DNA from: Planctomycetales bacterium
Lineage (GTDB): Bacteria > 4484-113
NCBI GenBank assembly: GCA_030606285.1
Contig: JAUWGS010000018.1
Span: 1-43,519 of the forward strand
Direction: 5' to 3'
Length of the DNA: 43,519 bases
Part shown: positions 1-43,519 of the stretch, piece after piece
How the letters are laid out: each line of letters opens with the position of its first letter
Position numbering within the stretch: position 1 is the first letter of the stretch
Translations under genes and position numbers: made by a program
Notes under the pieces: model-generated
Database searches by the model: none
Seen by the model: the letters and a program-made list of their open reading frames with translations, nothing else
What the model was told of the DNA's origin: nothing

Positions 1-1
1 A

Positions 2-130
2 ATACAGGCCATCGTCGCCGTCATGCGCAAACTCCTTCACGCCATCTGGGGTATGTTCAAAACCAAAACCACCTTCAACGGCTCACTCCTATTCCCCCAA
101 CTAACTCCCCAACCCTTGACATCCCAATAG
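2..130 (+). CDS. C-terminal end of an IS110-family transposase (partial)
   Basis: The window opens inside an open frame that ends at a TAG at 128-130. The 42 visible residues include AVMRKLLHAIWGMFK, which matches the C-terminal signature of IS110/IS116-type transposases (AVMRKLLHAIYGMFK in many members). The catalytic RuvC-like DEDD domain and the serine-containing central part lie outside the window, so I cannot say whether the element is intact. No terminal inverted repeat is expected for this family and none is seen. The frame is followed directly by repeat-rich intergenic DNA. Confidence 0.7.
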   Translation: MQAIVAVMRKLLHAIWGMFKTKTTFNGSLLFPQLTPQPLTSQ

Positions 131-332
131 AGTATCTACAGGTCTAATCCCACCAATCCCTCACCCCTAACCTCTAGCCCATTCCAAATCGCGTCAATCC
201 CTGAATTCCTGTTCCCCACAGGCGCTACCCGGATTTTCTCTTCTCCCGCTGACACTTGCCCGCCATAGCCTTGGCGACGGAGGGACTGACAACTGAAATT
301 TACCCGCCTCTGGCGGGGCTGAATCCCCCCAC
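131..332. repeat. Repeat-bearing intergenic stretch before lexA
   Basis: No gene is seen here. Bases 144-180 are a reverse-strand copy of the degenerate TTAGGGG-like element found at 3846-3883. Bases 259-284 are a reverse-strand copy of the CCGTCGCTAAAGCTATGG element also found at 3803, 4366, 4447 and 21207. A short GC-rich inverted repeat (CCCGCCTCTGGCGGGG) lies at 303-318. The lexA promoter follows. Confidence 0.6.
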
Positions 333-362
333 TTGCCAAATGAAACGAACGTATACTATAAT
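333..362 (+). promoter_or_regulatory. lexA promoter, apparently leaderless
   Basis: TTGCCA at 333-338 and TATAAT at 357-362 are 18 bp apart. The -10 ends only 5 bases before the ATG at 368, so transcription should start at or next to the start codon. No Shine-Dalgarno sequence is present. I do not see a convincing palindromic SOS box of the GAAC-N4-GTTC type here. Confidence 0.65.
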
Positions 363-367
363 TGTGT

Positions 368-1006
368 ATGGGCAAGAATCTGACCAAGCGGCAAAAGGAG
401 ATTCTGCGGCACATCCTCACGTTCTACGAGGAGAACAATTACCCCCCGTCCGTGCGCGATATCGCCCGGCTCCACAACTGCAGCGTGAAGGGCGCCTACG
501 ACCACATCCTCGCGCTGGAGAAGAAGGGCTTCATCGAACGCGCGGCGCGGCGTTCGCGCTCCATCGTGCTCACCGAGTCCGCGAAGCATGTCCTCCGGCC
601 GGCGAGCGAACGGCGTATCCCGCTCATCGGGAGGATCGCCGCCGGCGGGCCGATTCTGGCGGACGAGCACTTCGAGGAATTCTGTGACTTCCCGCTGGAC
701 AAATGGGAGAAGGACAACTACCGCTTCTTCGCGCTGAAGATCGAGGGGGATTCAATGCGCGACGCCGGCATTTTGGACGGCGACATCGGCATCTTCCGCT
801 ACCAGCAGAGCGCCGAGCCGGGGAAGATCATTGTCGCGCTCGTGGACAGCGAGGGCACGGCGGAGAAGGAGGCTACGGTCAAGTACTACTTCCGCGAAGG
901 CCGCCGCAATATCCTGCGGGCGGCCAATCCCGCGTACCCGGACACCATCGTGCAGAACCTGCAGATCCAGGGGATTTTGCGCGGGCTGGTGCGGCCGCAG
1001 GTGTAG
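368..1006 (+). CDS. lexA: LexA-type SOS repressor
   Basis: This is a 212-residue transcriptional repressor of the DNA-damage response, a self-cleaving serine protease of the S24 family. Residues 1-70 form the LexA winged-helix DNA-binding domain (LTKRQKEILRHI, then SVRDIAR). The self-cleavage site Ala92-Gly93 sits in RIAAGGP. The catalytic serine is Ser129 (EGDSM) and the general-base lysine is Lys172 (ATVKYY). Length is normal (about 200-210). I chose ATG 368 over an in-frame TTG at 362, which lies inside the -10 hexamer. The gene is monocistronic and converges on the SDR gene with a 7-base gap. Its operator and regulon cannot be read with confidence from this window. Confidence 0.93.
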   Translation: MGKNLTKRQKEILRHILTFYEENNYPPSVRDIARLHNCSVKGAYDHILALEKKGFIERAARRSRSIVLTESAKHVLRPASERRIPLIGRIAAGGPILADEHFEEFCDFPLDKWEKDNYRFFALKIEGDSMRDAGILDGDIGIFRYQQSAEPGKIIVALVDSEGTAEKEATVKYYFREGRRNILRAANPAYPDTIVQNLQIQGILRGLVRPQV

Positions 1007-1013
1007 CGCGAAT

Positions 1014-1751
1014 TCAGACCGCGTAGCCGCCGCTGACTAAAATGTTGTTGCCGGTGATGTAACCGCTCTCAGGCGCGAGCAGCAGCTTCAGCGCCTGTTC
1101 GATGTCTTCGGCTTCGCCCATCCGCCCCGCGGGCACACGGCCTTCTACGTCAAGCTCCAGCTCCCCCGCGAAAATGCCCGGGGCTATCGCGTTCACAGTT
1201 ACGCCGCGTGGGGCCAAGCGTGTGGCCCAGCTCCTCACCAGCGACAGCAGCGCGGATTTGGCTGCGAAGTATGCGGGCAGCATATTCCGGCTCACCAGTG
1301 CGTCTGCACCGGCGACAGTGAACGCAACGACTCTGCCCCGGTTGTCGCGCAGCGAAGGCGCAAACGCCAGCATTGCTTCCTGGAAGCTCGTCACGTTAGC
1401 CTGAAAGAGGTTAGCGAGCTCCTCCGCGCTCGTCTCGTCTATGGCTTTCGCCAGCGCAGGCCCGATGCAGTGGATGAGGATGTCCAGGGGCTCTCCCGGA
1501 TGCTCACGCGCCAGCGATGCCACTTCGTTGATGCCATCCGAGGGATAATCGAAGCGCGCTGTGCGAAGACGATTACTATGCTTCTCGTCGAGCTGGGATG
1601 CCAACGCGGGACGTTCGCTGCGTCCGGTCGCGAGCACGGTTGCGCCGTGGTTCAGCAGGTGGCGCGTGCAGACCGCACCGAGTCCGCCCGTGCCGCCGAG
1701 TACGATTGCCCTTGCGCCAGGAAGGTAGTTCGAATCCGCCGTCATTGCCAC
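1014..1751 (-). CDS. Short-chain dehydrogenase/reductase (SDR) family protein
   Basis: This 245-residue Rossmann-fold oxidoreductase has the SDR cofactor motif GGTGGLG (residues 19-25), a CIG in place of the usual NNAG near residue 95, the Tyr161-x3-Lys165 pair in YFAAK, and the late motifs VNAIAPG and ILVSGGY. The serine that normally lies about 13 residues before the tyrosine is not seen: that stretch reads FTVAGAD. Activity may therefore be altered, or another residue may substitute. The substrate is unknown. The start is GTG 1751, chosen because TATAAT lies 6 bases upstream. ATG 1745 is an alternative. The gene is divergent from parB and the two promoters lie close together. Confidence 0.85.
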   Translation of the reverse strand: MAMTADSNYLPGARAIVLGGTGGLGAVCTRHLLNHGATVLATGRSERPALASQLDEKHSNRLRTARFDYPSDGINEVASLAREHPGEPLDILIHCIGPALAKAIDETSAEELANLFQANVTSFQEAMLAFAPSLRDNRGRVVAFTVAGADALVSRNMLPAYFAAKSALLSLVRSWATRLAPRGVTVNAIAPGIFAGELELDVEGRVPAGRMGEAEDIEQALKLLLAPESGYITGNNILVSGGYAV

Positions 1752-1757
1752 AGTGAG

Positions 1758-1763
1758 ATTATA
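1758..1763 (-). promoter_or_regulatory. -10 element of the SDR gene, leaderless
   Basis: On the minus strand TATAAT occupies 1763-1758, leaving 6 bases before GTG 1751. The -35 is weak. The element is back to back with the parB -10, so the two transcripts start about 58 bp apart. Confidence 0.5.
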
Positions 1764-1793
1764 CTTCCCGCATCGCCCGTCTGGCGAACCGTC

Positions 1794-1802
1794 TGATACA
1801 AT
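1794..1802 (+). promoter_or_regulatory. Extended -10 of parB, leaderless
   Basis: TGATACAAT is an extended -10 (TGn plus TACAAT) that ends 6 bases before GTG 1809. There is no good -35 and no Shine-Dalgarno sequence, so the mRNA probably begins at the GTG. Confidence 0.55.
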
Positions 1803-1808
1803 AACTGC

Positions 1809-2693
1809 GTGGTCAAGAAGAAAGGCTTAGGTCGCGGCCTTAAGCAACTCACCGATGAGGCCGGCATTCCGGGCGTCGCTCTTGCCGAGCCGGCGGCTAA
1901 GCGCAGGCCACCAGCTGAGCTTCCGCTTTCAGTAATCGACTCCAATCCCTACCAGCCCCGCGCCGAGATTTCCGCCGAGTCCTTGAAGAGCCTCGTGGAG
2001 TCCATTCGGCAACACGGGGTGGTGGAGCCGGTTCTGGTGAGGCCGGTTAAGGGCGACCGCTATCAGCTGGTTGCCGGACAGCGAAGGCTGGAGGCGGCGC
2101 GGCACGTTGGGCTTGCGACGATTCCTGCGGTTGTCCAGGACCTCACCGATGAGCAGGTGCTGGTGCTGTCGCTGGTGGAGAACCTTCAGCGCGAGGACCT
2201 GAGCCCGGTGGACGAGGCACGCGCGTTCCAGCTTCTCACGTCGCAGTTCGGCTTCACGCACGACGGCGTCGCCCGCGCGGTCGGCCGCGGCCGCAGCTAC
2301 GTAAGCAACTCGTTGCGGCTGCTGGGCCTGGGCCAGACCGCTATCGCTGCTATGGCCGAAGGACGAATTACGCGGGGGCAGGGCGTGGCGTTGCTCGCGA
2401 TCCCGGCGAAGGAACGTACCAGGGCGCTTGCACAGGCTCTCGCGGGTAATCTGACGGTGCGGGAGATTGAGCAGATTGCCCGGCGCAGCCGCGCCAAGTT
2501 ACAAAAGGGCGCTGCGAAGGTGGTGGAGGATCCGTACATCCGCGATATCGTCAGCCGCCTGGAGGAGATACTGAGCGCACAGGTGCGCGTGAAGTCGCGG
2601 GGTAAGGGCGGCGAGATTGTCATTTCCTACTCGTCGCGCAAAGACCTCAACCGTCTGTTGACAATCCTCCAGCCCACTGAGAACCCGTTCTAG
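1809..2693 (+). CDS. parB: ParB/Spo0J-like chromosome-partitioning protein
   Basis: This 294-residue protein is a parS-binding CTPase clamp that works with ParA in origin segregation. It begins with the ParA-contact motif GLGRGLKQL (residues 6-14). It then has the ParB/sulfiredoxin-like nucleotide domain with VAGQRRLEAA (a GERR-type box) and ENLQREDLSP, a central helix-turn-helix (FTHDGVARAVGRGRSYVSN), and a C-terminal dimerisation region. The start GTG 1809 follows the extended -10 directly. ParA is not next to it, which is unusual because parA-parB normally form a pair. I looked for parS-like 16-mers (TGTTTCACGTGAAACA type) and noticed none. Confidence 0.92.
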   Translation: MVKKKGLGRGLKQLTDEAGIPGVALAEPAAKRRPPAELPLSVIDSNPYQPRAEISAESLKSLVESIRQHGVVEPVLVRPVKGDRYQLVAGQRRLEAARHVGLATIPAVVQDLTDEQVLVLSLVENLQREDLSPVDEARAFQLLTSQFGFTHDGVARAVGRGRSYVSNSLRLLGLGQTAIAAMAEGRITRGQGVALLAIPAKERTRALAQALAGNLTVREIEQIARRSRAKLQKGAAKVVEDPYIRDIVSRLEEILSAQVRVKSRGKGGEIVISYSSRKDLNRLLTILQPTENPF

Positions 2694-2775
2694 CATAGAT
2701 GCCGGTAATCGTTTTAGACGATGGTGGCGTGACCTCGGGCTGGGAAGGCGGCGGCTGAGATGTGTGAAGCCTGAC

Positions 2776-2829
2776 AGCCCCGTTGGGGTGTTGTGTATGC
2801 AATGAGCCGGACACCGGCTCTGGGGAGGG
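2776..2829 (+). promoter_or_regulatory. Two small hairpins and Shine-Dalgarno before the 154-residue protein
   Basis: The 140-base gap after parB ends in a CCCC-GTT-GGGG hairpin (2778-2788) and a perfect 7-bp stem GAGCCGG/CCGGCTC with an ACA loop (2804-2820). A strong GGGGAGGGA ribosome site lies just before ATG 2834. This could be a cis-regulatory leader or an attenuating structure. It resembles no riboswitch class I can name. Confidence 0.35.
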
Positions 2830-2833
2830 ATAA

Positions 2834-3298
2834 ATGACTGAAAAGAACGAAGGCTCCAACCTGGAGCGCCACAAGCAACTGGGTGCTGAGCTGAACGGCC
2901 TGGTCTGGGAACTGCTGGACAAGCCCGATCGGTCACCCGTAGACGACGAGCGAATGCTCCACGCGGCGCACGCGTCATGCTACCACTGGCTGGAAGTGGG
3001 CATGCCGGCCAATCATGCGCGTGGCGAGTGGCTGATCTCGCGTGTGTATGCGGTGCTCGGCAAGCCCGATCCGGCGCTGCATTTCGCACGGCGATGCCTG
3101 GAGATCTGCGAGAAGCACGGCATCGGCGACTACGACATCGCATACGCCTACGAGGCGATGGCGCGCGCCTATTCGCTGGCCCGCGACCATGCGCAGTTTG
3201 ACCGGTTCCTCGGCCTGGCCAGGAAGGCGGGCGACGCAATCGCCGGGGAGGAGGATAAGAAACTCTTCCTGAGCGACCTGTCGTCACTGACGGGGTAG
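2834..3298 (+). CDS. Conserved hypothetical protein, TPR-like helical
   Basis: This is a 154-residue soluble, all-helical protein with no signal peptide. It has paired-helix character like two tetratricopeptide units, for example LISRVYAVLGKPDPALHFARRCLEIC followed by IAYAYEAMARAYSLA. Its HAAHASCYHW, ARGEWLISRVYAVLG and GIGDYDIA segments resemble a widespread uncharacterised bacterial family. That match is from memory and not from a search. No catalytic motif is visible. Start ATG 2834 has an excellent Shine-Dalgarno sequence (GGGGAGGGA, about 4 bases away). It could be cotranscribed with parB, but the gap holds hairpins. Confidence 0.8.
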   Translation: MTEKNEGSNLERHKQLGAELNGLVWELLDKPDRSPVDDERMLHAAHASCYHWLEVGMPANHARGEWLISRVYAVLGKPDPALHFARRCLEICEKHGIGDYDIAYAYEAMARAYSLARDHAQFDRFLGLARKAGDAIAGEEDKKLFLSDLSSLTG

Positions 3299-3340
3299 GA
3301 GTTACACCTTCCGTGCGTGAAATTGTATAAGTGCCTAGCG
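3299..3340. other. Short spacer before the repeat field
   Basis: This stretch contains no gene and no recognisable terminator. The repeat field that contains the 3341-4855 reading frame starts here. Confidence 0.4.
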
Positions 3341-4855
3341 TCAGGTGGGAGATGCGGGGGCTGAACGAGTAGCCTGTGGCCAGTAGCCAGTAGCCAGGGA
3401 AGAGCCTGTAGGGGCACGGCATGCCGTGCCCTCCGATGGGTAGCGCCCCGCCCTGGCGGGGTGGTTGCCATGCCGCAGAGATGCACCGAGAGTGTACAGG
3501 GAGCGGCGGCGTTTTTTGCGCGCCTTTGGCGCACCGCGGTTGTTAGTTGCTGGTCGCTGGTTGCTGGACGGAGGTGCATCTGTAGGGCGGGGTCTCCGCG
3601 CCCCGCCTTCCGCCAAATCCGCGGAACGTGTGCCGTCATTTTTTATTGTTTTGCGTGCACTGGCGCTATACGGGGTGTTAGGGCGCATATTGTCACAGTG
3701 GGTGTTTTGCGGTGAATTCTTGGGGGGCGGGGCGGTAGGAGGTAGTACGTCGGAAGTAGGAAGGGAAGAATCGGCGGAGCCGTCCGCTAAATCCCCACCT
3801 GGCCCACCGTCGCTAAAGCTATGGTGGGTAGACCCGCCCGTAAGCGGGGGGCTAGGGGTTAGGGGTGAGGGATTAGGGGTTGGTGAGGTGACGGGGGAAT
3901 CATCTGTAGGGCGGTCATTTATGACCGCCGGTGTTTCATCACCTGCATCGGAGGGCACGGCGTGCCGTGCCCCTACGGGGGGATCCATTTTGGGTAGGCC
4001 GGGCGCACCGTCGCCATAGCGGCTATGGTGCGTCGGCGACTCACTAGCCCGGCTCTTTATGTCCTTTTCACAACCTTCGTTTTCGGAGCGGCGCTGGTGA
4101 GCACCGCGTACTCGGTTGGGGGACGATCGCGCGGGCGATGACGCCGCATCCAGTTGTTTCTGAACCTCGGTACAGAGTTTCTGGATGCGGGCGATGAGGC
4201 GTTTATGCGGCTCGGGGATGGTTGTTTCTTCGTCGGACGCGCAAACAACGGAGAGGGCGTCGTCGAGGATGGGAGAGTAGCCAGTAGCCAGGGGCCGGTA
4301 GCCAGGGGAAGATTCTTGGTGGCAGCGGCGTCTCGCCGGTGTATTGTGACGAATCACGGGCGGCACCCTCCGTCGCTGAAGCTGTGGCGGGCAAGCGCCC
4401 GTGCCACCATCCAATGGGACGGACGCGCGACCTCCAGGTCGCGCGACCCTCCGTCGCCAAAGGCTATGGTGGGCGGGCGTTGAAGGTGTGGCGACCTGGA
4501 GGTCACCACTCCAGCTTTTAGGCTTGCCCGACTGGACGTCGGACATCATACCCGTGAGCGTCTTGGCGCAGGAGATGGCGTCCTTGGCGGAGCATTTTGC
4601 TATGGCGTCGGGCTGGGATGCGCGGGCGAGATAGAGCTGGAGCAATTCGGCCAATTGCGAATGCAGCTTGGCCGCATCAAATTCCATCTGAGGTTCTTCT
4701 GTAGGGCGCGGACCCGTGCCGCGCCGTGTATCATCTTGTGTCTCAGGACGGCGGCCCACAGGTGGCCGCCCTACAGCGGGCACAGCATGCTGTGCCCCTA
4801 CAGGGGAATCATCCCGCGTTTCTGCGACATCGGCCATATCTAAAGCGTATTTCAA
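3341..4855 (-). CDS. Repeat-inflated reading frame around a small hypothetical protein
   Basis: An uninterrupted 504-codon frame runs through the repeat field. Only two blocks look like ordinary protein: residues about 57-114 (starting MEFDAAKLHSQLAELLQLYL, with KCSAKDAISCAKTL) and residues about 196-240 (starting ILDDALSVVCASDEETTI, ending IQKLCTEVQKQLDAA). The rest is translated palindromic repeat, such as VGAQHAVP, VGARHAVP, SGDLQVATP and RPGGRASV. An extended -10 (TGCTATAAT) lies upstream of TTG 4855. ATG 4837 and ATG 4687 are alternative starts. The likely picture is a real gene of roughly 110 codons into which repeats inserted without creating stops. The true end is uncertain and it could be a pseudogene. 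I do not recognise the native protein. Confidence 0.4.
   Translation of the reverse strand: MKYALDMADVAETRDDSPVGAQHAVPAVGRPPVGRRPETQDDTRRGTGPRPTEEPQMEFDAAKLHSQLAELLQLYLARASQPDAIAKCSAKDAISCAKTLTGMMSDVQSGKPKSWSGDLQVATPSTPAHHSLWRRRVARPGGRASVPLDGGTGACPPQLQRRRVPPVIRHNTPARRRCHQESSPGYRPLATGYSPILDDALSVVCASDEETTIPEPHKRLIARIQKLCTEVQKQLDAASSPARSSPNRVRGAHQRRSENEGCEKDIKSRASESPTHHSRYGDGAPGLPKMDPPVGARHAVPSDAGDETPAVINDRPTDDSPVTSPTPNPSPLTPSPPLTGGSTHHSFSDGGPGGDLADGSADSSLPTSDVLPPTAPPPKNSPQNTHCDNMRPNTPYSASARKTIKNDGTRSADLAEGGARRPRPTDAPPSSNQRPATNNRGAPKARKKRRRSLYTLGASLRHGNHPARAGRYPSEGTACRAPTGSSLATGYWPQATRSAPASPT
3412..3431. repeat. Palindrome family A, copy 1
   Basis: GGGCACGGCATGCCGTGCCC is a perfect 20-base palindrome flanked by GTAG. 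Six copies occur in the window. Paired changes in the two arms (CACGG/CCGTG, CACAG/CTGTG, CATAG/CTATG) keep the palindrome intact. Confidence 0.85.
3586..3607 (+). repeat. Palindrome family C, copy 1
   Basis: An inverted repeat GGCGGGG-TCTCCGCG-CCCCGCC preceded by TGTAG. Related copies lie at 5775-5794 (variant), 5827-5848, 12236-12257, 13869-13890 and, truncated, near 21274. Confidence 0.7.
3803..3828 (+). repeat. CCGTCGCTAAAGCTATGG element (family F)
   Basis: A 26-base element with CCCACC/GGTGGG ends around CGTCGCTAAAGCTAT. Other copies lie at 259-284 (minus), 4366-4391, 4447-4473 and 21207-21232, with ends that vary between CCCTCC, CCCACC and CCCGCC. Confidence 0.65.
3846..3883 (+). repeat. 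Degenerate TTAGGGG-like tract
   Basis: Four irregular units of the type CTAGGGG, TTAGGGG, TGAGGG and TTAGGGG. A second copy lies on the other strand at 144-180. It is read as a Pro/Ser/Leu-rich stretch within the 3341-4855 frame. Confidence 0.55.
3910..3929 (+). repeat. Palindrome family B, copy 1
   Basis: GGCGGTCATTTATGACCGCC preceded by TGTAG. A second copy with one arm change lies at 5733-5752. Confidence 0.65.
3953..3972. repeat. Palindrome family A, copy 2
   Basis: GGGCACGGCGTGCCGTGCCC, with one central change from copy 1, followed by CTAC. Confidence 0.8.
4085..4122. repeat. Repeat family G (GCGCTGGTCAGCACCGCGTAC)
   Basis: An element GAGCGGCGCTGGTGAGCACC followed by GCGTACTCGG. Similar copies lie at 5689-5726 and 5885-5920, and a truncated one near 21413-21442. 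It is read inside the 3341-4855 frame as part of the inserted sequence. Confidence 0.55.
4417..4512 (-). repeat. Composite double-palindrome element (family E), copy 1
   Basis: On the minus strand this contains GTGGTGACCTCCAGGTCGCC (palindrome 1) and CGCGACCTGGAGGTCGCG (palindrome 2), separated by a family F copy at 4447-4473. Without the F copy it aligns closely with 36381-36446, which lies inside a coding gene. Both copies are translated in the same frame. Confidence 0.75.
4778..4797. repeat. Palindrome family A, copy 3
   Basis: GGGCACAGCATGCTGTGCCC followed by CTAC. It differs from copy 1 by a compensating pair of changes, one in each arm. Confidence 0.85.
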
Positions 4856-4867
4856 CGCTCACTTACT

Positions 4868-4876
4868 ATTATAGCA
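4868..4876 (-). promoter_or_regulatory. Extended -10 upstream of the repeat-inflated frame
   Basis: On the minus strand TGCTATAAT occupies 4876-4868, 12 bases before TTG 4855. It matches the promoter style of other genes here and supports expression of the frame. Confidence 0.45.
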
Positions 4877-4958
4877 GTTTCTGGCAAAAAGCGGACACTG
4901 ATTCGGGGGGAATTTCTAATTAGTTCGCAGCTATCAGTTGTCAATAGGACGGGCGTAG

Positions 4959-4978
4959 GGGCACAGCATGCTGTGCCC
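4959..4978. repeat. Palindrome family A, copy 4
   Basis: GGGCACAGCATGCTGTGCCC, identical in the core to copy 3. It abuts the degenerate RAYT remnant at 4979-5280. Confidence 0.85.
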
Positions 4979-5280
4979 GTGGTGCTTGCGGCAGGATGAT
5001 GAGGCCGTGCAAGTGGTTCGGTATCACCACGAATTCATGCAGATCCACGCCCGCGAAGCGCTCCGGTATCGCCCGCTAGCATTCGTCCGCGATAGCTCCG
5101 ATGCGGGATACAACGGCTTGGCCGTTCGTCACTCGTCCTAAGGTGCACCTCTTGCCTTGGACGCAGACGGTTACGAAATAGACGCCGGCGGCGTAATCGC
5201 AGGTGCGCATCCGCACCGGCCGGCGGTCGGGCAAGCCCTCCGCAGGCGGGCAAGCCCGGAAGCGGAATGCGGCGGGACAT
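4979..5280 (-). pseudogene. Degenerate REP-associated tyrosine transposase (RAYT, Y1_Tnp)
   Basis: Read on the minus strand, one frame gives CDYAAGVYFVTVCVQGK, then TLGRVTNGQAVVSRIGAIADEC, an in-frame TAG near 5077, and LHEFVVIPNHLHGLIILPQA. This is the start of the Y1_Tnp fold of RAYT/TnpA-REP enzymes, including the HUH-type NHLHG motif. The N-terminal part is in a different frame and the C-terminal half with the catalytic tyrosine is absent, so the gene is dead. RAYTs mobilise REP palindromes in other genomes. Its position between palindrome copies at 4959 and 5346 suggests that a relative of this enzyme spread them. That link is inference. Confidence 0.75.
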
Positions 5281-5345
5281 GGAAGGAATTCTACAATAAG
5301 GTTGCATCATTTGGTTAACGCGCTGCGCCCTAGCTACTGCAGAAC

Positions 5346-5365
5346 GGGCATAGCATGCTATGCCC
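5346..5365. repeat. Palindrome family A, copy 5
   Basis: GGGCATAGCATGCTATGCCC, the third compensated version of the arms, followed by CTAC. Confidence 0.85.
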
Positions 5366-5424
5366 CTACGGGTTATAGCCGCGTCACTTTAGGCATGAAC
5401 CACCAATAACCCACTTGCATCTCC

Positions 5425-5571
5425 CTACCCTCCAATCATCCTGATGTATTCCAGTTCTTTACGGTAATCGCGGTCGATGAGTTGTTTGACGGTGACGAGC
5501 TGGATGTTGATCTGCTCGTCCAGGCAATCGCCGCAGTGGATTACGCTGGTTTGGACTGCGTCTTCGCTCAT
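5425..5571 (-). CDS. 48-residue hypothetical protein with a CGDC motif
   Basis: A short frame starts at ATG 5571 and ends at a TAG at 5427-5425. It begins MSEDAVQTSVIHCGDCLDEQ and ends YRKELEYIRMIGG. An extended -10 (TGCTACAAT) stands 6 bases before the ATG, the same arrangement as lexA, parB and dxs, which argues for expression as a leaderless mRNA. VIHCGDCLD resembles the N-terminal phrase of some site-specific DNA methyltransferases. The frame could be a scar of such a gene fused to its tail, or a genuine small protein. No membrane segment or signal peptide is visible. Confidence 0.4.
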   Translation of the reverse strand: MSEDAVQTSVIHCGDCLDEQINIQLVTVKQLIDRDYRKELEYIRMIGG

Positions 5572-5577
5572 AGGCAG

Positions 5578-5586
5578 ATTGTAGCA
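5578..5586 (-). promoter_or_regulatory. Extended -10 of the 48-residue ORF
   Basis: On the minus strand TGCTACAAT occupies 5586-5578, leaving 6 bases before ATG 5571. Confidence 0.45.
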
Positions 5587-6001
5587 GAAGATGAGTAGCA
5601 TGTAGCGAGTAGCCAGGGAAGACCCCCAACCGAGTAGGCTGGGCTTCAGCCTGAGTTCAGCCGAACGGCTGACTAGCCCAGCTATTAAGAGCGGCGCTGG
5701 TCAGTACCGCGTACTCATGGGGGGTGCTGTAGGGCGGTCATTTATGGCCGCCGTCTTCGTTTTCAGAAAAAGAGCGGCGGGGATGAATCCCCGCGCTACA
5801 GGAAAAACGGGCAATTCGTGAAGAACGGCGGGGCGCGGAGTCCCCGCTCTACAGGAAGAGGGCGATTCGTGAATCGCCCCTCCAAGAGCGGCACTAGTCA
5901 GCACCGCGTACTCGGGGGGAGGTATAGCGGGCTAGGTCGAATCACGGGCGGGACGCCCGCGCCACCAACAAGCGCCCGCGCCACCACTCAGTTCCCCCCT
6001 C
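5587..6001. repeat. Repeat-filled spacer before the riboflavin operon
   Basis: No gene is seen. It holds a GTAGCCAGGG-type motif (near 5600-5617), an AGGCTGGGCTTCAGCCT inverted repeat (near 5637-5653), family G copies (5689-5726, 5885-5920), family B copy 2 (5733-5752), a family C variant (5775-5794), family C (5827-5848), a truncated family D (near 5803) and family D GGGCGATTCGTGAATCGCCC at 5860-5879. Several of these are joined head to tail by CTACAGG. Confidence 0.65.
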
Positions 6002-6010
6002 TGATATACT
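6002..6010 (+). promoter_or_regulatory. Extended -10 of the ribE operon
   Basis: TGATATACT ends 9 bases before GTG 6020, and a register one step later (TACTAG) leaves 7. No Shine-Dalgarno sequence precedes the GTG, so a leaderless start is likely. I see no FMN riboswitch: the conserved AGGGGCRGGG-type core is absent. Confidence 0.5.
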
Positions 6011-6019
6011 AGTGTTTCA

Positions 6020-6670
6020 GTGTTCACGGGCATTATCCAGGAGGTCGGGGAGGTGCGCGGGGCGGAGCGGGGCGGCTCCGGCGGAAAGCTCACCATCCAC
6101 TGCCCGAAGACCGCGCCCGGCCTGAAGCCCGGCGATTCGGTCGCCGTGAACGGCGCGTGTCTGACCTGCGAGGAAGTTGCGCCCGACGGCTTCACGGCGT
6201 CGGTGCTGCTCGCCACCTACGATGCCACCAATCTCGGCGGGCTTAAGCGCGGTGACACCGTGAACCTGGAGCCGGCACTGCGCGCGGGCGACCGCCTCGG
6301 CGGGCACTTCCTGCAAGGGCACGTGGACGCTGCCATCAGCGTTGTGTCGTCCACCCCGGTGAAGACGGGCGAAGATGCTACGCTTACGTGCAAGTTGCCG
6401 GAGGAGCTTGCGCCGATGGTGTTTCCCGGCGCAAGTATTGGTCTGAACGGTGTGAGCCTGACGGTGCGCACGGTGAGCGACGGCGCTCTGGCGGTGAGCC
6501 TGATACCTACGACGCTCGCGGAGACGAATCTGGGCGGGCTGAAGCCCGGCGAAAAGGTCAACTGCGAAGTTGACCTGATAGTTAAGAGTGTTTATTATGC
6601 CCTCAAGCATATGGGCGGGCGCAAGGAGCTGAGCCTTGACGACCTTGCGCGACTTGGATATGGAAGATAA
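6020..6670 (+). CDS. ribE: Riboflavin synthase, alpha subunit
   Basis: This 216-residue enzyme dismutates two molecules of 6,7-dimethyl-8-ribityllumazine to riboflavin. It starts MFTGIIQEVG from a GTG. It has the two lumazine-binding barrel repeats typical of the family: residues 1-95 (GDSVAVNGACLT and LGGHFLQGHVD) and residues 96-195 (GASIGLNGVSLTV, SLIPTTLAETNLG). Length is normal. It is the first gene of a six-gene run in which neighbours overlap or nearly touch. Lumazine synthase (ribH) and the deaminase/reductase (ribD) are not in the window. Confidence 0.95.
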   Translation: MFTGIIQEVGEVRGAERGGSGGKLTIHCPKTAPGLKPGDSVAVNGACLTCEEVAPDGFTASVLLATYDATNLGGLKRGDTVNLEPALRAGDRLGGHFLQGHVDAAISVVSSTPVKTGEDATLTCKLPEELAPMVFPGASIGLNGVSLTVRTVSDGALAVSLIPTTLAETNLGGLKPGEKVNCEVDLIVKSVYYALKHMGGRKELSLDDLARLGYGR

Positions 6671-7886
6671 CGACGACGGTAAATTCGTTGAGCACGTCGA
6701 AAAAGCCCTGGACGAGCTTCGGGCGGGGCGCTTCGTCATCCTGATGGATGACGTCGAGCGCGAGAACGAAGGCGACCTGGTAATGGCCGCCGAGTTCGTG
6801 ACGCCCGAGGCCGTCAATTTCATGGCGGTGCATGCGCGGGGGCTTATATGCGTTCCCCTTACGGCCGAGCGGTTGAGCACGCTCAATTTGCAGCTTATGA
6901 CTTCGGAGAATACCGAAGCGCACGGCACGGCGTTTACCGTGAGCGTGGACGCGCGTGAAGGCACAACCGGTATTTCCGCTGTTGACCGTGCGCGGACAAT
7001 CCGGACGCTGGTTGATGAGGACACGCACCCCGAAGATCTCAGGCGTCCGGGGCACATCTTCCCGTTGCGAGCGGCAAAGGGCGGAGTGCTGCGGCGCGTG
7101 GGGCAGACCGAAGGTAGCATTGACCTGTGCCGGCTTGCAGGCCTGAAGCCCGCCGCCGCCATCTGCGAGGTAATGAAGGAAGACGGCTCGATGGCACGGC
7201 TGCCGGAGCTTGAGGTGTTCGCCGAGCTCCACAAGCTGCATCTGCTCCATGTGCATGACATCGTGCGCTACCGCCTGCGGACGGAGACGCTGGTTGAGCG
7301 GTTCGACATTGCTAAGATGCCCACAATCTACGGTGAATTTAAGGTCATCGGCTATCGCTGTCCGGTCACTGAAGAGGAGCACGTTGCGCTCGTTCACGGG
7401 GAGATAAAGACGAATGAGCCCGTTCTGGTGCGCGTGCATTCGGAGTGCCTGACCGGTGACATCTTTGGCAGCCTGCGGTGTGACTGTGGCCTGCAGTTGC
7501 AGTATGCGATGAAGCGGATTGCCGAAGCCGGCAGCGGGATTCTTGTCTACTTGCGGCAGGAAGGGCGCGGTATAGGATTGCTCAATAAGATCCGCGCGTA
7601 CCATTTGCAGGATGACGGGATGGATACGGTTGAGGCCAATCTGGAGCTGGGCTTTCCCGCAGACAAGCGCGACTACGGCGTCGGCGCGCAGATACTGCGA
7701 GACCTCGGCGCGAGCCAGTTGCGCGTCATGACCAACAATCCGAAGAAACTGGTAGGGCTGGAGGCTTACGGTCTGCGTATCGTGGAAAGGGTGGACATCC
7801 CGATCGACGAGATACGGCGTAAGGAGAACGAATTCTATCTGGACACGAAGCGACGCAAACTCGGCCACATCATTCCACCGGACTGA
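6636..7886 (+). CDS. ribBA: Bifunctional DHBP synthase / GTP cyclohydrolase II
   Basis: This enzyme starts riboflavin synthesis from both precursors. The N-terminal RibB half (residues about 10-210) makes 3,4-dihydroxy-2-butanone 4-phosphate and shows DDVERENEGDLVMAAEFV and HGTAFTVSVDAREGTTG. The C-terminal RibA half opens GTP. Its zinc cysteines are in SECLTGDIFGSLRCDCG, followed by YLRQEGRGIGLLNKI and MTNNPKKLVGLEAYGL. Length (416) is normal. I prefer TTG 6636 because AAGGAG lies 7 bases before it, inside the end of ribE. ATG 6660 is possible but lacks a ribosome site. It overlaps ribE by 35 bases, which suggests translational coupling. Confidence 0.94.
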   Translation: MTTLRDLDMEDNDDGKFVEHVEKALDELRAGRFVILMDDVERENEGDLVMAAEFVTPEAVNFMAVHARGLICVPLTAERLSTLNLQLMTSENTEAHGTAFTVSVDAREGTTGISAVDRARTIRTLVDEDTHPEDLRRPGHIFPLRAAKGGVLRRVGQTEGSIDLCRLAGLKPAAAICEVMKEDGSMARLPELEVFAELHKLHLLHVHDIVRYRLRTETLVERFDIAKMPTIYGEFKVIGYRCPVTEEEHVALVHGEIKTNEPVLVRVHSECLTGDIFGSLRCDCGLQLQYAMKRIAEAGSGILVYLRQEGRGIGLLNKIRAYHLQDDGMDTVEANLELGFPADKRDYGVGAQILRDLGASQLRVMTNNPKKLVGLEAYGLRIVERVDIPIDEIRRKENEFYLDTKRRKLGHIIPPD

Positions 7887-7889
7887 ACG

Positions 7890-9161
7890 ATGAGGTTAAT
7901 CACCGCGATTCTTGTGTTCTGTGCCTGCTGCCTGCTGGCAAGCTGCCCGGTCGACCCCGCACGAATTAAGCTGCAGTCCGGCCGCATCGAGTCCGGCATT
8001 CCCACTGCCCCTTCGAGCATGACCTTCATAACCAGCTTCGGCGGCAGCGGCGCTGAAGAAGGGAAGTTTACGCGCATCGGCGGACTGGCAGCACTGAATG
8101 GGCGCGTCTACGTGGCCGACCAGATGCTCTCGCGCATCCAGTACTTCGATTACTTCGGCGAATACCTGGGTTCCTGGGGCACCGGCCTGAACGTTAACGA
8201 CTTCGGCGTTAGCGAGCAGACTCTCGCGGTGAAGCTTGAGGCTGACGAGGCCGAGTTGATGTCGGCTGGAGTGGTGCAGGCGATAGCTGACCGGACGTTC
8301 TTTCGGGCTTTCGATGTGGCTACCTACGAGGGCGATGTGCTGGTCCTGAACAACTTCCACTCGCGGGCGGACAGCCGCAAAGCCGTGATGACCCCGGAGA
8401 TAATCCGGTTTTCGCCCGAAGGCGAGTTCAGGCAAACCTACGATATCCCCAGTTTGCTGCCCTGCTTCATTGTCGTGGACGAGGGAAAACACAGAGTGGG
8501 TCTCAGCGATATTGTGAACAACGCGTACCAGGTCTTCGACCTGGATACACTTGAACTAGTCGGCGGAAGCCGTCGCACCTCCGATCAGAATTACGGCGGG
8601 TACATCGCTCAAGTCTATTCCTCGCCCGATCCGAAGGAGCGTGCCAGGCTCAGCAGGGAGTGGCTCAGAACCGGTTCAGCGGACGGCCAATTCGACTTCA
8701 TAAGCGGGCTCGCGTTTTACAGCGTCCAAGCAGAGGGTGGCGAGACGGTGGACATGGTCCTGGCTGTTGACCGAAACAACAACCGCATTCAGGTCTTCAC
8801 CGTCCAAGGAACTCATTTGCAGACGATTAAAGGCCGAACAGGCGGTAAGACCGATATGTTTACCAGGCCCTCGGACATTGCCGTATCCGGTGAAGGCCTG
8901 GTCTACCTGACAGATCAGAATCAGGAGCAGCCGAGGGTAATCGTGTTTTCGAGCAGGTTCAATCCGCTCTTCACGCTGGCCCATCCGCAGATGCGGGCGC
9001 CGGGCTACATTGAGCTTACCGATGACGGCTTCGTGTTCGTGACGGATTCCGCGACGAACAAGGTATTCGTGTTCGGCCCCATAGAGGAGAAGCTCGCCGC
9101 CGAACAATCGGCGATGGAAGGTGAGCGGAAGCAGTCTTCGGAGGCGGGGCCGGCGCCGTGA
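7890..9161 (+). CDS. NHL-repeat (beta-propeller) lipoprotein
   Basis: This 423-residue exported lipoprotein has a signal peptide with the lipobox LLASC (Cys20). The rest shows NHL/6-bladed propeller units, with phrases such as GGLAALNGRVYVADQMLSRI, VLAVDRNNNRIQVF and PSDIAVSGEGLVYLTDQNQE. Such propellers bind proteins or carbohydrates and no catalytic residues are evident. It starts 3 bases after ribBA and shares GTGA with the next gene, so it is firmly embedded in a metabolic operon. That is an odd place for a surface lipoprotein. Its function is unknown. Confidence 0.85.
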   Translation: MRLITAILVFCACCLLASCPVDPARIKLQSGRIESGIPTAPSSMTFITSFGGSGAEEGKFTRIGGLAALNGRVYVADQMLSRIQYFDYFGEYLGSWGTGLNVNDFGVSEQTLAVKLEADEAELMSAGVVQAIADRTFFRAFDVATYEGDVLVLNNFHSRADSRKAVMTPEIIRFSPEGEFRQTYDIPSLLPCFIVVDEGKHRVGLSDIVNNAYQVFDLDTLELVGGSRRTSDQNYGGYIAQVYSSPDPKERARLSREWLRTGSADGQFDFISGLAFYSVQAEGGETVDMVLAVDRNNNRIQVFTVQGTHLQTIKGRTGGKTDMFTRPSDIAVSGEGLVYLTDQNQEQPRVIVFSSRFNPLFTLAHPQMRAPGYIELTDDGFVFVTDSATNKVFVFGPIEEKLAAEQSAMEGERKQSSEAGPAP

Positions 9162-10150
9162 TAGACCTGGGCAACCACCAGGAACTCCTCTCCCGCATCC
9201 AGGCTCAGGATGTGCGCGCCGTGGCGCGAGTAATCAGTGCGCTGGAAAACGACGCGGAGTTCGCGCGGGATTTCATTGCCGTTCTATCCCCGCTTCACGA
9301 GAAGAAGCCGCGCCTCGGGATTACTGGAAGTCCCGGTGTGGGCAAGAGTATGCTGGTGAGCCACCTCGTCAGGCAACTGAGGGAGGAGGATAAGCGCGTT
9401 GGCGTCGTGGCGGTTGATCCGACGTCGCCGTTTTCCGGCGGCGCCATTCTCGGTGACCGCATCCGGATGCTGGACGTGCAAAACGACCCGAACGTCTACA
9501 TCAGGAGCCTGGGGAGCAGGGGTTCGCTGGGCGGATTGTCCGCGGCAACCGCCAACATTGTGCGGGTGCTCGAAGTGTCCGGCGTGGACTTCGTGCTCAT
9601 CGAGACAGTGGGCATGGGACAGACCGGATTCGATATCGTTGATATAGCCGACACGGTTGCGCTAGTGCTCTCGCCGGAGAGCGGTGACGGCGTTCAGACG
9701 ATGAAGGCGGGCGTGATGGAGGTCGCAGATATCTACGTCGTGAACAAGGCCGACCGGCCCGGCGCGGACGGCCTGATTACCGAGATTCTCTCGCTGCTGG
9801 GCATGCTTGACGGGCAGACGCAGTGGAGGCCGCCCGTTCTCAAAATGAGCGCGCTCGAAGGTACCGGCGTTGGGCAACTGCTTGAGTCCTTCGTCGAGCA
9901 CCAAACCTTCCTGGCGGAGCACGGCCTTTCGGAAGCGAAGAGACGCCGCCAGATAGTAAATGAGATAAGATTCATCGTCGAAAGCCGAATTAAAAGGCTG
10001 GTTTTGGGGGAGGAGGAATATCTCGCCAAGCTGGACGACCTCGCGAAGAAGGTGCAGCGGCGGGAACTGGACACCTATGGTGCTGCAGGCGTGCTCATTG
10101 GTATGATAGTAAACTCGCTTGAAGACGACGGGATCCATGAAGAAACGTAA
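9158..10150 (+). CDS. meaB: MeaB/ArgK-type G3E GTPase (methylmalonyl-CoA mutase chaperone)
   Basis: This is a 330-residue P-loop GTPase. It has the Walker A motif GSPGVGKS, a conserved VDPTSPFSGGAILGDRIRM segment, the Walker B region VLIETVGMGQ and the guanine-specificity motif NKAD. MeaB-family proteins protect and gate cobalamin loading of methylmalonyl-CoA mutase. The mutase itself is not in the window. Start GTG 9158 overlaps the previous stop (GTGA) and has GGAGG upstream. The following biotin carboxylase and biotin carrier genes fit a propionyl-CoA/methylmalonyl-CoA pathway. Confidence 0.9.
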   Translation: MIDLGNHQELLSRIQAQDVRAVARVISALENDAEFARDFIAVLSPLHEKKPRLGITGSPGVGKSMLVSHLVRQLREEDKRVGVVAVDPTSPFSGGAILGDRIRMLDVQNDPNVYIRSLGSRGSLGGLSAATANIVRVLEVSGVDFVLIETVGMGQTGFDIVDIADTVALVLSPESGDGVQTMKAGVMEVADIYVVNKADRPGADGLITEILSLLGMLDGQTQWRPPVLKMSALEGTGVGQLLESFVEHQTFLAEHGLSEAKRRRQIVNEIRFIVESRIKRLVLGEEEYLAKLDDLAKKVQRRELDTYGAAGVLIGMIVNSLEDDGIHEET

Positions 10151-11669
10151 AATCAAGAAACTGCTCGTAGCCAATCGCGGCGAGATCGCCTTGCGCGTCA
10201 TCCGCACCTGCCGCGAGATGGGCATCGAGGTGGACGCGCTTTACTCGGACGCCGACCGGAACGCTCTGCACATCGTCCACGCGGTTTCGTCGTATCGGCT
10301 TCCCGGTAACACGCCTCAGGAGACATACCTTAACATCCCCCTCATCGTTGACATCTGCAAGAAGAACAAGATAGACGCCGTGCATCCGGGCTACGGCTTT
10401 CTGGCGGAGAACGCGGACTTCGCTCAGGCGCTGGAGGACGAGGGGATTATCTTCGTCGGCCCGACAGCGAAGTGCATTCGCGACTACGGTGACAAGCTCG
10501 TGGCCAAGCGGTTGGCAGCCCAGGTCGGGGTGCGCGGTGTTCCGGGCACGGACGAGCCGGTCACCACGCTCAAGGCCGGCCTGAAAGCGCTTAAGGAGAT
10601 CAAGCTGCCTGTGATGATCAAAGCCGCTGCGGGCGGAGGCGGGCGAGGCATGCGAGTCGTGCGCAATGAGGCTGAGTTCAGCAAGGACTTCAAGATGGCG
10701 CAGAGCGAGAGCCTGGCCGCATTCGGCAGCGATAAAGTGTTCCTGGAGAAATACATCGAGCATCCGCGCCACATCGAGTTTCAGATTCTGGGTGATCAGC
10801 ACGGCAATATCATCCACCTCTGTGAGCGCGAGTGCAGCATCCAGAGAAGGCACCAGAAGCTCCTGGAAGAGGCGCCAAGCCCTGTTGTTGACCGGAAGCT
10901 CCGCGAGGAAATGGGCACTGTTGCCACCAAGGTCGCCAAGAGCGGGAACTATGTGGGTGCGGGAACCGTCGAGTTTCTCGTGGATCGGAAGGGGAGCTTC
11001 CACTTCATTGAGATGAACACGCGCCTGCAGGTGGAGCATCCTGTCACAGAGCTGGTTACCAATACCGACCTGGTGCGGGAGCAGATATTGATTGCGGAAG
11101 GCAATAAGCTCTCGTTTTCGCAGGACGAGGTGCATGTCCACGGTCATTCCATCGAAGTGCGGCTCAATGCCGAGGACCCGCTGCGCGACTTCCTTCCGGT
11201 GCTGGGCAAGCTCAACCGTTACCTGCCGCCAATGGGTAACGGTATCCGCCTGGACTCCTCCGCCTACGAAGGTTACGAGATACCAATCTACTACGATTCG
11301 CTCATCGGGAAGCTCATCACCTATGGTCATGACCGGATGAGCGCTATCCGAAAGATGCAACGCGCTCTGCGCGAGTTTATCATCACCGGCGTGAAGACGA
11401 CCATTCCCTTCCACCAGTTTGTCATGGCGCATCCGGACTTTCAGAAGGGGAAGTTCTCCACCAGTTTCGTTGAGGAGCATTTCAGCGCGAAAGAGATCAA
11501 GCGTTTCCTGCACAGCAAGGACGAGCGGGTTAATCTGCGCGACGTGGCGGTGGCTACAGCCCTCGTATACCACCTGTCGCAGGCGAACGTTCAACCTCAA
11601 GTGAACCCCGTGGAGGCCAGAGACATCCACCGGTCTCCATATGCGATGCGGCACCGGAGGAGACTATGA
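10137..11669 (+). CDS. accC: Biotin carboxylase subunit of an acyl-CoA (acetyl/propionyl) carboxylase
   Basis: This 510-residue enzyme uses ATP and bicarbonate to carboxylate carrier-bound biotin. It shows the biotin-carboxylase N-domain (LLVANRGEIALRVIRTCRE), the ATP-grasp glycine loop AAGGGGRGMRVV, the HIEFQILGD and CSIQRRHQK motifs, and EMNTRLQVEHPVTE. The catalytic body is standard (about 450 residues), and a basic tail of some 50 residues follows. Start ATG 10137 lies inside the end of meaB, an overlap of 14 bases. An in-frame TTG at 10119 is the alternative. Together with the next gene and an unseen carboxyltransferase it should form a complete carboxylase, more likely propionyl- than acetyl-CoA given MeaB. 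Confidence 0.94.
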   Translation: MKKRKIKKLLVANRGEIALRVIRTCREMGIEVDALYSDADRNALHIVHAVSSYRLPGNTPQETYLNIPLIVDICKKNKIDAVHPGYGFLAENADFAQALEDEGIIFVGPTAKCIRDYGDKLVAKRLAAQVGVRGVPGTDEPVTTLKAGLKALKEIKLPVMIKAAAGGGGRGMRVVRNEAEFSKDFKMAQSESLAAFGSDKVFLEKYIEHPRHIEFQILGDQHGNIIHLCERECSIQRRHQKLLEEAPSPVVDRKLREEMGTVATKVAKSGNYVGAGTVEFLVDRKGSFHFIEMNTRLQVEHPVTELVTNTDLVREQILIAEGNKLSFSQDEVHVHGHSIEVRLNAEDPLRDFLPVLGKLNRYLPPMGNGIRLDSSAYEGYEIPIYYDSLIGKLITYGHDRMSAIRKMQRALREFIITGVKTTIPFHQFVMAHPDFQKGKFSTSFVEEHFSAKEIKRFLHSKDERVNLRDVAVATALVYHLSQANVQPQVNPVEARDIHRSPYAMRHRRRL

Positions 11670-12193
11670 AGCTGGTGGCGGTTGTCGAAGGGAATCACTA
11701 CCACGTGGAGATAGTCCCGGACGAGGAACGCGAAGGTGCATTTGTCGTAGAGCTGGACGGAGAGCGCGTTCCCGTGGAAGTTGTCGAACTGAAACCCACT
11801 TCCATCACTATGGGCATTGGCAACCGCATCGGTTTCTACGAGTTCGCCCGCACGCGGGGCAGACTCACTGAAGTCAATCTGGGCAATCAGAGCTACAGCG
11901 TCGAAGTGAAGACACCGCAGCAGGATGAGCTAGAAGGGCTGCTGGAGAAATACAGGAGTTCCGGCGCCGGGCCGACTGCGCAAAAGGTTATCACCGCCCC
12001 AATGCCGGGTAAGATCCTCGAAATGTACGTCAAAGAAGGCGAGCACGTCCATCTCGGAAACGTAGTTGCAGTGCTGGAAGCGATGAAGATGGAGAACGAG
12101 ATCACGTCAACCGTGGAGGGCACGGTCAAAGCTCTGAAGGTGAAGCAGGGCGACAATGTAGCGCGAGACCAGCCGCTAATCGAGTTCGTCTGA
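11666..12193 (+). CDS. Biotin carboxyl carrier protein
   Basis: This 175-residue protein carries biotin between the carboxylase and a carboxyltransferase. The C-terminal biotinyl domain (residues about 105-175) has the EAMKMEN site, with Lys141 biotinylated. The N-terminal 80 residues form a small beta domain like the one joining carrier and carboxylase in long propionyl-CoA carboxylase chains. A flexible linker near 85-105 is short and lacks the usual Pro/Ala run. ATGA overlap with the preceding gene shows coupling. The last 75 or so coding bases are repeated downstream at 13945-14026. Confidence 0.93.
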   Translation: MKLVAVVEGNHYHVEIVPDEEREGAFVVELDGERVPVEVVELKPTSITMGIGNRIGFYEFARTRGRLTEVNLGNQSYSVEVKTPQQDELEGLLEKYRSSGAGPTAQKVITAPMPGKILEMYVKEGEHVHLGNVVAVLEAMKMENEITSTVEGTVKALKVKQGDNVARDQPLIEFV

Positions 12194-12197
12194 GTCT
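12116..12197 (+). repeat. 82-bp direct repeat, copy 1 (end of the biotin-carrier gene)
   Basis: This stretch covers the last residues and stop codon of the biotin carrier. It matches 13945-14026 without gaps, with 4 mismatches by hand count. The two copies flank the TPR gene. Confidence 0.9.
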
Positions 12198-12208
12198 CCG
12201 CCGGGTAG

Positions 12209-12230
12209 GCCGGGCTCACCAGCCCGGCTT
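12209..12230 (+). terminator. Hairpin after the carrier gene
   Basis: An 8-bp stem GCCGGGCT/AGCCCGGC with a CACC loop is followed by TTTGT. It fits an intrinsic terminator for the riboflavin/carboxylase operon. Part of the sequence also belongs to a recurrent GGCCGGGC...GCCCGGC repeat (near 4000 and 21380). Confidence 0.5.
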
Positions 12231-12317
12231 TGTAGGGCGGGGTCTCCGTGCGCCGCCGTCTTCCGAGCCGTCGAGTCAATTCTCCTTGTTGTCCTGGGCA
12301 ATCGCGCAGCCACGCAG

Positions 12318-13778
12318 CTATTCTGTTTGCTCAAACCACTCGGGCCAGCCGCCAGGTGGCTCGAATCCCAGTTCCTTCGCTTTCCTAAACTTCTCATTTA
12401 CTTCATCGGGATAGCCCAGTCCAATTAGCGCCAAGCCCCAACTAAAGTAAGTCCGGGCATCATCGGGCTTGTGCTTCACGGCTTCTGCAAACTTCGCACA
12501 CGCATCCTCGTGCCTGCCCAGCTCGTCCAGCGAATTGCCCCAGTTGACGTAGGCATTAGCGTAATCGGGCTGGTGCCTCACCGCTTCCGCACACTTCTCA
12601 CACGCCTCCTGGTGCCTGCCCAGCAGCCCCAGCGCTGCACCCCAGTTATAGTACGCCTGGGCGAAATCGGGCTGGTACTTTACTGCTTCCGTATACTTCG
12701 CACACGCCTCCTCATACCGGTCCAGCAGCCGCAGCGCATTGCCCCAGTTGCAGTAGGCTTGGTGCAGATCGGGCTTGTGCTTCACCGCCTTCGCATACTT
12801 TTCACATGCCTCCTCGTGCTTACCTAGCTCGAAAAGCGCATTGCCCCAGTTGAAGTAGGCTTCGTGCAGGTCGGGCATGTGCTTCACCGCTTGCGCATAC
12901 TTCTCACACGCCTCCTCGTGCTTGCCCAGCTTCCGCAGCGCATTGCCCCAGTTGTAGTAGGCTTCGTGGTAGTCGGGCTTGTGCTTCACCGCTTCCGCAT
13001 ACTTCTCACAAGCCTCCTCGTGCCTGCCCAGCTCATCCAGCACCACGCCCCAGTTGTAGTAGGCTTCGGCGTAATCGGGCTTATGCTTCACCGCTTCCGC
13101 GTACGACTCACATGCATCATCGTACTTGCCCAGCTTCCCCAGGGCTACGCCCCAGTTGCAGTAGGCTTCGGCGTAATCGGGCTGGTGCTTCACTGCTTCT
13201 CCGAACTTCTCACAGGCCTCCCCGTAGCGGCCGAGCAAGAGAAGTCCCATGCCTTCCTCTAAATTGAACTCAGCCGTTTGAGGTGGCTGGCCCATCTTGG
13301 ATAAACTAGACGCTTCGCCCTCCTTAAAAAACTCAAACCCAAGCTCCTTTGCCTTCCTGAGCTTCTCCCCTGCCTTATCGATATGACCCAGTCTAAGGAG
13401 CGCATTGCCCCAGTCGAAGTACGCTTCGGCGTAATCGGGCTGGTGCTTCACCGCTTCCGCACACTTCTCACACGCCTCCTGGTACCTGCCTAGCATCCGG
13501 AGCGCGTTACCCCAATTAAGATAGGCGTGCGCGAACTTGGGCTGACGCTTCACCGCTTCTGCGTATTTCGCACACGCCTGCTCGTACTTGCCTAGCCATA
13601 AATCCAGCGTACAGCCCCAGACGAAGTAGGTTTGGGCAGAGTCGGGCTCGCGCTTTGCGGCTTCCGCGAATTTCCTGCAAGCCTGCTTGAAGCGACCCTG
13701 CGAGGCAAGTCTGAAGCCTTCCTCCAAACAGGACTCAGCCGTTTGAGGCGGTTTTCCCCTCCCGAATAGCTTAAACAC
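12318..13778 (-). CDS. Tetratricopeptide-repeat protein
   Basis: This 486-residue protein consists almost entirely of 34-residue TPRs of the type PDYAEAYYNWGNALxxLGKHEEACEKYAEAVKH, about eleven in number. TPRs form superhelical protein-binding scaffolds. There is no signal peptide or enzyme domain. It has two modules: each begins with PPQTAE followed by LEEG (residues about 10 and 170) and ends KAKELGFE (residues about 147 and 470), so the gene grew by internal duplication. The start is GTG 13778 with a strong GGAGGAGG site, and an extended -10 (TGTTATGAT) lies 32 bases upstream. It is transcribed against its neighbours and sits between two copies of an 82-bp repeat. Confidence 0.88.
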   Translation of the reverse strand: MFKLFGRGKPPQTAESCLEEGFRLASQGRFKQACRKFAEAAKREPDSAQTYFVWGCTLDLWLGKYEQACAKYAEAVKRQPKFAHAYLNWGNALRMLGRYQEACEKCAEAVKHQPDYAEAYFDWGNALLRLGHIDKAGEKLRKAKELGFEFFKEGEASSLSKMGQPPQTAEFNLEEGMGLLLLGRYGEACEKFGEAVKHQPDYAEAYCNWGVALGKLGKYDDACESYAEAVKHKPDYAEAYYNWGVVLDELGRHEEACEKYAEAVKHKPDYHEAYYNWGNALRKLGKHEEACEKYAQAVKHMPDLHEAYFNWGNALFELGKHEEACEKYAKAVKHKPDLHQAYCNWGNALRLLDRYEEACAKYTEAVKYQPDFAQAYYNWGAALGLLGRHQEACEKCAEAVRHQPDYANAYVNWGNSLDELGRHEDACAKFAEAVKHKPDDARTYFSWGLALIGLGYPDEVNEKFRKAKELGFEPPGGWPEWFEQTE

Positions 13779-13809
13779 TTCCTCCTCCGAGTGTTTGTGT
13801 TAGGCGTGA

Positions 13810-13818
13810 ATCATAACA
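13810..13818 (-). promoter_or_regulatory. Extended -10 of the TPR gene
   Basis: On the minus strand TGTTATGAT occupies 13818-13810, giving a leader of about 25 bases with a strong ribosome site. Confidence 0.45.
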
Positions 13819-13868
13819 CACGAGTTCTCCTAGTAGTTCTTCGCTCCCGCAGTGATAATGCAACAGAC

Positions 13869-13923
13869 GGCGGGGCACGGAGACCCCGCCCTACAGGAAG
13901 AACGGGCGATTCGTGAATCGCCC
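13869..13923. repeat. Joined palindromes of families C and D
   Basis: A family C palindrome (13869-13890, GGCGGGGCACGGAGACCCCG with CC) is joined by CTACAGG to family D GGGCGATTCGTGAATCGCCC at 13904-13923. The same C-D order occurs at 5827-5879, so the pair may move or be copied as a unit. Confidence 0.7.
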
Positions 13924-13944
13924 CTACAAGAGCTCGCGCAGAAA

Positions 13945-14026
13945 GAGGGCACGGTCAAGGTTTTGAAGGTGAAGCAGGGCGACACTGTAGCGCGAGACCA
14001 GCCGCTAATCGAGTTCGTCTGAGTCT
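13945..14026 (+). repeat. 82-bp direct repeat, copy 2 (biotin-carrier gene fragment)
   Basis: This is a fragment of a biotin-carrier 3' end with its stop codon, without gaps relative to 12116-12197. Of its four differences, two change the protein (Ala to Val, Asn to Thr) and two are silent, so the copy looks like it was once a functional coding end. The biotin-attachment site is not included. Confidence 0.9.
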
Positions 14027-14040
14027 GTAACCCAGCACGC

Positions 14041-14049
14041 TGCTATAAT
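14041..14049 (+). promoter_or_regulatory. Extended -10 of the envelope operon, leaderless
   Basis: TGCTATAAT ends 7 bases before ATG 14057. No Shine-Dalgarno sequence is present. Confidence 0.6.
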
Positions 14050-14056
14050 CTAGCTG

Positions 14057-15847
14057 ATGAGGACTATTTCATGCGTTGCCGTCCTGATGGCGCTTGTGGT
14101 TCTCACCACGTGCGCCCGAGATAAGACACCACCGGGGGAGCCTACGGAGCTTGAGCCTGCCGAGATCGAACTCTGGTTTGAGACCGAGGCTGATTTCACT
14201 TCCGACTTCTACTACTTCTTCGTCTTCAACTTCACCAACAGCCCGTATACCGACGAGGAATACCGCCCGGAGCATCTCGTTAGCGGGCCGAACCGTGGTG
14301 CGCGCTGGGAACGCTACATCATGTTCAATGGTGAGCAGCACACTGCGGAGAACGTTAAGACGCTGACCAAGACCGACGAACCCGCTTTCAGCGCCGTTGG
14401 CACGGGCCCCAGAGCCATCATAAGCGCTGATGTCAATGGCGACGAGTTCACGGATATTGTGACCGCAAACAGCATTGCCAACACTGTAAGCGTCCTTTTA
14501 CTGGGGTCGACGGGACGATTCGCCGGGCACGTTGACTATGATGTAGGAGACGGGCCGGTTGCGCTTACCTTTTTTGAGTTCACCGGTGATGAACAGCCGG
14601 ACATTGTCGTGAGCAACAACGCGGACAGCGCTGAAGGCAACTCGCTTTCGATCCTGGGTAATGATGGAGCCGGAAACTTCAGCCTGTTGACCACAGTGGA
14701 ACTCCTGGCGCAGCCGCACGGCCTTGCGGTGGGCGAGTTCACCGGCGACGAGGCCGACGATATCGCTGTCGCCCTTTTCACAGACAGTGAGGAGGGTAAC
14801 CGCATCGCTGTGTTTCCGATGGAGGAGACGGGCTTTGGCGAACCGGTCTACACGGAAGTCGGGGTGAATCCCACTGCGATTGAGGTCACAGACCTCAACG
14901 GCGACGACCTGGACGACCTGGTGGTGCTGAACAGCTTCAACGGCGATGGCGGTAACAGCATGATGTTGCTCCAGGCTGTCGGCGATGGGAGTTTCACAAT
15001 CGAGCATACCTTCGAAACTGACCGTGAGCCAACTGGTCTCGCGGTGGCCCGTTTGAACGCTGACGAGTTTGACGATTACGCATTGACCAGCGCTTACAAC
15101 GGTGAGCTTGGCAACACGCTGACAGTCATTCTCAGTGATGGCGAGGGTGGCTTCCACGTCCCGGACGTTCAGGCGGTCGGCCATGCGCCGACAGATGTCC
15201 TAGCGGGCGATCTCAACGAGGACGGGCTTACTGACCTGGTGGTTGTCGAGAGCGCCCTCGACGCCGAGGGCAACCGCATACGCAGGCTGCTGCAAAACGA
15301 GTTCGGGGGCTTTGGCAATGCCCAGGTGTTCACGGTCGGGAAGGAACCGTACGCCGGTGTGCTGGTGGATCTCGACGGAGACTCGCATCTCGACTGCATT
15401 GTTGTCAACTCGGCTGATGATACTCTGGGCAATTCCATCGCGCTGCTGAAAGGTGACGGCGAAGGTAACCTGCAGGGGATCATAGCTTTCTGGACGGACA
15501 AGGAGCCTGAGGATATTACAAACCAGGTCTGGTATCTTTCCGTGTCGATCACACGCAACAGGTTCACCATCCTGCTGGATCCAATGGTGTTCAGAGATTT
15601 GAACGGTGAAGTGCCCGCCAACTTCATCGTGGACTTCATGACCTTTGACACGGGCATTGATATGATCTCGAATGAGTACGATTACGGCATTGAATATGAC
15701 TGGCTGCACACACCGCTCGTCGTCAACGTCGAAGTCGGGTTTGAGGCTAACGAAGAGCAGGATGAGCTGGAGGGCCCCATTGAAGACGCGGTTGAGCCTC
15801 CTCCGGCTGCGGCAAACATCGTGGACTGGTCGGCGGAGGTGCGTTAG
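14057..15847 (+). CDS. FG-GAP/VCBS-repeat lipoprotein
   Basis: This 596-residue surface lipoprotein has a signal peptide ending in VLTTC (Cys20). Residues about 110-470 contain at least seven FG-GAP-like units with acidic calcium-type loops such as DVNGDEFTD, DLNGDDLDD, DLNEDGLTD and DLDGDSHLD. This predicts a seven-bladed beta-propeller like that of integrin alpha chains. The final 120 residues form a separate domain with a Pro/Glu-rich tail. It is the first gene of an overlapping five-gene run ending with CsaB, so a role at the cell surface or S-layer is likely. The binding partner is unknown. Confidence 0.88.
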   Translation: MRTISCVAVLMALVVLTTCARDKTPPGEPTELEPAEIELWFETEADFTSDFYYFFVFNFTNSPYTDEEYRPEHLVSGPNRGARWERYIMFNGEQHTAENVKTLTKTDEPAFSAVGTGPRAIISADVNGDEFTDIVTANSIANTVSVLLLGSTGRFAGHVDYDVGDGPVALTFFEFTGDEQPDIVVSNNADSAEGNSLSILGNDGAGNFSLLTTVELLAQPHGLAVGEFTGDEADDIAVALFTDSEEGNRIAVFPMEETGFGEPVYTEVGVNPTAIEVTDLNGDDLDDLVVLNSFNGDGGNSMMLLQAVGDGSFTIEHTFETDREPTGLAVARLNADEFDDYALTSAYNGELGNTLTVILSDGEGGFHVPDVQAVGHAPTDVLAGDLNEDGLTDLVVVESALDAEGNRIRRLLQNEFGGFGNAQVFTVGKEPYAGVLVDLDGDSHLDCIVVNSADDTLGNSIALLKGDGEGNLQGIIAFWTDKEPEDITNQVWYLSVSITRNRFTILLDPMVFRDLNGEVPANFIVDFMTFDTGIDMISNEYDYGIEYDWLHTPLVVNVEVGFEANEEQDELEGPIEDAVEPPPAAANIVDWSAEVR

Positions 15848-16629
15848 TGGGCTGCCTGCGCAGGCTCACTAACTGTCTTGCTACGATCATCGTCCTGGCG
15901 GTCGTGCTGGCCGTCGGTGCCTATCTGCTGCTTCTTTACGTGATGGAGAACGAGCTGGCCGATGCGCTACGGCGCAAGTTTATGCTGCCGCCCAGCGCCA
16001 GCGTGATTGTGGAGCGGGGGGACATTCTTGATTCCATTGAAGGCCGCGTGGGAGCCATTCATATAAGAGCGTCGGAAGCGCTGGTTTCAGGCATCAGAGT
16101 TGAGAACATCGCTTTTGACGCAGAAGACCTCAGCTTCGACATAATCAACCTCGTTGCGCGGAGGAATCCTGTCCTGCGGGAAGTCGCTTATGCGGAGGCT
16201 TCGTTTGAGGTCAGCCCGCAGGACCTCGCCGATGCATGGCTCAAGCGGGCGAAGCGTTTCGGTGTGCGCGACCTGTCGGTCGAGTTCGTTGACGATGAGG
16301 GGGAACTGCCTGCAGTGGAGGTTACGGCCAGCACCAGGTTGCTGGGCAAGGATGTGCAGGTGAGCGTGCATGGGAGATTCGCGCTTGTAGAGCAAAGGGA
16401 AATCGCATTTCAAGTGTCTGAACCGGATGCCGGCCCGGACGGATTCGGGCGCGACATAATAGAAAGCGCGTTTATGCGAATGGCGCCCCGACTGCGCGTG
16501 GGCGACTTCCAGGGCGATCTGGTTGTAGACCGATTGTGGGTGGATGACGGCAAACTCTACATAACCGCACACACTTCGGGCGTCGCGATTCTTGATGAAT
16601 CTACAGAGACGGCGGAGGAGGACGAGTGA
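15847..16629 (+). CDS. Membrane-anchored LmeA/DUF2993-like protein
   Basis: This 260-residue protein has one N-terminal membrane helix (residues about 10-33) and then an extracytoplasmic domain. VERGDILDSIEGRVGAIHI and the DLSVEF region, followed by paired beta-strands, resemble DUF2993/LmeA proteins, which are lipid-binding proteins of the envelope. The assignment rests on pattern memory. The GTG start overlaps the previous TAG by one base and the stop overlaps the next ATG (TGATG). The tail is acidic. It probably acts in envelope maintenance with its neighbours. Confidence 0.65.
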   Translation: MGCLRRLTNCLATIIVLAVVLAVGAYLLLLYVMENELADALRRKFMLPPSASVIVERGDILDSIEGRVGAIHIRASEALVSGIRVENIAFDAEDLSFDIINLVARRNPVLREVAYAEASFEVSPQDLADAWLKRAKRFGVRDLSVEFVDDEGELPAVEVTASTRLLGKDVQVSVHGRFALVEQREIAFQVSEPDAGPDGFGRDIIESAFMRMAPRLRVGDFQGDLVVDRLWVDDGKLYITAHTSGVAILDESTETAEEDE

Positions 16630-17045
16630 TGACTTACCTGATGCGCATATTCGTTATCGCGATTCTGACAGCAGCAGCCGTGGCGGGTCTGGCGCTTGCC
16701 AAAACACAGGTTCCGGGCAGTGAGGGCGATCCGATAGTGACAAAGAGCTACGTGGATATGCAGGCCGTCTGGGATACGCGCACCGTCTCGCAGAACTCGT
16801 TTTACAAGCTCGCCTCCGGCTGCGAGATGGTGGTTGCGGAGACGGAGGGCGGCCTTGACGAGCTCTCGTTAAAGGACGCGAATCTGGGCGAATGTGCGCT
16901 GCTGGATCTCACTACCGGCGAGCGGCTCGACAGGATGGTGCTTGCAGTGGGGCACCACTATCTGGTCGGGCCGGGGAAGGAAGCGCGGCTCACGTTTAAC
17001 GGCGGCGGCACAGTGATGACGAGAGGCCTTGCGCCTGAGGAGTAG
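16629..17045 (+). CDS. Small secreted protein of the DUF5693/CsaB cluster
   Basis: This 138-residue protein has a signal peptide (hydrophobic residues about 5-24, ending LALAKT). The mature part carries GDPIVTKSYVD, a phrase seen in secreted proteins of Gram-positive bacteria. It ends with a glycine-rich GPGKEARLTFNGGG strand region. I do not recognise a catalytic motif. Start ATG 16629 shares a base with the previous stop and ATG 16644 is an alternative. The next gene starts on the last base of this stop. Its position argues for a role in envelope assembly. Confidence 0.75.
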   Translation: MTYLMRIFVIAILTAAAVAGLALAKTQVPGSEGDPIVTKSYVDMQAVWDTRTVSQNSFYKLASGCEMVVAETEGGLDELSLKDANLGECALLDLTTGERLDRMVLAVGHHYLVGPGKEARLTFNGGGTVMTRGLAPEE

Positions 17046-19066
17046 TGGAGACGCTGATGGATAATCTGCGCAGGAGTCTGGTCTACATCTTCCTCATACT
17101 GGGGCTGGCGGCGGCGCTGGGCATCCTCATGCAGCGCGTTGGATGGGATCGCGAGAACCGCAAGGTTATGCTGGTGTACGACGCCGGCAGCTTCTCCCAG
17201 CTGGCGCAGGCGGGAGTCCCGGTCTCCCTGCCGTCCCCCGCGGCGGTCGGCGTCAATGAGGCGACTATCCGCTCCCTGATCGAACTTGGCTACCTTTCCC
17301 GCATAGATTTCGCCAACGGCGGCGAGACCTTCAGGTTCGTCATTCCGCGCGAGACATTCTTCGAGTTCGACACTGCCGAGTCTTCGCTTCTCACCGAGAG
17401 GATTCGCACGTGCCTGAGCTGGCAGCTCGTGGGAGGCTTCGAAGTTGCAGTAAAGGGCTTGAACCGTCCAGACGAGCCGCCGTGTCTTCTGGGCATTATC
17501 GCACTGCCGCCGCTGTCCGAAGAAGACCGGAATTCGCTGGCACTTGGCTTCTACTTGCGCCCGGAGTTTTCGCTGCCGGACGAGTACGCGCTTGTCTTTC
17601 GCCCCAACGGCAACGGGCTGATGGACGCCGAGGCTGTGAAGCGCAAGTTTTCGTGGATACCGCAGGATCCCCGCGCGTCATCGCTCATTGTGTTTTCCGG
17701 CACGCAGGTGTCCGGGTATCCTTCAGGCGTGAGGTGGGCGGCGAACGAGCTTCCGGGCGAGCTGGGCTTGGTTGAGTTCTCAGCGCTCGACGGCGACCGT
17801 GCGCTGGCAAGCTACTTGCCGCCGGAGAAAATCTTCTGGGCGCATTCGATACCAATTGATGAGATTCCGCAGATGAGTCCGGATGCGATGGTGCAGCGCT
17901 TTCTGCGGGCGCTCAGGGAGCGGAATCCCCGCGTGCTGTATATACATCCTGTAACCGGCTCTCAGAGGATCGCACCAAGGGCCGACCTGCAGGCGGCTGC
18001 GCTGGAAGCGAACTCGAAGTACGTGCAAGCGGTAGTGGATGGAGTGAGAGGGACGGGCTTTGAGCCGGCGCTAAAGCTGTCGAATCCGTCGCAGGACCCG
18101 CCTCTGGCGTTGCGCGCGCCTGTCGTGTTACTGGTATATCTCGGAATACTGTGGATTGTGCTCATCTACTTCCCCGGCGGACGGCTGGCGGCGTTTTTGG
18201 GACATCCGGCGACGATGCTCGTCGGCCTGGCTGCGAGTTTCCCTATCGCGAGCGTTTCCAACCTGCGCGCCCTGGCGGCGCTTGTCGCGGCGCTTGCGTT
18301 TCCACTGGTAGGCATCGGTTACGCCCTCAAGTATTACTGCGAGCATCCGGGGCGCAGCAGGTGGCGATTGCTGCCATTCTGGAACGCGCTTGCCGCCTTT
18401 GGCATCGCGTTTTTATTCACGCTGCTCGGCGGGGCGATTATCTACAGCCTGCTCACGGGCGTGGCCGCGTTCGTTAAGCTGGAGTTCTTCCGAGGGGTTG
18501 TACTTTCCCGGGGAGTGCCGGTGATAGTGGCACTCGCGTACTTCTACAATCTGGCTGAACTCGACTGGGCGCCGGCCGCCCGCAATATGTATGCGCGCAT
18601 CAACCGGGTTTTCGGGCGTCCGGTGACGTACCTGGATTTTGCGCTCATAGTCATCCTGGTAGCGGCGCTGGGCGTTGCGCTGTTGCGCGCGGGCAACGAT
18701 TTCGGCTTTCTGGTCAGCGGGACTGAAACCACTGTGCGCGGCACTCTCGAACAGATTTTCGGCGTGCGCCCGCGCACAACTGAGCTGGTCGGGCACTTCG
18801 CAATGATAGCGTTCTTCGTGCTGCTGCCGTGGAAACATCGCAGCCTGCTTTTGCTGCTGGCGGCAGGAACAATGGCGCTCAGCAGTGTGGTGAACACGTT
18901 CTCCCACCTGCACACGCCGCTTATAGTGAGCGTTTACCGGACGTTGCTGGGATTGATGCTCTCACTTCTGGCGGCGGTTGTGGTTTATGTTGTCGTCTGG
19001 GCAGCCGCCAGAGCTTACAGGTTGCTGCGCCCAGGCTCCAGTGCCAGGAGTACACATGGCGGATAA
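17045..19066 (+). CDS. DUF5693 polytopic membrane protein
   Basis: This 673-residue protein has an N-terminal helix (residues about 11-30), a large outside domain to about residue 355, and then roughly nine membrane helices to the end. The combination with CsaB directly downstream is the usual context of DUF5693 in Firmicutes and some other phyla. The outside domain has the characteristic opening KVMLVYDAGSFSQLAQAG, as in family members that read NV.l..D...f..la. The start is GTG 17045, overlapping the previous stop, with GTG 17045 and ATG 17057 as the two choices. It probably supplies or flips a cell-wall precursor for CsaB-dependent pyruvylation, by inference from context. Confidence 0.75.
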   Translation: METLMDNLRRSLVYIFLILGLAAALGILMQRVGWDRENRKVMLVYDAGSFSQLAQAGVPVSLPSPAAVGVNEATIRSLIELGYLSRIDFANGGETFRFVIPRETFFEFDTAESSLLTERIRTCLSWQLVGGFEVAVKGLNRPDEPPCLLGIIALPPLSEEDRNSLALGFYLRPEFSLPDEYALVFRPNGNGLMDAEAVKRKFSWIPQDPRASSLIVFSGTQVSGYPSGVRWAANELPGELGLVEFSALDGDRALASYLPPEKIFWAHSIPIDEIPQMSPDAMVQRFLRALRERNPRVLYIHPVTGSQRIAPRADLQAAALEANSKYVQAVVDGVRGTGFEPALKLSNPSQDPPLALRAPVVLLVYLGILWIVLIYFPGGRLAAFLGHPATMLVGLAASFPIASVSNLRALAALVAALAFPLVGIGYALKYYCEHPGRSRWRLLPFWNALAAFGIAFLFTLLGGAIIYSLLTGVAAFVKLEFFRGVVLSRGVPVIVALAYFYNLAELDWAPAARNMYARINRVFGRPVTYLDFALIVILVAALGVALLRAGNDFGFLVSGTETTVRGTLEQIFGVRPRTTELVGHFAMIAFFVLLPWKHRSLLLLLAAGTMALSSVVNTFSHLHTPLIVSVYRTLLGLMLSLLAAVVVYVVVWAAARAYRLLRPGSSARSTHGG

Positions 19067-20126
19067 AGCGCTCGTTCTCGGGTACTTCGGGGCCGCCAAC
19101 TGGGGTGACGAGCTGATCCTGCGCAGTTTCCTCCGCGCATACCGCGAGATACTTGTCTCCGCCGGTGTCAGGCTGAGCGTGACCGTGAAGCAGACCCCGG
19201 ACGCGGCGTACCGTGACGCGCTGAAAGAGCTGTGTCCCTGCGTCCGGTTCGTCTCAATGTCGCCGCTATTGCCAATGAGCCCGGCTCTGGCAGGCTATCG
19301 CTACCTATTCTGCCCGGGCGGAAGTCTGCTGCAAAACGCCACCAGCAACCGGTCGCTCAAGTATTACCTGTCCATAATCAATCGGTTCACCGGCGGGAAG
19401 CGGGGCGCACTGCTGCTAAATCAGGGCATCGGGCCAATAAATGGCGATGCGTTCATCGCTGTAACGAAGCGAACGCTTTCGCGAGTTGCGCTCTTTACCG
19501 CCCGGGACAGGGACACGATGGCGTGGATCGCGGACGCGGTGCCGGAAGGAAAGCGTTTCCTGTCCAGCGACGGTGTGTTCGCCTGCGAGCAGGAGTTCGC
19601 ACCCACCAAGAGCGTTCCGCAAAAAAGGGTTTTCGTCTTTGTGCTCCGCGAAGGGGTGGCGGAGAAAGCGATGGGGTTCACCATCGGCAGCGTGCCCCGC
19701 ACGTATGCTGTTGACCTGGTGGCGCTACAGCCGGTTGACCTCGAATACCTGCGCGAGGTGCGGATACGCACGGTGTTCCCGCACGACAAGGTCGAGGTGA
19801 TGGGGCCGCTGGAGTTCGCGCGTCGCCTGCCCGGAAGCACGATTGTCGTGAGCGAGCGCTATCACGGGTTGATAGCCGCGCTGGCGGCCGGTGTGCCTTT
19901 CGTGGGCATTAGCGATGACCCGAAGATAATCAGCATCTGCAAGGAAGCGGGAATGCCGTACTTCGTCCGTGACGCGCTGCACGAGGCCACAGCGGAGGAT
20001 TTACTGGAGCGCGCACAGGCTGCTTTTGACGCGACAAGGCTGGATGCTCTCACTGCGGAATTCCGCCAGCGGCAGAATGAGCAGAAGAAGCTGGTGGCTG
20101 GGATTCTGCAGGCCCCGGCGTCGTAG
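19056..20126 (+). CDS. csaB: Polysaccharide pyruvyl transferase CsaB
   Basis: This 356-residue enzyme adds pyruvate ketals from phosphoenolpyruvate to secondary cell-wall polysaccharide, creating the ligand for SLH-domain S-layer proteins. It opens with VLGYFGAANWGDELIL and has the pyruvyl-transferase motifs FCPGGSLLQN, LLLNQGIGPI and, near the C-terminus, VSERYHGLIAALAAGVPFVGI. Start ATG 19056 has CCAGGAG 5 bases upstream. An upstream extension of the frame is only the end of the DUF5693 gene in another phase. It overlaps the preceding gene by 11 bases. No SLH protein is visible in the window. Confidence 0.9.
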   Translation: MADKALVLGYFGAANWGDELILRSFLRAYREILVSAGVRLSVTVKQTPDAAYRDALKELCPCVRFVSMSPLLPMSPALAGYRYLFCPGGSLLQNATSNRSLKYYLSIINRFTGGKRGALLLNQGIGPINGDAFIAVTKRTLSRVALFTARDRDTMAWIADAVPEGKRFLSSDGVFACEQEFAPTKSVPQKRVFVFVLREGVAEKAMGFTIGSVPRTYAVDLVALQPVDLEYLREVRIRTVFPHDKVEVMGPLEFARRLPGSTIVVSERYHGLIAALAAGVPFVGISDDPKIISICKEAGMPYFVRDALHEATAEDLLERAQAAFDATRLDALTAEFRQRQNEQKKLVAGILQAPAS

Positions 20127-20191
20127 CCTTTTATCGCGCACGCCGCGACCCTTGATCCTGTGGACAGCTGGCGTTACGAGCGAGCTTGCAC

Positions 20192-20200
20192 TGCTATAAT
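20192..20200 (+). promoter_or_regulatory. Extended -10 of the 20235 gene
   Basis: TGCTATAAT, with a transcription start expected near 20207 and a leader of about 28 bases that contains TTGGAGG before ATG 20235. Confidence 0.55.
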
Positions 20201-20234
20201 AAAGGCAGCCGGGTCGCGTATGATTGGAGGAACG

Positions 20235-21053
20235 ATGACCACGCGGACAAAGAAGGCAATATGGTCAGTCGTGATTTTCGCAGCTTTCGTCCTCGGCATA
20301 TCAGCATTAGCGCATTGGATTGGGAATAACGAGGAGAGATTAGAGCGAGAGCACGTAGGTTTGTTCATAGGCTACGCTGACGGCCCCGAGTCACCTACGG
20401 TAATCATGGTCTCATATGTTCCAGGACTAATCAGGGAGATCGCGCAGGACGAGAGCATCCAGAGAATGCTCCTACCACGGGGCACAGCTAAAGGTCCAGC
20501 CCCCGGCCCGGCTATTGAGTTTCTAGTTACTCCGGAGTTCAAAGCTAACCTGACTAAGCTTCACAAGAGTGTGTTAGTTGATGAATGGGTTGATGATGCG
20601 TACTTCAGCAAGCTGAATCGCAACCGCGAGGATTTCATGTTTTGGGACTATAATGGCGAATCAGTGACTCTAATGAACACGAAGCATCTATTCCGCCACA
20701 ATTCTGCTACTAGCTTGGAGAAATGGAAGAAACGTATTAGCATCGAGGAGTTCAAACGGCAGTATCCGGAGCAGATTATTCTCAGGGAAACGGACCGCGA
20801 CGCAAAGGAAAGGCCGGGCGAGGTGCACATAATAGGTGAGCGTGTAGTTTTCGGTCGCCCGCGTGTTAATTTCGGACAGTTCAAGAACATGCTCACCGCT
20901 GATGGGGTAGTTATAGGAATCACAGAACGCGACTACTCGGTGGAAATCCATGTTACGCCTATGGCGATTGAGCGTTTGGTCAGCCGCGCCTTGTCACTCA
21001 AGTCGTATCAGTGGGAAACACCGACTACACCTACGACAAGCGCGGTGGAGTGA
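20235..21053 (+). CDS. Single-pass membrane protein of unknown function
   Basis: This 272-residue protein has an N-terminal signal-anchor helix (residues about 9-28, starting VVIFAAFVLGIS) and a soluble domain outside. ATG 20235 has GGAGG 4 bases upstream and a promoter with TGCTATAAT. I do not recognise the family. Codon use is visibly richer in A/T at third positions than in flanking genes (for example AAT, TAT, CTA and TTA are common), which hints at recent acquisition. The gene is followed directly by a repeat field, another mark of an unstable site. Confidence 0.7.
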   Translation: MTTRTKKAIWSVVIFAAFVLGISALAHWIGNNEERLEREHVGLFIGYADGPESPTVIMVSYVPGLIREIAQDESIQRMLLPRGTAKGPAPGPAIEFLVTPEFKANLTKLHKSVLVDEWVDDAYFSKLNRNREDFMFWDYNGESVTLMNTKHLFRHNSATSLEKWKKRISIEEFKRQYPEQIILRETDRDAKERPGEVHIIGERVVFGRPRVNFGQFKNMLTADGVVIGITERDYSVEIHVTPMAIERLVSRALSLKSYQWETPTTPTTSAVE

Positions 21054-21549
21054 TGTGCGTGACCATGCCATCGGGCAAGACGAATCTCGGGAATCCAGGC
21101 CAACTTGTGACTGTGGGGCGAGGATAATATGCTCCTAACAACACTACAACTCGCAATAGACCGGCCGCATCTGGGGCGGGTCGAGGTCGCGGCGAGGCTT
21201 CGCAGTCCCGCCTTCGCTGAAGCTATGGCGGGCAAGCGTCAGTCATCAGTCCTCAGTCGTCAGATAAGAAGACGGCGGGGCGCGGAGCCAGCCATAGGCC
21301 GATAAAACTCCGCCCTATCCCGCGAAGCGCGGGACTTCCGGCTGCGCCTTCAGCAGCCGGGGAAATACCACAAAGAGCCGGGCTGGAAAGTCGCCGACGC
21401 GCCATAGCGCTATGGCGCCGGCGCGCCCTGCGTACTCGGGGGAGGGCACGGCATGCCGTGCCCCTACAATCCAACAACCAAAGACTAATAGCCAACAACC
21501 GCTAATCCCCCGCCCTACAGGGAATCCTGCAAGAGCCGAGGATAGCGTT
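21054..21549. repeat. Second repeat field
   Basis: It holds a 58-codon frame from ATG 21129 that begins MLLTTLQLAIDRPHLGRVEV and then runs into repeats (possibly the head of a broken gene). It also holds a family F copy (21207-21232), a CAGTCATCAGTCCTCAGTCG tract (near 21239), a truncated family C (near 21274), the perfect palindrome GCGCCATAGCGCTATGGCGC (21399-21418), a truncated family G (near 21425), family A copy 6 (21444-21463) and a CAACAACC-type tract (21470-21503). No intact gene is seen. Confidence 0.6.
21444..21463. repeat. Palindrome family A, copy 6
   Basis: GGGCACGGCATGCCGTGCCC followed by CTAC, identical in the core to copy 1 some 18 kb away. Confidence 0.85.
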
Positions 21550-21578
21550 TTGCGGCTATACCGTCTTGCGCGTATAAT
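21550..21578 (+). promoter_or_regulatory. Promoter of the cyclase gene
   Basis: TTGCGG (21550-21555) and TATAAT (21573-21578) are 17 bp apart. The leader is about 14 bases and contains GAGGGG before ATG 21599. Confidence 0.6.
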
Positions 21579-21598
21579 TGTGCACGAGGGGACCGCTC

Positions 21599-22729
21599 AT
21601 GACCAAAGAACTTAAGGGCACAAAGCGCATTAAGCAGTTCGACCTTTTCGACGACGTGTCCACGGACGACCTGACGACGCTGGTCAAGCACGTGACGGTT
21701 GACGAGCCTGCCGTGGGAGATTACATCATCCACGAGGGCAAGCTCACCCATCGCATCTTTCTTCTGGAACGCGGGCTGGTTGATGTGTTCAAGCAGATCG
21801 GCAAGCGAATGGTGAGGATCAACGCAATGGGTCCCGGCGACTACTTCGGCGAGATTGCGATGGTTCTGAACTGCCCGCCAACCGCCACCGTGCGCGCACG
21901 AGAGGACGTCACGCTGCTCAGCATACCCGAAGACGTGTTCATGAGCTTCATCCACCGGCACAAGAACGTATTCTTCAAGATCTTCAAGACCGCGACGGAG
22001 CGCCTGTCCTCCACCAATATACTCCAGCTGCGGCATCTGATTGACGAGCTGGATTTTTACTACCAGAAGTTCCTGGACGTGCAGAAGATATGGTATTTCC
22101 TGCCGGCGGAACTCGTAGCGCGTACTCTGCGTGGCGAGATGGAGGAAGTGCGCACCGGGTACATTCGGAACGTCACGGTTATGTTCCTCGACCTCCGGCA
22201 TTACACTTTCTTTGCTGAAATCCGCGATCCGAAATTAGTATTGACGACGCTCAACGAGATGTTTCGGGAGATTACGCGCATAATCACCCGGCATGACGGT
22301 AATGTGGACAAGTTCATCGGAGACGGCCTGATGGCGATATTCGAGAGCGATACGACGGCTCGCAAGAACGCCTCGAACGCGCTGGAAGCCTCGGTGGAAA
22401 TTATGCAGTTCATGAGCACGTTCAACAGCAGCCGCTACCGCCACCACGAAGAGGAGTTCTACCTCGGCATCGGGCTCAACTCGGGGGAGGTCGTGTTTGG
22501 CAACGTCGGCGTCGAGAACCTGATGATGAACTACACCGCCATCGGCGACGTGGTTAATGTCGCCGCCCGCCTGGCAAGCCATGAGCAGAATAACGTCATT
22601 GCGCTGAGCGAGGACACTTACAAGCTCGTCTACCGCAAGCTGAAGAACTACAAGCTGAGCAAGCAGGCGGAGGTCGAGCTGCGCGGACGCCGCGAGCCGG
22701 TGACCTTCTACCGCGTCTCCGGCTTCTAG
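21599..22729 (+). CDS. cNMP-binding domain / class III adenylate (guanylate) cyclase
   Basis: This 376-residue cytoplasmic signalling enzyme has an N-terminal cyclic-nucleotide-binding domain (residues about 15-130, with MGPGDYFGEIAMVLNCPPTATVRA) and a linker helix. The C-terminal class III cyclase catalytic domain spans residues about 185-375. The metal-binding aspartates are seen in MFLDLRHYT and FIGDGLMAIF. The adenine-site Lys is in VDKFIGDG and the transition-state Asn/Arg pair is in VVNVAARL, so it should be active. Binding of the product by the N-domain suggests feedback. Start ATG 21599 has GAGGGG 8 bases upstream. It converges on rqcH with a 3-base gap. Confidence 0.9.
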   Translation: MTKELKGTKRIKQFDLFDDVSTDDLTTLVKHVTVDEPAVGDYIIHEGKLTHRIFLLERGLVDVFKQIGKRMVRINAMGPGDYFGEIAMVLNCPPTATVRAREDVTLLSIPEDVFMSFIHRHKNVFFKIFKTATERLSSTNILQLRHLIDELDFYYQKFLDVQKIWYFLPAELVARTLRGEMEEVRTGYIRNVTVMFLDLRHYTFFAEIRDPKLVLTTLNEMFREITRIITRHDGNVDKFIGDGLMAIFESDTTARKNASNALEASVEIMQFMSTFNSSRYRHHEEEFYLGIGLNSGEVVFGNVGVENLMMNYTAIGDVVNVAARLASHEQNNVIALSEDTYKLVYRKLKNYKLSKQAEVELRGRREPVTFYRVSGF

Positions 22730-22732
22730 CGG

Positions 22733-24133
22733 TCAGTCGCTTGCGCCGAAGAGTTCACCGCGCATGTCCTCAAATGCGGACGGGCGCACGGTAATCACTG
22801 TTTCCCGCGTGCGCAGAATAGTGCCGGTCTTGGCGGACTTGGGCTTCTTAAGATGTTTAAGCTGGGTGTAGCAGACTTCAACGCTGGACTCGCCCCGTCC
22901 TTTGCTGTGCGCCGCCGCGACCATAGCCGCCTGCTCAATGTCGTGCGGATCGGGCGACCGCTTGCCGGTTAGCATCAGCACGTAGCTGCCGGAGAAGTCC
23001 CGGGCGTGGAACCAGTAGTTGTGCGCCGACGCGAACGCCTTCAGCGCCGCCAGGTTGCCCTCGGCGTTGAAGGTCAGTATCAGGTCGAAGCCGCCGGTCG
23101 TATGCCCGCGCCTGACCTTATAGGGGAATCGGGCCAGCTTGTCCGATACCGCGTCGGCTTTGACCGCTTTCGCTGGAGCGCTCTGGTGCCGAGGCTTCCG
23201 CGCCGGTCTGTGCTCAGCCTCTGTCACCAGCTTTTCCAGCTTGTCAGCGCTTCCAGCAAGCCGCTGCAGGTAGCTTATCATCTGATTGAAGTCTATGGGT
23301 TCGTCGAGCAACCCGCGCTCGTCCAGCCTGCCGACAAACTTTTCTGACGTGGCACCGCGAAGGATCTCGCGTACTGCGGAAGGAGCCAGTGAGAACGGTC
23401 CCAGCACTGCAAGCGCCGATTTTGCCTGGTATGCCAGGGCGAGTTCCCGGCGCAGGGCTTCAGCCTGACGGTTCTCAGTTTCCGGCCCGATGCTTTTGGG
23501 CGAGCCAGCAAGCTCGTTTTGCAGCTTGGCGAATGCATCTTTTTCACGCATCATAACATCCTCTAAGGGCGGCGTGGGTTCTTCCTCGCGCCCTGAGGGC
23601 GGCTTTGGCGGCGGGGGCAGCGGTTTTCCCGCGGCTATGCGCCGTTTCGCTTCCTTGAACTCCCTGGTGCCCGGCCGGTGCAGGCGTCGCATAGATGAAA
23701 CAACTCTCCCTGTCTCGGTGAGCAGGAACATGTGCGCGACCCGTCCGGTCAGCTCAATCTGCAAAGTCCGCGTTTTCTCCTCGCCGTACTGGTCGGTATG
23801 ACGGAACGTCAGCAGGGCGATGCGGTCGTCGGGGCGAAGGAGCTTTGCGTCGGTGAGAGTGAAGCCCAGCGCAGTGTGCTCGAGAGCCTTGACGAATGAG
23901 GCGTTGAGCATCCGCTGCGGCCTGGAGCTTTCATAGAAGGGCGGCTCGGTATCGGTTGTGAATACGGTCGAACAGCGCGGATTTACGCTTGCGATGACCA
24001 CCGGCTCGGGAACCTCCAGATCGAACGTCATCGCCGCGCTGCCCGGTGCCGGGGCGTTGATGCGAGTCAGTCTGCCGCCCACGAGCGTTTGCCTGATGTG
24101 GTCGATGACCTGCTTGAATTCTCCGATGTGCAT
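22733..24133 (-). CDS. rqcH: RqcH/NFACT-family ribosome quality-control protein
   Basis: This 466-residue protein is of the NEMF/RqcH family, which binds obstructed 50S subunits and adds alanine tails to stalled chains. The NFACT-N domain has LLRPDDRIALL, where the DR pair matches the tRNA-contact motif of RqcH. A middle helical region with coiled-coil character and a proline-rich linker (PLPPPPKPP) follow. The C-terminal NFACT-R domain shows YWFHARDFSGSYVLM and AAHSKGRGESSVEVCYTQLK. It is shorter than the usual 550-580 residues because the coiled-coil arm is reduced. Start ATG 24133 has GGAGG upstream and a CATAAT -10 at 24153-24158. Confidence 0.88.
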   Translation of the reverse strand: MHIGEFKQVIDHIRQTLVGGRLTRINAPAPGSAAMTFDLEVPEPVVIASVNPRCSTVFTTDTEPPFYESSRPQRMLNASFVKALEHTALGFTLTDAKLLRPDDRIALLTFRHTDQYGEEKTRTLQIELTGRVAHMFLLTETGRVVSSMRRLHRPGTREFKEAKRRIAAGKPLPPPPKPPSGREEEPTPPLEDVMMREKDAFAKLQNELAGSPKSIGPETENRQAEALRRELALAYQAKSALAVLGPFSLAPSAVREILRGATSEKFVGRLDERGLLDEPIDFNQMISYLQRLAGSADKLEKLVTEAEHRPARKPRHQSAPAKAVKADAVSDKLARFPYKVRRGHTTGGFDLILTFNAEGNLAALKAFASAHNYWFHARDFSGSYVLMLTGKRSPDPHDIEQAAMVAAAHSKGRGESSVEVCYTQLKHLKKPKSAKTGTILRTRETVITVRPSAFEDMRGELFGASD

Positions 24134-24291
24134 CTGCTTCCTCCGTCCCTATATTATGGCATAAATCCGCACCGGAACGGGCTTTAAGCTGTCCAATCCG
24201 GAAGGTTGGCCTGCTACTGCCCGGCTTTCAAGCACGGTTCTCGTCAGTCGTGGTCACTCGACGTCAATACATCGTGTGTTGCCGGGAAATA

Positions 24292-24300
24292 TGTTAGAAT
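24292..24300 (+). promoter_or_regulatory. Extended -10 of the lyase gene
   Basis: TGTTAGAAT, 23 bases before ATG 24324, giving a leader of about 17 bases. I see no tna-type leader peptide or rut-like stretch in the 190-base upstream gap. Confidence 0.5.
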
Positions 24301-24323
24301 ATAACCAGTAAGGGCGCCAGGAG

Positions 24324-25796
24324 ATGCTACAGCCCAGATATCCCGACGAAGTGAGCAACAACGCGACGGGAGTGTCAATGGGCATAAACGAACTTGTGAA
24401 CTGGAAACCACCGGCGGATGCCGCGCAATTGAAGGTCGCAGAACCCTTCAAGATAAAGAGCGTTGAACCGGTTTGCCAAACAACGCGGGCACATCGTAAA
24501 CGGGTGCTTCGGGGCGCCAAGTACAACCTGTTCAACATCAGCAGCCGGGACATTCTTCTCGACTTCCTGACCGACTCCGGAACCGGGGCGATGAGCCAGG
24601 CTCAGTGGGCTGCGTTGCAGCAGGGAGATGAGTCCTACGCAGGAAGCGTTTCGTTTGACCTTCTAAGGGATACGGTCCGAGATCTGTTCGGATTCAAGCA
24701 CGTCCTTCCTTCGCATCAGGGAAGAAGCGCCGAGCTTGTCCTGATGAGCCACTTCATATCGAAGAAGGGGCTTGTCGTGCCGGGGAATTTGCACTTCGAC
24801 ACGACCGGAGCTCACATCGAGTTTCAGGGCGGCGTCATAAGGGAGTTCCCTGACCGGCGCATTGTGGACCTGGACGACCTATCGTTGTTCAAGGGGAACA
24901 TGGATCTGGAGAGCTTCGCCCCGTACGTGAAGAAGAACCATCGCAACATCCCGCTTGTTGTGCTGACCGCGACCTGCAACAGCGGGGGCGGGCAGCCGGT
25001 TTCGCTGGCCAACGTAGCTGCTGTCGGCAAGATCTGCCGGAAGTACCGTATCCCGTTATTCGTTGATTCCGCGCGGATCATCGAGAACGCCTACTTTATC
25101 AAGACTTATGAGCCGGGCCAGTCCCGCAAGTCCATACGCACGATTCTCCGCGAATTCCTGTCCCACACGGATGGCGCCATGATGAGTGCGAAGAAAGACG
25201 GGCTGGTAAATATCGGCGGTTTCATCGCTACGAACAACGAAGACTACTTCGATAGCTTTCGCCGCTACACCATTCTTTTCGACGGATTCGTCACCTACGG
25301 TGGGCTGGCTGGCCGCGATCTGGCAGCGATAGCAGTAGGCCTGCGCGAGGCGATCGATCTGGGCTACCTGAAACACCGCGTCAGCCAAGCCGCCTACCTC
25401 GCAACAAGCCTGTGGAAGGCGGGTGTTCGTATGGTCATGCCTCCCGGCGGGCATGCTGTCTATGTGGATGCCCGGGCGTTCTGTCCGCACATTCCTGTCA
25501 GGCAGTACCCGGGGCACGCGATTGCAGTTGCGTTGTATCTGGAGTCCGGTATTCGGGGGTGCGAAATCGGGACGCTTCTGCGGGGGCGCGACCCGCGCAC
25601 CGGCAGAGACCGCACAAAGGGCCTTGACCTGCTGCGTCTGGCTATACCCCGGCGTGTATACAGCTACAACCAGCTGGACTATGCGATTGACGCTATCCTT
25701 AGGCTGAAGAAGAAGGCGCATACGATACGGGGCGTTAAGTTCGTCCGGGAATCCCCGTTTCTCAGGCATTTCACGAGTGAATTTGCCTTGATATAG
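24324..25796 (+). CDS. tnaA: Tryptophanase / tyrosine phenol-lyase family PLP enzyme
   Basis: This 490-residue beta-eliminating lyase converts an aromatic amino acid to pyruvate, ammonia and the aromatic leaving group. Family landmarks are LLTDSGTGAMS-like FLTDSGTGAMS, the PLP lysine in MSAKKDGLVNIGG (Lys291), YGGLAGRDLAAIAVGLREA and IPRRVY. Two positions that separate the enzymes look tryptophanase-like: Ile415 where tyrosine phenol-lyases have the phenol-binding Arg, and His482 (LRHFT) where they have Phe. In contrast, LVNIGGF and YGGLAGRD are phenol-lyase-like. Indole production is my favoured reading. AGGAG abuts ATG 24324 and ATG 24378 is a weaker alternative. Confidence 0.8.
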   Translation: MLQPRYPDEVSNNATGVSMGINELVNWKPPADAAQLKVAEPFKIKSVEPVCQTTRAHRKRVLRGAKYNLFNISSRDILLDFLTDSGTGAMSQAQWAALQQGDESYAGSVSFDLLRDTVRDLFGFKHVLPSHQGRSAELVLMSHFISKKGLVVPGNLHFDTTGAHIEFQGGVIREFPDRRIVDLDDLSLFKGNMDLESFAPYVKKNHRNIPLVVLTATCNSGGGQPVSLANVAAVGKICRKYRIPLFVDSARIIENAYFIKTYEPGQSRKSIRTILREFLSHTDGAMMSAKKDGLVNIGGFIATNNEDYFDSFRRYTILFDGFVTYGGLAGRDLAAIAVGLREAIDLGYLKHRVSQAAYLATSLWKAGVRMVMPPGGHAVYVDARAFCPHIPVRQYPGHAIAVALYLESGIRGCEIGTLLRGRDPRTGRDRTKGLDLLRLAIPRRVYSYNQLDYAIDAILRLKKKAHTIRGVKFVRESPFLRHFTSEFALI

Positions 25797-25816
25797 CTGC
25801 ACGCAATCGCTAGAAT
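25788..25816 (+). promoter_or_regulatory. Promoter of the COG2403 GTPase gene
   Basis: TTGATA (25788-25793) and TAGAAT (25811-25816) are 17 bp apart. The -35 abuts the stop codon of the lyase gene, so the two genes can be expressed separately although they are adjacent. Confidence 0.6.
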
Positions 25817-25833
25817 CGGTCTACGGAGAGCAT

Positions 25834-27153
25834 ATGAAACCAAGACGCGTACTTTTGCTCGGTGCCGCAGGGCGGGATTTCCACTGCTTCAACACGGTGT
25901 TCCGTGACAATCCTGATTATGAAGTTGTCGCTTTCACTGCCACGCAGATTCCCGAAATCGACGAAAGAGCCTATCCGCCCGAACTGGCGGGTTCCTTGTA
26001 CCCGCAGGGAATCCCCATTGAGCCGATGGAGGCTCTTGAAAAGATCATCGCTGAGCGCAAGGTTGACACCTGCTATTTCTGCTATAGCGATGCTTCATAT
26101 GTGGCGGTGATGCAGGTTTGCGCACGTGTGCTTGCGGCAGATGCCGAGTTCGCTTTCCTGCCCCCTGCCGCCTCGATGCTGAAGTCGAGCAAGCCGGTGG
26201 TCTCGATAGTCGCTGTGCGCACCGGCTGTGGTAAAAGCCAGACGACGCGGTACATCGCATCGATACTCAAGAAGTACGGCAAGCGCGCCGCGGTAATCCG
26301 GCACCCGATGCCCTACGGTAACCTTGTGGAGCAGCGGGTCCAGAAGTTCGAGACGATTGAGGATATGCACCGGCATAAGTGCACCATCGAGGAGATGGAG
26401 GAGTACGAGCCGCACGTCAACGAAGGAAACGTGGTGTTTGCGGGAGTGGACTATGCGGATATCCTCCACGCTGCCGAAGAAGCCGCGGACGTGATCCTCT
26501 GGGACGGCGGCAACAACGACACCACGTTCTTTAAGAGCGACTTGATGATAACGGTCACGGACCCGCACCGAGTGGGCAACGAGCTGGCGTACTTCCCCAG
26601 CGAATACAACCTGCTGGCGGCTGACCTCGTGGTGGTGAACAAGGTCAGCACGGCGCAGCCGGAGCAGGTGGAGAAGCTGCTGGCCAATATCAACTCCCGG
26701 AACCCGAGCGCCGAAATCGTTATGTGCAACTCGCCGGTCGCAGTTGCCAATCCTGAGGAGATAACGGGAAAGCGTGTGCTCCTCGTCGAAGACGGTCCGA
26801 CGGTTACGCACGGTGAGATGAACATCGGCGCCGCCTTCATCGCAGCGCAGAAGTACGATGCAAGGCAGATTATTGACCCGCGCCCCTATGCACGAGGGAG
26901 CATCGCCGAGGCTTACCACAAGTACAAGCATCTCACGCAGGTGCTACCCGCGCTCGGCTATTTCCCGGAGCAGCTAAAAGAGTTAGAGGAGACTATCGCC
27001 GGCGTGGAATGTGATTCGGTTCTAGTCGGCACGCCGATAGACCTTACGCGCATCGTGAAGATACCGCAGACCGCAGTGCGCGTGACCTACAGGCTGGAAG
27101 AGCACGAACCAGGCCAGCTCGAAGCCGCCCTGCGTGAGCATCAGGTGCTGTAG
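25834..27153 (+). CDS. Predicted GTPase related to cyclic 2,3-diphosphoglycerate synthetase (COG2403)
   Basis: This 439-residue cytoplasmic P-loop protein has an N-terminal Rossmann-like domain (MKPRRVLLLGAAGRDFHCFN, then a FCYSDASY segment) followed by a nucleotide-binding domain with Walker A VRTGCGKSQTT (Lys134). Further motifs are VILWDGGNNDTTFF and LVVVNKVSTA, the latter of NKxD type. This arrangement is that of COG2403, whose archaeal members include cyclic 2,3-diphosphoglycerate synthetase. The substrate in bacteria is unknown. Start ATG 25834 has GGAGAG 4 bases away. Proximity to the lyase suggests a link to amino-acid or aromatic metabolism, but the promoter between them weakens this. 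Confidence 0.78.
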   Translation: MKPRRVLLLGAAGRDFHCFNTVFRDNPDYEVVAFTATQIPEIDERAYPPELAGSLYPQGIPIEPMEALEKIIAERKVDTCYFCYSDASYVAVMQVCARVLAADAEFAFLPPAASMLKSSKPVVSIVAVRTGCGKSQTTRYIASILKKYGKRAAVIRHPMPYGNLVEQRVQKFETIEDMHRHKCTIEEMEEYEPHVNEGNVVFAGVDYADILHAAEEAADVILWDGGNNDTTFFKSDLMITVTDPHRVGNELAYFPSEYNLLAADLVVVNKVSTAQPEQVEKLLANINSRNPSAEIVMCNSPVAVANPEEITGKRVLLVEDGPTVTHGEMNIGAAFIAAQKYDARQIIDPRPYARGSIAEAYHKYKHLTQVLPALGYFPEQLKELEETIAGVECDSVLVGTPIDLTRIVKIPQTAVRVTYRLEEHEPGQLEAALREHQVL

Positions 27154-27235
27154 GCTGTCTAAACATCAATCGGTTTCCTGTGCGTGAATAGCTCCCCACA
27201 AGAGCTATACTCGTCTCCGGATCCCGATAACAAGA

Positions 27236-27255
27236 GGGGCGGCCGGAGCCGCCCC
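27236..27255 (-). terminator. Strong hairpin downstream of hup
   Basis: A perfect 8-bp stem GGGGCGGC/GCCGCCCC with a CGGA/TCCG tetraloop lies 25 bases beyond the hup stop codon. On the minus strand it is followed by TCTTGTTAT, a weak T tract. It could also serve the GTPase gene arriving from the other side. Confidence 0.6.
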
Positions 27256-27280
27256 AGTACGTGCGTGTTTGCAGGTGGCG

Positions 27281-27568
27281 TTACTTGCCGACTACGTCTT
27301 TCAGGCTCTTGCCGGCCGTGAACTTGGGAACGCGGCGCGCAGGAATGGTGATCTTAGCGCCGGTCTGTGGATTCACGCCAGTGCGCTTCTTGCGGCGCGC
27401 AACTGCGAAAGTGCCGAAGCCTGTAAGCTGAACCTTGCCGCCCTTCTTCAGCGTGCCGCTGATGACGCGGATCGTTGCGTTCACAGCCGCCTTCGCCTTG
27501 GTCTTCTCAATCTTGGCGGTCTTGGCCACCTCGTTAATCAGTTCGGTTTTACCCAATGTTTTTGCCAT
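27281..27568 (-). CDS. hup: HU-family DNA-binding protein
   Basis: This 95-residue nucleoid protein bends DNA as a dimer. It starts MAKTLGKTELINEVAKTA and has the family signature GFGTFAVARRKKRTGVNPQTG, the DNA-intercalating proline in VNPQTG, and the end VPKFTAGKSLKDVV. The start ATG 27568 is preceded by AAGGGG at about 8 bases. The promoter TTGTCA-17-TAGAAA lies upstream, giving a conventional leader of about 24 bases, unlike the leaderless genes here. Confidence 0.96.
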   Translation of the reverse strand: MAKTLGKTELINEVAKTAKIEKTKAKAAVNATIRVISGTLKKGGKVQLTGFGTFAVARRKKRTGVNPQTGAKITIPARRVPKFTAGKSLKDVVGK

Positions 27569-27598
27569 ACGGTTCCCCTTGTTAGTAAGGATGGTTTA

Positions 27599-27627
27599 TT
27601 TCTAGCACAGATTCCCTCCGTTGACAA
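27599..27627 (-). promoter_or_regulatory. Promoter of hup
   Basis: On the minus strand TTGTCA (27627-27622) and TAGAAA (27604-27599) are 17 bp apart, a classical housekeeping promoter. Confidence 0.6.
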
Positions 27628-27742
27628 GCCCTTAGCCCAGTAATAATGCGAATTCCTGTAAATGACCAGGCGACCGTCCCGCTGGTGGCGCGGGTTCATC
27701 GCGGCTCGATGAGCAGGATTAAGCTCCTAGCGTGGCGTGAGG

Positions 27743-27751
27743 TGCTATCAT
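27743..27751 (+). promoter_or_regulatory. Extended -10 of queH
   Basis: TGCTATCAT ends 12 bases before ATG 27764, predicting a leader of about five bases at most and no room for a ribosome site. Confidence 0.45.
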
Positions 27752-27763
27752 TCTTCTCCGAAC

Positions 27764-28375
27764 ATGCCACGTGCGGGCAAGAAGAATGAGCCATTCTCAG
27801 TGCGGGACGTGCGCGGACGCAGCGTGCTGCTGCACGCGTGTTGCGCCCCCGACAGCACAGCAGTGCTGGATTGGTGGAAGCCGCTTGTGAAGCGGCTTGC
27901 AGTGCTCTTTTACAATCCCAACGTGTATCCACCGGACGAGTATGAGCGCAGGCTTGAGGCTATGCGTATCGTCTCGCGGCGGTGGGCGGTGGAGCTTATT
28001 GAGGACGAATATGAAGCGGACGCGCCCGCGTTCAATTCAGCCTTCGAGCCTTACGCTCTGGAGGCCGAGGGCGGGAAACGCTGTGCAGTGTGCTTCGAAT
28101 TGCGGCTGCGCGCTACTGCGCAGAAAACGCAGGAACTCGGATTCGACTCATTCGCCACAACTCTCACTATCAGCCCGCACAAGAACCACCGCCTCATCAA
28201 TGCTCTGGGAACCCGTGCGGGAGCGGAGTTCGGCGTGGACTACGTTCCTACGAACTTCAAAAGGCAGGAGGGTTTCAAGCGCAGTGTGGAGCTTTCGCGC
28301 GAACTCGGCCTCTACCGCCAGAGGTACTGCGGCTGCCGCTATTCCCTGCCTGAACGGCTCCAGACTGATGAATGA
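27764..28375 (+). CDS. queH: Epoxyqueuosine reductase QueH
   Basis: This 203-residue metalloenzyme reduces epoxyqueuosine to queuosine in tRNA and replaces QueG without needing cobalamin. The metal-binding cysteines of the family are all present: Cys26-Cys27 in LLHACCAPDS, Cys107/Cys110 in KRCAVCFELRL and Cys189/Cys191 in RYCGCRYS. TTLTISPHKNHRLIN is a further QueH hallmark. I chose ATG 27764. A longer frame from 27737 would start inside the promoter. Other queuosine genes are not in the window. Confidence 0.93.
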   Translation: MPRAGKKNEPFSVRDVRGRSVLLHACCAPDSTAVLDWWKPLVKRLAVLFYNPNVYPPDEYERRLEAMRIVSRRWAVELIEDEYEADAPAFNSAFEPYALEAEGGKRCAVCFELRLRATAQKTQELGFDSFATTLTISPHKNHRLINALGTRAGAEFGVDYVPTNFKRQEGFKRSVELSRELGLYRQRYCGCRYSLPERLQTDE

Positions 28376-28421
28376 AGGTGGATGGGGGTCGCTGCATGGC
28401 TCTGCCCGATTGCTGCTTTCC

Positions 28422-28450
28422 TTGCCGCCTGCCCGTAAACGTGTTAGATT
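28422..28450 (+). promoter_or_regulatory. Promoter of the 28464 gene
   Basis: TTGCCG (28422-28427) and TAGATT (28445-28450) are 17 bp apart. The expected start near 28457 leaves a leader of about 7 bases. Confidence 0.45.
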
Positions 28451-28463
28451 ACTCTACCTGCAT

Positions 28464-29921
28464 ATGGTAAACGCACCGAGATTCTGCATGGGCGTAGTGG
28501 TCGCGCTAGTCCTCCTCTGCATCTCGCTCACCGGAACTGCCTGGTGCGTGATGCCGGAAGACGAGGAGGCATTTCGCACGCATCTGCGCGATCAGAGGGT
28601 AGTCCAGTGGGCCTTCGCTCCGTCCGACCTGCAAGTGGCTACGGCCATTGTTGACTACGGGACGTACGGCGAGTACTGCATCTATGGACGCAAGGGCGGC
28701 GAGATCAGTGCGCTGGTGACCGGCAAGCTGCGCCCGAAGCAGGTTGAGGGTTCACGCTGCCATTTCATTAAGGGTGGTGCACACGTGCTCGTCGTACTGC
28801 GCGAGGACTTTGCTGAAGCCAGCCTGTCCTCACTGATAATCCACGACTTGACGAGTGACGATCCTTCGCGTCACATCTTCTCCGTTCCGCGGGTATACGA
28901 TCTGCGCTACGAAGCGCTGAGCTCCACGGAAATGATATTCTGGCAGAAGGACCGGGCTTTCTACAACCAGGGGTTGCCGCCCTACAAGTACAACTACTTC
29001 CTTGTAGCCTACGACACAACGCAGAATCGCTACAGCTTTGACTTCCATCTGTGTAGCATCATCGCTGCGCGAGATGAAGAGGGCGTGATGCTTAACAACC
29101 GAGCAGTCCAGCTCTACCGGCAGGGGAACATGAAGACCGCCGGGGCGAAGCTCGAAGACGCCCTGATGGTGGGACAGGTTAACCGGGGCACGATTGCCCA
29201 GAACCGACGTCTGCTCGCAAGAGAGCGAGGGATGCTCGAAAGCCGTCAAACCGGTGAGGAACTGGGCGGCATTGGCGCAGTATTCGACAACGTCAAGCTC
29301 AACTACCTGCTAGGCGAGTACGACCTTGTGTTGATGACGCTGGAGAGCGGGCGGCAAAGATGGTCGCGGGGAGACCGGGTGGCGCTTTACGGCCTGTGCT
29401 ATGCCCGGAAGCGAGACTACGCTGAGTTGCAGAGAATGAGCAAGGTGCTCATCGATGGTGACTACGAGTACCTGACGGAGTACTTCGAGGAAGTTGCACG
29501 CATTCTCTTCTACAACCGCGATCTGGGTGTGCTCCAGGCCTATCTGAAGAGTCTGGAGAGCCACGACGCGCTCAATCCAACGCTGGCGTATCTCAAGGCG
29601 GCGGTGCTGGCGGACGCGGGACGGCTGGAATTCGCGGAGCTGCTCCTGGACAACTACCTCTCCCGCGTGAGCGATGAGGAACACCATCTTGGCGAGTGCG
29701 AAGAGTACCTGTGCGAAATTGCCACCATTCTGGGGCATCTGGACGTTGAGAGCCGCACCAGGAATCGTCTGGTGCGCCAGGTGATATGGGACTTAAGCGA
29801 CCCGGCTTATCTGGCTAACTTCAGCGGATCTCTCCATACCGATGTGATCAAGCTTGCCAGAAATATCGGTCCGCGCATCATAGTGCCGGAAACGTCTCTG
29901 GAAAGGTTCGGCATCGGCTAA
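28464..29921 (+). CDS. Secreted protein with TPR-like helical repeats
   Basis: This 485-residue exported protein has a signal peptide (residues about 1-29, ending SLTGTAWC). Residues 30-210 look like a beta-rich domain. Residues 215-460 are helical pairs in the manner of TPRs (NRAVQLYRQGNMKTAGAKLEDAL, LNYLLGEYDLVLMTLESG, LAYLKAAVLADAGRLEFAELLLDNYLS). The frame is open upstream through queH in another phase, but those residues are only the shadow of queH, so I start at ATG 28464, just after the promoter. Function is unknown. No catalytic motif is seen. Confidence 0.75.
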   Translation: MVNAPRFCMGVVVALVLLCISLTGTAWCVMPEDEEAFRTHLRDQRVVQWAFAPSDLQVATAIVDYGTYGEYCIYGRKGGEISALVTGKLRPKQVEGSRCHFIKGGAHVLVVLREDFAEASLSSLIIHDLTSDDPSRHIFSVPRVYDLRYEALSSTEMIFWQKDRAFYNQGLPPYKYNYFLVAYDTTQNRYSFDFHLCSIIAARDEEGVMLNNRAVQLYRQGNMKTAGAKLEDALMVGQVNRGTIAQNRRLLARERGMLESRQTGEELGGIGAVFDNVKLNYLLGEYDLVLMTLESGRQRWSRGDRVALYGLCYARKRDYAELQRMSKVLIDGDYEYLTEYFEEVARILFYNRDLGVLQAYLKSLESHDALNPTLAYLKAAVLADAGRLEFAELLLDNYLSRVSDEEHHLGECEEYLCEIATILGHLDVESRTRNRLVRQVIWDLSDPAYLANFSGSLHTDVIKLARNIGPRIIVPETSLERFGIG

Positions 29922-29966
29922 GATGGCAAGCGATCATTTGGCGCAGACTAACGTGGGGGAACGGTG

Positions 29967-30842
29967 ATGTCAGCTCAACTTCTCTCCGGCAAGGAAGTAG
30001 CCCGTGAGTTCCGCAAGCAGGTTCGCGTGCGCGTGCAGGAACTCGTTGACAAAGGAATGCCCCGACCGAGCCTGACCGTTGTTCAGGTGGGCAATGATGC
30101 CGCGAGCACGGTTTACGTGCGCAGCAAAGTGCGGGCCTGTGAGAAGCTGGGACTGGGCAGCACAATGCACAAGCTGGAGGAGTCCGTCCCTCGTGGAGAG
30201 CTGATCGACCTGATCCACACGCTGAATGCGGATGCCAGCGTGAGCGGCATCCTGGTTCAGCTTCCGCTGCCGCCGCACCTGAATGCCACGGAGATTATCA
30301 ACGAGGTAGATTCTGCCCGCGACGTGGATTGCCTGCACCCCGCAAACGTTGGGCGCCTGTGGCTGGGAGATTCGCATGTGACTCCCTGCACGCCGCAGGG
30401 AATCATCGAGATATTGCAGCACTACGGGATTGGTCTCAAGGGAAAGCGTGCCGTGATTATCGGCCGCAGCAACATCGTCGGGAAGCCGCTTGCAGCGCTG
30501 ATGCTCGCCCGGCACGCAACGGTTACGCTGTGCCATTCCCGCACGCTTGATCTGCCCGGAGTGGCGAGAGAAGCGGACGTGCTCGTCGCCGCCGTCGGGA
30601 AGCCCGAGATGGTTACGGCTGACTACGTCAGGGATGGTGCGGTTGTGATTGACGTGGGCGTGAATCGCCAGACCGGTGCGGACGGCGAGGAGGTGCTGGT
30701 CGGCGATGTTGACTTCGCAGCCGTGGAAGAAAAGGCTTCCGCGATTACACCGGTTCCGGGCGGTGTGGGACCGATGACGATTGCGATGCTGATGGTCAAT
30801 ACTCTCCGCTGCTACGAGTACCAGCACGGGTTGAGCGCGTAG
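29967..30842 (+). CDS. folD: Methylenetetrahydrofolate dehydrogenase / methenyltetrahydrofolate cyclohydrolase
   Basis: This 291-residue bifunctional enzyme interconverts 5,10-methylene- and 10-formyl-tetrahydrofolate with NADP. It has the catalytic tyrosine/lysine segment TVYVRSKVRACEKLG, the folate-site motif ILVQLPLPPHL, DVDCLHPANVG, the nucleotide-binding IIGRSNIVGKPLAALM and the signature ITPVPGGVGPMTIAMLM. Length is normal. Start ATG 29967 has GGGGGA about 6 bases upstream, with GTG 29964 as the alternative. It converges on the Obg-like gene with an 11-base gap. Confidence 0.95.
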   Translation: MSAQLLSGKEVAREFRKQVRVRVQELVDKGMPRPSLTVVQVGNDAASTVYVRSKVRACEKLGLGSTMHKLEESVPRGELIDLIHTLNADASVSGILVQLPLPPHLNATEIINEVDSARDVDCLHPANVGRLWLGDSHVTPCTPQGIIEILQHYGIGLKGKRAVIIGRSNIVGKPLAALMLARHATVTLCHSRTLDLPGVAREADVLVAAVGKPEMVTADYVRDGAVVIDVGVNRQTGADGEEVLVGDVDFAAVEEKASAITPVPGGVGPMTIAMLMVNTLRCYEYQHGLSA

Positions 30843-30853
30843 ATTCCTGGAAG

Positions 30854-31846
30854 TCAATCGTCCTTCGGCTTCTGCTCTCCCAGAAAGAACTCCCGCAGGT
30901 TTATCTCCGACCATTCCCAGAAGCCTGTGAAGTCCTTGCAGCTCTGAGGCACCACGACAGCGCGCACTGATATGTCGCCTCCGCCAAGCTCGAGGTAATA
31001 TGGCAGCCCGGGATCCTCCCGTGCGACCAGCCAGATCTCTCGAAGATACGGAGCCTGCACCTTCATGAGCGCCTTTATGAATTGGGGGTAGATGCTATCG
31101 AACAGCTCACTCTCTTCCTGTCCCATCGCGTTGATTAGCACTCGCTCGGCGTAATAGAGATGTTCGGTGAAGGAAAAGCGCACTTCGCGCCGAAAAGCCA
31201 TGGGAAGAAAGGTGAATCTCACGCGGTGGAAGGCGAATTTGCCACTGATACAGCGTGGCCGCTGGTGGAAGCGGTGGGGGCTATCACTGCGCTTCCCCAT
31301 CAATCCTTGCAAGAGCGTCAAGTCGCTCTCGGGGCACCCAACCACTGCAAGGGGGGCGTAACATCGGTAATGCAGCGCCAGCTCGCGTTGCTCGCCCGCC
31401 TGTCCGTCCTCGGCAGTCTGCGGCGCCTTGTTCTTTGCGGTGGCGAACCGCGCGTTCCCGCGTCCGCCGCGCCCACCGCCGACGATAGTAAAGCTCTGTC
31501 CGTGGCTCGTTATTTCGGCAAGCTGGAATCGGCTGGCGCGGTCATAAACGATGGTGCCCAGCGGCACTTTAAGAGCCAGAAACTCAGCGTCAGACCCGTG
31601 CCGCCTGCCACCTTCACCATCTGCGCCGTTGCCAGCCTTCCAGAAGTCCAGCTTTGTGAGGTGCTCCAATCCTTCCCCGCTCTCGTCTCCCACGAGCACT
31701 ATGTCGCCGCCGCGTCCGCCATCCCCACCGTCGGGACCGCCTTTCTCCTTGTATTTGAAGCGCGCGAAGTGGACTGCACCGTGGCCGCCCCTGCCTGCTT
31801 GCACAGCGATCTCGGCTTCATCCTTGAAGGATGCTGCGCGCGTCAT
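30854..31846 (-). CDS. Obg-like protein with a degenerate GTPase domain
   Basis: Residues 1-158 of this 330-residue protein are a good Obg fold, glycine-rich and collinear with canonical Obg: GGPDGGDGGRGGDIVLV, KVPLGTIVYD, GGRGGRGNARFATAKNKAP. After that the expected G domain is barely recognisable. Where Obg has GFPNAGKST, this protein reads VVGCPESDLTLLQG (residues 168-181), and VAREDP (274-279) stands where NKxD is expected. The DxPG switch motif is missing. There is no frameshift or stop, and the gene is translationally coupled (ATGA) to rnhB, so it looks maintained, not decayed. It may keep a ribosome- or partner-binding role without GTP hydrolysis. Confidence 0.75.
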   Translation of the reverse strand: MTRAASFKDEAEIAVQAGRGGHGAVHFARFKYKEKGGPDGGDGGRGGDIVLVGDESGEGLEHLTKLDFWKAGNGADGEGGRRHGSDAEFLALKVPLGTIVYDRASRFQLAEITSHGQSFTIVGGGRGGRGNARFATAKNKAPQTAEDGQAGEQRELALHYRCYAPLAVVGCPESDLTLLQGLMGKRSDSPHRFHQRPRCISGKFAFHRVRFTFLPMAFRREVRFSFTEHLYYAERVLINAMGQEESELFDSIYPQFIKALMKVQAPYLREIWLVAREDPGLPYYLELGGGDISVRAVVVPQSCKDFTGFWEWSEINLREFFLGEQKPKDD

Positions 31847-32439
31847 ACCGGCAGCCTCATTTGCAGTGCCCTTCTTACCGGCGCGAAGCTCGCGCGGTGC
31901 AGTTTGAGCGGCCCGTGCTCCGCGAGTTCGCGTAGGTGTTGCGGAGTGGGGTAGCCCTTGTGGCGTGCGAAGGAAAACTGCGGATGCCTGCCTTCAAGCT
32001 CGCGCATCAGCGCATCCCGGTGCACCTTTGCCAGTATGCTGGCGGCGGAAACTGCGGGGACGCTTGCGTCCGCTCTTACCAGCGCACGTCCGCGGGGCAT
32101 TCCGTCCGGATAGAACCTGCCGTCAGCCACGATATCCATCACCTTACCTTTGCGCTCCAGTGTGAGGAAAGCCCGCCGCATCGCCAGCAGGGAAGCCTGC
32201 AGAATGTTTAGTTTGCAGATCTCGGTCGGCGAAGCTTCGGCAACGGCCCATGAGAGCGCCTCACGCTGGATGATTTCGGCTAGGGCTTCTCGCCGCGGCG
32301 CACTCAGCTTCTTGGAGTCAGTCAGTCCGGAGATTCGGCAGCGGGGGTTCAGCACGACCGCTGCCGCTACAACCGGGCCCGCAAGCGCGCCGCGCCCGGC
32401 TTCATCCAGTCCGCACACAAGCTCAAGTCTTCGTCTCAC
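31843..32439 (-). CDS. rnhB: Ribonuclease HII
   Basis: This 198-residue enzyme cleaves RNA in RNA/DNA hybrids, including single ribonucleotides. It shows the N-terminal catalytic GLDEAGRGALAGPVVAAAVVL (Asp-Glu pair), LTDSKKLS, the third acidic residue in VRADASVPAVSAASILAKVHRD, and HKGYPTPQH near the C-terminus. It overlaps the CPBP-like gene upstream by 17 bases and the Obg-like gene downstream by 4, so it sits in a coupled operon. Confidence 0.95.
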   Translation of the reverse strand: MRRRLELVCGLDEAGRGALAGPVVAAAVVLNPRCRISGLTDSKKLSAPRREALAEIIQREALSWAVAEASPTEICKLNILQASLLAMRRAFLTLERKGKVMDIVADGRFYPDGMPRGRALVRADASVPAVSAASILAKVHRDALMRELEGRHPQFSFARHKGYPTPQHLRELAEHGPLKLHRASFAPVRRALQMRLPV

Positions 32440-33121
32440 TGTTTCCCTTGAAGGTAAGGTAGACCATATACAGGGAAAGGAAGTAGTTGCCCACCACGCG
32501 GATGATGATGGTCACGATGAGCCCGTTCGTGGCGTAGTAGATGACCGACAGCATGACCGAGGCGATAATGGTTGGCACAAGGCGTTCCCCGTGCGGGCGC
32601 AACAGGAACTCCATTACCGCCACGATGCAGATTGCCAGCGCGGGGTTGTCGGTAAGGGCGGTGAGTGTGGTGAGCGCGAATCCGCGCAGGAAGATCTCGT
32701 AGGCGAAGCCTTTGAGCAGCACGTAGTTGAAGAGCGCTAATTCCCAGGCGGAGGGGCCGGGCGGGGAAATGATGTACTGCTCGTCGACGTCCAGGATTGT
32801 TGTTGGCCGGCGGTGCCGCATCACCAGTCGCAGGTAGATGTCGAGCAGGAGAACGAACAGGTATATGATGAGGCCCAGTACGAGCAGAACGATATCGGGG
32901 AGGGGAGATGGCAGGCCTACGCGGAAGTCCAGAGAGAGCAGCAGTGCAACGGCTAGCGATGCGATAATCAGGAAGGCGTAGGAAAACATGCTCGTTCCGA
33001 ACGCCATAGCCTGCACCCGGCCTGCGTCCCGCCTGACTGCCAGTTTCAGCGCGTTGCCTACGAACTGGATGCCGAAATACGCCACGAATACGATGATTAG
33101 ACTGATGAGACTTGGTGGCAT
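32423..33121 (-). CDS. CPBP-like intramembrane protein, catalytic motif incomplete
   Basis: This 232-residue polytopic protein has about seven hydrophobic segments. AYEIFLRGFALT resembles motif 1 (EExxxR) of CPBP/CAAX proteases, but the first glutamate is tyrosine here. The later part (RLVPTIIASVMLSVIYYATNG) follows the layout of motifs 2-4 without the usual histidines. It is therefore either a diverged family member or an inactive relative. Start ATG 33121 has GAGGGAA upstream and is just past the dxs stop. An upstream extension of the frame is only a shadow of dxs. Confidence 0.6.
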   Translation of the reverse strand: MPPSLISLIIVFVAYFGIQFVGNALKLAVRRDAGRVQAMAFGTSMFSYAFLIIASLAVALLLSLDFRVGLPSPLPDIVLLVLGLIIYLFVLLLDIYLRLVMRHRRPTTILDVDEQYIISPPGPSAWELALFNYVLLKGFAYEIFLRGFALTTLTALTDNPALAICIVAVMEFLLRPHGERLVPTIIASVMLSVIYYATNGLIVTIIIRVVGNYFLSLYMVYLTFKGNSETKT

Positions 33122-33128
33122 CGTTCCC

Positions 33129-35063
33129 TCATACGATTTTAAACTTCGGTTCGACCTGCGACAGGCAGTCGGTGATGCATGATACGATGGACTCAGCATC
33201 CACCCCGCACCGCGCCCGCAATTCCTTCTGGCTGCCGTGCTCGATGAACCGGTCCGGAAGCGCAACTATGCGCACGCGGGGCATTGCGGAGCCGAGCCGC
33301 TGGCTGAGGAGTTCTACGACTCCACTGCCGAAACCGCCCTTGGCAATGTTCTCTTCAGCGGTCACGATGAGAGGCACGCGCTTGGCCAGAGCGTAGAGCA
33401 TATTCTCGTCCATCGGGCGGATGAACCGCGCATTGACCACCGCAACCGAGATCCCCCGTTCGGACAGAAGCTCCGCCGCCTTTAGAGCCTCTGGCACCAT
33501 TACGCCCACTGCAAGCACTGCTGCCTTAGTCCCTTCTCGCAGCAGTTCCCAGGAGCCGATAGGAATAGTCGCGATATCGCTTGAGAGTGGTACACCCACA
33601 GCGCCACCCCGGGGATAGCGGATAGCGGTCGGCCCGTCGCGGTGCTCCAGAGCCGTAATCAGCATCCGGCGCAGCTCCTCCTCGTCCTTGGGCGCCATCA
33701 CCGTAAAGTTTGGGATCATCCGCAGATAGCTCAGGTCGAAAACGCCCTGGTGGGTCTCTCCATCGGCGCCCACCAGCCCGCCGCGGTCCAGTGCGAACAC
33801 AACCGGTATGCGCTGGATGCCGACGTCGTGGATGAGCTGGTCGAATGCACGTTGCAGGAAGGTTGAGTAAATTGCGCAGACGGGCCGTTTGCCGCCTTTG
33901 GCCAGTCCGCAGGCAAAGGTTACTGCGAACTCCTCGCTTATCCCGACATCGTAGAACCTGTCAGGATACGCCTTGCCGAATTTGAGCAGACCGGTTCCCG
34001 AAGGCATTGCCGCCGTAACGGCCACCAGGTCGGGATAGCGCGGCACGGCTTCAATCAGCGTGTCTACGAAGATCTCGGTATAGCTCTTCACGGAGCGGCG
34101 CTCGTCCTCGTCGGGCCTAACGAGCGTGTCGTCGTCCGCGCCCAGAGGAGTGCCGGCTGAAACGCCGTGCCATTTCGTGGGGCTTTTCTCCGCCGGCGCG
34201 AAGCCGCAACCTTTGTGTGTAATCACATGGGTGAGCAGCGGCTCATCCTCAATGCGCTTCAGTGCCCGGAACAGTTTCACCAGCGAGACAACGTTGTGCC
34301 CGTCGTAAGGTCCGAAATAAGAGAAGCCAAGCTCCTCGAATACGACGCCACCGCTGCTGCGGGGCATGAAGAAGTAGAAGATGAAGTCCTTGACTCTCTC
34401 GTAGAGATTTCGGGGTGCGCTGCTTGCGCCGAAAACACGCGTAATCGCCTGGCGCAGGGCACGGTTGAGCGCACGCGGGGAACTCTTCGTCTTAATAGCG
34501 GAAAGGTATCGCGCCATCGTGCCCACATTGGCGTCGATGCTCATCCCGTTGTCGTTCAGCACAACGAGAAACCGCCGCCGGGCAAGGGTGGCGTTGTTCA
34601 GGCCCGTTAGAGCCAGCCCACCGGTGAGAGCGCCGTCGCCGATAATTGCAATGGTCCAGTGCTCGTCGGACGCATTGCTGAAGCCCAGTGCCGCTGCAAT
34701 GGACGTGCTGGCGTGGCCCGTCCCGTAAACGTCGTGTTCGCTCTCATCCGAGCGGGGGAAGCCGCTCATGCCGTCAAGCTGGCGCAGGCGGTCGAACCTC
34801 TCGCGCCTGCCGGTGAGCAGCTTGTGAACATAGGCCTGGTGGCCCGTGTCCCAGATGAGCCTGTCCTCAGGCGAGTCGAAGACGTAATGCAGGGCTAGCG
34901 TAAGCTCGACCACGCCGAGGTTGCTTGCCAGATGCCCGCCGGTGCGCGTTACGTTGTGGACGAGAAAGCTGCGGATTTCCTCTGCCAGCGCCGGCAGGGA
35001 ATCGAGCGGCAGCCGCTTCAGGTCCTGTGGCTGATTAATCCCGCTGAGGAGCTTGTACTCCAC
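33129..35063 (-). CDS. dxs: 1-deoxy-D-xylulose-5-phosphate synthase
   Basis: This 644-residue thiamine-diphosphate enzyme condenses pyruvate and glyceraldehyde 3-phosphate in the first step of the MEP isoprenoid pathway. It has TGGHLASNLGVVELTLALHY, the ThDP-binding GDGALTGGLALTGLNNA and LNDNGMSIDANVG, the transketolase-type pyrimidine domain, and GADGETHQGVFDLSYLR. The catalytic glutamate is kept in GISEEFAVTFA, but the usual AEQHAV reads SEEFAV and the THHG pair reads THQG, both unusual. The start is GTG 35063, fixed by an extended -10 (TGATAGAAT) 7 bases upstream that overlaps the stop codon of the preceding gene. Confidence 0.93.
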   Translation of the reverse strand: MEYKLLSGINQPQDLKRLPLDSLPALAEEIRSFLVHNVTRTGGHLASNLGVVELTLALHYVFDSPEDRLIWDTGHQAYVHKLLTGRRERFDRLRQLDGMSGFPRSDESEHDVYGTGHASTSIAAALGFSNASDEHWTIAIIGDGALTGGLALTGLNNATLARRRFLVVLNDNGMSIDANVGTMARYLSAIKTKSSPRALNRALRQAITRVFGASSAPRNLYERVKDFIFYFFMPRSSGGVVFEELGFSYFGPYDGHNVVSLVKLFRALKRIEDEPLLTHVITHKGCGFAPAEKSPTKWHGVSAGTPLGADDDTLVRPDEDERRSVKSYTEIFVDTLIEAVPRYPDLVAVTAAMPSGTGLLKFGKAYPDRFYDVGISEEFAVTFACGLAKGGKRPVCAIYSTFLQRAFDQLIHDVGIQRIPVVFALDRGGLVGADGETHQGVFDLSYLRMIPNFTVMAPKDEEELRRMLITALEHRDGPTAIRYPRGGAVGVPLSSDIATIPIGSWELLREGTKAAVLAVGVMVPEALKAAELLSERGISVAVVNARFIRPMDENMLYALAKRVPLIVTAEENIAKGGFGSGVVELLSQRLGSAMPRVRIVALPDRFIEHGSQKELRARCGVDAESIVSCITDCLSQVEPKFKIV

Positions 35064-35070
35064 GCGGCAG

Positions 35071-35079
35071 ATTCTATCA
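35071..35079 (-). promoter_or_regulatory. Internal extended -10 of dxs overlapping the upstream stop
   Basis: On the minus strand TGATAGAAT occupies 35079-35071. Its TGA is the stop codon of the polyprenyl synthase gene. Seven bases separate it from GTG 35063, so dxs can be made from its own leaderless mRNA in addition to read-through. Confidence 0.6.
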
Positions 35080-35958
35080 CTTCTCCCTGGCCGCGAGCAT
35101 TTCGTGCAGTCCGCGCAACAAGCTGATGTCTGCGGTCTGAGCGAGCTGCTCCAGCGCATCCAGCACGTTCTCGTTCACTTCGTTGAAACGTGCCTGCGCT
35201 CCTTCCACGCCGAGAAGCCGAACAACAGTTGGCCGCTCTAGCACTTCGTCCTGCTCCAGATTCTTGCCGACAGTGCGGCTGTCGCCGGTTGCCGAAAGGA
35301 GGTCGTCTTTTATCTGGTACGCGTGTCCCAGCGTCAGGGCGAAGTTGTGGAGCGCCCTAATCTGGCCTGCTTCAGCCCCCGCAATGGTCGCGCCGCACAC
35401 GAGGGCGCATGCGAAAAGGCGAGCGGTTTTCAGCTGCTCCACCTCTTCAATCTCGGCCAGCGTGGCGTCCCGCCCGGACAGAGCTAGCTCGCGTACCTGG
35501 CCCTCAATGACACCGCTCACCGCGTCCACGAGTTCCCGGAGGACTCTCTCGCGCCTGGTCTGATCCGTGAGCGGCGCTTCTTGCAGGGCTGTGAACGCGA
35601 GGTTGAATAGCGTATCTCCCGCAAGTAGAGCCAGCGCGCTTCCGAACTTCACATGCACCGCCGGAACGCCGCGTCTGAGCCTGGCGTCATCAAGCTCCGG
35701 CAGGTCATCGTGGACGAGGGTGAATGTGTGGACAAACTCCATCGCCGCCGCCGCGTGAATGTATTCCGCAGCGGGAATGCCGGGCTGGAAGGTCTCTGCG
35801 GCTGCGATTAGCGCGGCCGGGCGGATGAGCTTGCCCCGTCCGAGAAGATGCAGACAGCCCTCGCGCAGCCTTTCGTCGGCAACGTGGTCGGCAGTGAACT
35901 TGTGCAGGAATGAGGCGATTTCCGGTCGGACGCGGTCGTAGAGTTCAGCGAAAGCCAT
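35077..35958 (-). CDS. ispA: Polyprenyl (farnesyl/geranylgeranyl) diphosphate synthase
   Basis: This 293-residue trans-prenyltransferase elongates allylic diphosphates with isopentenyl diphosphate. It has GKLIRPAAL (diphosphate-binding Lys/Arg), the first aspartate-rich motif LVHDDLPELDDARLRRG, and the second AYQIKDDLLSATGD. Residues before the first motif (MEFVHTFTLVHDD) suggest a C15-C20 product, which is inference. The start is ATG 35958, 7 bases after TGCTATAAT, so the mRNA is leaderless. A frame extension to 35997 would run through the promoter. It heads the ispA-dxs operon, which couples chain elongation to precursor supply. Confidence 0.93.
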   Translation of the reverse strand: MAFAELYDRVRPEIASFLHKFTADHVADERLREGCLHLLGRGKLIRPAALIAAAETFQPGIPAAEYIHAAAAMEFVHTFTLVHDDLPELDDARLRRGVPAVHVKFGSALALLAGDTLFNLAFTALQEAPLTDQTRRERVLRELVDAVSGVIEGQVRELALSGRDATLAEIEEVEQLKTARLFACALVCGATIAGAEAGQIRALHNFALTLGHAYQIKDDLLSATGDSRTVGKNLEQDEVLERPTVVRLLGVEGAQARFNEVNENVLDALEQLAQTADISLLRGLHEMLAAREK

Positions 35959-35965
35959 CGCAGCT

Positions 35966-35974
35966 ATTATAGCA
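35966..35974 (-). promoter_or_regulatory. Extended -10 of the isoprenoid operon, leaderless
   Basis: On the minus strand TGCTATAAT occupies 35974-35966, 7 bases before ATG 35958. Confidence 0.65.
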
Positions 35975-36020
35975 ACGACTACGCCTCCTTCGCGCACTTG
36001 CCTTCTGTGCTACCGAGCGG

Positions 36021-36091
36021 GAAGCTGCGGTATAATAGTAGTAGCCTCTGGGGGAGGCATGGCCAGTCCCTGGTTACAGGGAGGGAGTATC
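36021..36091 (+). promoter_or_regulatory. Promoter and two-hairpin leader, copy 1
   Basis: TATAAT (36031-36036) starts an RNA of about 50 bases. Hairpin 1 pairs GCCTC (36044-36048) with GAGGC (36054-36058). Hairpin 2 pairs TCCCTG (36067-36072) with CAGGGA (36077-36082) across a GTTA loop. The second 3' arm overlaps the first of two tandem ribosome sites (AGGGAGGGAG). The block aligns without gaps to 42986-43056 with 7 mismatches in 74 positions by hand count. Confidence 0.6.
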
Positions 36092-38818
36092 ATGAGGATC
36101 AGAGCATTCGTTCGGGCAATCGCGCTCACGTTAACCATTGCCATGCTTTCGCTCGTACTGAGCACGTGTGGGGGTGGCGGCAAACGCGCGGTGAATCCCC
36201 CATCCATCGGGAGCGGCGGCCAATCACAAGAACGGGTAGCGCCGCCTATCCAGGCGGTGATTGACATTTCGCTTGACGATGCGCTGGCGGAACTGGATGC
36301 ATATCCGTGCCCGGAGGGTGTGGATGCGGAGCTATTCGCGAAACTCAAGGCCGCGCTCGGGGAAGCGCTCCAAGAAACCCGGAGTGGTGAACTCCAGTTC
36401 GCCACACCTTTAGAAGTCTCGCGACCTGGAGGTCGCGAGTCCGTCCGAATTGCCTCCACTCCCCCCACCAGCGATGAAAACCGCGTCACCGACCTCGAAC
36501 TCACCGACAACGGAGACGAGACGTACACGCTTTCGTGGCACTACCGCAACCTCGGCGATTACGACCAGAGCGGCACCGTCGGCATCTCGGACATCACGCC
36601 GATTGCGATGCACTACGGCGAAGACGCAGCGCCCGAGAACGAATGGATCGACGGCGACGGCAGCGGCACCATCGGCATTAGCGACATTACGCCGCTGGCG
36701 GTGAACTTCGGGTTTGAGGTCGCCAGCTACGGTATTGAAGGCTCAAACGTGGTGGAAGAGCCTTTCACACACGTGGACTCGGTGAGCTTTAGTGAGGCGA
36801 CCGGCACCGGTTGGAAGGAGTTTGCCTGCTTGCTTGACCCGGCTGAATACGAGTACTACCAGGTGGTTCCGAACGACGGTCTCGGCGAGTCAGGGACTCC
36901 TTCTTACGCCGTGGGTATTCACGGCGGCGAAGCGCCCGTGGTCACAAGTGTCCTTCCGACCACAGGTGCCACTGAATCGGATGTTACATTCACCGCTCAA
37001 GTGTCAGGCAATCCGCCATTCACCTACGCCTGGAACTTCGGCGGCGGGGCAACACCGAATAGCTCAACCGAAGAATCCCCGACCGTGACGCTGAGTGAAC
37101 CTGGCAGCTACAGTGCCTCGGTGACCGTAAGCAGCGCTTTCGGTGATGACGTCTATCCCTTCACGCTGACGGTGACGGCTGAGGGGCCGATTATCACCGG
37201 TCTGGAAGCCACCCCTGGCACATCCGGCGTTTATCTGACGTGGGACCCAAACCTCGACCTCAGCGTGTACTTGTACCAGGTCTGCCGCGACGACCTGGAC
37301 GATGAAGCCCCGCCGATACTGCTCCAAGGAATCTTTGCCCCGCAGGTTGAGTACCTGGACGGAGAGGGTATACCCGGCAAGGAGTACCAGTACAGTGTTC
37401 GTGCCCGTGACGACTCCGGCTACGGCGCAATGAGCTTTGTCAACGCGGCGCGGGAACTCGAGGCCCCGACCGTGACCGCGACTTATGGATTCTACGAGGA
37501 GCATGTTGTGGTCCGGTGGACGGAAATCGAAGGAGCGGTGGGCTATCTCCTCTACCGTGCGCCGAGCGAGGCTGACACGCCGCAGCTTATCAACACGCTT
37601 CCTGCGGAAACCACGAGCTACGAGGATACTGAACCTGAGCTGGGCGAGACTGTATGGTACTGGACTAGGGCACAGGGCGAGGATATCCCGGGACTCCTCA
37701 GCGATCCAGAAAGGGGAAGGCGGACTGTTCAGGGGCGCGGCGACTGGTGGATGTTTGGGCGCGAGCCAACGCACAACGGGAGGAGCCCTTACGTGGGAGC
37801 ACAAACACCATCTCTCAAGTGGTGGATTTCTGGGAGCCATCCTTGGCGCTGCAATAATATGGTGATAGCCGCAGATGGAACTGTCTACGGGGCAAAAAAG
37901 GGTAGCCTCCTCGCCCTCAACACCGATGGCACGATTAAGTGGGAATACGATACGGGGGCCACCGTGTTCTCCTACGCCAGTCCCTCCAGTCCGGCCATAG
38001 GCGTAGACGGGACGGTCTATGTGGGAGCCAGCAACGAGCCAATGGACGACCACCACCTTTATGCGGTGAACCACGACGGGACTCTCAGGTGGCGCTATGA
38101 GACCGGGGACATCATGTACTCCAGTCCCGCCATCGGCGCGGAGGGGACTGTCTATGTGGGAAGCTATGACGGCTACCTCTACGCTATCACCGACAACGAA
38201 ACTGAAGGGACTCTGAAATGGCGCTATGAGACGGGAAGTGAGATGTGCTCCAGCCCCGCGATAGGCGCCGATGGGACTGTTTATGTGGGAAGTGGTGATT
38301 ATCTCTACGCCATCAATCCTGAAGGAACGCTCAAGTGGCGATACGAGACCGGGGACGACATACACTCCAGCCCGGCGATAGGCGCTGATGGAACTATCTA
38401 TGTAGGAAGCGATGATAGGTATCTCTGGGCCATCACGGACAACGTGACAATAGGGACGCTCAAGTGGAGATACGAGACCGGCAGCGGTGTGAAGTCCAGT
38501 CCCGCCATCGGCGCGGATGGAACTATCTATATCAGAAGCGATGACGGTTACCTCTGCGCTATCGCCGACAACGAAACTGAAGGGACTCTGAAGTGGCGCT
38601 ATGAGACGGGCGGCGGTGCGTCCAGCCTGGCGATAGGCGCTGAGGGGACTGTATATGTGGGAAGTGATGACAATTATCTCTACGCCATCAATCCTGAAGG
38701 AACGCTCAAGTGGCGATATGAGACGGGTAGCCATGTAAAGACCAGTCGCCCGGCGATTGGCGCCGATGGGACTGTTTATGTGGGAAGCGGCAGCTACCTT
38801 TATGCTTTTGGGGACTGA
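36092..38818 (+). CDS. Dockerin/PKD/FN3/PQQ-propeller lipoprotein
   Basis: This 908-residue surface lipoprotein has a signal peptide with the lipobox VLSTC (Cys26). Residues about 155-207 form a type I dockerin-like pair of F-hand loops (DYDQSGTVGISD and DGDGSGTIGISD). These are followed by a PKD-like domain (about 285-355), two FN3-like domains (about 365-455 and 460-540), and a PQQ-type beta-propeller (about 550-905) of at least seven blades reading SSPAIGADGTVYVGS and EGTLKWRYETG. Residues about 98-118 are encoded by a composite palindromic repeat and are absent from the paralog at 43057. ATG 36092 follows two tandem ribosome sites. ATG 36059 lies in the leader hairpins and is rejected. 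Confidence 0.85.
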   Translation: MRIRAFVRAIALTLTIAMLSLVLSTCGGGGKRAVNPPSIGSGGQSQERVAPPIQAVIDISLDDALAELDAYPCPEGVDAELFAKLKAALGEALQETRSGELQFATPLEVSRPGGRESVRIASTPPTSDENRVTDLELTDNGDETYTLSWHYRNLGDYDQSGTVGISDITPIAMHYGEDAAPENEWIDGDGSGTIGISDITPLAVNFGFEVASYGIEGSNVVEEPFTHVDSVSFSEATGTGWKEFACLLDPAEYEYYQVVPNDGLGESGTPSYAVGIHGGEAPVVTSVLPTTGATESDVTFTAQVSGNPPFTYAWNFGGGATPNSSTEESPTVTLSEPGSYSASVTVSSAFGDDVYPFTLTVTAEGPIITGLEATPGTSGVYLTWDPNLDLSVYLYQVCRDDLDDEAPPILLQGIFAPQVEYLDGEGIPGKEYQYSVRARDDSGYGAMSFVNAARELEAPTVTATYGFYEEHVVVRWTEIEGAVGYLLYRAPSEADTPQLINTLPAETTSYEDTEPELGETVWYWTRAQGEDIPGLLSDPERGRRTVQGRGDWWMFGREPTHNGRSPYVGAQTPSLKWWISGSHPWRCNNMVIAADGTVYGAKKGSLLALNTDGTIKWEYDTGATVFSYASPSSPAIGVDGTVYVGASNEPMDDHHLYAVNHDGTLRWRYETGDIMYSSPAIGAEGTVYVGSYDGYLYAITDNETEGTLKWRYETGSEMCSSPAIGADGTVYVGSGDYLYAINPEGTLKWRYETGDDIHSSPAIGADGTIYVGSDDRYLWAITDNVTIGTLKWRYETGSGVKSSPAIGADGTIYIRSDDGYLCAIADNETEGTLKWRYETGGGASSLAIGAEGTVYVGSDDNYLYAINPEGTLKWRYETGSHVKTSRPAIGADGTVYVGSGSYLYAFGD
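36381..36446 (+). repeat. Composite double-palindrome element (family E), copy 2, inside a gene
   Basis: It contains GTGGTGAACTCCAGTTCGCC and CTCGCGACCTGGAGGTCGCG in tandem. It matches the minus strand of 4417-4512 apart from the family F insertion there. It is translated as SGELQFATP...VSRPGGRESV, in the same frame as SGDLQVATP...VARPGGRASV at the other site. Confidence 0.8.
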
Positions 38819-38830
38819 AATCCACAGCGG

Positions 38831-39655
38831 CTACTCGCCCCAGATAGGCTCGCCGGAGCTGTCGCGAATAATGTGCAAGCCAAGCTCGAAGCCCGCAATA
38901 GCCAGCGCTCTGGGCGCGTGGCTCACCGTGCGCTTACCAAACAGGGCCTCGGCAATGACGCCGTTTCCGTTCACGCCGGGCACGTCCCCCTTGCGCGTAA
39001 TGCCGATGGGGACGAACCCGCTCTGGTTCGTCAGGCCGAGGAACAGCACATCGTCCGGCCCGCCCAGAAGCGTCCCCGGCTGCACCGCGAGGGGCTCGTA
39101 GAGTGACTGGTTGAAGAGAATGCGGAACGCTCCCTGGTAGAGGTCGGAGACATCACGGCCGAGGATGCGGACAATCATCGTGTCGTCCTCGCCAGGCACC
39201 ACTTCCAGGTATACCGGTGCAGAGGTAACGTCCACTATGCGGTCGAGAGAGGCACCGTCGACCCGCAGCTTGATCTTATGGCTGCCGGGCGTTGTGGGAG
39301 TGAACCAGTAGACCTGTGATGCTGCTGTGTTCAACGACGAGGATGCGCCGGACGCGTCTGCGACCTGGCGCAGTATCATGTCGAAGTCAGGCGCGCCTTC
39401 GCTCAGTGTGCCCCCGCTCACCTGCCAGAATTTGGTGGAGTTCTCAAATGTGCCCGGATTAGTGTAGGTTGCCGAGATTTCAACAACCGTGCCCGTGGTC
39501 ACACTGCTGGGCGAGAGGTTGATGGACTGTATTGCTTTGGACTCCGGCAGCGTGCCCGGCGGGTAGATCTGTTTGTTTTTCTTGTCGCCGCCGCCGCCGC
39601 CGCAGGCAGCGAGCAAGACGGTCATAATCAGCGCGCACAGTGTAAAAAGACGCAT
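38831..39655 (-). CDS. Cohesin-like-domain lipoprotein
   Basis: This 274-residue lipoprotein has the lipobox LLAAC followed by a GGGGG spacer. After an N-terminal beta domain (residues about 40-135), residues about 145-265 look like a cohesin/CBM-type jelly roll: MIVRILGRDVSDLYQGAFRI-type strands, YEPLAVQPGTLLGG, then GVNGNGVIAEALFGKR. These match the cohesin pattern of a v.gvsdlyg...f opening, a g.lL.. turn and a GnGviaev.F ending. The assignment is from pattern and not a search. It faces the dockerin lipoprotein gene across 12 bases. Start ATG 39655 has AAGGA upstream. TTG 39682 is a weaker option. Confidence 0.65.
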   Translation of the reverse strand: MRLFTLCALIMTVLLAACGGGGGDKKNKQIYPPGTLPESKAIQSINLSPSSVTTGTVVEISATYTNPGTFENSTKFWQVSGGTLSEGAPDFDMILRQVADASGASSSLNTAASQVYWFTPTTPGSHKIKLRVDGASLDRIVDVTSAPVYLEVVPGEDDTMIVRILGRDVSDLYQGAFRILFNQSLYEPLAVQPGTLLGGPDDVLFLGLTNQSGFVPIGITRKGDVPGVNGNGVIAEALFGKRTVSHAPRALAIAGFELGLHIIRDSSGEPIWGE

Positions 39656-39708
39656 CAGCCTGTCCTTGTTTTTGCTTCCCAAAGTATAAGTATTCTACCC
39701 TATCCGGG

Positions 39709-40908
39709 CTAAAAGTCAGCCAAAGCGAAGTCATTAAACGCGGCGCTTACCCCTGCGCTTACATAGAGACCCAGTTTGCCTGCCGCGCTCGGAAGGTCGG
39801 TGAGTTCGTAAACCAGGTAGTCGTTGATGAACAGGCTGAGCTGCCCGTTGAGCATAAACACCCGCAGGCGGTTCTGCGTGTCGGGCAGAATGCGGTCGCT
39901 TTCGGCCCACTCAAACAGAGCGCGCGGGAGGTCTTCGAACGAGCGCTGGACGGTGAACCAGCAGTCGTTGGAGATGAGGAACCTGAACTGGTCGAACCCG
40001 CCGGTCTCGATGGGGAAGTCCTGGAAGAATACACCGAATCCGTAGTTGTCCGGCCCCACAAGCTTGCTCACGCTGACCTCCATTTCGAAGTCAACGTGTT
40101 CGCCGGGAAACAGCGATATCCCGGCCATCGCGCCGCCGGTTGCGTTGATGATGTAAGCCCCGTCAGTGTAGGTATAGGTGACGCCGTCCTGGTCGCCGGT
40201 GAACCATCGCGCGGGCGAGCCGCCGAAGTCGTCGTGCACAACCGAAACAGGTACGGCTTCGGTGCGCACAGAGATGTAGTCGAATTCGCCGGTCGTACGC
40301 GGAGTGACGTACAGGCCGAAGCCTCCTGCGAGCAGTGAAGGCTCGAAGACGCTGCCGACCTGTTCGCCGTTTACGTATGCCTCGATGCGCCCGGCATCCG
40401 CCCTGACGCGCAGCACATTGGCTCCGGAGTGGATAGCTTCGCACGCAAATGGCCCCAGCACGTTCGTGAAATCTTCCCCATCTATGCGCCGCAGGACGAA
40501 AGTGCGCTCGGCGGGGTTGATGAGCGCGAGCAGGAAACTCTCGTGACCGCTCGCGTCTTCGGTGTAGTTGAATGTTATGCCCCATCCGGCCTTGACCGGC
40601 CGCCCTTCAATCAGTTTGGGCGCAGTGTTTCCAACGAGCGCTCCTCGGGCTTCCAGCTCGTAGGTGGACAGGTCGTGCAGGAGCACGCTGTGGCCGTAGT
40701 CAAAGGAATTCGTTGTGTCAATGCGGTATACGCCGCCTTCAGCGTAACTAAACAGCTTGTCTCCTAGAGTCCCCTCGAAGAAGAACTTGTCGTCAGGACC
40801 TGCGGGTGTGAAGTCGTCCCGGAAGTACTCCTGGGAGGCGTAGGGCGACAGTGAGCACAGGAGCAGGGAAAGCACGCACACAACGGCCAGACTTAGACGC
40901 ATCGCCAT
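39709..40908 (-). CDS. Secreted protein with two lectin-like (LamG/DUF1080-type) domains
   Basis: This 399-residue exported protein has a signal peptide (residues about 1-23). Two similar beta-sandwich domains follow, each opening with a DDF motif (YFRDDFTPAG near residue 30 and VVHDDFGGSPARWF near residue 220). Each ends with a strand set like NVLRVRADAGRIEAYVNGEQ and NRLRVFMLNGQLSLFINDY, then FGLYV or LGLYV. The fold is the concanavalin-like one used for glycan binding. No catalytic pair is seen. ATG 40908 has GGGAG 5 bases upstream. It is 21 bases downstream of the DUF3108-like gene and probably cotranscribed. Confidence 0.75.
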   Translation of the reverse strand: MAMRLSLAVVCVLSLLLCSLSPYASQEYFRDDFTPAGPDDKFFFEGTLGDKLFSYAEGGVYRIDTTNSFDYGHSVLLHDLSTYELEARGALVGNTAPKLIEGRPVKAGWGITFNYTEDASGHESFLLALINPAERTFVLRRIDGEDFTNVLGPFACEAIHSGANVLRVRADAGRIEAYVNGEQVGSVFEPSLLAGGFGLYVTPRTTGEFDYISVRTEAVPVSVVHDDFGGSPARWFTGDQDGVTYTYTDGAYIINATGGAMAGISLFPGEHVDFEMEVSVSKLVGPDNYGFGVFFQDFPIETGGFDQFRFLISNDCWFTVQRSFEDLPRALFEWAESDRILPDTQNRLRVFMLNGQLSLFINDYLVYELTDLPSAAGKLGLYVSAGVSAAFNDFALADF

Positions 40909-40929
40909 TATGCTCCCGCTGCTCACAGG

Positions 40930-41838
40930 CTAAAACGGTATATAGGGTTTTCCTTCGTCATCCGTGAGCACCGGAGGCTCTTCTTCTTCGCCCTCTTCTT
41001 CGACTTCTTCCTCGGGTTCTTCTTCCTCTTTTTCCTCCACAGGCTCCTCTTCAACGGCGGGCTCTTCAACGACTTCCGGCTCCACCGGCGCGGCCTCAAC
41101 AGGCTGCTCAGGCTTCAGGAGACTGAGGTTATAGAAGATGGTCTCGCCCGTGTCGTACTTCACAACCGTTGGAATGCCCTCGATGTCCTGCACCCACACG
41201 CTCTGCCGCACCAGGTTGAGAGTGAATGTGTAGAGCGTCGCTGCGTGATCCTTGTCGTGGAACGTGAATGTGTCTTCTCCCATCTTGCGCACCACGACCA
41301 GTATCGTCTGGTCGCCCACGGTGGAGAAAAGCGCGAAGTGCAGCCGGTCGTCGTTGGAGAAATCAAGCTGCGGGACGAGCCATATCAGCTCCTCGTAGTC
41401 AAATATGCGTCCGGGGAAGTCCAGGCTGGATTCCTGGATGTTTCCGTCTTCGCCCTGCTTGCGGCGCACGACTATCCGGCCGTCACCGTAGTATGTGTCG
41501 ATGAAAAAGACGTCAGACGTGGTTTTTATCTTGCGCGTCGCCCGGTAGGGTTCGAGCGTGACCGCGTCCACCAGGCAGGTGCTTGCTTCTGATAGGTTGC
41601 CGCCTGAGCCGTTGTAGCGGATCTCATACACCGGCCGCCCTTCGTGCTCTTTCTGGAGAACGCGGTAGTAGGCGGTGGCGATGCGCCCTATCGCGGGCCG
41701 GTAGATGGCGTACGAAAGGATGCGCTCGCTCCCCCAGCTTGGCGGGTTAACCCTCGCTTCGCTAGTGGCGTAAGCTGCGGTGGCAACGGCCATCGCAGCA
41801 ATCAGTATGCTAAACGAAAGGAAAGCGCGCAGTTTCAT
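40930..41838 (-). CDS. Secreted DUF3108-like protein with acidic tail
   Basis: This 302-residue exported protein has a signal peptide ending AAYATS. The body is beta-rich, with LSYAIYRPAIGRIATAYYRV, TYYGDGRIVVRR and a C-terminal VWVQDIEGIPTVVKYDTGE, a layout like the DUF3108 family of outer-envelope proteins. The last 60 residues are almost all Glu, Pro and Val, ending TDDEGKPYIPF, and are probably disordered. Start ATG 41838 has GGAGGAG 6 bases upstream. The family assignment is inference from strand order. Confidence 0.7.
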   Translation of the reverse strand: MKLRAFLSFSILIAAMAVATAAYATSEARVNPPSWGSERILSYAIYRPAIGRIATAYYRVLQKEHEGRPVYEIRYNGSGGNLSEASTCLVDAVTLEPYRATRKIKTTSDVFFIDTYYGDGRIVVRRKQGEDGNIQESSLDFPGRIFDYEELIWLVPQLDFSNDDRLHFALFSTVGDQTILVVVRKMGEDTFTFHDKDHAATLYTFTLNLVRQSVWVQDIEGIPTVVKYDTGETIFYNLSLLKPEQPVEAAPVEPEVVEEPAVEEEPVEEKEEEEPEEEVEEEGEEEEPPVLTDDEGKPYIPF

Positions 41839-41977
41839 CCGTGTCTCCTCCCCGTATCGGGCCGTAGTTGGTATCATCCTAACGTCCCGGCTGAGAATAG
41901 TCTAGCATATCCTGAGCGGTTGCGGATGTTCGGGGTGGGAGCGCCGCTGTAGAATGTGGTTGGTAGGAGGAACCGTT

Positions 41978-42895
41978 CTACGTTGCAGCACCCCCCTTCT
42001 GCTTCTCCCGCTGCTGCTTGATCTCCTCAAAGCGCCTGGCGGCTTTTTCAGCTTCGCCGGGCCAGTACAGGCTGCGCCAGACGAGGGGGTCTTCAACTTT
42101 CCGCGCTCCGAGCATCCGCATCAGGTTCTGGCTCTCTATGTTTGTCGAAACGATGTGTGCCGGAGCGACGCCGTACTCCTTCAGCATGTAATCCGTCTGG
42201 AACGCCGCCAGCGACTTGGCGTAGCCCTTGCGCCGGTGCTCCGGCGGCGTATAAATCATCGCCATCGTGCCGCTAAGGTGCGTGGCCGACCAGCAGACCA
42301 TTTCGCCGTCCACCTCGCATACGAAGCTCGGGCCGCGCTTAACGCACATCCTGATGTATCCGCCATCCTCGTCGTAGCCGATGCCCTGCTTCAGTTTCTC
42401 CCACAGCGACTCGTCCTCATTCAGGCGGCAGAAATGCTTGACCAGGTGGCCGAAGCGCGGCTCGCCCTCGATCGTCCACAGATAGGCATGGCGCGGTTTG
42501 TGGTCAGTAACGTCAGCTTCAAAGCCCGCGTCGTTCATCATCTCCCAGAGCACGAGCGGCGACGAGTTGAAAAAAATCCCCTTGGCGAGCGTCCAGTGCT
42601 CCCAGCCCTTCTTCACGTCATCGTCCGGCCAGGGCGGGTCCTGCTCGATGCGCTCGTGGAACAGGTCGTCGGCGATGCGCCGGTAGCCCTCCAGTTCCCG
42701 CGCGAGCATGAAGATGCTGGTTCCCTCGTGGGCCACAACGAGGGTGGGGTGCTCGTTGTTGTCGGTGAGCAGAATGAACGGGTCACCTTCCAGCAGCCGC
42801 GCGCTTTCGGGCCAGTAGCGCAGCATATGCGCATGCGCCCGTTCCTCGACGACGGTCGAGATGACCTTCTCGGTGTCTTTTACCTGTATGAGCAT
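41978..42895 (-). CDS. GNAT-family N-acetyltransferase
   Basis: This 305-residue protein has a C-terminal GNAT fold. The acetyl-CoA pyrophosphate loop is in YTPPEHRRKGYAKSLAAF (R/Q-x-x-G-x-A pattern), and a later NIESQNLMRMLGARKV is typical of motif B. The N-terminal 150 residues form a second GNAT-like or family-specific domain with EGTSIFMLARELEGYRRIAD. The substrate is unknown. TATCAT ends 8 bases before ATG 42895, and GGCGGGG lies between, so the transcript is leaderless or nearly so. Confidence 0.8.
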   Translation of the reverse strand: MLIQVKDTEKVISTVVEERAHAHMLRYWPESARLLEGDPFILLTDNNEHPTLVVAHEGTSIFMLARELEGYRRIADDLFHERIEQDPPWPDDDVKKGWEHWTLAKGIFFNSSPLVLWEMMNDAGFEADVTDHKPRHAYLWTIEGEPRFGHLVKHFCRLNEDESLWEKLKQGIGYDEDGGYIRMCVKRGPSFVCEVDGEMVCWSATHLSGTMAMIYTPPEHRRKGYAKSLAAFQTDYMLKEYGVAPAHIVSTNIESQNLMRMLGARKVEDPLVWRSLYWPGEAEKAARRFEEIKQQREKQKGGAAT

Positions 42896-42903
42896 CCCCG
42901 CCT

Positions 42904-42909
42904 ATGATA
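42904..42909 (-). promoter_or_regulatory. -10 of the GNAT gene
   Basis: On the minus strand TATCAT occupies 42909-42904, 8 bases before ATG 42895. No good -35 is visible. Confidence 0.4.
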
Positions 42910-42985
42910 CCCCGTCTCCGCACGCGGGTGAAGTCGGCGGGAGGTCGATTGCGGGAATCGTTAGCCTCGATGACCGCTGGGCGGG

Positions 42986-43056
42986 GAAGCTGCGGTATAA
43001 TAACAATAGCCTCAGGGGGAGGCTCGGCCAGTCCCTGGTTACAGGGAGGGAGAATC
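42986..43056 (+). promoter_or_regulatory. Promoter and two-hairpin leader, copy 2
   Basis: TATAAT lies at 42996-43001. Hairpin 1 pairs AGCCTC (43008-43013) with GAGGCT (43019-43024), one pair longer than in copy 1. Hairpin 2 pairs TCCCTG (43032-43037) with CAGGGA (43042-43047) across the same GTTA loop. Tandem AGGGAGGGAG ribosome sites follow. Confidence 0.6.
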
Positions 43057-43519
43057 ATGAGAACCAACGCATTCATTCAGGGTATTATGCTCACGTTAAC
43101 CATCTTCGCGTTCGTGCTCGTGTTGAGCACTTGCGGGAGCGAGTGCAAACGCGCGGTGCAATCCCCAACCATCGGAAGTGGCGGCCAGCCACAACCTGGG
43201 GTAGAGCCGCCTATCCAGACGGTGGAGTCCATCGACGAGGCGCTCGCCGAACTCGACGCGCTGGAAACCCCCGACGGCGTTGAACCGGAGCTTTTCAAGC
43301 GGCTCAAAGACGAGCTGGCAAAGCAACTCAACGCAAAAGGTGTTAGCAAAATCGCGTCTGCGCCGCCCACAGGTGAGTCCAACAAGGTCGCAGATCTAGC
43401 CTTCGGTGATGACGGCGAGGGCAATCTGGTGCTTACCTGGCACTACTGGAACCTCGGCGACTACGACCAGAACGGAGTAGTCGGCATCTCAGACATCACG
43501 CCGATTGCGATGCACTACG
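43057..43519 (+). CDS. Dockerin lipoprotein, paralog of the 36092 gene (partial)
   Basis: The first 154 residues are visible before the window ends. Signal peptide and lipobox (VLSTC) match the 36092 protein, as do KRAV, IGSGGQ, the DEALAELDAL segment and the first dockerin loop (DYDQNGVVGISDITPIAMHY). It lacks the 20-residue repeat-encoded insert. Domains after the dockerin are unknown. Confidence 0.88.
   Translation, partial: MRTNAFIQGIMLTLTIFAFVLVLSTCGSECKRAVQSPTIGSGGQPQPGVEPPIQTVESIDEALAELDALETPDGVEPELFKRLKDELAKQLNAKGVSKIASAPPTGESNKVADLAFGDDGEGNLVLTWHYWNLGDYDQNGVVGISDITPIAMHY

Follow-up and report, generated by a model that had tools for sequence, protein, structure and literature searches.

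The Obg/CgtA/ObgE family, of which B. subtilis Obg, E. coli ObgE and human GTPBP5 are representatives, consists of single-copy, two-domain proteins with an N-terminal Obg domain. In E. coli ObgE, this domain reaches the peptidyl-transferase centre of the ribosome, and the usual neighbourhood of the bacterial gene is rplU-rpmA-obg-nadD. A genome survey has reported obgE in more than 99% of bacteria that do not belong to the candidate phyla radiation, and deletion of the gene kills E. coli (PMC12641178). The essential role of Obg may lie in docking at the peptidyl-transferase centre or in sensing of GTP and ppGpp. A precedent for ribosome assembly with a G protein that does not use nucleotide is found in yeast: the pre-40S factor Tsr1 is essential and mimics a translational GTPase although it has none of the nucleotide-binding motifs (PMC4895721).

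The gene described here lies in a window of 43,519 nucleotides, the whole stretch of DNA that was analysed. Its product resembles Obg/CgtA/ObgE in the N-terminal Obg domain, the two-domain organization, the single copy and the predicted fold of the whole chain, and sister families share the rpmA-obg-nadD context; it differs in that all five G motifs are gone and that its score falls below the NCBIfam cut-off. The closest working analogue is Tsr1, likewise a factor of ribosome assembly that combines a G-domain fold (predicted in our case) with the loss of all nucleotide-binding motifs. However, Tsr1 belongs to an EF-Tu/SelB-like family and acts on the eukaryotic small subunit, while the protein under study is bacterial, belongs to the Obg family and is expected to act on the large subunit. 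Another member of the Obg superfamily, YchF/OLA1 (L053), is encoded in the same genome by a separate gene; unlike the protein under study, it has an intact GxxxxGKS motif (GPEGTGKS) and no Obg domain. No earlier report of an Obg pseudo-GTPase was found in a literature search.

The gene should be classified among the obg orthologues, as a pseudo-GTPase, and the label Obg GTPase does not apply to it. As to function, we consider it probable that this phylum-wide orthologue is a structural pseudo-GTPase, a nucleotide-independent placeholder or anti-association factor of the 50S subunit whose binding and release we infer.

Motif loss, copy number and gene context

Table 1. Position of the pseudo-Obg gene, its domains and former motifs, and the upstream gene.
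Feature	Position	Strand	Remarks
obg orthologue, pseudo-GTPase	30854..31846	minus	330 aa; ATG 31846-31844, stop 30856-30854
N-terminal Obg domain, residues 9-160	31367..31822	minus	Pfam GTP1_OBG match
Degenerate G domain, residues 161-330	30857..31366	minus	predicted G-domain fold, no G motifs
Former P-loop (G1), now VVGCPESDL, residues 168-176	31319..31345	minus	alignment with 31 canonical Obg
Former switch II (G3) ADIPG, now TFLPM, residues 212-216	31199..31213	minus	proline kept in 8/8
His229, histidine of the Obg FLRHIERT segment	31160..31162	minus	kept in 8/8 relatives
Former NKxD (G4), now AREDP, residues 275-279	31010..31024	minus	alignment
rnhB, ribonuclease HII	31843..32439	minus	upstream of obg; NCBIfam ribonuclease HII, E 5e-69

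The Obg domain is recognized by Pfam GTP1_OBG (PF01018) with an E-value of 5.8e-47 (1.2e-47 in the search of the genome). The NCBIfam model Obg_CgtA (TIGR02729) covers residues 7-174 only, and its score of 168.3 bits compares with a cut-off of 280.25. The G1 P-loop, G3 DxPG, G4 NKxD and G5 SA motifs are all absent from the window Obg and from seven orthologues of its phylum. In the alignment of the window Obg, GFPNAGKST has become VVGCPESDL, DxPG has become FLPM and NKxD has become AREDP. Each of the 31 canonical Obg proteins of other phyla carries a P-loop of the form GxxxxGKS[TS], and all 31 keep the lysine and serine of the P-loop, the aspartate and glycine of switch II, and the lysine and aspartate of G4.

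A first-pass annotation of this DNA had described a well-kept Obg domain followed by the P-loop and NKxD replacements listed above, a missing switch II motif, and an intact frame coupled to rnhB by ATGA. These claims are borne out by the Pfam match, by alignment with canonical Obg and by the sequence itself, in which the 330 codons are uninterrupted; the strand, which that annotation did not give, is the minus strand. The TGA of rnhB overlaps the ATG of obg as ATGA (31846-31843), and the same overlap is found in two relatives of the window's own family (G001 and G002).

The phylum, which has rarely been sampled, is represented by 10 genomes (G000-G009) from one class and four families, G000 being the genome of the window. 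A PF01018 search detected no second Obg in the latter (2.3 Mb, 91% complete). Exactly one match was obtained in 8 of the 10 genomes, and the two without a match are 84-85% complete. When all eight sequences were read, the P-loop and NKxD were found to be missing from every one, and the frames were intact. The G002 orthologue is 76-77% identical to the window Obg over the whole length; this identity, together with the same loss in eight species, makes either chance or sequencing error untenable as the cause. When 289 genomes were surveyed with the full-length Obg model, 254 exceeded the cut-off and none of the ten genomes of the window's phylum did so, although scoring above it is no proof that the motifs are intact: those of G128 and G157, which were chosen for reading on account of their lower scores, are partly degraded. 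The one relative that a DNA-pattern scan of genome contigs brought up was an ordinary Obg from Micavibrio, whose P-loop is intact.

A canonical GTPase Obg was also sought among the 13 MMR_HSR1 matches of the window's genome, and every match was otherwise assigned: Der (two), MnmE, HflX, FeoB, RbgA, IF-2, SelB, EF-Tu, YchF, LepA and EF-G-like proteins, with the match at C26 (689 aa) assigned to EF-G by size. Der, RbgA, HflX, YchF and LepA are intact. Era above the family cut-off was found in none of the 10 phylum genomes (1.5-4 Mb), and the genes of the window's genome that match the Era model more weakly encode other GTPases, Der and MnmE among them. According to a review, the only known losses of Era are in groups whose genomes are strongly reduced (PMC10582724), whereas the genomes of this phylum are of free-living size. 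EngB/YsxC above cut-off was likewise absent from 13 of 13 genomes, namely those of the window's phylum plus three of a second small phylum considered below; this absence carries less weight, as the cut-off of that model is exceeded in no more than 6 control genomes.

Gene context supports orthology. The rpmA gene, encoding bL27, lies directly upstream of obg in G003, G004 and G005 (family f2), and nadD lies downstream in G005 as well as in G007 and G008 (family f3). Conservation of this arrangement in two other families indicates that the gene is neither a paralogue nor an artefact. In the window's own family (G000, G001 and G002), obg has moved and is now found behind rnhB. In a tree of Obg domains, the eight sequences of the phylum form one group (98/84). 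Hence, the gene is the obg orthologue of the phylum.

Ribosome contacts, predicted fold and selection

The residues of ObgE that contact the ribosome were taken from PMC4028186: R24, R25, K27, K31, loop 2, R136 and R139. Of the eight pseudo-Obg proteins, seven retain R25 and six retain K27, and the position of R136 is occupied by arginine or lysine in all. R24 is replaced in all eight (by alanine in seven and by aspartate in one), K31 is lost in five, and the basic residues of loop 2 and R139 are partly kept. With contacts partly kept and partly lost, docking on the 50S subunit appears plausible from the sequence.

The same residues might be read differently, as the mark of a protein that has left the ribosome and whose Obg domain is a generic RNA-binding platform for another role, such as binding of RNA or of a signal protein. 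Partial loss of the basic residues of loops 1 and 2, with R24 gone in 8/8 and K31 in 5/8, would fit such a role. So would the transfer of obg from a ribosomal-protein neighbourhood to rnhB in the window's family, and the lack of Era or EngB matches above cut-off in the phylum, which would mean that ribosome assembly has been rewired. We regard this possibility as unlikely, however, since other families retain the rpmA-obg-nadD context, the glycine-rich protrusion and R25, K27 and R136 are largely kept, and the model of the whole chain matches ribosome-bound ObgE.

That model was obtained with AlphaFold2 from the eight-sequence alignment, using the whole chain, and depicts a two-domain, Obg-like protein (pLDDT 84.4, pTM 0.79). 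It matches GTPBP5 (7o9k_G) with Z 18.9 and ribosome-bound ObgE (7bl2) with Z 17.2, in both cases with an rmsd of 3.9 over 300 residues. Residues 164-326 of the model match Arf-type G domains (Z 10-11, rmsd 3.4 over 145), and the Obg domain is 36% identical to the N-domain of human GTPBP5 over 152 columns, with an rmsd of 2.9. The C-terminal half is thus predicted to keep the G-domain fold, a prediction that may be biased toward Obg as this half was folded together with the Obg domain. Searches of Pfam and PDB sequences with the dead domain gave no significant relatives, a profile of the dead domain had no significant match in 279 genomes outside the window's phylum, and when its profile was compared with that of canonical Obg G domains, no significant match emerged. 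Assignment of the G fold rests, therefore, on the model, the position in the chain and the gene context.

The lack of any sequence-family or profile match is also what one would expect if the C-terminal half were an unrelated replacement domain instead of a worn G domain. We consider such a replacement improbable: the predicted order of strands and helices follows that of a G domain, the half can be overlaid on the G domains of Obg and Arf just where a G domain belongs in the chain, and three residues stand in register. The latter, invariant in 8/8 pseudo-Obg proteins when the alignment is anchored on the Obg domain, are a proline of strand 2, the switch-II proline and the histidine of FLRHIERT. 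Nucleotide-binding positions, on the other hand, have been lost in differing ways among the eight proteins. Retention of structural columns combined with varied loss of nucleotide positions is the pattern expected from selection for shape without nucleotide.

The partial motif loss seen outside the phylum, in G128 and G157, indicates that intermediate states exist, and might raise the thought that the G domain still binds nucleotide in a non-canonical manner. This is very improbable because the lysine and serine/threonine of the P-loop, the aspartate and glycine of switch II and the lysine and aspartate of NKxD are all absent, and no conserved substitute residue is found at the nucleotide positions among the eight sequences.

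Selection was assessed by comparison of the window's genome with G002, the two being the closest pair of species. For the whole protein, pN was 0.14 and pS 0.69 (Nei-Gojobori). The dead G domain had a pN of 0.129 and a pS of 0.717, with dN/dS of ~0.06, and the Obg domain a dN/dS of ~0.11; the values for two comparison genes were 0.16 (rnhB) and 0.11 (folD), and all these ratios are only rough because dS is near saturation. The protein is under strongly purifying selection, and its dead domain is constrained no less than the Obg domain and is not decaying. A pseudogene, or an assembly or sequencing artefact, in favour of which only the draft status of the genome speaks, is refuted by orthologue conservation, with intact frames in eight species and dN/dS of ~0.06-0.11, and has practically no probability left.

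Altogether, loss of the motifs in a protein that is under selection makes pseudo-GTPase status well supported. The first-pass annotation had proposed precisely this, a pseudo-GTPase and not a pseudogene, and had suggested a genome search, a structure prediction and dN/dS among orthologues as checks. Its proposal has held: a single Obg is found, with no canonical Obg or G domain elsewhere in the genome to restore; the fold is kept in the model; dN/dS of ~0.06-0.11 (G000 vs G002) speaks against relaxed selection; the loss is phylum-wide, which excludes the sequencing error that had been named as a refuter; and the gene occupies the canonical obg position in other families of the phylum.

A probable nucleotide-independent Obg

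If pseudo-Obg is a placeholder on the large subunit, as we favour, it has most likely preserved the insertion of its glycine-rich Obg domain into the peptidyl-transferase centre of the late pre-50S particle. The G fold, which would be unable to hold GTP, is most likely still a fixed wedge for docking that packs against the stalk base and the sarcin-ricin loop. Displacement would then be brought about by maturation of the rRNA, by another assembly GTPase (Der or RbgA) or by incoming translation factors, and not by a GTP cycle of its own. Such a protein would also fail to respond to ppGpp at the G site.

The phylum appears to have lost the GTPase alone while keeping the predicted fold and the constraint, and would amount to a natural separation-of-function experiment. 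These observations suggest that the nucleotide switch of the normally essential Obg is dispensable in the window's phylum. Pseudo-Obg would also be a ready-made, GTP-blind Obg for trial on E. coli ribosomes.

Obg in other lineages

A second small phylum, represented by three genomes (G090, G231 and G289), has Obg proteins without P-loop or NKxD in 3/3 cases (L104, L105 and L112). They are shorter than the window Obg, with open frames of 279-303 aa, and their dead domain is not recognized by the profile built from the dead domain of the window's phylum. The model of the second-phylum Obg is poor (pLDDT 50), and in the Obg-domain tree the branch that bears on its origin has a support of 82/37, with long branches. 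Motif loss in this second phylum is possibly independent of that in the window's phylum.

A tentative scenario, to which we would not yet commit ourselves, is that the whole phylum builds its 50S subunit with a nucleotide-independent Obg, that the GTP switch was lost in the common ancestor of the phylum along with Era and again, independently, in one further phylum or more, and that the scaffold is the irreducible function of Obg.

Other departures from the canonical protein were seen outside the phylum. In the Obg of G128 (L102), an intact P-loop is accompanied by the altered motifs DMPA and NRRD, and that of G157 (L103) has GRS for GKS and ELPG, with NKxD absent. No Obg domain was found in G082, G104, G286, G011 and others, which are 98-99% complete. 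Elsewhere in the window, positions 17045-19063 of the plus strand encode a DUF5693 family protein of 673 aa, with no function assigned. Within the phylum, the pseudo-Obg of G003 (L007) carries in its dead domain a low-complexity acidic insertion of ~45 residues that is found in this species only.

Follow-up and report, generated by a model that had tools for sequence, protein, structure and literature searches.

Mobile palindromes of a REP-doublet-like (REPIN-like) type have probably been tolerated in the disordered linkers of two protein families and multiplied together with the genes that carry them. The probability of this reading is put at about 0.8. One such palindrome, here called E1, is read in two unrelated genes of the window, i.e. 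the whole stretch of 43,519 nucleotides that was analysed: a lipoprotein gene and a gene designated gene B. E1 is one of at least 11 types of insert and is no dedicated coding repeat.

The E1 palindrome and the RAYT genes

The core of E1, CGACCTGGAGGTCGC, has six matches in the window at two mismatches or fewer, vs 0.14 expected. In a search of the 2.3-Mb genome, about 29 copies of the full-length element (64 nt) were found with E-values down to 3e-22, and the backwards-read control pattern gave zero matches. The consensus is roughly CCGGAGTGGTGACCTCCAGGTCGCCACACC-TTnAATC-GCGCGRCCTGGAGRYCGCGCGTCCGG. It folds into two hairpins with a short closing stem, CCGGA/TCCGG (z -6.1 vs shuffles). The pairing is retained across 16 copies, in which 92.9% of the pairs are kept, whereas slid controls are only 25-43% paired. 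Eight pairs have changed on both sides, and such paired changes are present in both hairpins. The layout of E1 is that of a REP doublet, comprising the two inverted palindromes, the spacer and the predicted hairpins of a REPIN. The element ends in CCGGAG../..TCCGG, and neither a GTAG tag nor a correctly placed CGTC tag was found on it; CGTC is found solely behind the right hairpin, and part of it belongs to the closing stem. Five E1 matches were found in the sister species, and none in the eight other genomes of the class that were searched.

The genome contains three RAYT genes, which match the NF047646 / Y1_Tnp profile with scores of 91.8 and 88.2 bits for two of them and 76.2 for the third (cut-off 80). 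One of the copies weakly matches the solved TnpArep 4er8. The connection between such genes and the inserts can be followed in another insert, g, which is common to three lipoproteins (one on contig C30, two on C17). The RAYT gene of contig C29 is immediately preceded by one palindrome and ends in another; the left half of insert g is 93% identical to the first (over 29 nt) and its right half 97% identical to the second (over 32 nt). Judged from these matches, insert g is the joined end palindromes of the C29 RAYT, the make-up expected of a REPIN-like derivative. For E1 itself, none of the three RAYT genes is flanked by the element on both sides, a partial E1 being present downstream of the C30 RAYT only; neither a target-site rule nor an exact empty site was found for E1 alone.

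A broken RAYT remnant lies in the window at 4953-5225 on the minus strand, directly upstream of gene B, with 82% amino acid identity over 92 residues to the C30 copy and one internal stop. The RAYT genes carry translated repeats of their own. Both the remnant and the C30 gene (locus L154, 1105-1707) contain the in-frame palindrome PRAQHAVPLR, and the C29 gene (L153, 1291-1926, minus strand) ends in a translated repeat, with TPGLETDSPR near the C-terminus.

Linkers of the lipoprotein family

The lipoprotein ORF of the window spans 36059-38818 on the plus strand, with a likely ATG start at 36092 and a positive codon score. It encodes, in this order, a signal peptide with lipobox, linker 1, a helix, linker 2 with E1, Ig-like/EF-hand-like SDITP repeats, a PKD domain and a beta-propeller, the last two recognised by profile matches (PKD and PQQ_2/ACSF4 propeller). 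E1 occupies 36379-36443 on the plus strand of linker 2 and is read in frame as RSGELQFATPLEVSRPGGRESV; the open frame across it runs ..ETRSGELQFATPLEVSRPGGRESVR.., and an example peptide predicted from translated E1 is SGELQFATPLEVSR. A paralog at 43057-43519 (plus strand), which runs off the contig end, serves as the uninserted comparison: it has the native short linker AKQLNAKGVSKIA and reads ..LAKQLNAKGVSKIASAPP.. where the gene at 36059-38818 has E1. Because the paralog has this short linker instead, E1 in the lipoprotein is an insertion. The sequence-only reading had described the palindrome at 36381-36446 in just this way, as an in-frame insertion encoded in the lipoprotein and absent from the paralog at 43057, and this description was borne out.

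The same coding E1 insert is found in lipoproteins on three contigs (C15, C8 and C29), so it is not a one-site assembly artefact, which had been named as a condition that would overturn the earlier interpretation. In all three it sits at the same site and carries a variant, GAACTCCAGTTC, that is present in no other copy. Since they form one lineage with an otherwise unseen variant, the three coding copies are most simply explained by a single insertion event followed by duplication. In the sister species (G001), the corresponding syntenic region lacks exactly the segment 35982-38824 (plus strand), which contains the whole lipoprotein gene. The flanks of this segment, which align at 79% and 82% identity, adjoin each other exactly in that genome, so that the gene is absent in its entirety at that locus. 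On this sequence comparison, synteny supports a locus-specific gain or loss of the whole lipoprotein gene.

The family is large, with 76 tblastn matches in the 2.3-Mb genome. Linker 2 extends from the helix (..ELKDAL) to STPPTGExNRV and measures 9-15 residues when native. By reading through the paralog list, a repeat-derived insert was counted at linker 2 in about 25 of 39 paralogs, and the inserts are of at least 11 kinds. Inserts at the same lipoprotein linker are also present in the sister genomes. When the lipoprotein genes were matched to repeat-bearing loci outside the family, the repeat-derived share came to 32% in linker 1 and 43% in linker 2, vs 0.2% in the signal peptide and 0.1% in the folded Ig/EF-hand-like region. 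The helix has a share of 11%, likely a boundary error, and the rest of the lipoprotein 8%, which appears to reflect shared coding repeats of the propeller-like domains. The host site counts more than which element is inserted: the inserts concentrate in the linkers and the folded domain is free of them. For the N-terminal part of the lipoprotein only a poor structural model was obtained (mean pLDDT 52.5). The predicted values of the insert region, residues 97-133, are below 50, which is weakly consistent with disorder.

Linker 1, from the lipobox to the helix (e.g. loci L084, L091 and L095), is a second repeat-rich linker. It often contains VVQGFSPGSS..KTSPEGLDY, which derives from the GTAGTCCAGG palindrome family that is also used in gene B. 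The lipoproteins share SDITPIAMHYG repeats, and an expansion of the family is seen in eight further genomes of the class too. Elsewhere in the window, an 82-nt direct repeat (12116-12197 and 13945-14026, 95% identical) encodes the end of an apparent biotin/lipoyl carrier domain; its two copies flank ORF 12318-13778, which itself has 102-nt tandem repeats.

Gene B, a second family with repeat-built linkers

Gene B (3341-4837, minus strand) lies in the ORF 3341-4855, with an ATG at 4837, and consists of conserved modules between in-frame linkers built from repeats. Its E1 copy (4512-4417, minus strand) reads SGDLQVATP..VARPGGRASV in the frame of this ORF. The left half at 4471-4512 reads WSGDLQVATPSTPAH and the right half at 4420-4446 reads VARPGGRASV (both minus strand). 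A nested repeat of another family, at about 4447-4470, splits the copy.

It could be argued that such ORFs are spurious or artefacts of assembly, the repeats being intergenic and their frames open by chance in GC-rich DNA. Taken as a whole, 3341-4855 has a negative codon score, which first suggested a spurious ORF, and GC-rich palindromes are often stop-free. However, the modules on both sides of the repeats are conserved proteins under purifying selection. Module M2 (MEFDAAKLHSQLAELLQLYLARAS..SGKPK; 4517-4687, minus strand) has a pN/pS of 0.18, with 45/45 pairs, and module M3 (ILDDALSVVCASDEETTIPEPHKRLIARIQKLCTEVQKQLD..; 4142-4282, minus strand) one of 0.29, with 21/21 pairs. Both modules were located in eight copies; in seven of these a single open frame runs through M2 and M3, and in the eighth they are out of frame. 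Together with the occurrence of the lipoprotein insert on three contigs, this makes the artefact explanation highly improbable in general. For 3341-4855, a spurious ORF was rejected because of the conserved, selected modules: gene B is a real gene, and M2 and M3 are under purifying selection between copies. The earlier claim that a second palindrome copy (4417-4512) is read in the same phase in this frame thereby gained a real gene to stand on.

The modules of gene B are found at 14 or more dispersed loci, such as L068-L081, and the make-up of the linkers between them differs greatly among copies. In the window the gene B copy has 504 residues, of which about one third was judged by eye to be conserved module, the remainder being mostly repeat-encoded. 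A phage origin or a known family was considered for gene B, but Pfam and PHROGs yielded no match with E-values up to 1. Among the ten genomes searched, the gene was found only in the two of its genus. Gene B can be described as a genus-restricted orphan family, in which conserved modules alternate with linkers from many repeat families. Several contigs end in or near gene B copies.

The resemblance between the two families bears on the question of whether the inserts are favoured. Under adaptive diversification, the repeats would be selected for varying the reach or the surface properties of exposed lipoproteins, and the linker would be a selected site of cassette exchange, not merely a tolerant one. 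In favour of this are the variety of inserts at the one linker, seen in about 25 of 39 paralogs and also in the sister species, and the expansion of the family to 76 matches in a 2.3-Mb genome. The same pattern is, however, displayed by gene B, for which no surface role is predicted, and neutral tolerance accounts for the same distribution. Selection for diversity is thus considered unlikely as an explanation. The same doubt applies to a more speculative proposal, in which the linkers of both families act as a landing pad that accepts and exchanges mobile palindromes and the cell uses the new linker peptides to diversify its surface lipoproteins.

Reading frames, origin and known systems

Ten of the 29 E1 copies lie in the two gene families. 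Six are in gene B, five of them at one linker (C15, C17, C26, C28 and C30) and one at a later linker (C13). The four in lipoproteins are on C15, C8, C29 and C26; a further, diverged copy was seen in a lipoprotein on C23. Across the remaining 19 no convincing gene frame was found, so E1 is, like the REPINs, predominantly extragenic. Long ORFs cross some other copies (a set on C34, C19, C12 and C26). One of these is the 5' flank of a metallo-beta-lactamase-like gene, and the others gave no sign of real genes by reading or by codon score.

Gene B reads the left half of E1 as SGDLQVATP, and two lipoprotein lineages read it in the equivalent frame as SGELQFATP or SGGLQATTP. In the lipoprotein copy C26:120922, it is read in another frame, as EWGPPGHHT. 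At each of the five coding sites the right half is read in one and the same frame and orientation, as (A/S)RPG(D/G)R(A/E)S or what remains of it. As at most three to five of the events are independent, this agreement is a hint and not proof; it could hint at a mild frame preference of E1. Translation of E1 itself is deduced from the open frames and from the selection on the neighbouring modules.

These frames are the main argument for a dedicated coding repeat, i.e. an E1 adapted by evolution to insertion and reading in a single preferred frame, along the conceptual lines proposed for the Rickettsia palindromic elements. The shared left-half frame in gene B and two lipoprotein lineages and the uniform right half both speak for it. 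Against it stand the 19 copies outside recognised genes and the deviating frame of C26:120922. Moreover, E1 has no excess of open frames (a mean of 3.31 of 6 per copy vs 3.57 in shuffles), and the other repeat families of these linkers are translated in various frames: the same-strand phases between lipoproteins and gene B are 117/109/27, as raw counts of repeat matches that are not independent. Given its open frames and these varied phases, E1 shows no general adaptation to coding, and a dedicated coding repeat is regarded as improbable. The sequence-only reading, which proposed a coding repeat in the same frame at two unrelated sites, is thus upheld in part. The element is translated in two unrelated real genes in the same frame; a dedicated preferred frame did not stand, as 19 of 29 copies are without a gene frame, one left half is framed elsewhere and the best three copies are one event. 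Nor did an absence of stops lend support, E1 being no more stop-free than its shuffles.

The tolerated-palindrome reading would proceed as follows. E1 is probably a small, non-autonomous mobile palindrome of the REP-doublet type, with about 29 copies. RAYT-type single-strand DNA enzymes may have copied or moved such palindromes, and most insertions into genes would have been lost. An insertion into a disordered linker may have survived whenever it was free of stops and preserved the frame. Much of the spread within the family probably occurred by gene duplication, as suggested by the three paralogs with the same E1 insert and by the absence of the gene at the locus of the sister species. The encoded peptide is most likely a by-product that is tolerated as a spacer, and not a sequence under selection.

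Several known systems share parts of this pattern. The Rickettsia palindromic elements (Ogata et al. 2000, as cited in PMC2635572 and PMC6649704) are described in these citing papers as in-frame palindromes in genes that still look functional. The comparison with them, already drawn in the earlier reading, is apt in concept, as E1 palindromes likewise lie in frame inside protein genes. It is an analogy only, the host here being an uncultured bacterium related to 4484_113 and UBP7 MAGs. In contrast to the Rickettsia elements, the present inserts concentrate in the linkers of two multi-copy families, and many repeat families share one site without a single coding frame.

The GTAG-/CGTC-tagged REPs (Di Nocera et al. 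2013, PMC3733652) are RAYT-linked and occur as singles and dimers inside ORFs. The dimers encode 20-30 residues (clusters 43-82), and different REPs were reported at about the same recB site in two Xanthomonas. RAYT-linked repeats inside ORFs and different repeats at one site are thus common to both systems. However, E1 is without a tag, lacking the unpaired tetranucleotide 5' at the hairpin foot, and the inserts described here affect a large share of two paralogous families, with at least 11 kinds at one linker.

REPINs (Bertels and Rainey 2011, PMC3116915) are doublets of inverted palindromes with a clover fold, derived from the ends of RAYT elements. E1 shares the doublet clover fold, and a doublet from RAYT ends is seen for insert g. 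Those described are extragenic, whereas the present repeats are translated inside genes. The enterobacterial RU repeats (Delihas 2007, PMC2759123) are also small mobile repeats with ORFs that occur inside annotated genes. They are, however, MITE-like units of 103-168 bp in scattered single genes, with no hotspot in a paralogous family described. In a limited literature search, no account was found of two paralogous families in which many palindrome families make up the linkers at fixed sites.

The pattern resembles both the Rickettsia palindromic elements and the REP-decorated proteins, on an unusual scale. It amounts to a dense natural experiment in which selfish, non-coding repeats become protein. 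Within a single genome, the same linker holds different palindromes in dozens of paralogs; other paralogs have no insert, and the enzymes that probably mobilised the repeats are still there. Questions that have been posed since the Rickettsia elements were described can now be tested: in which frames and at which sites insertion is accepted, and whether the cell ever makes use of the new peptides.
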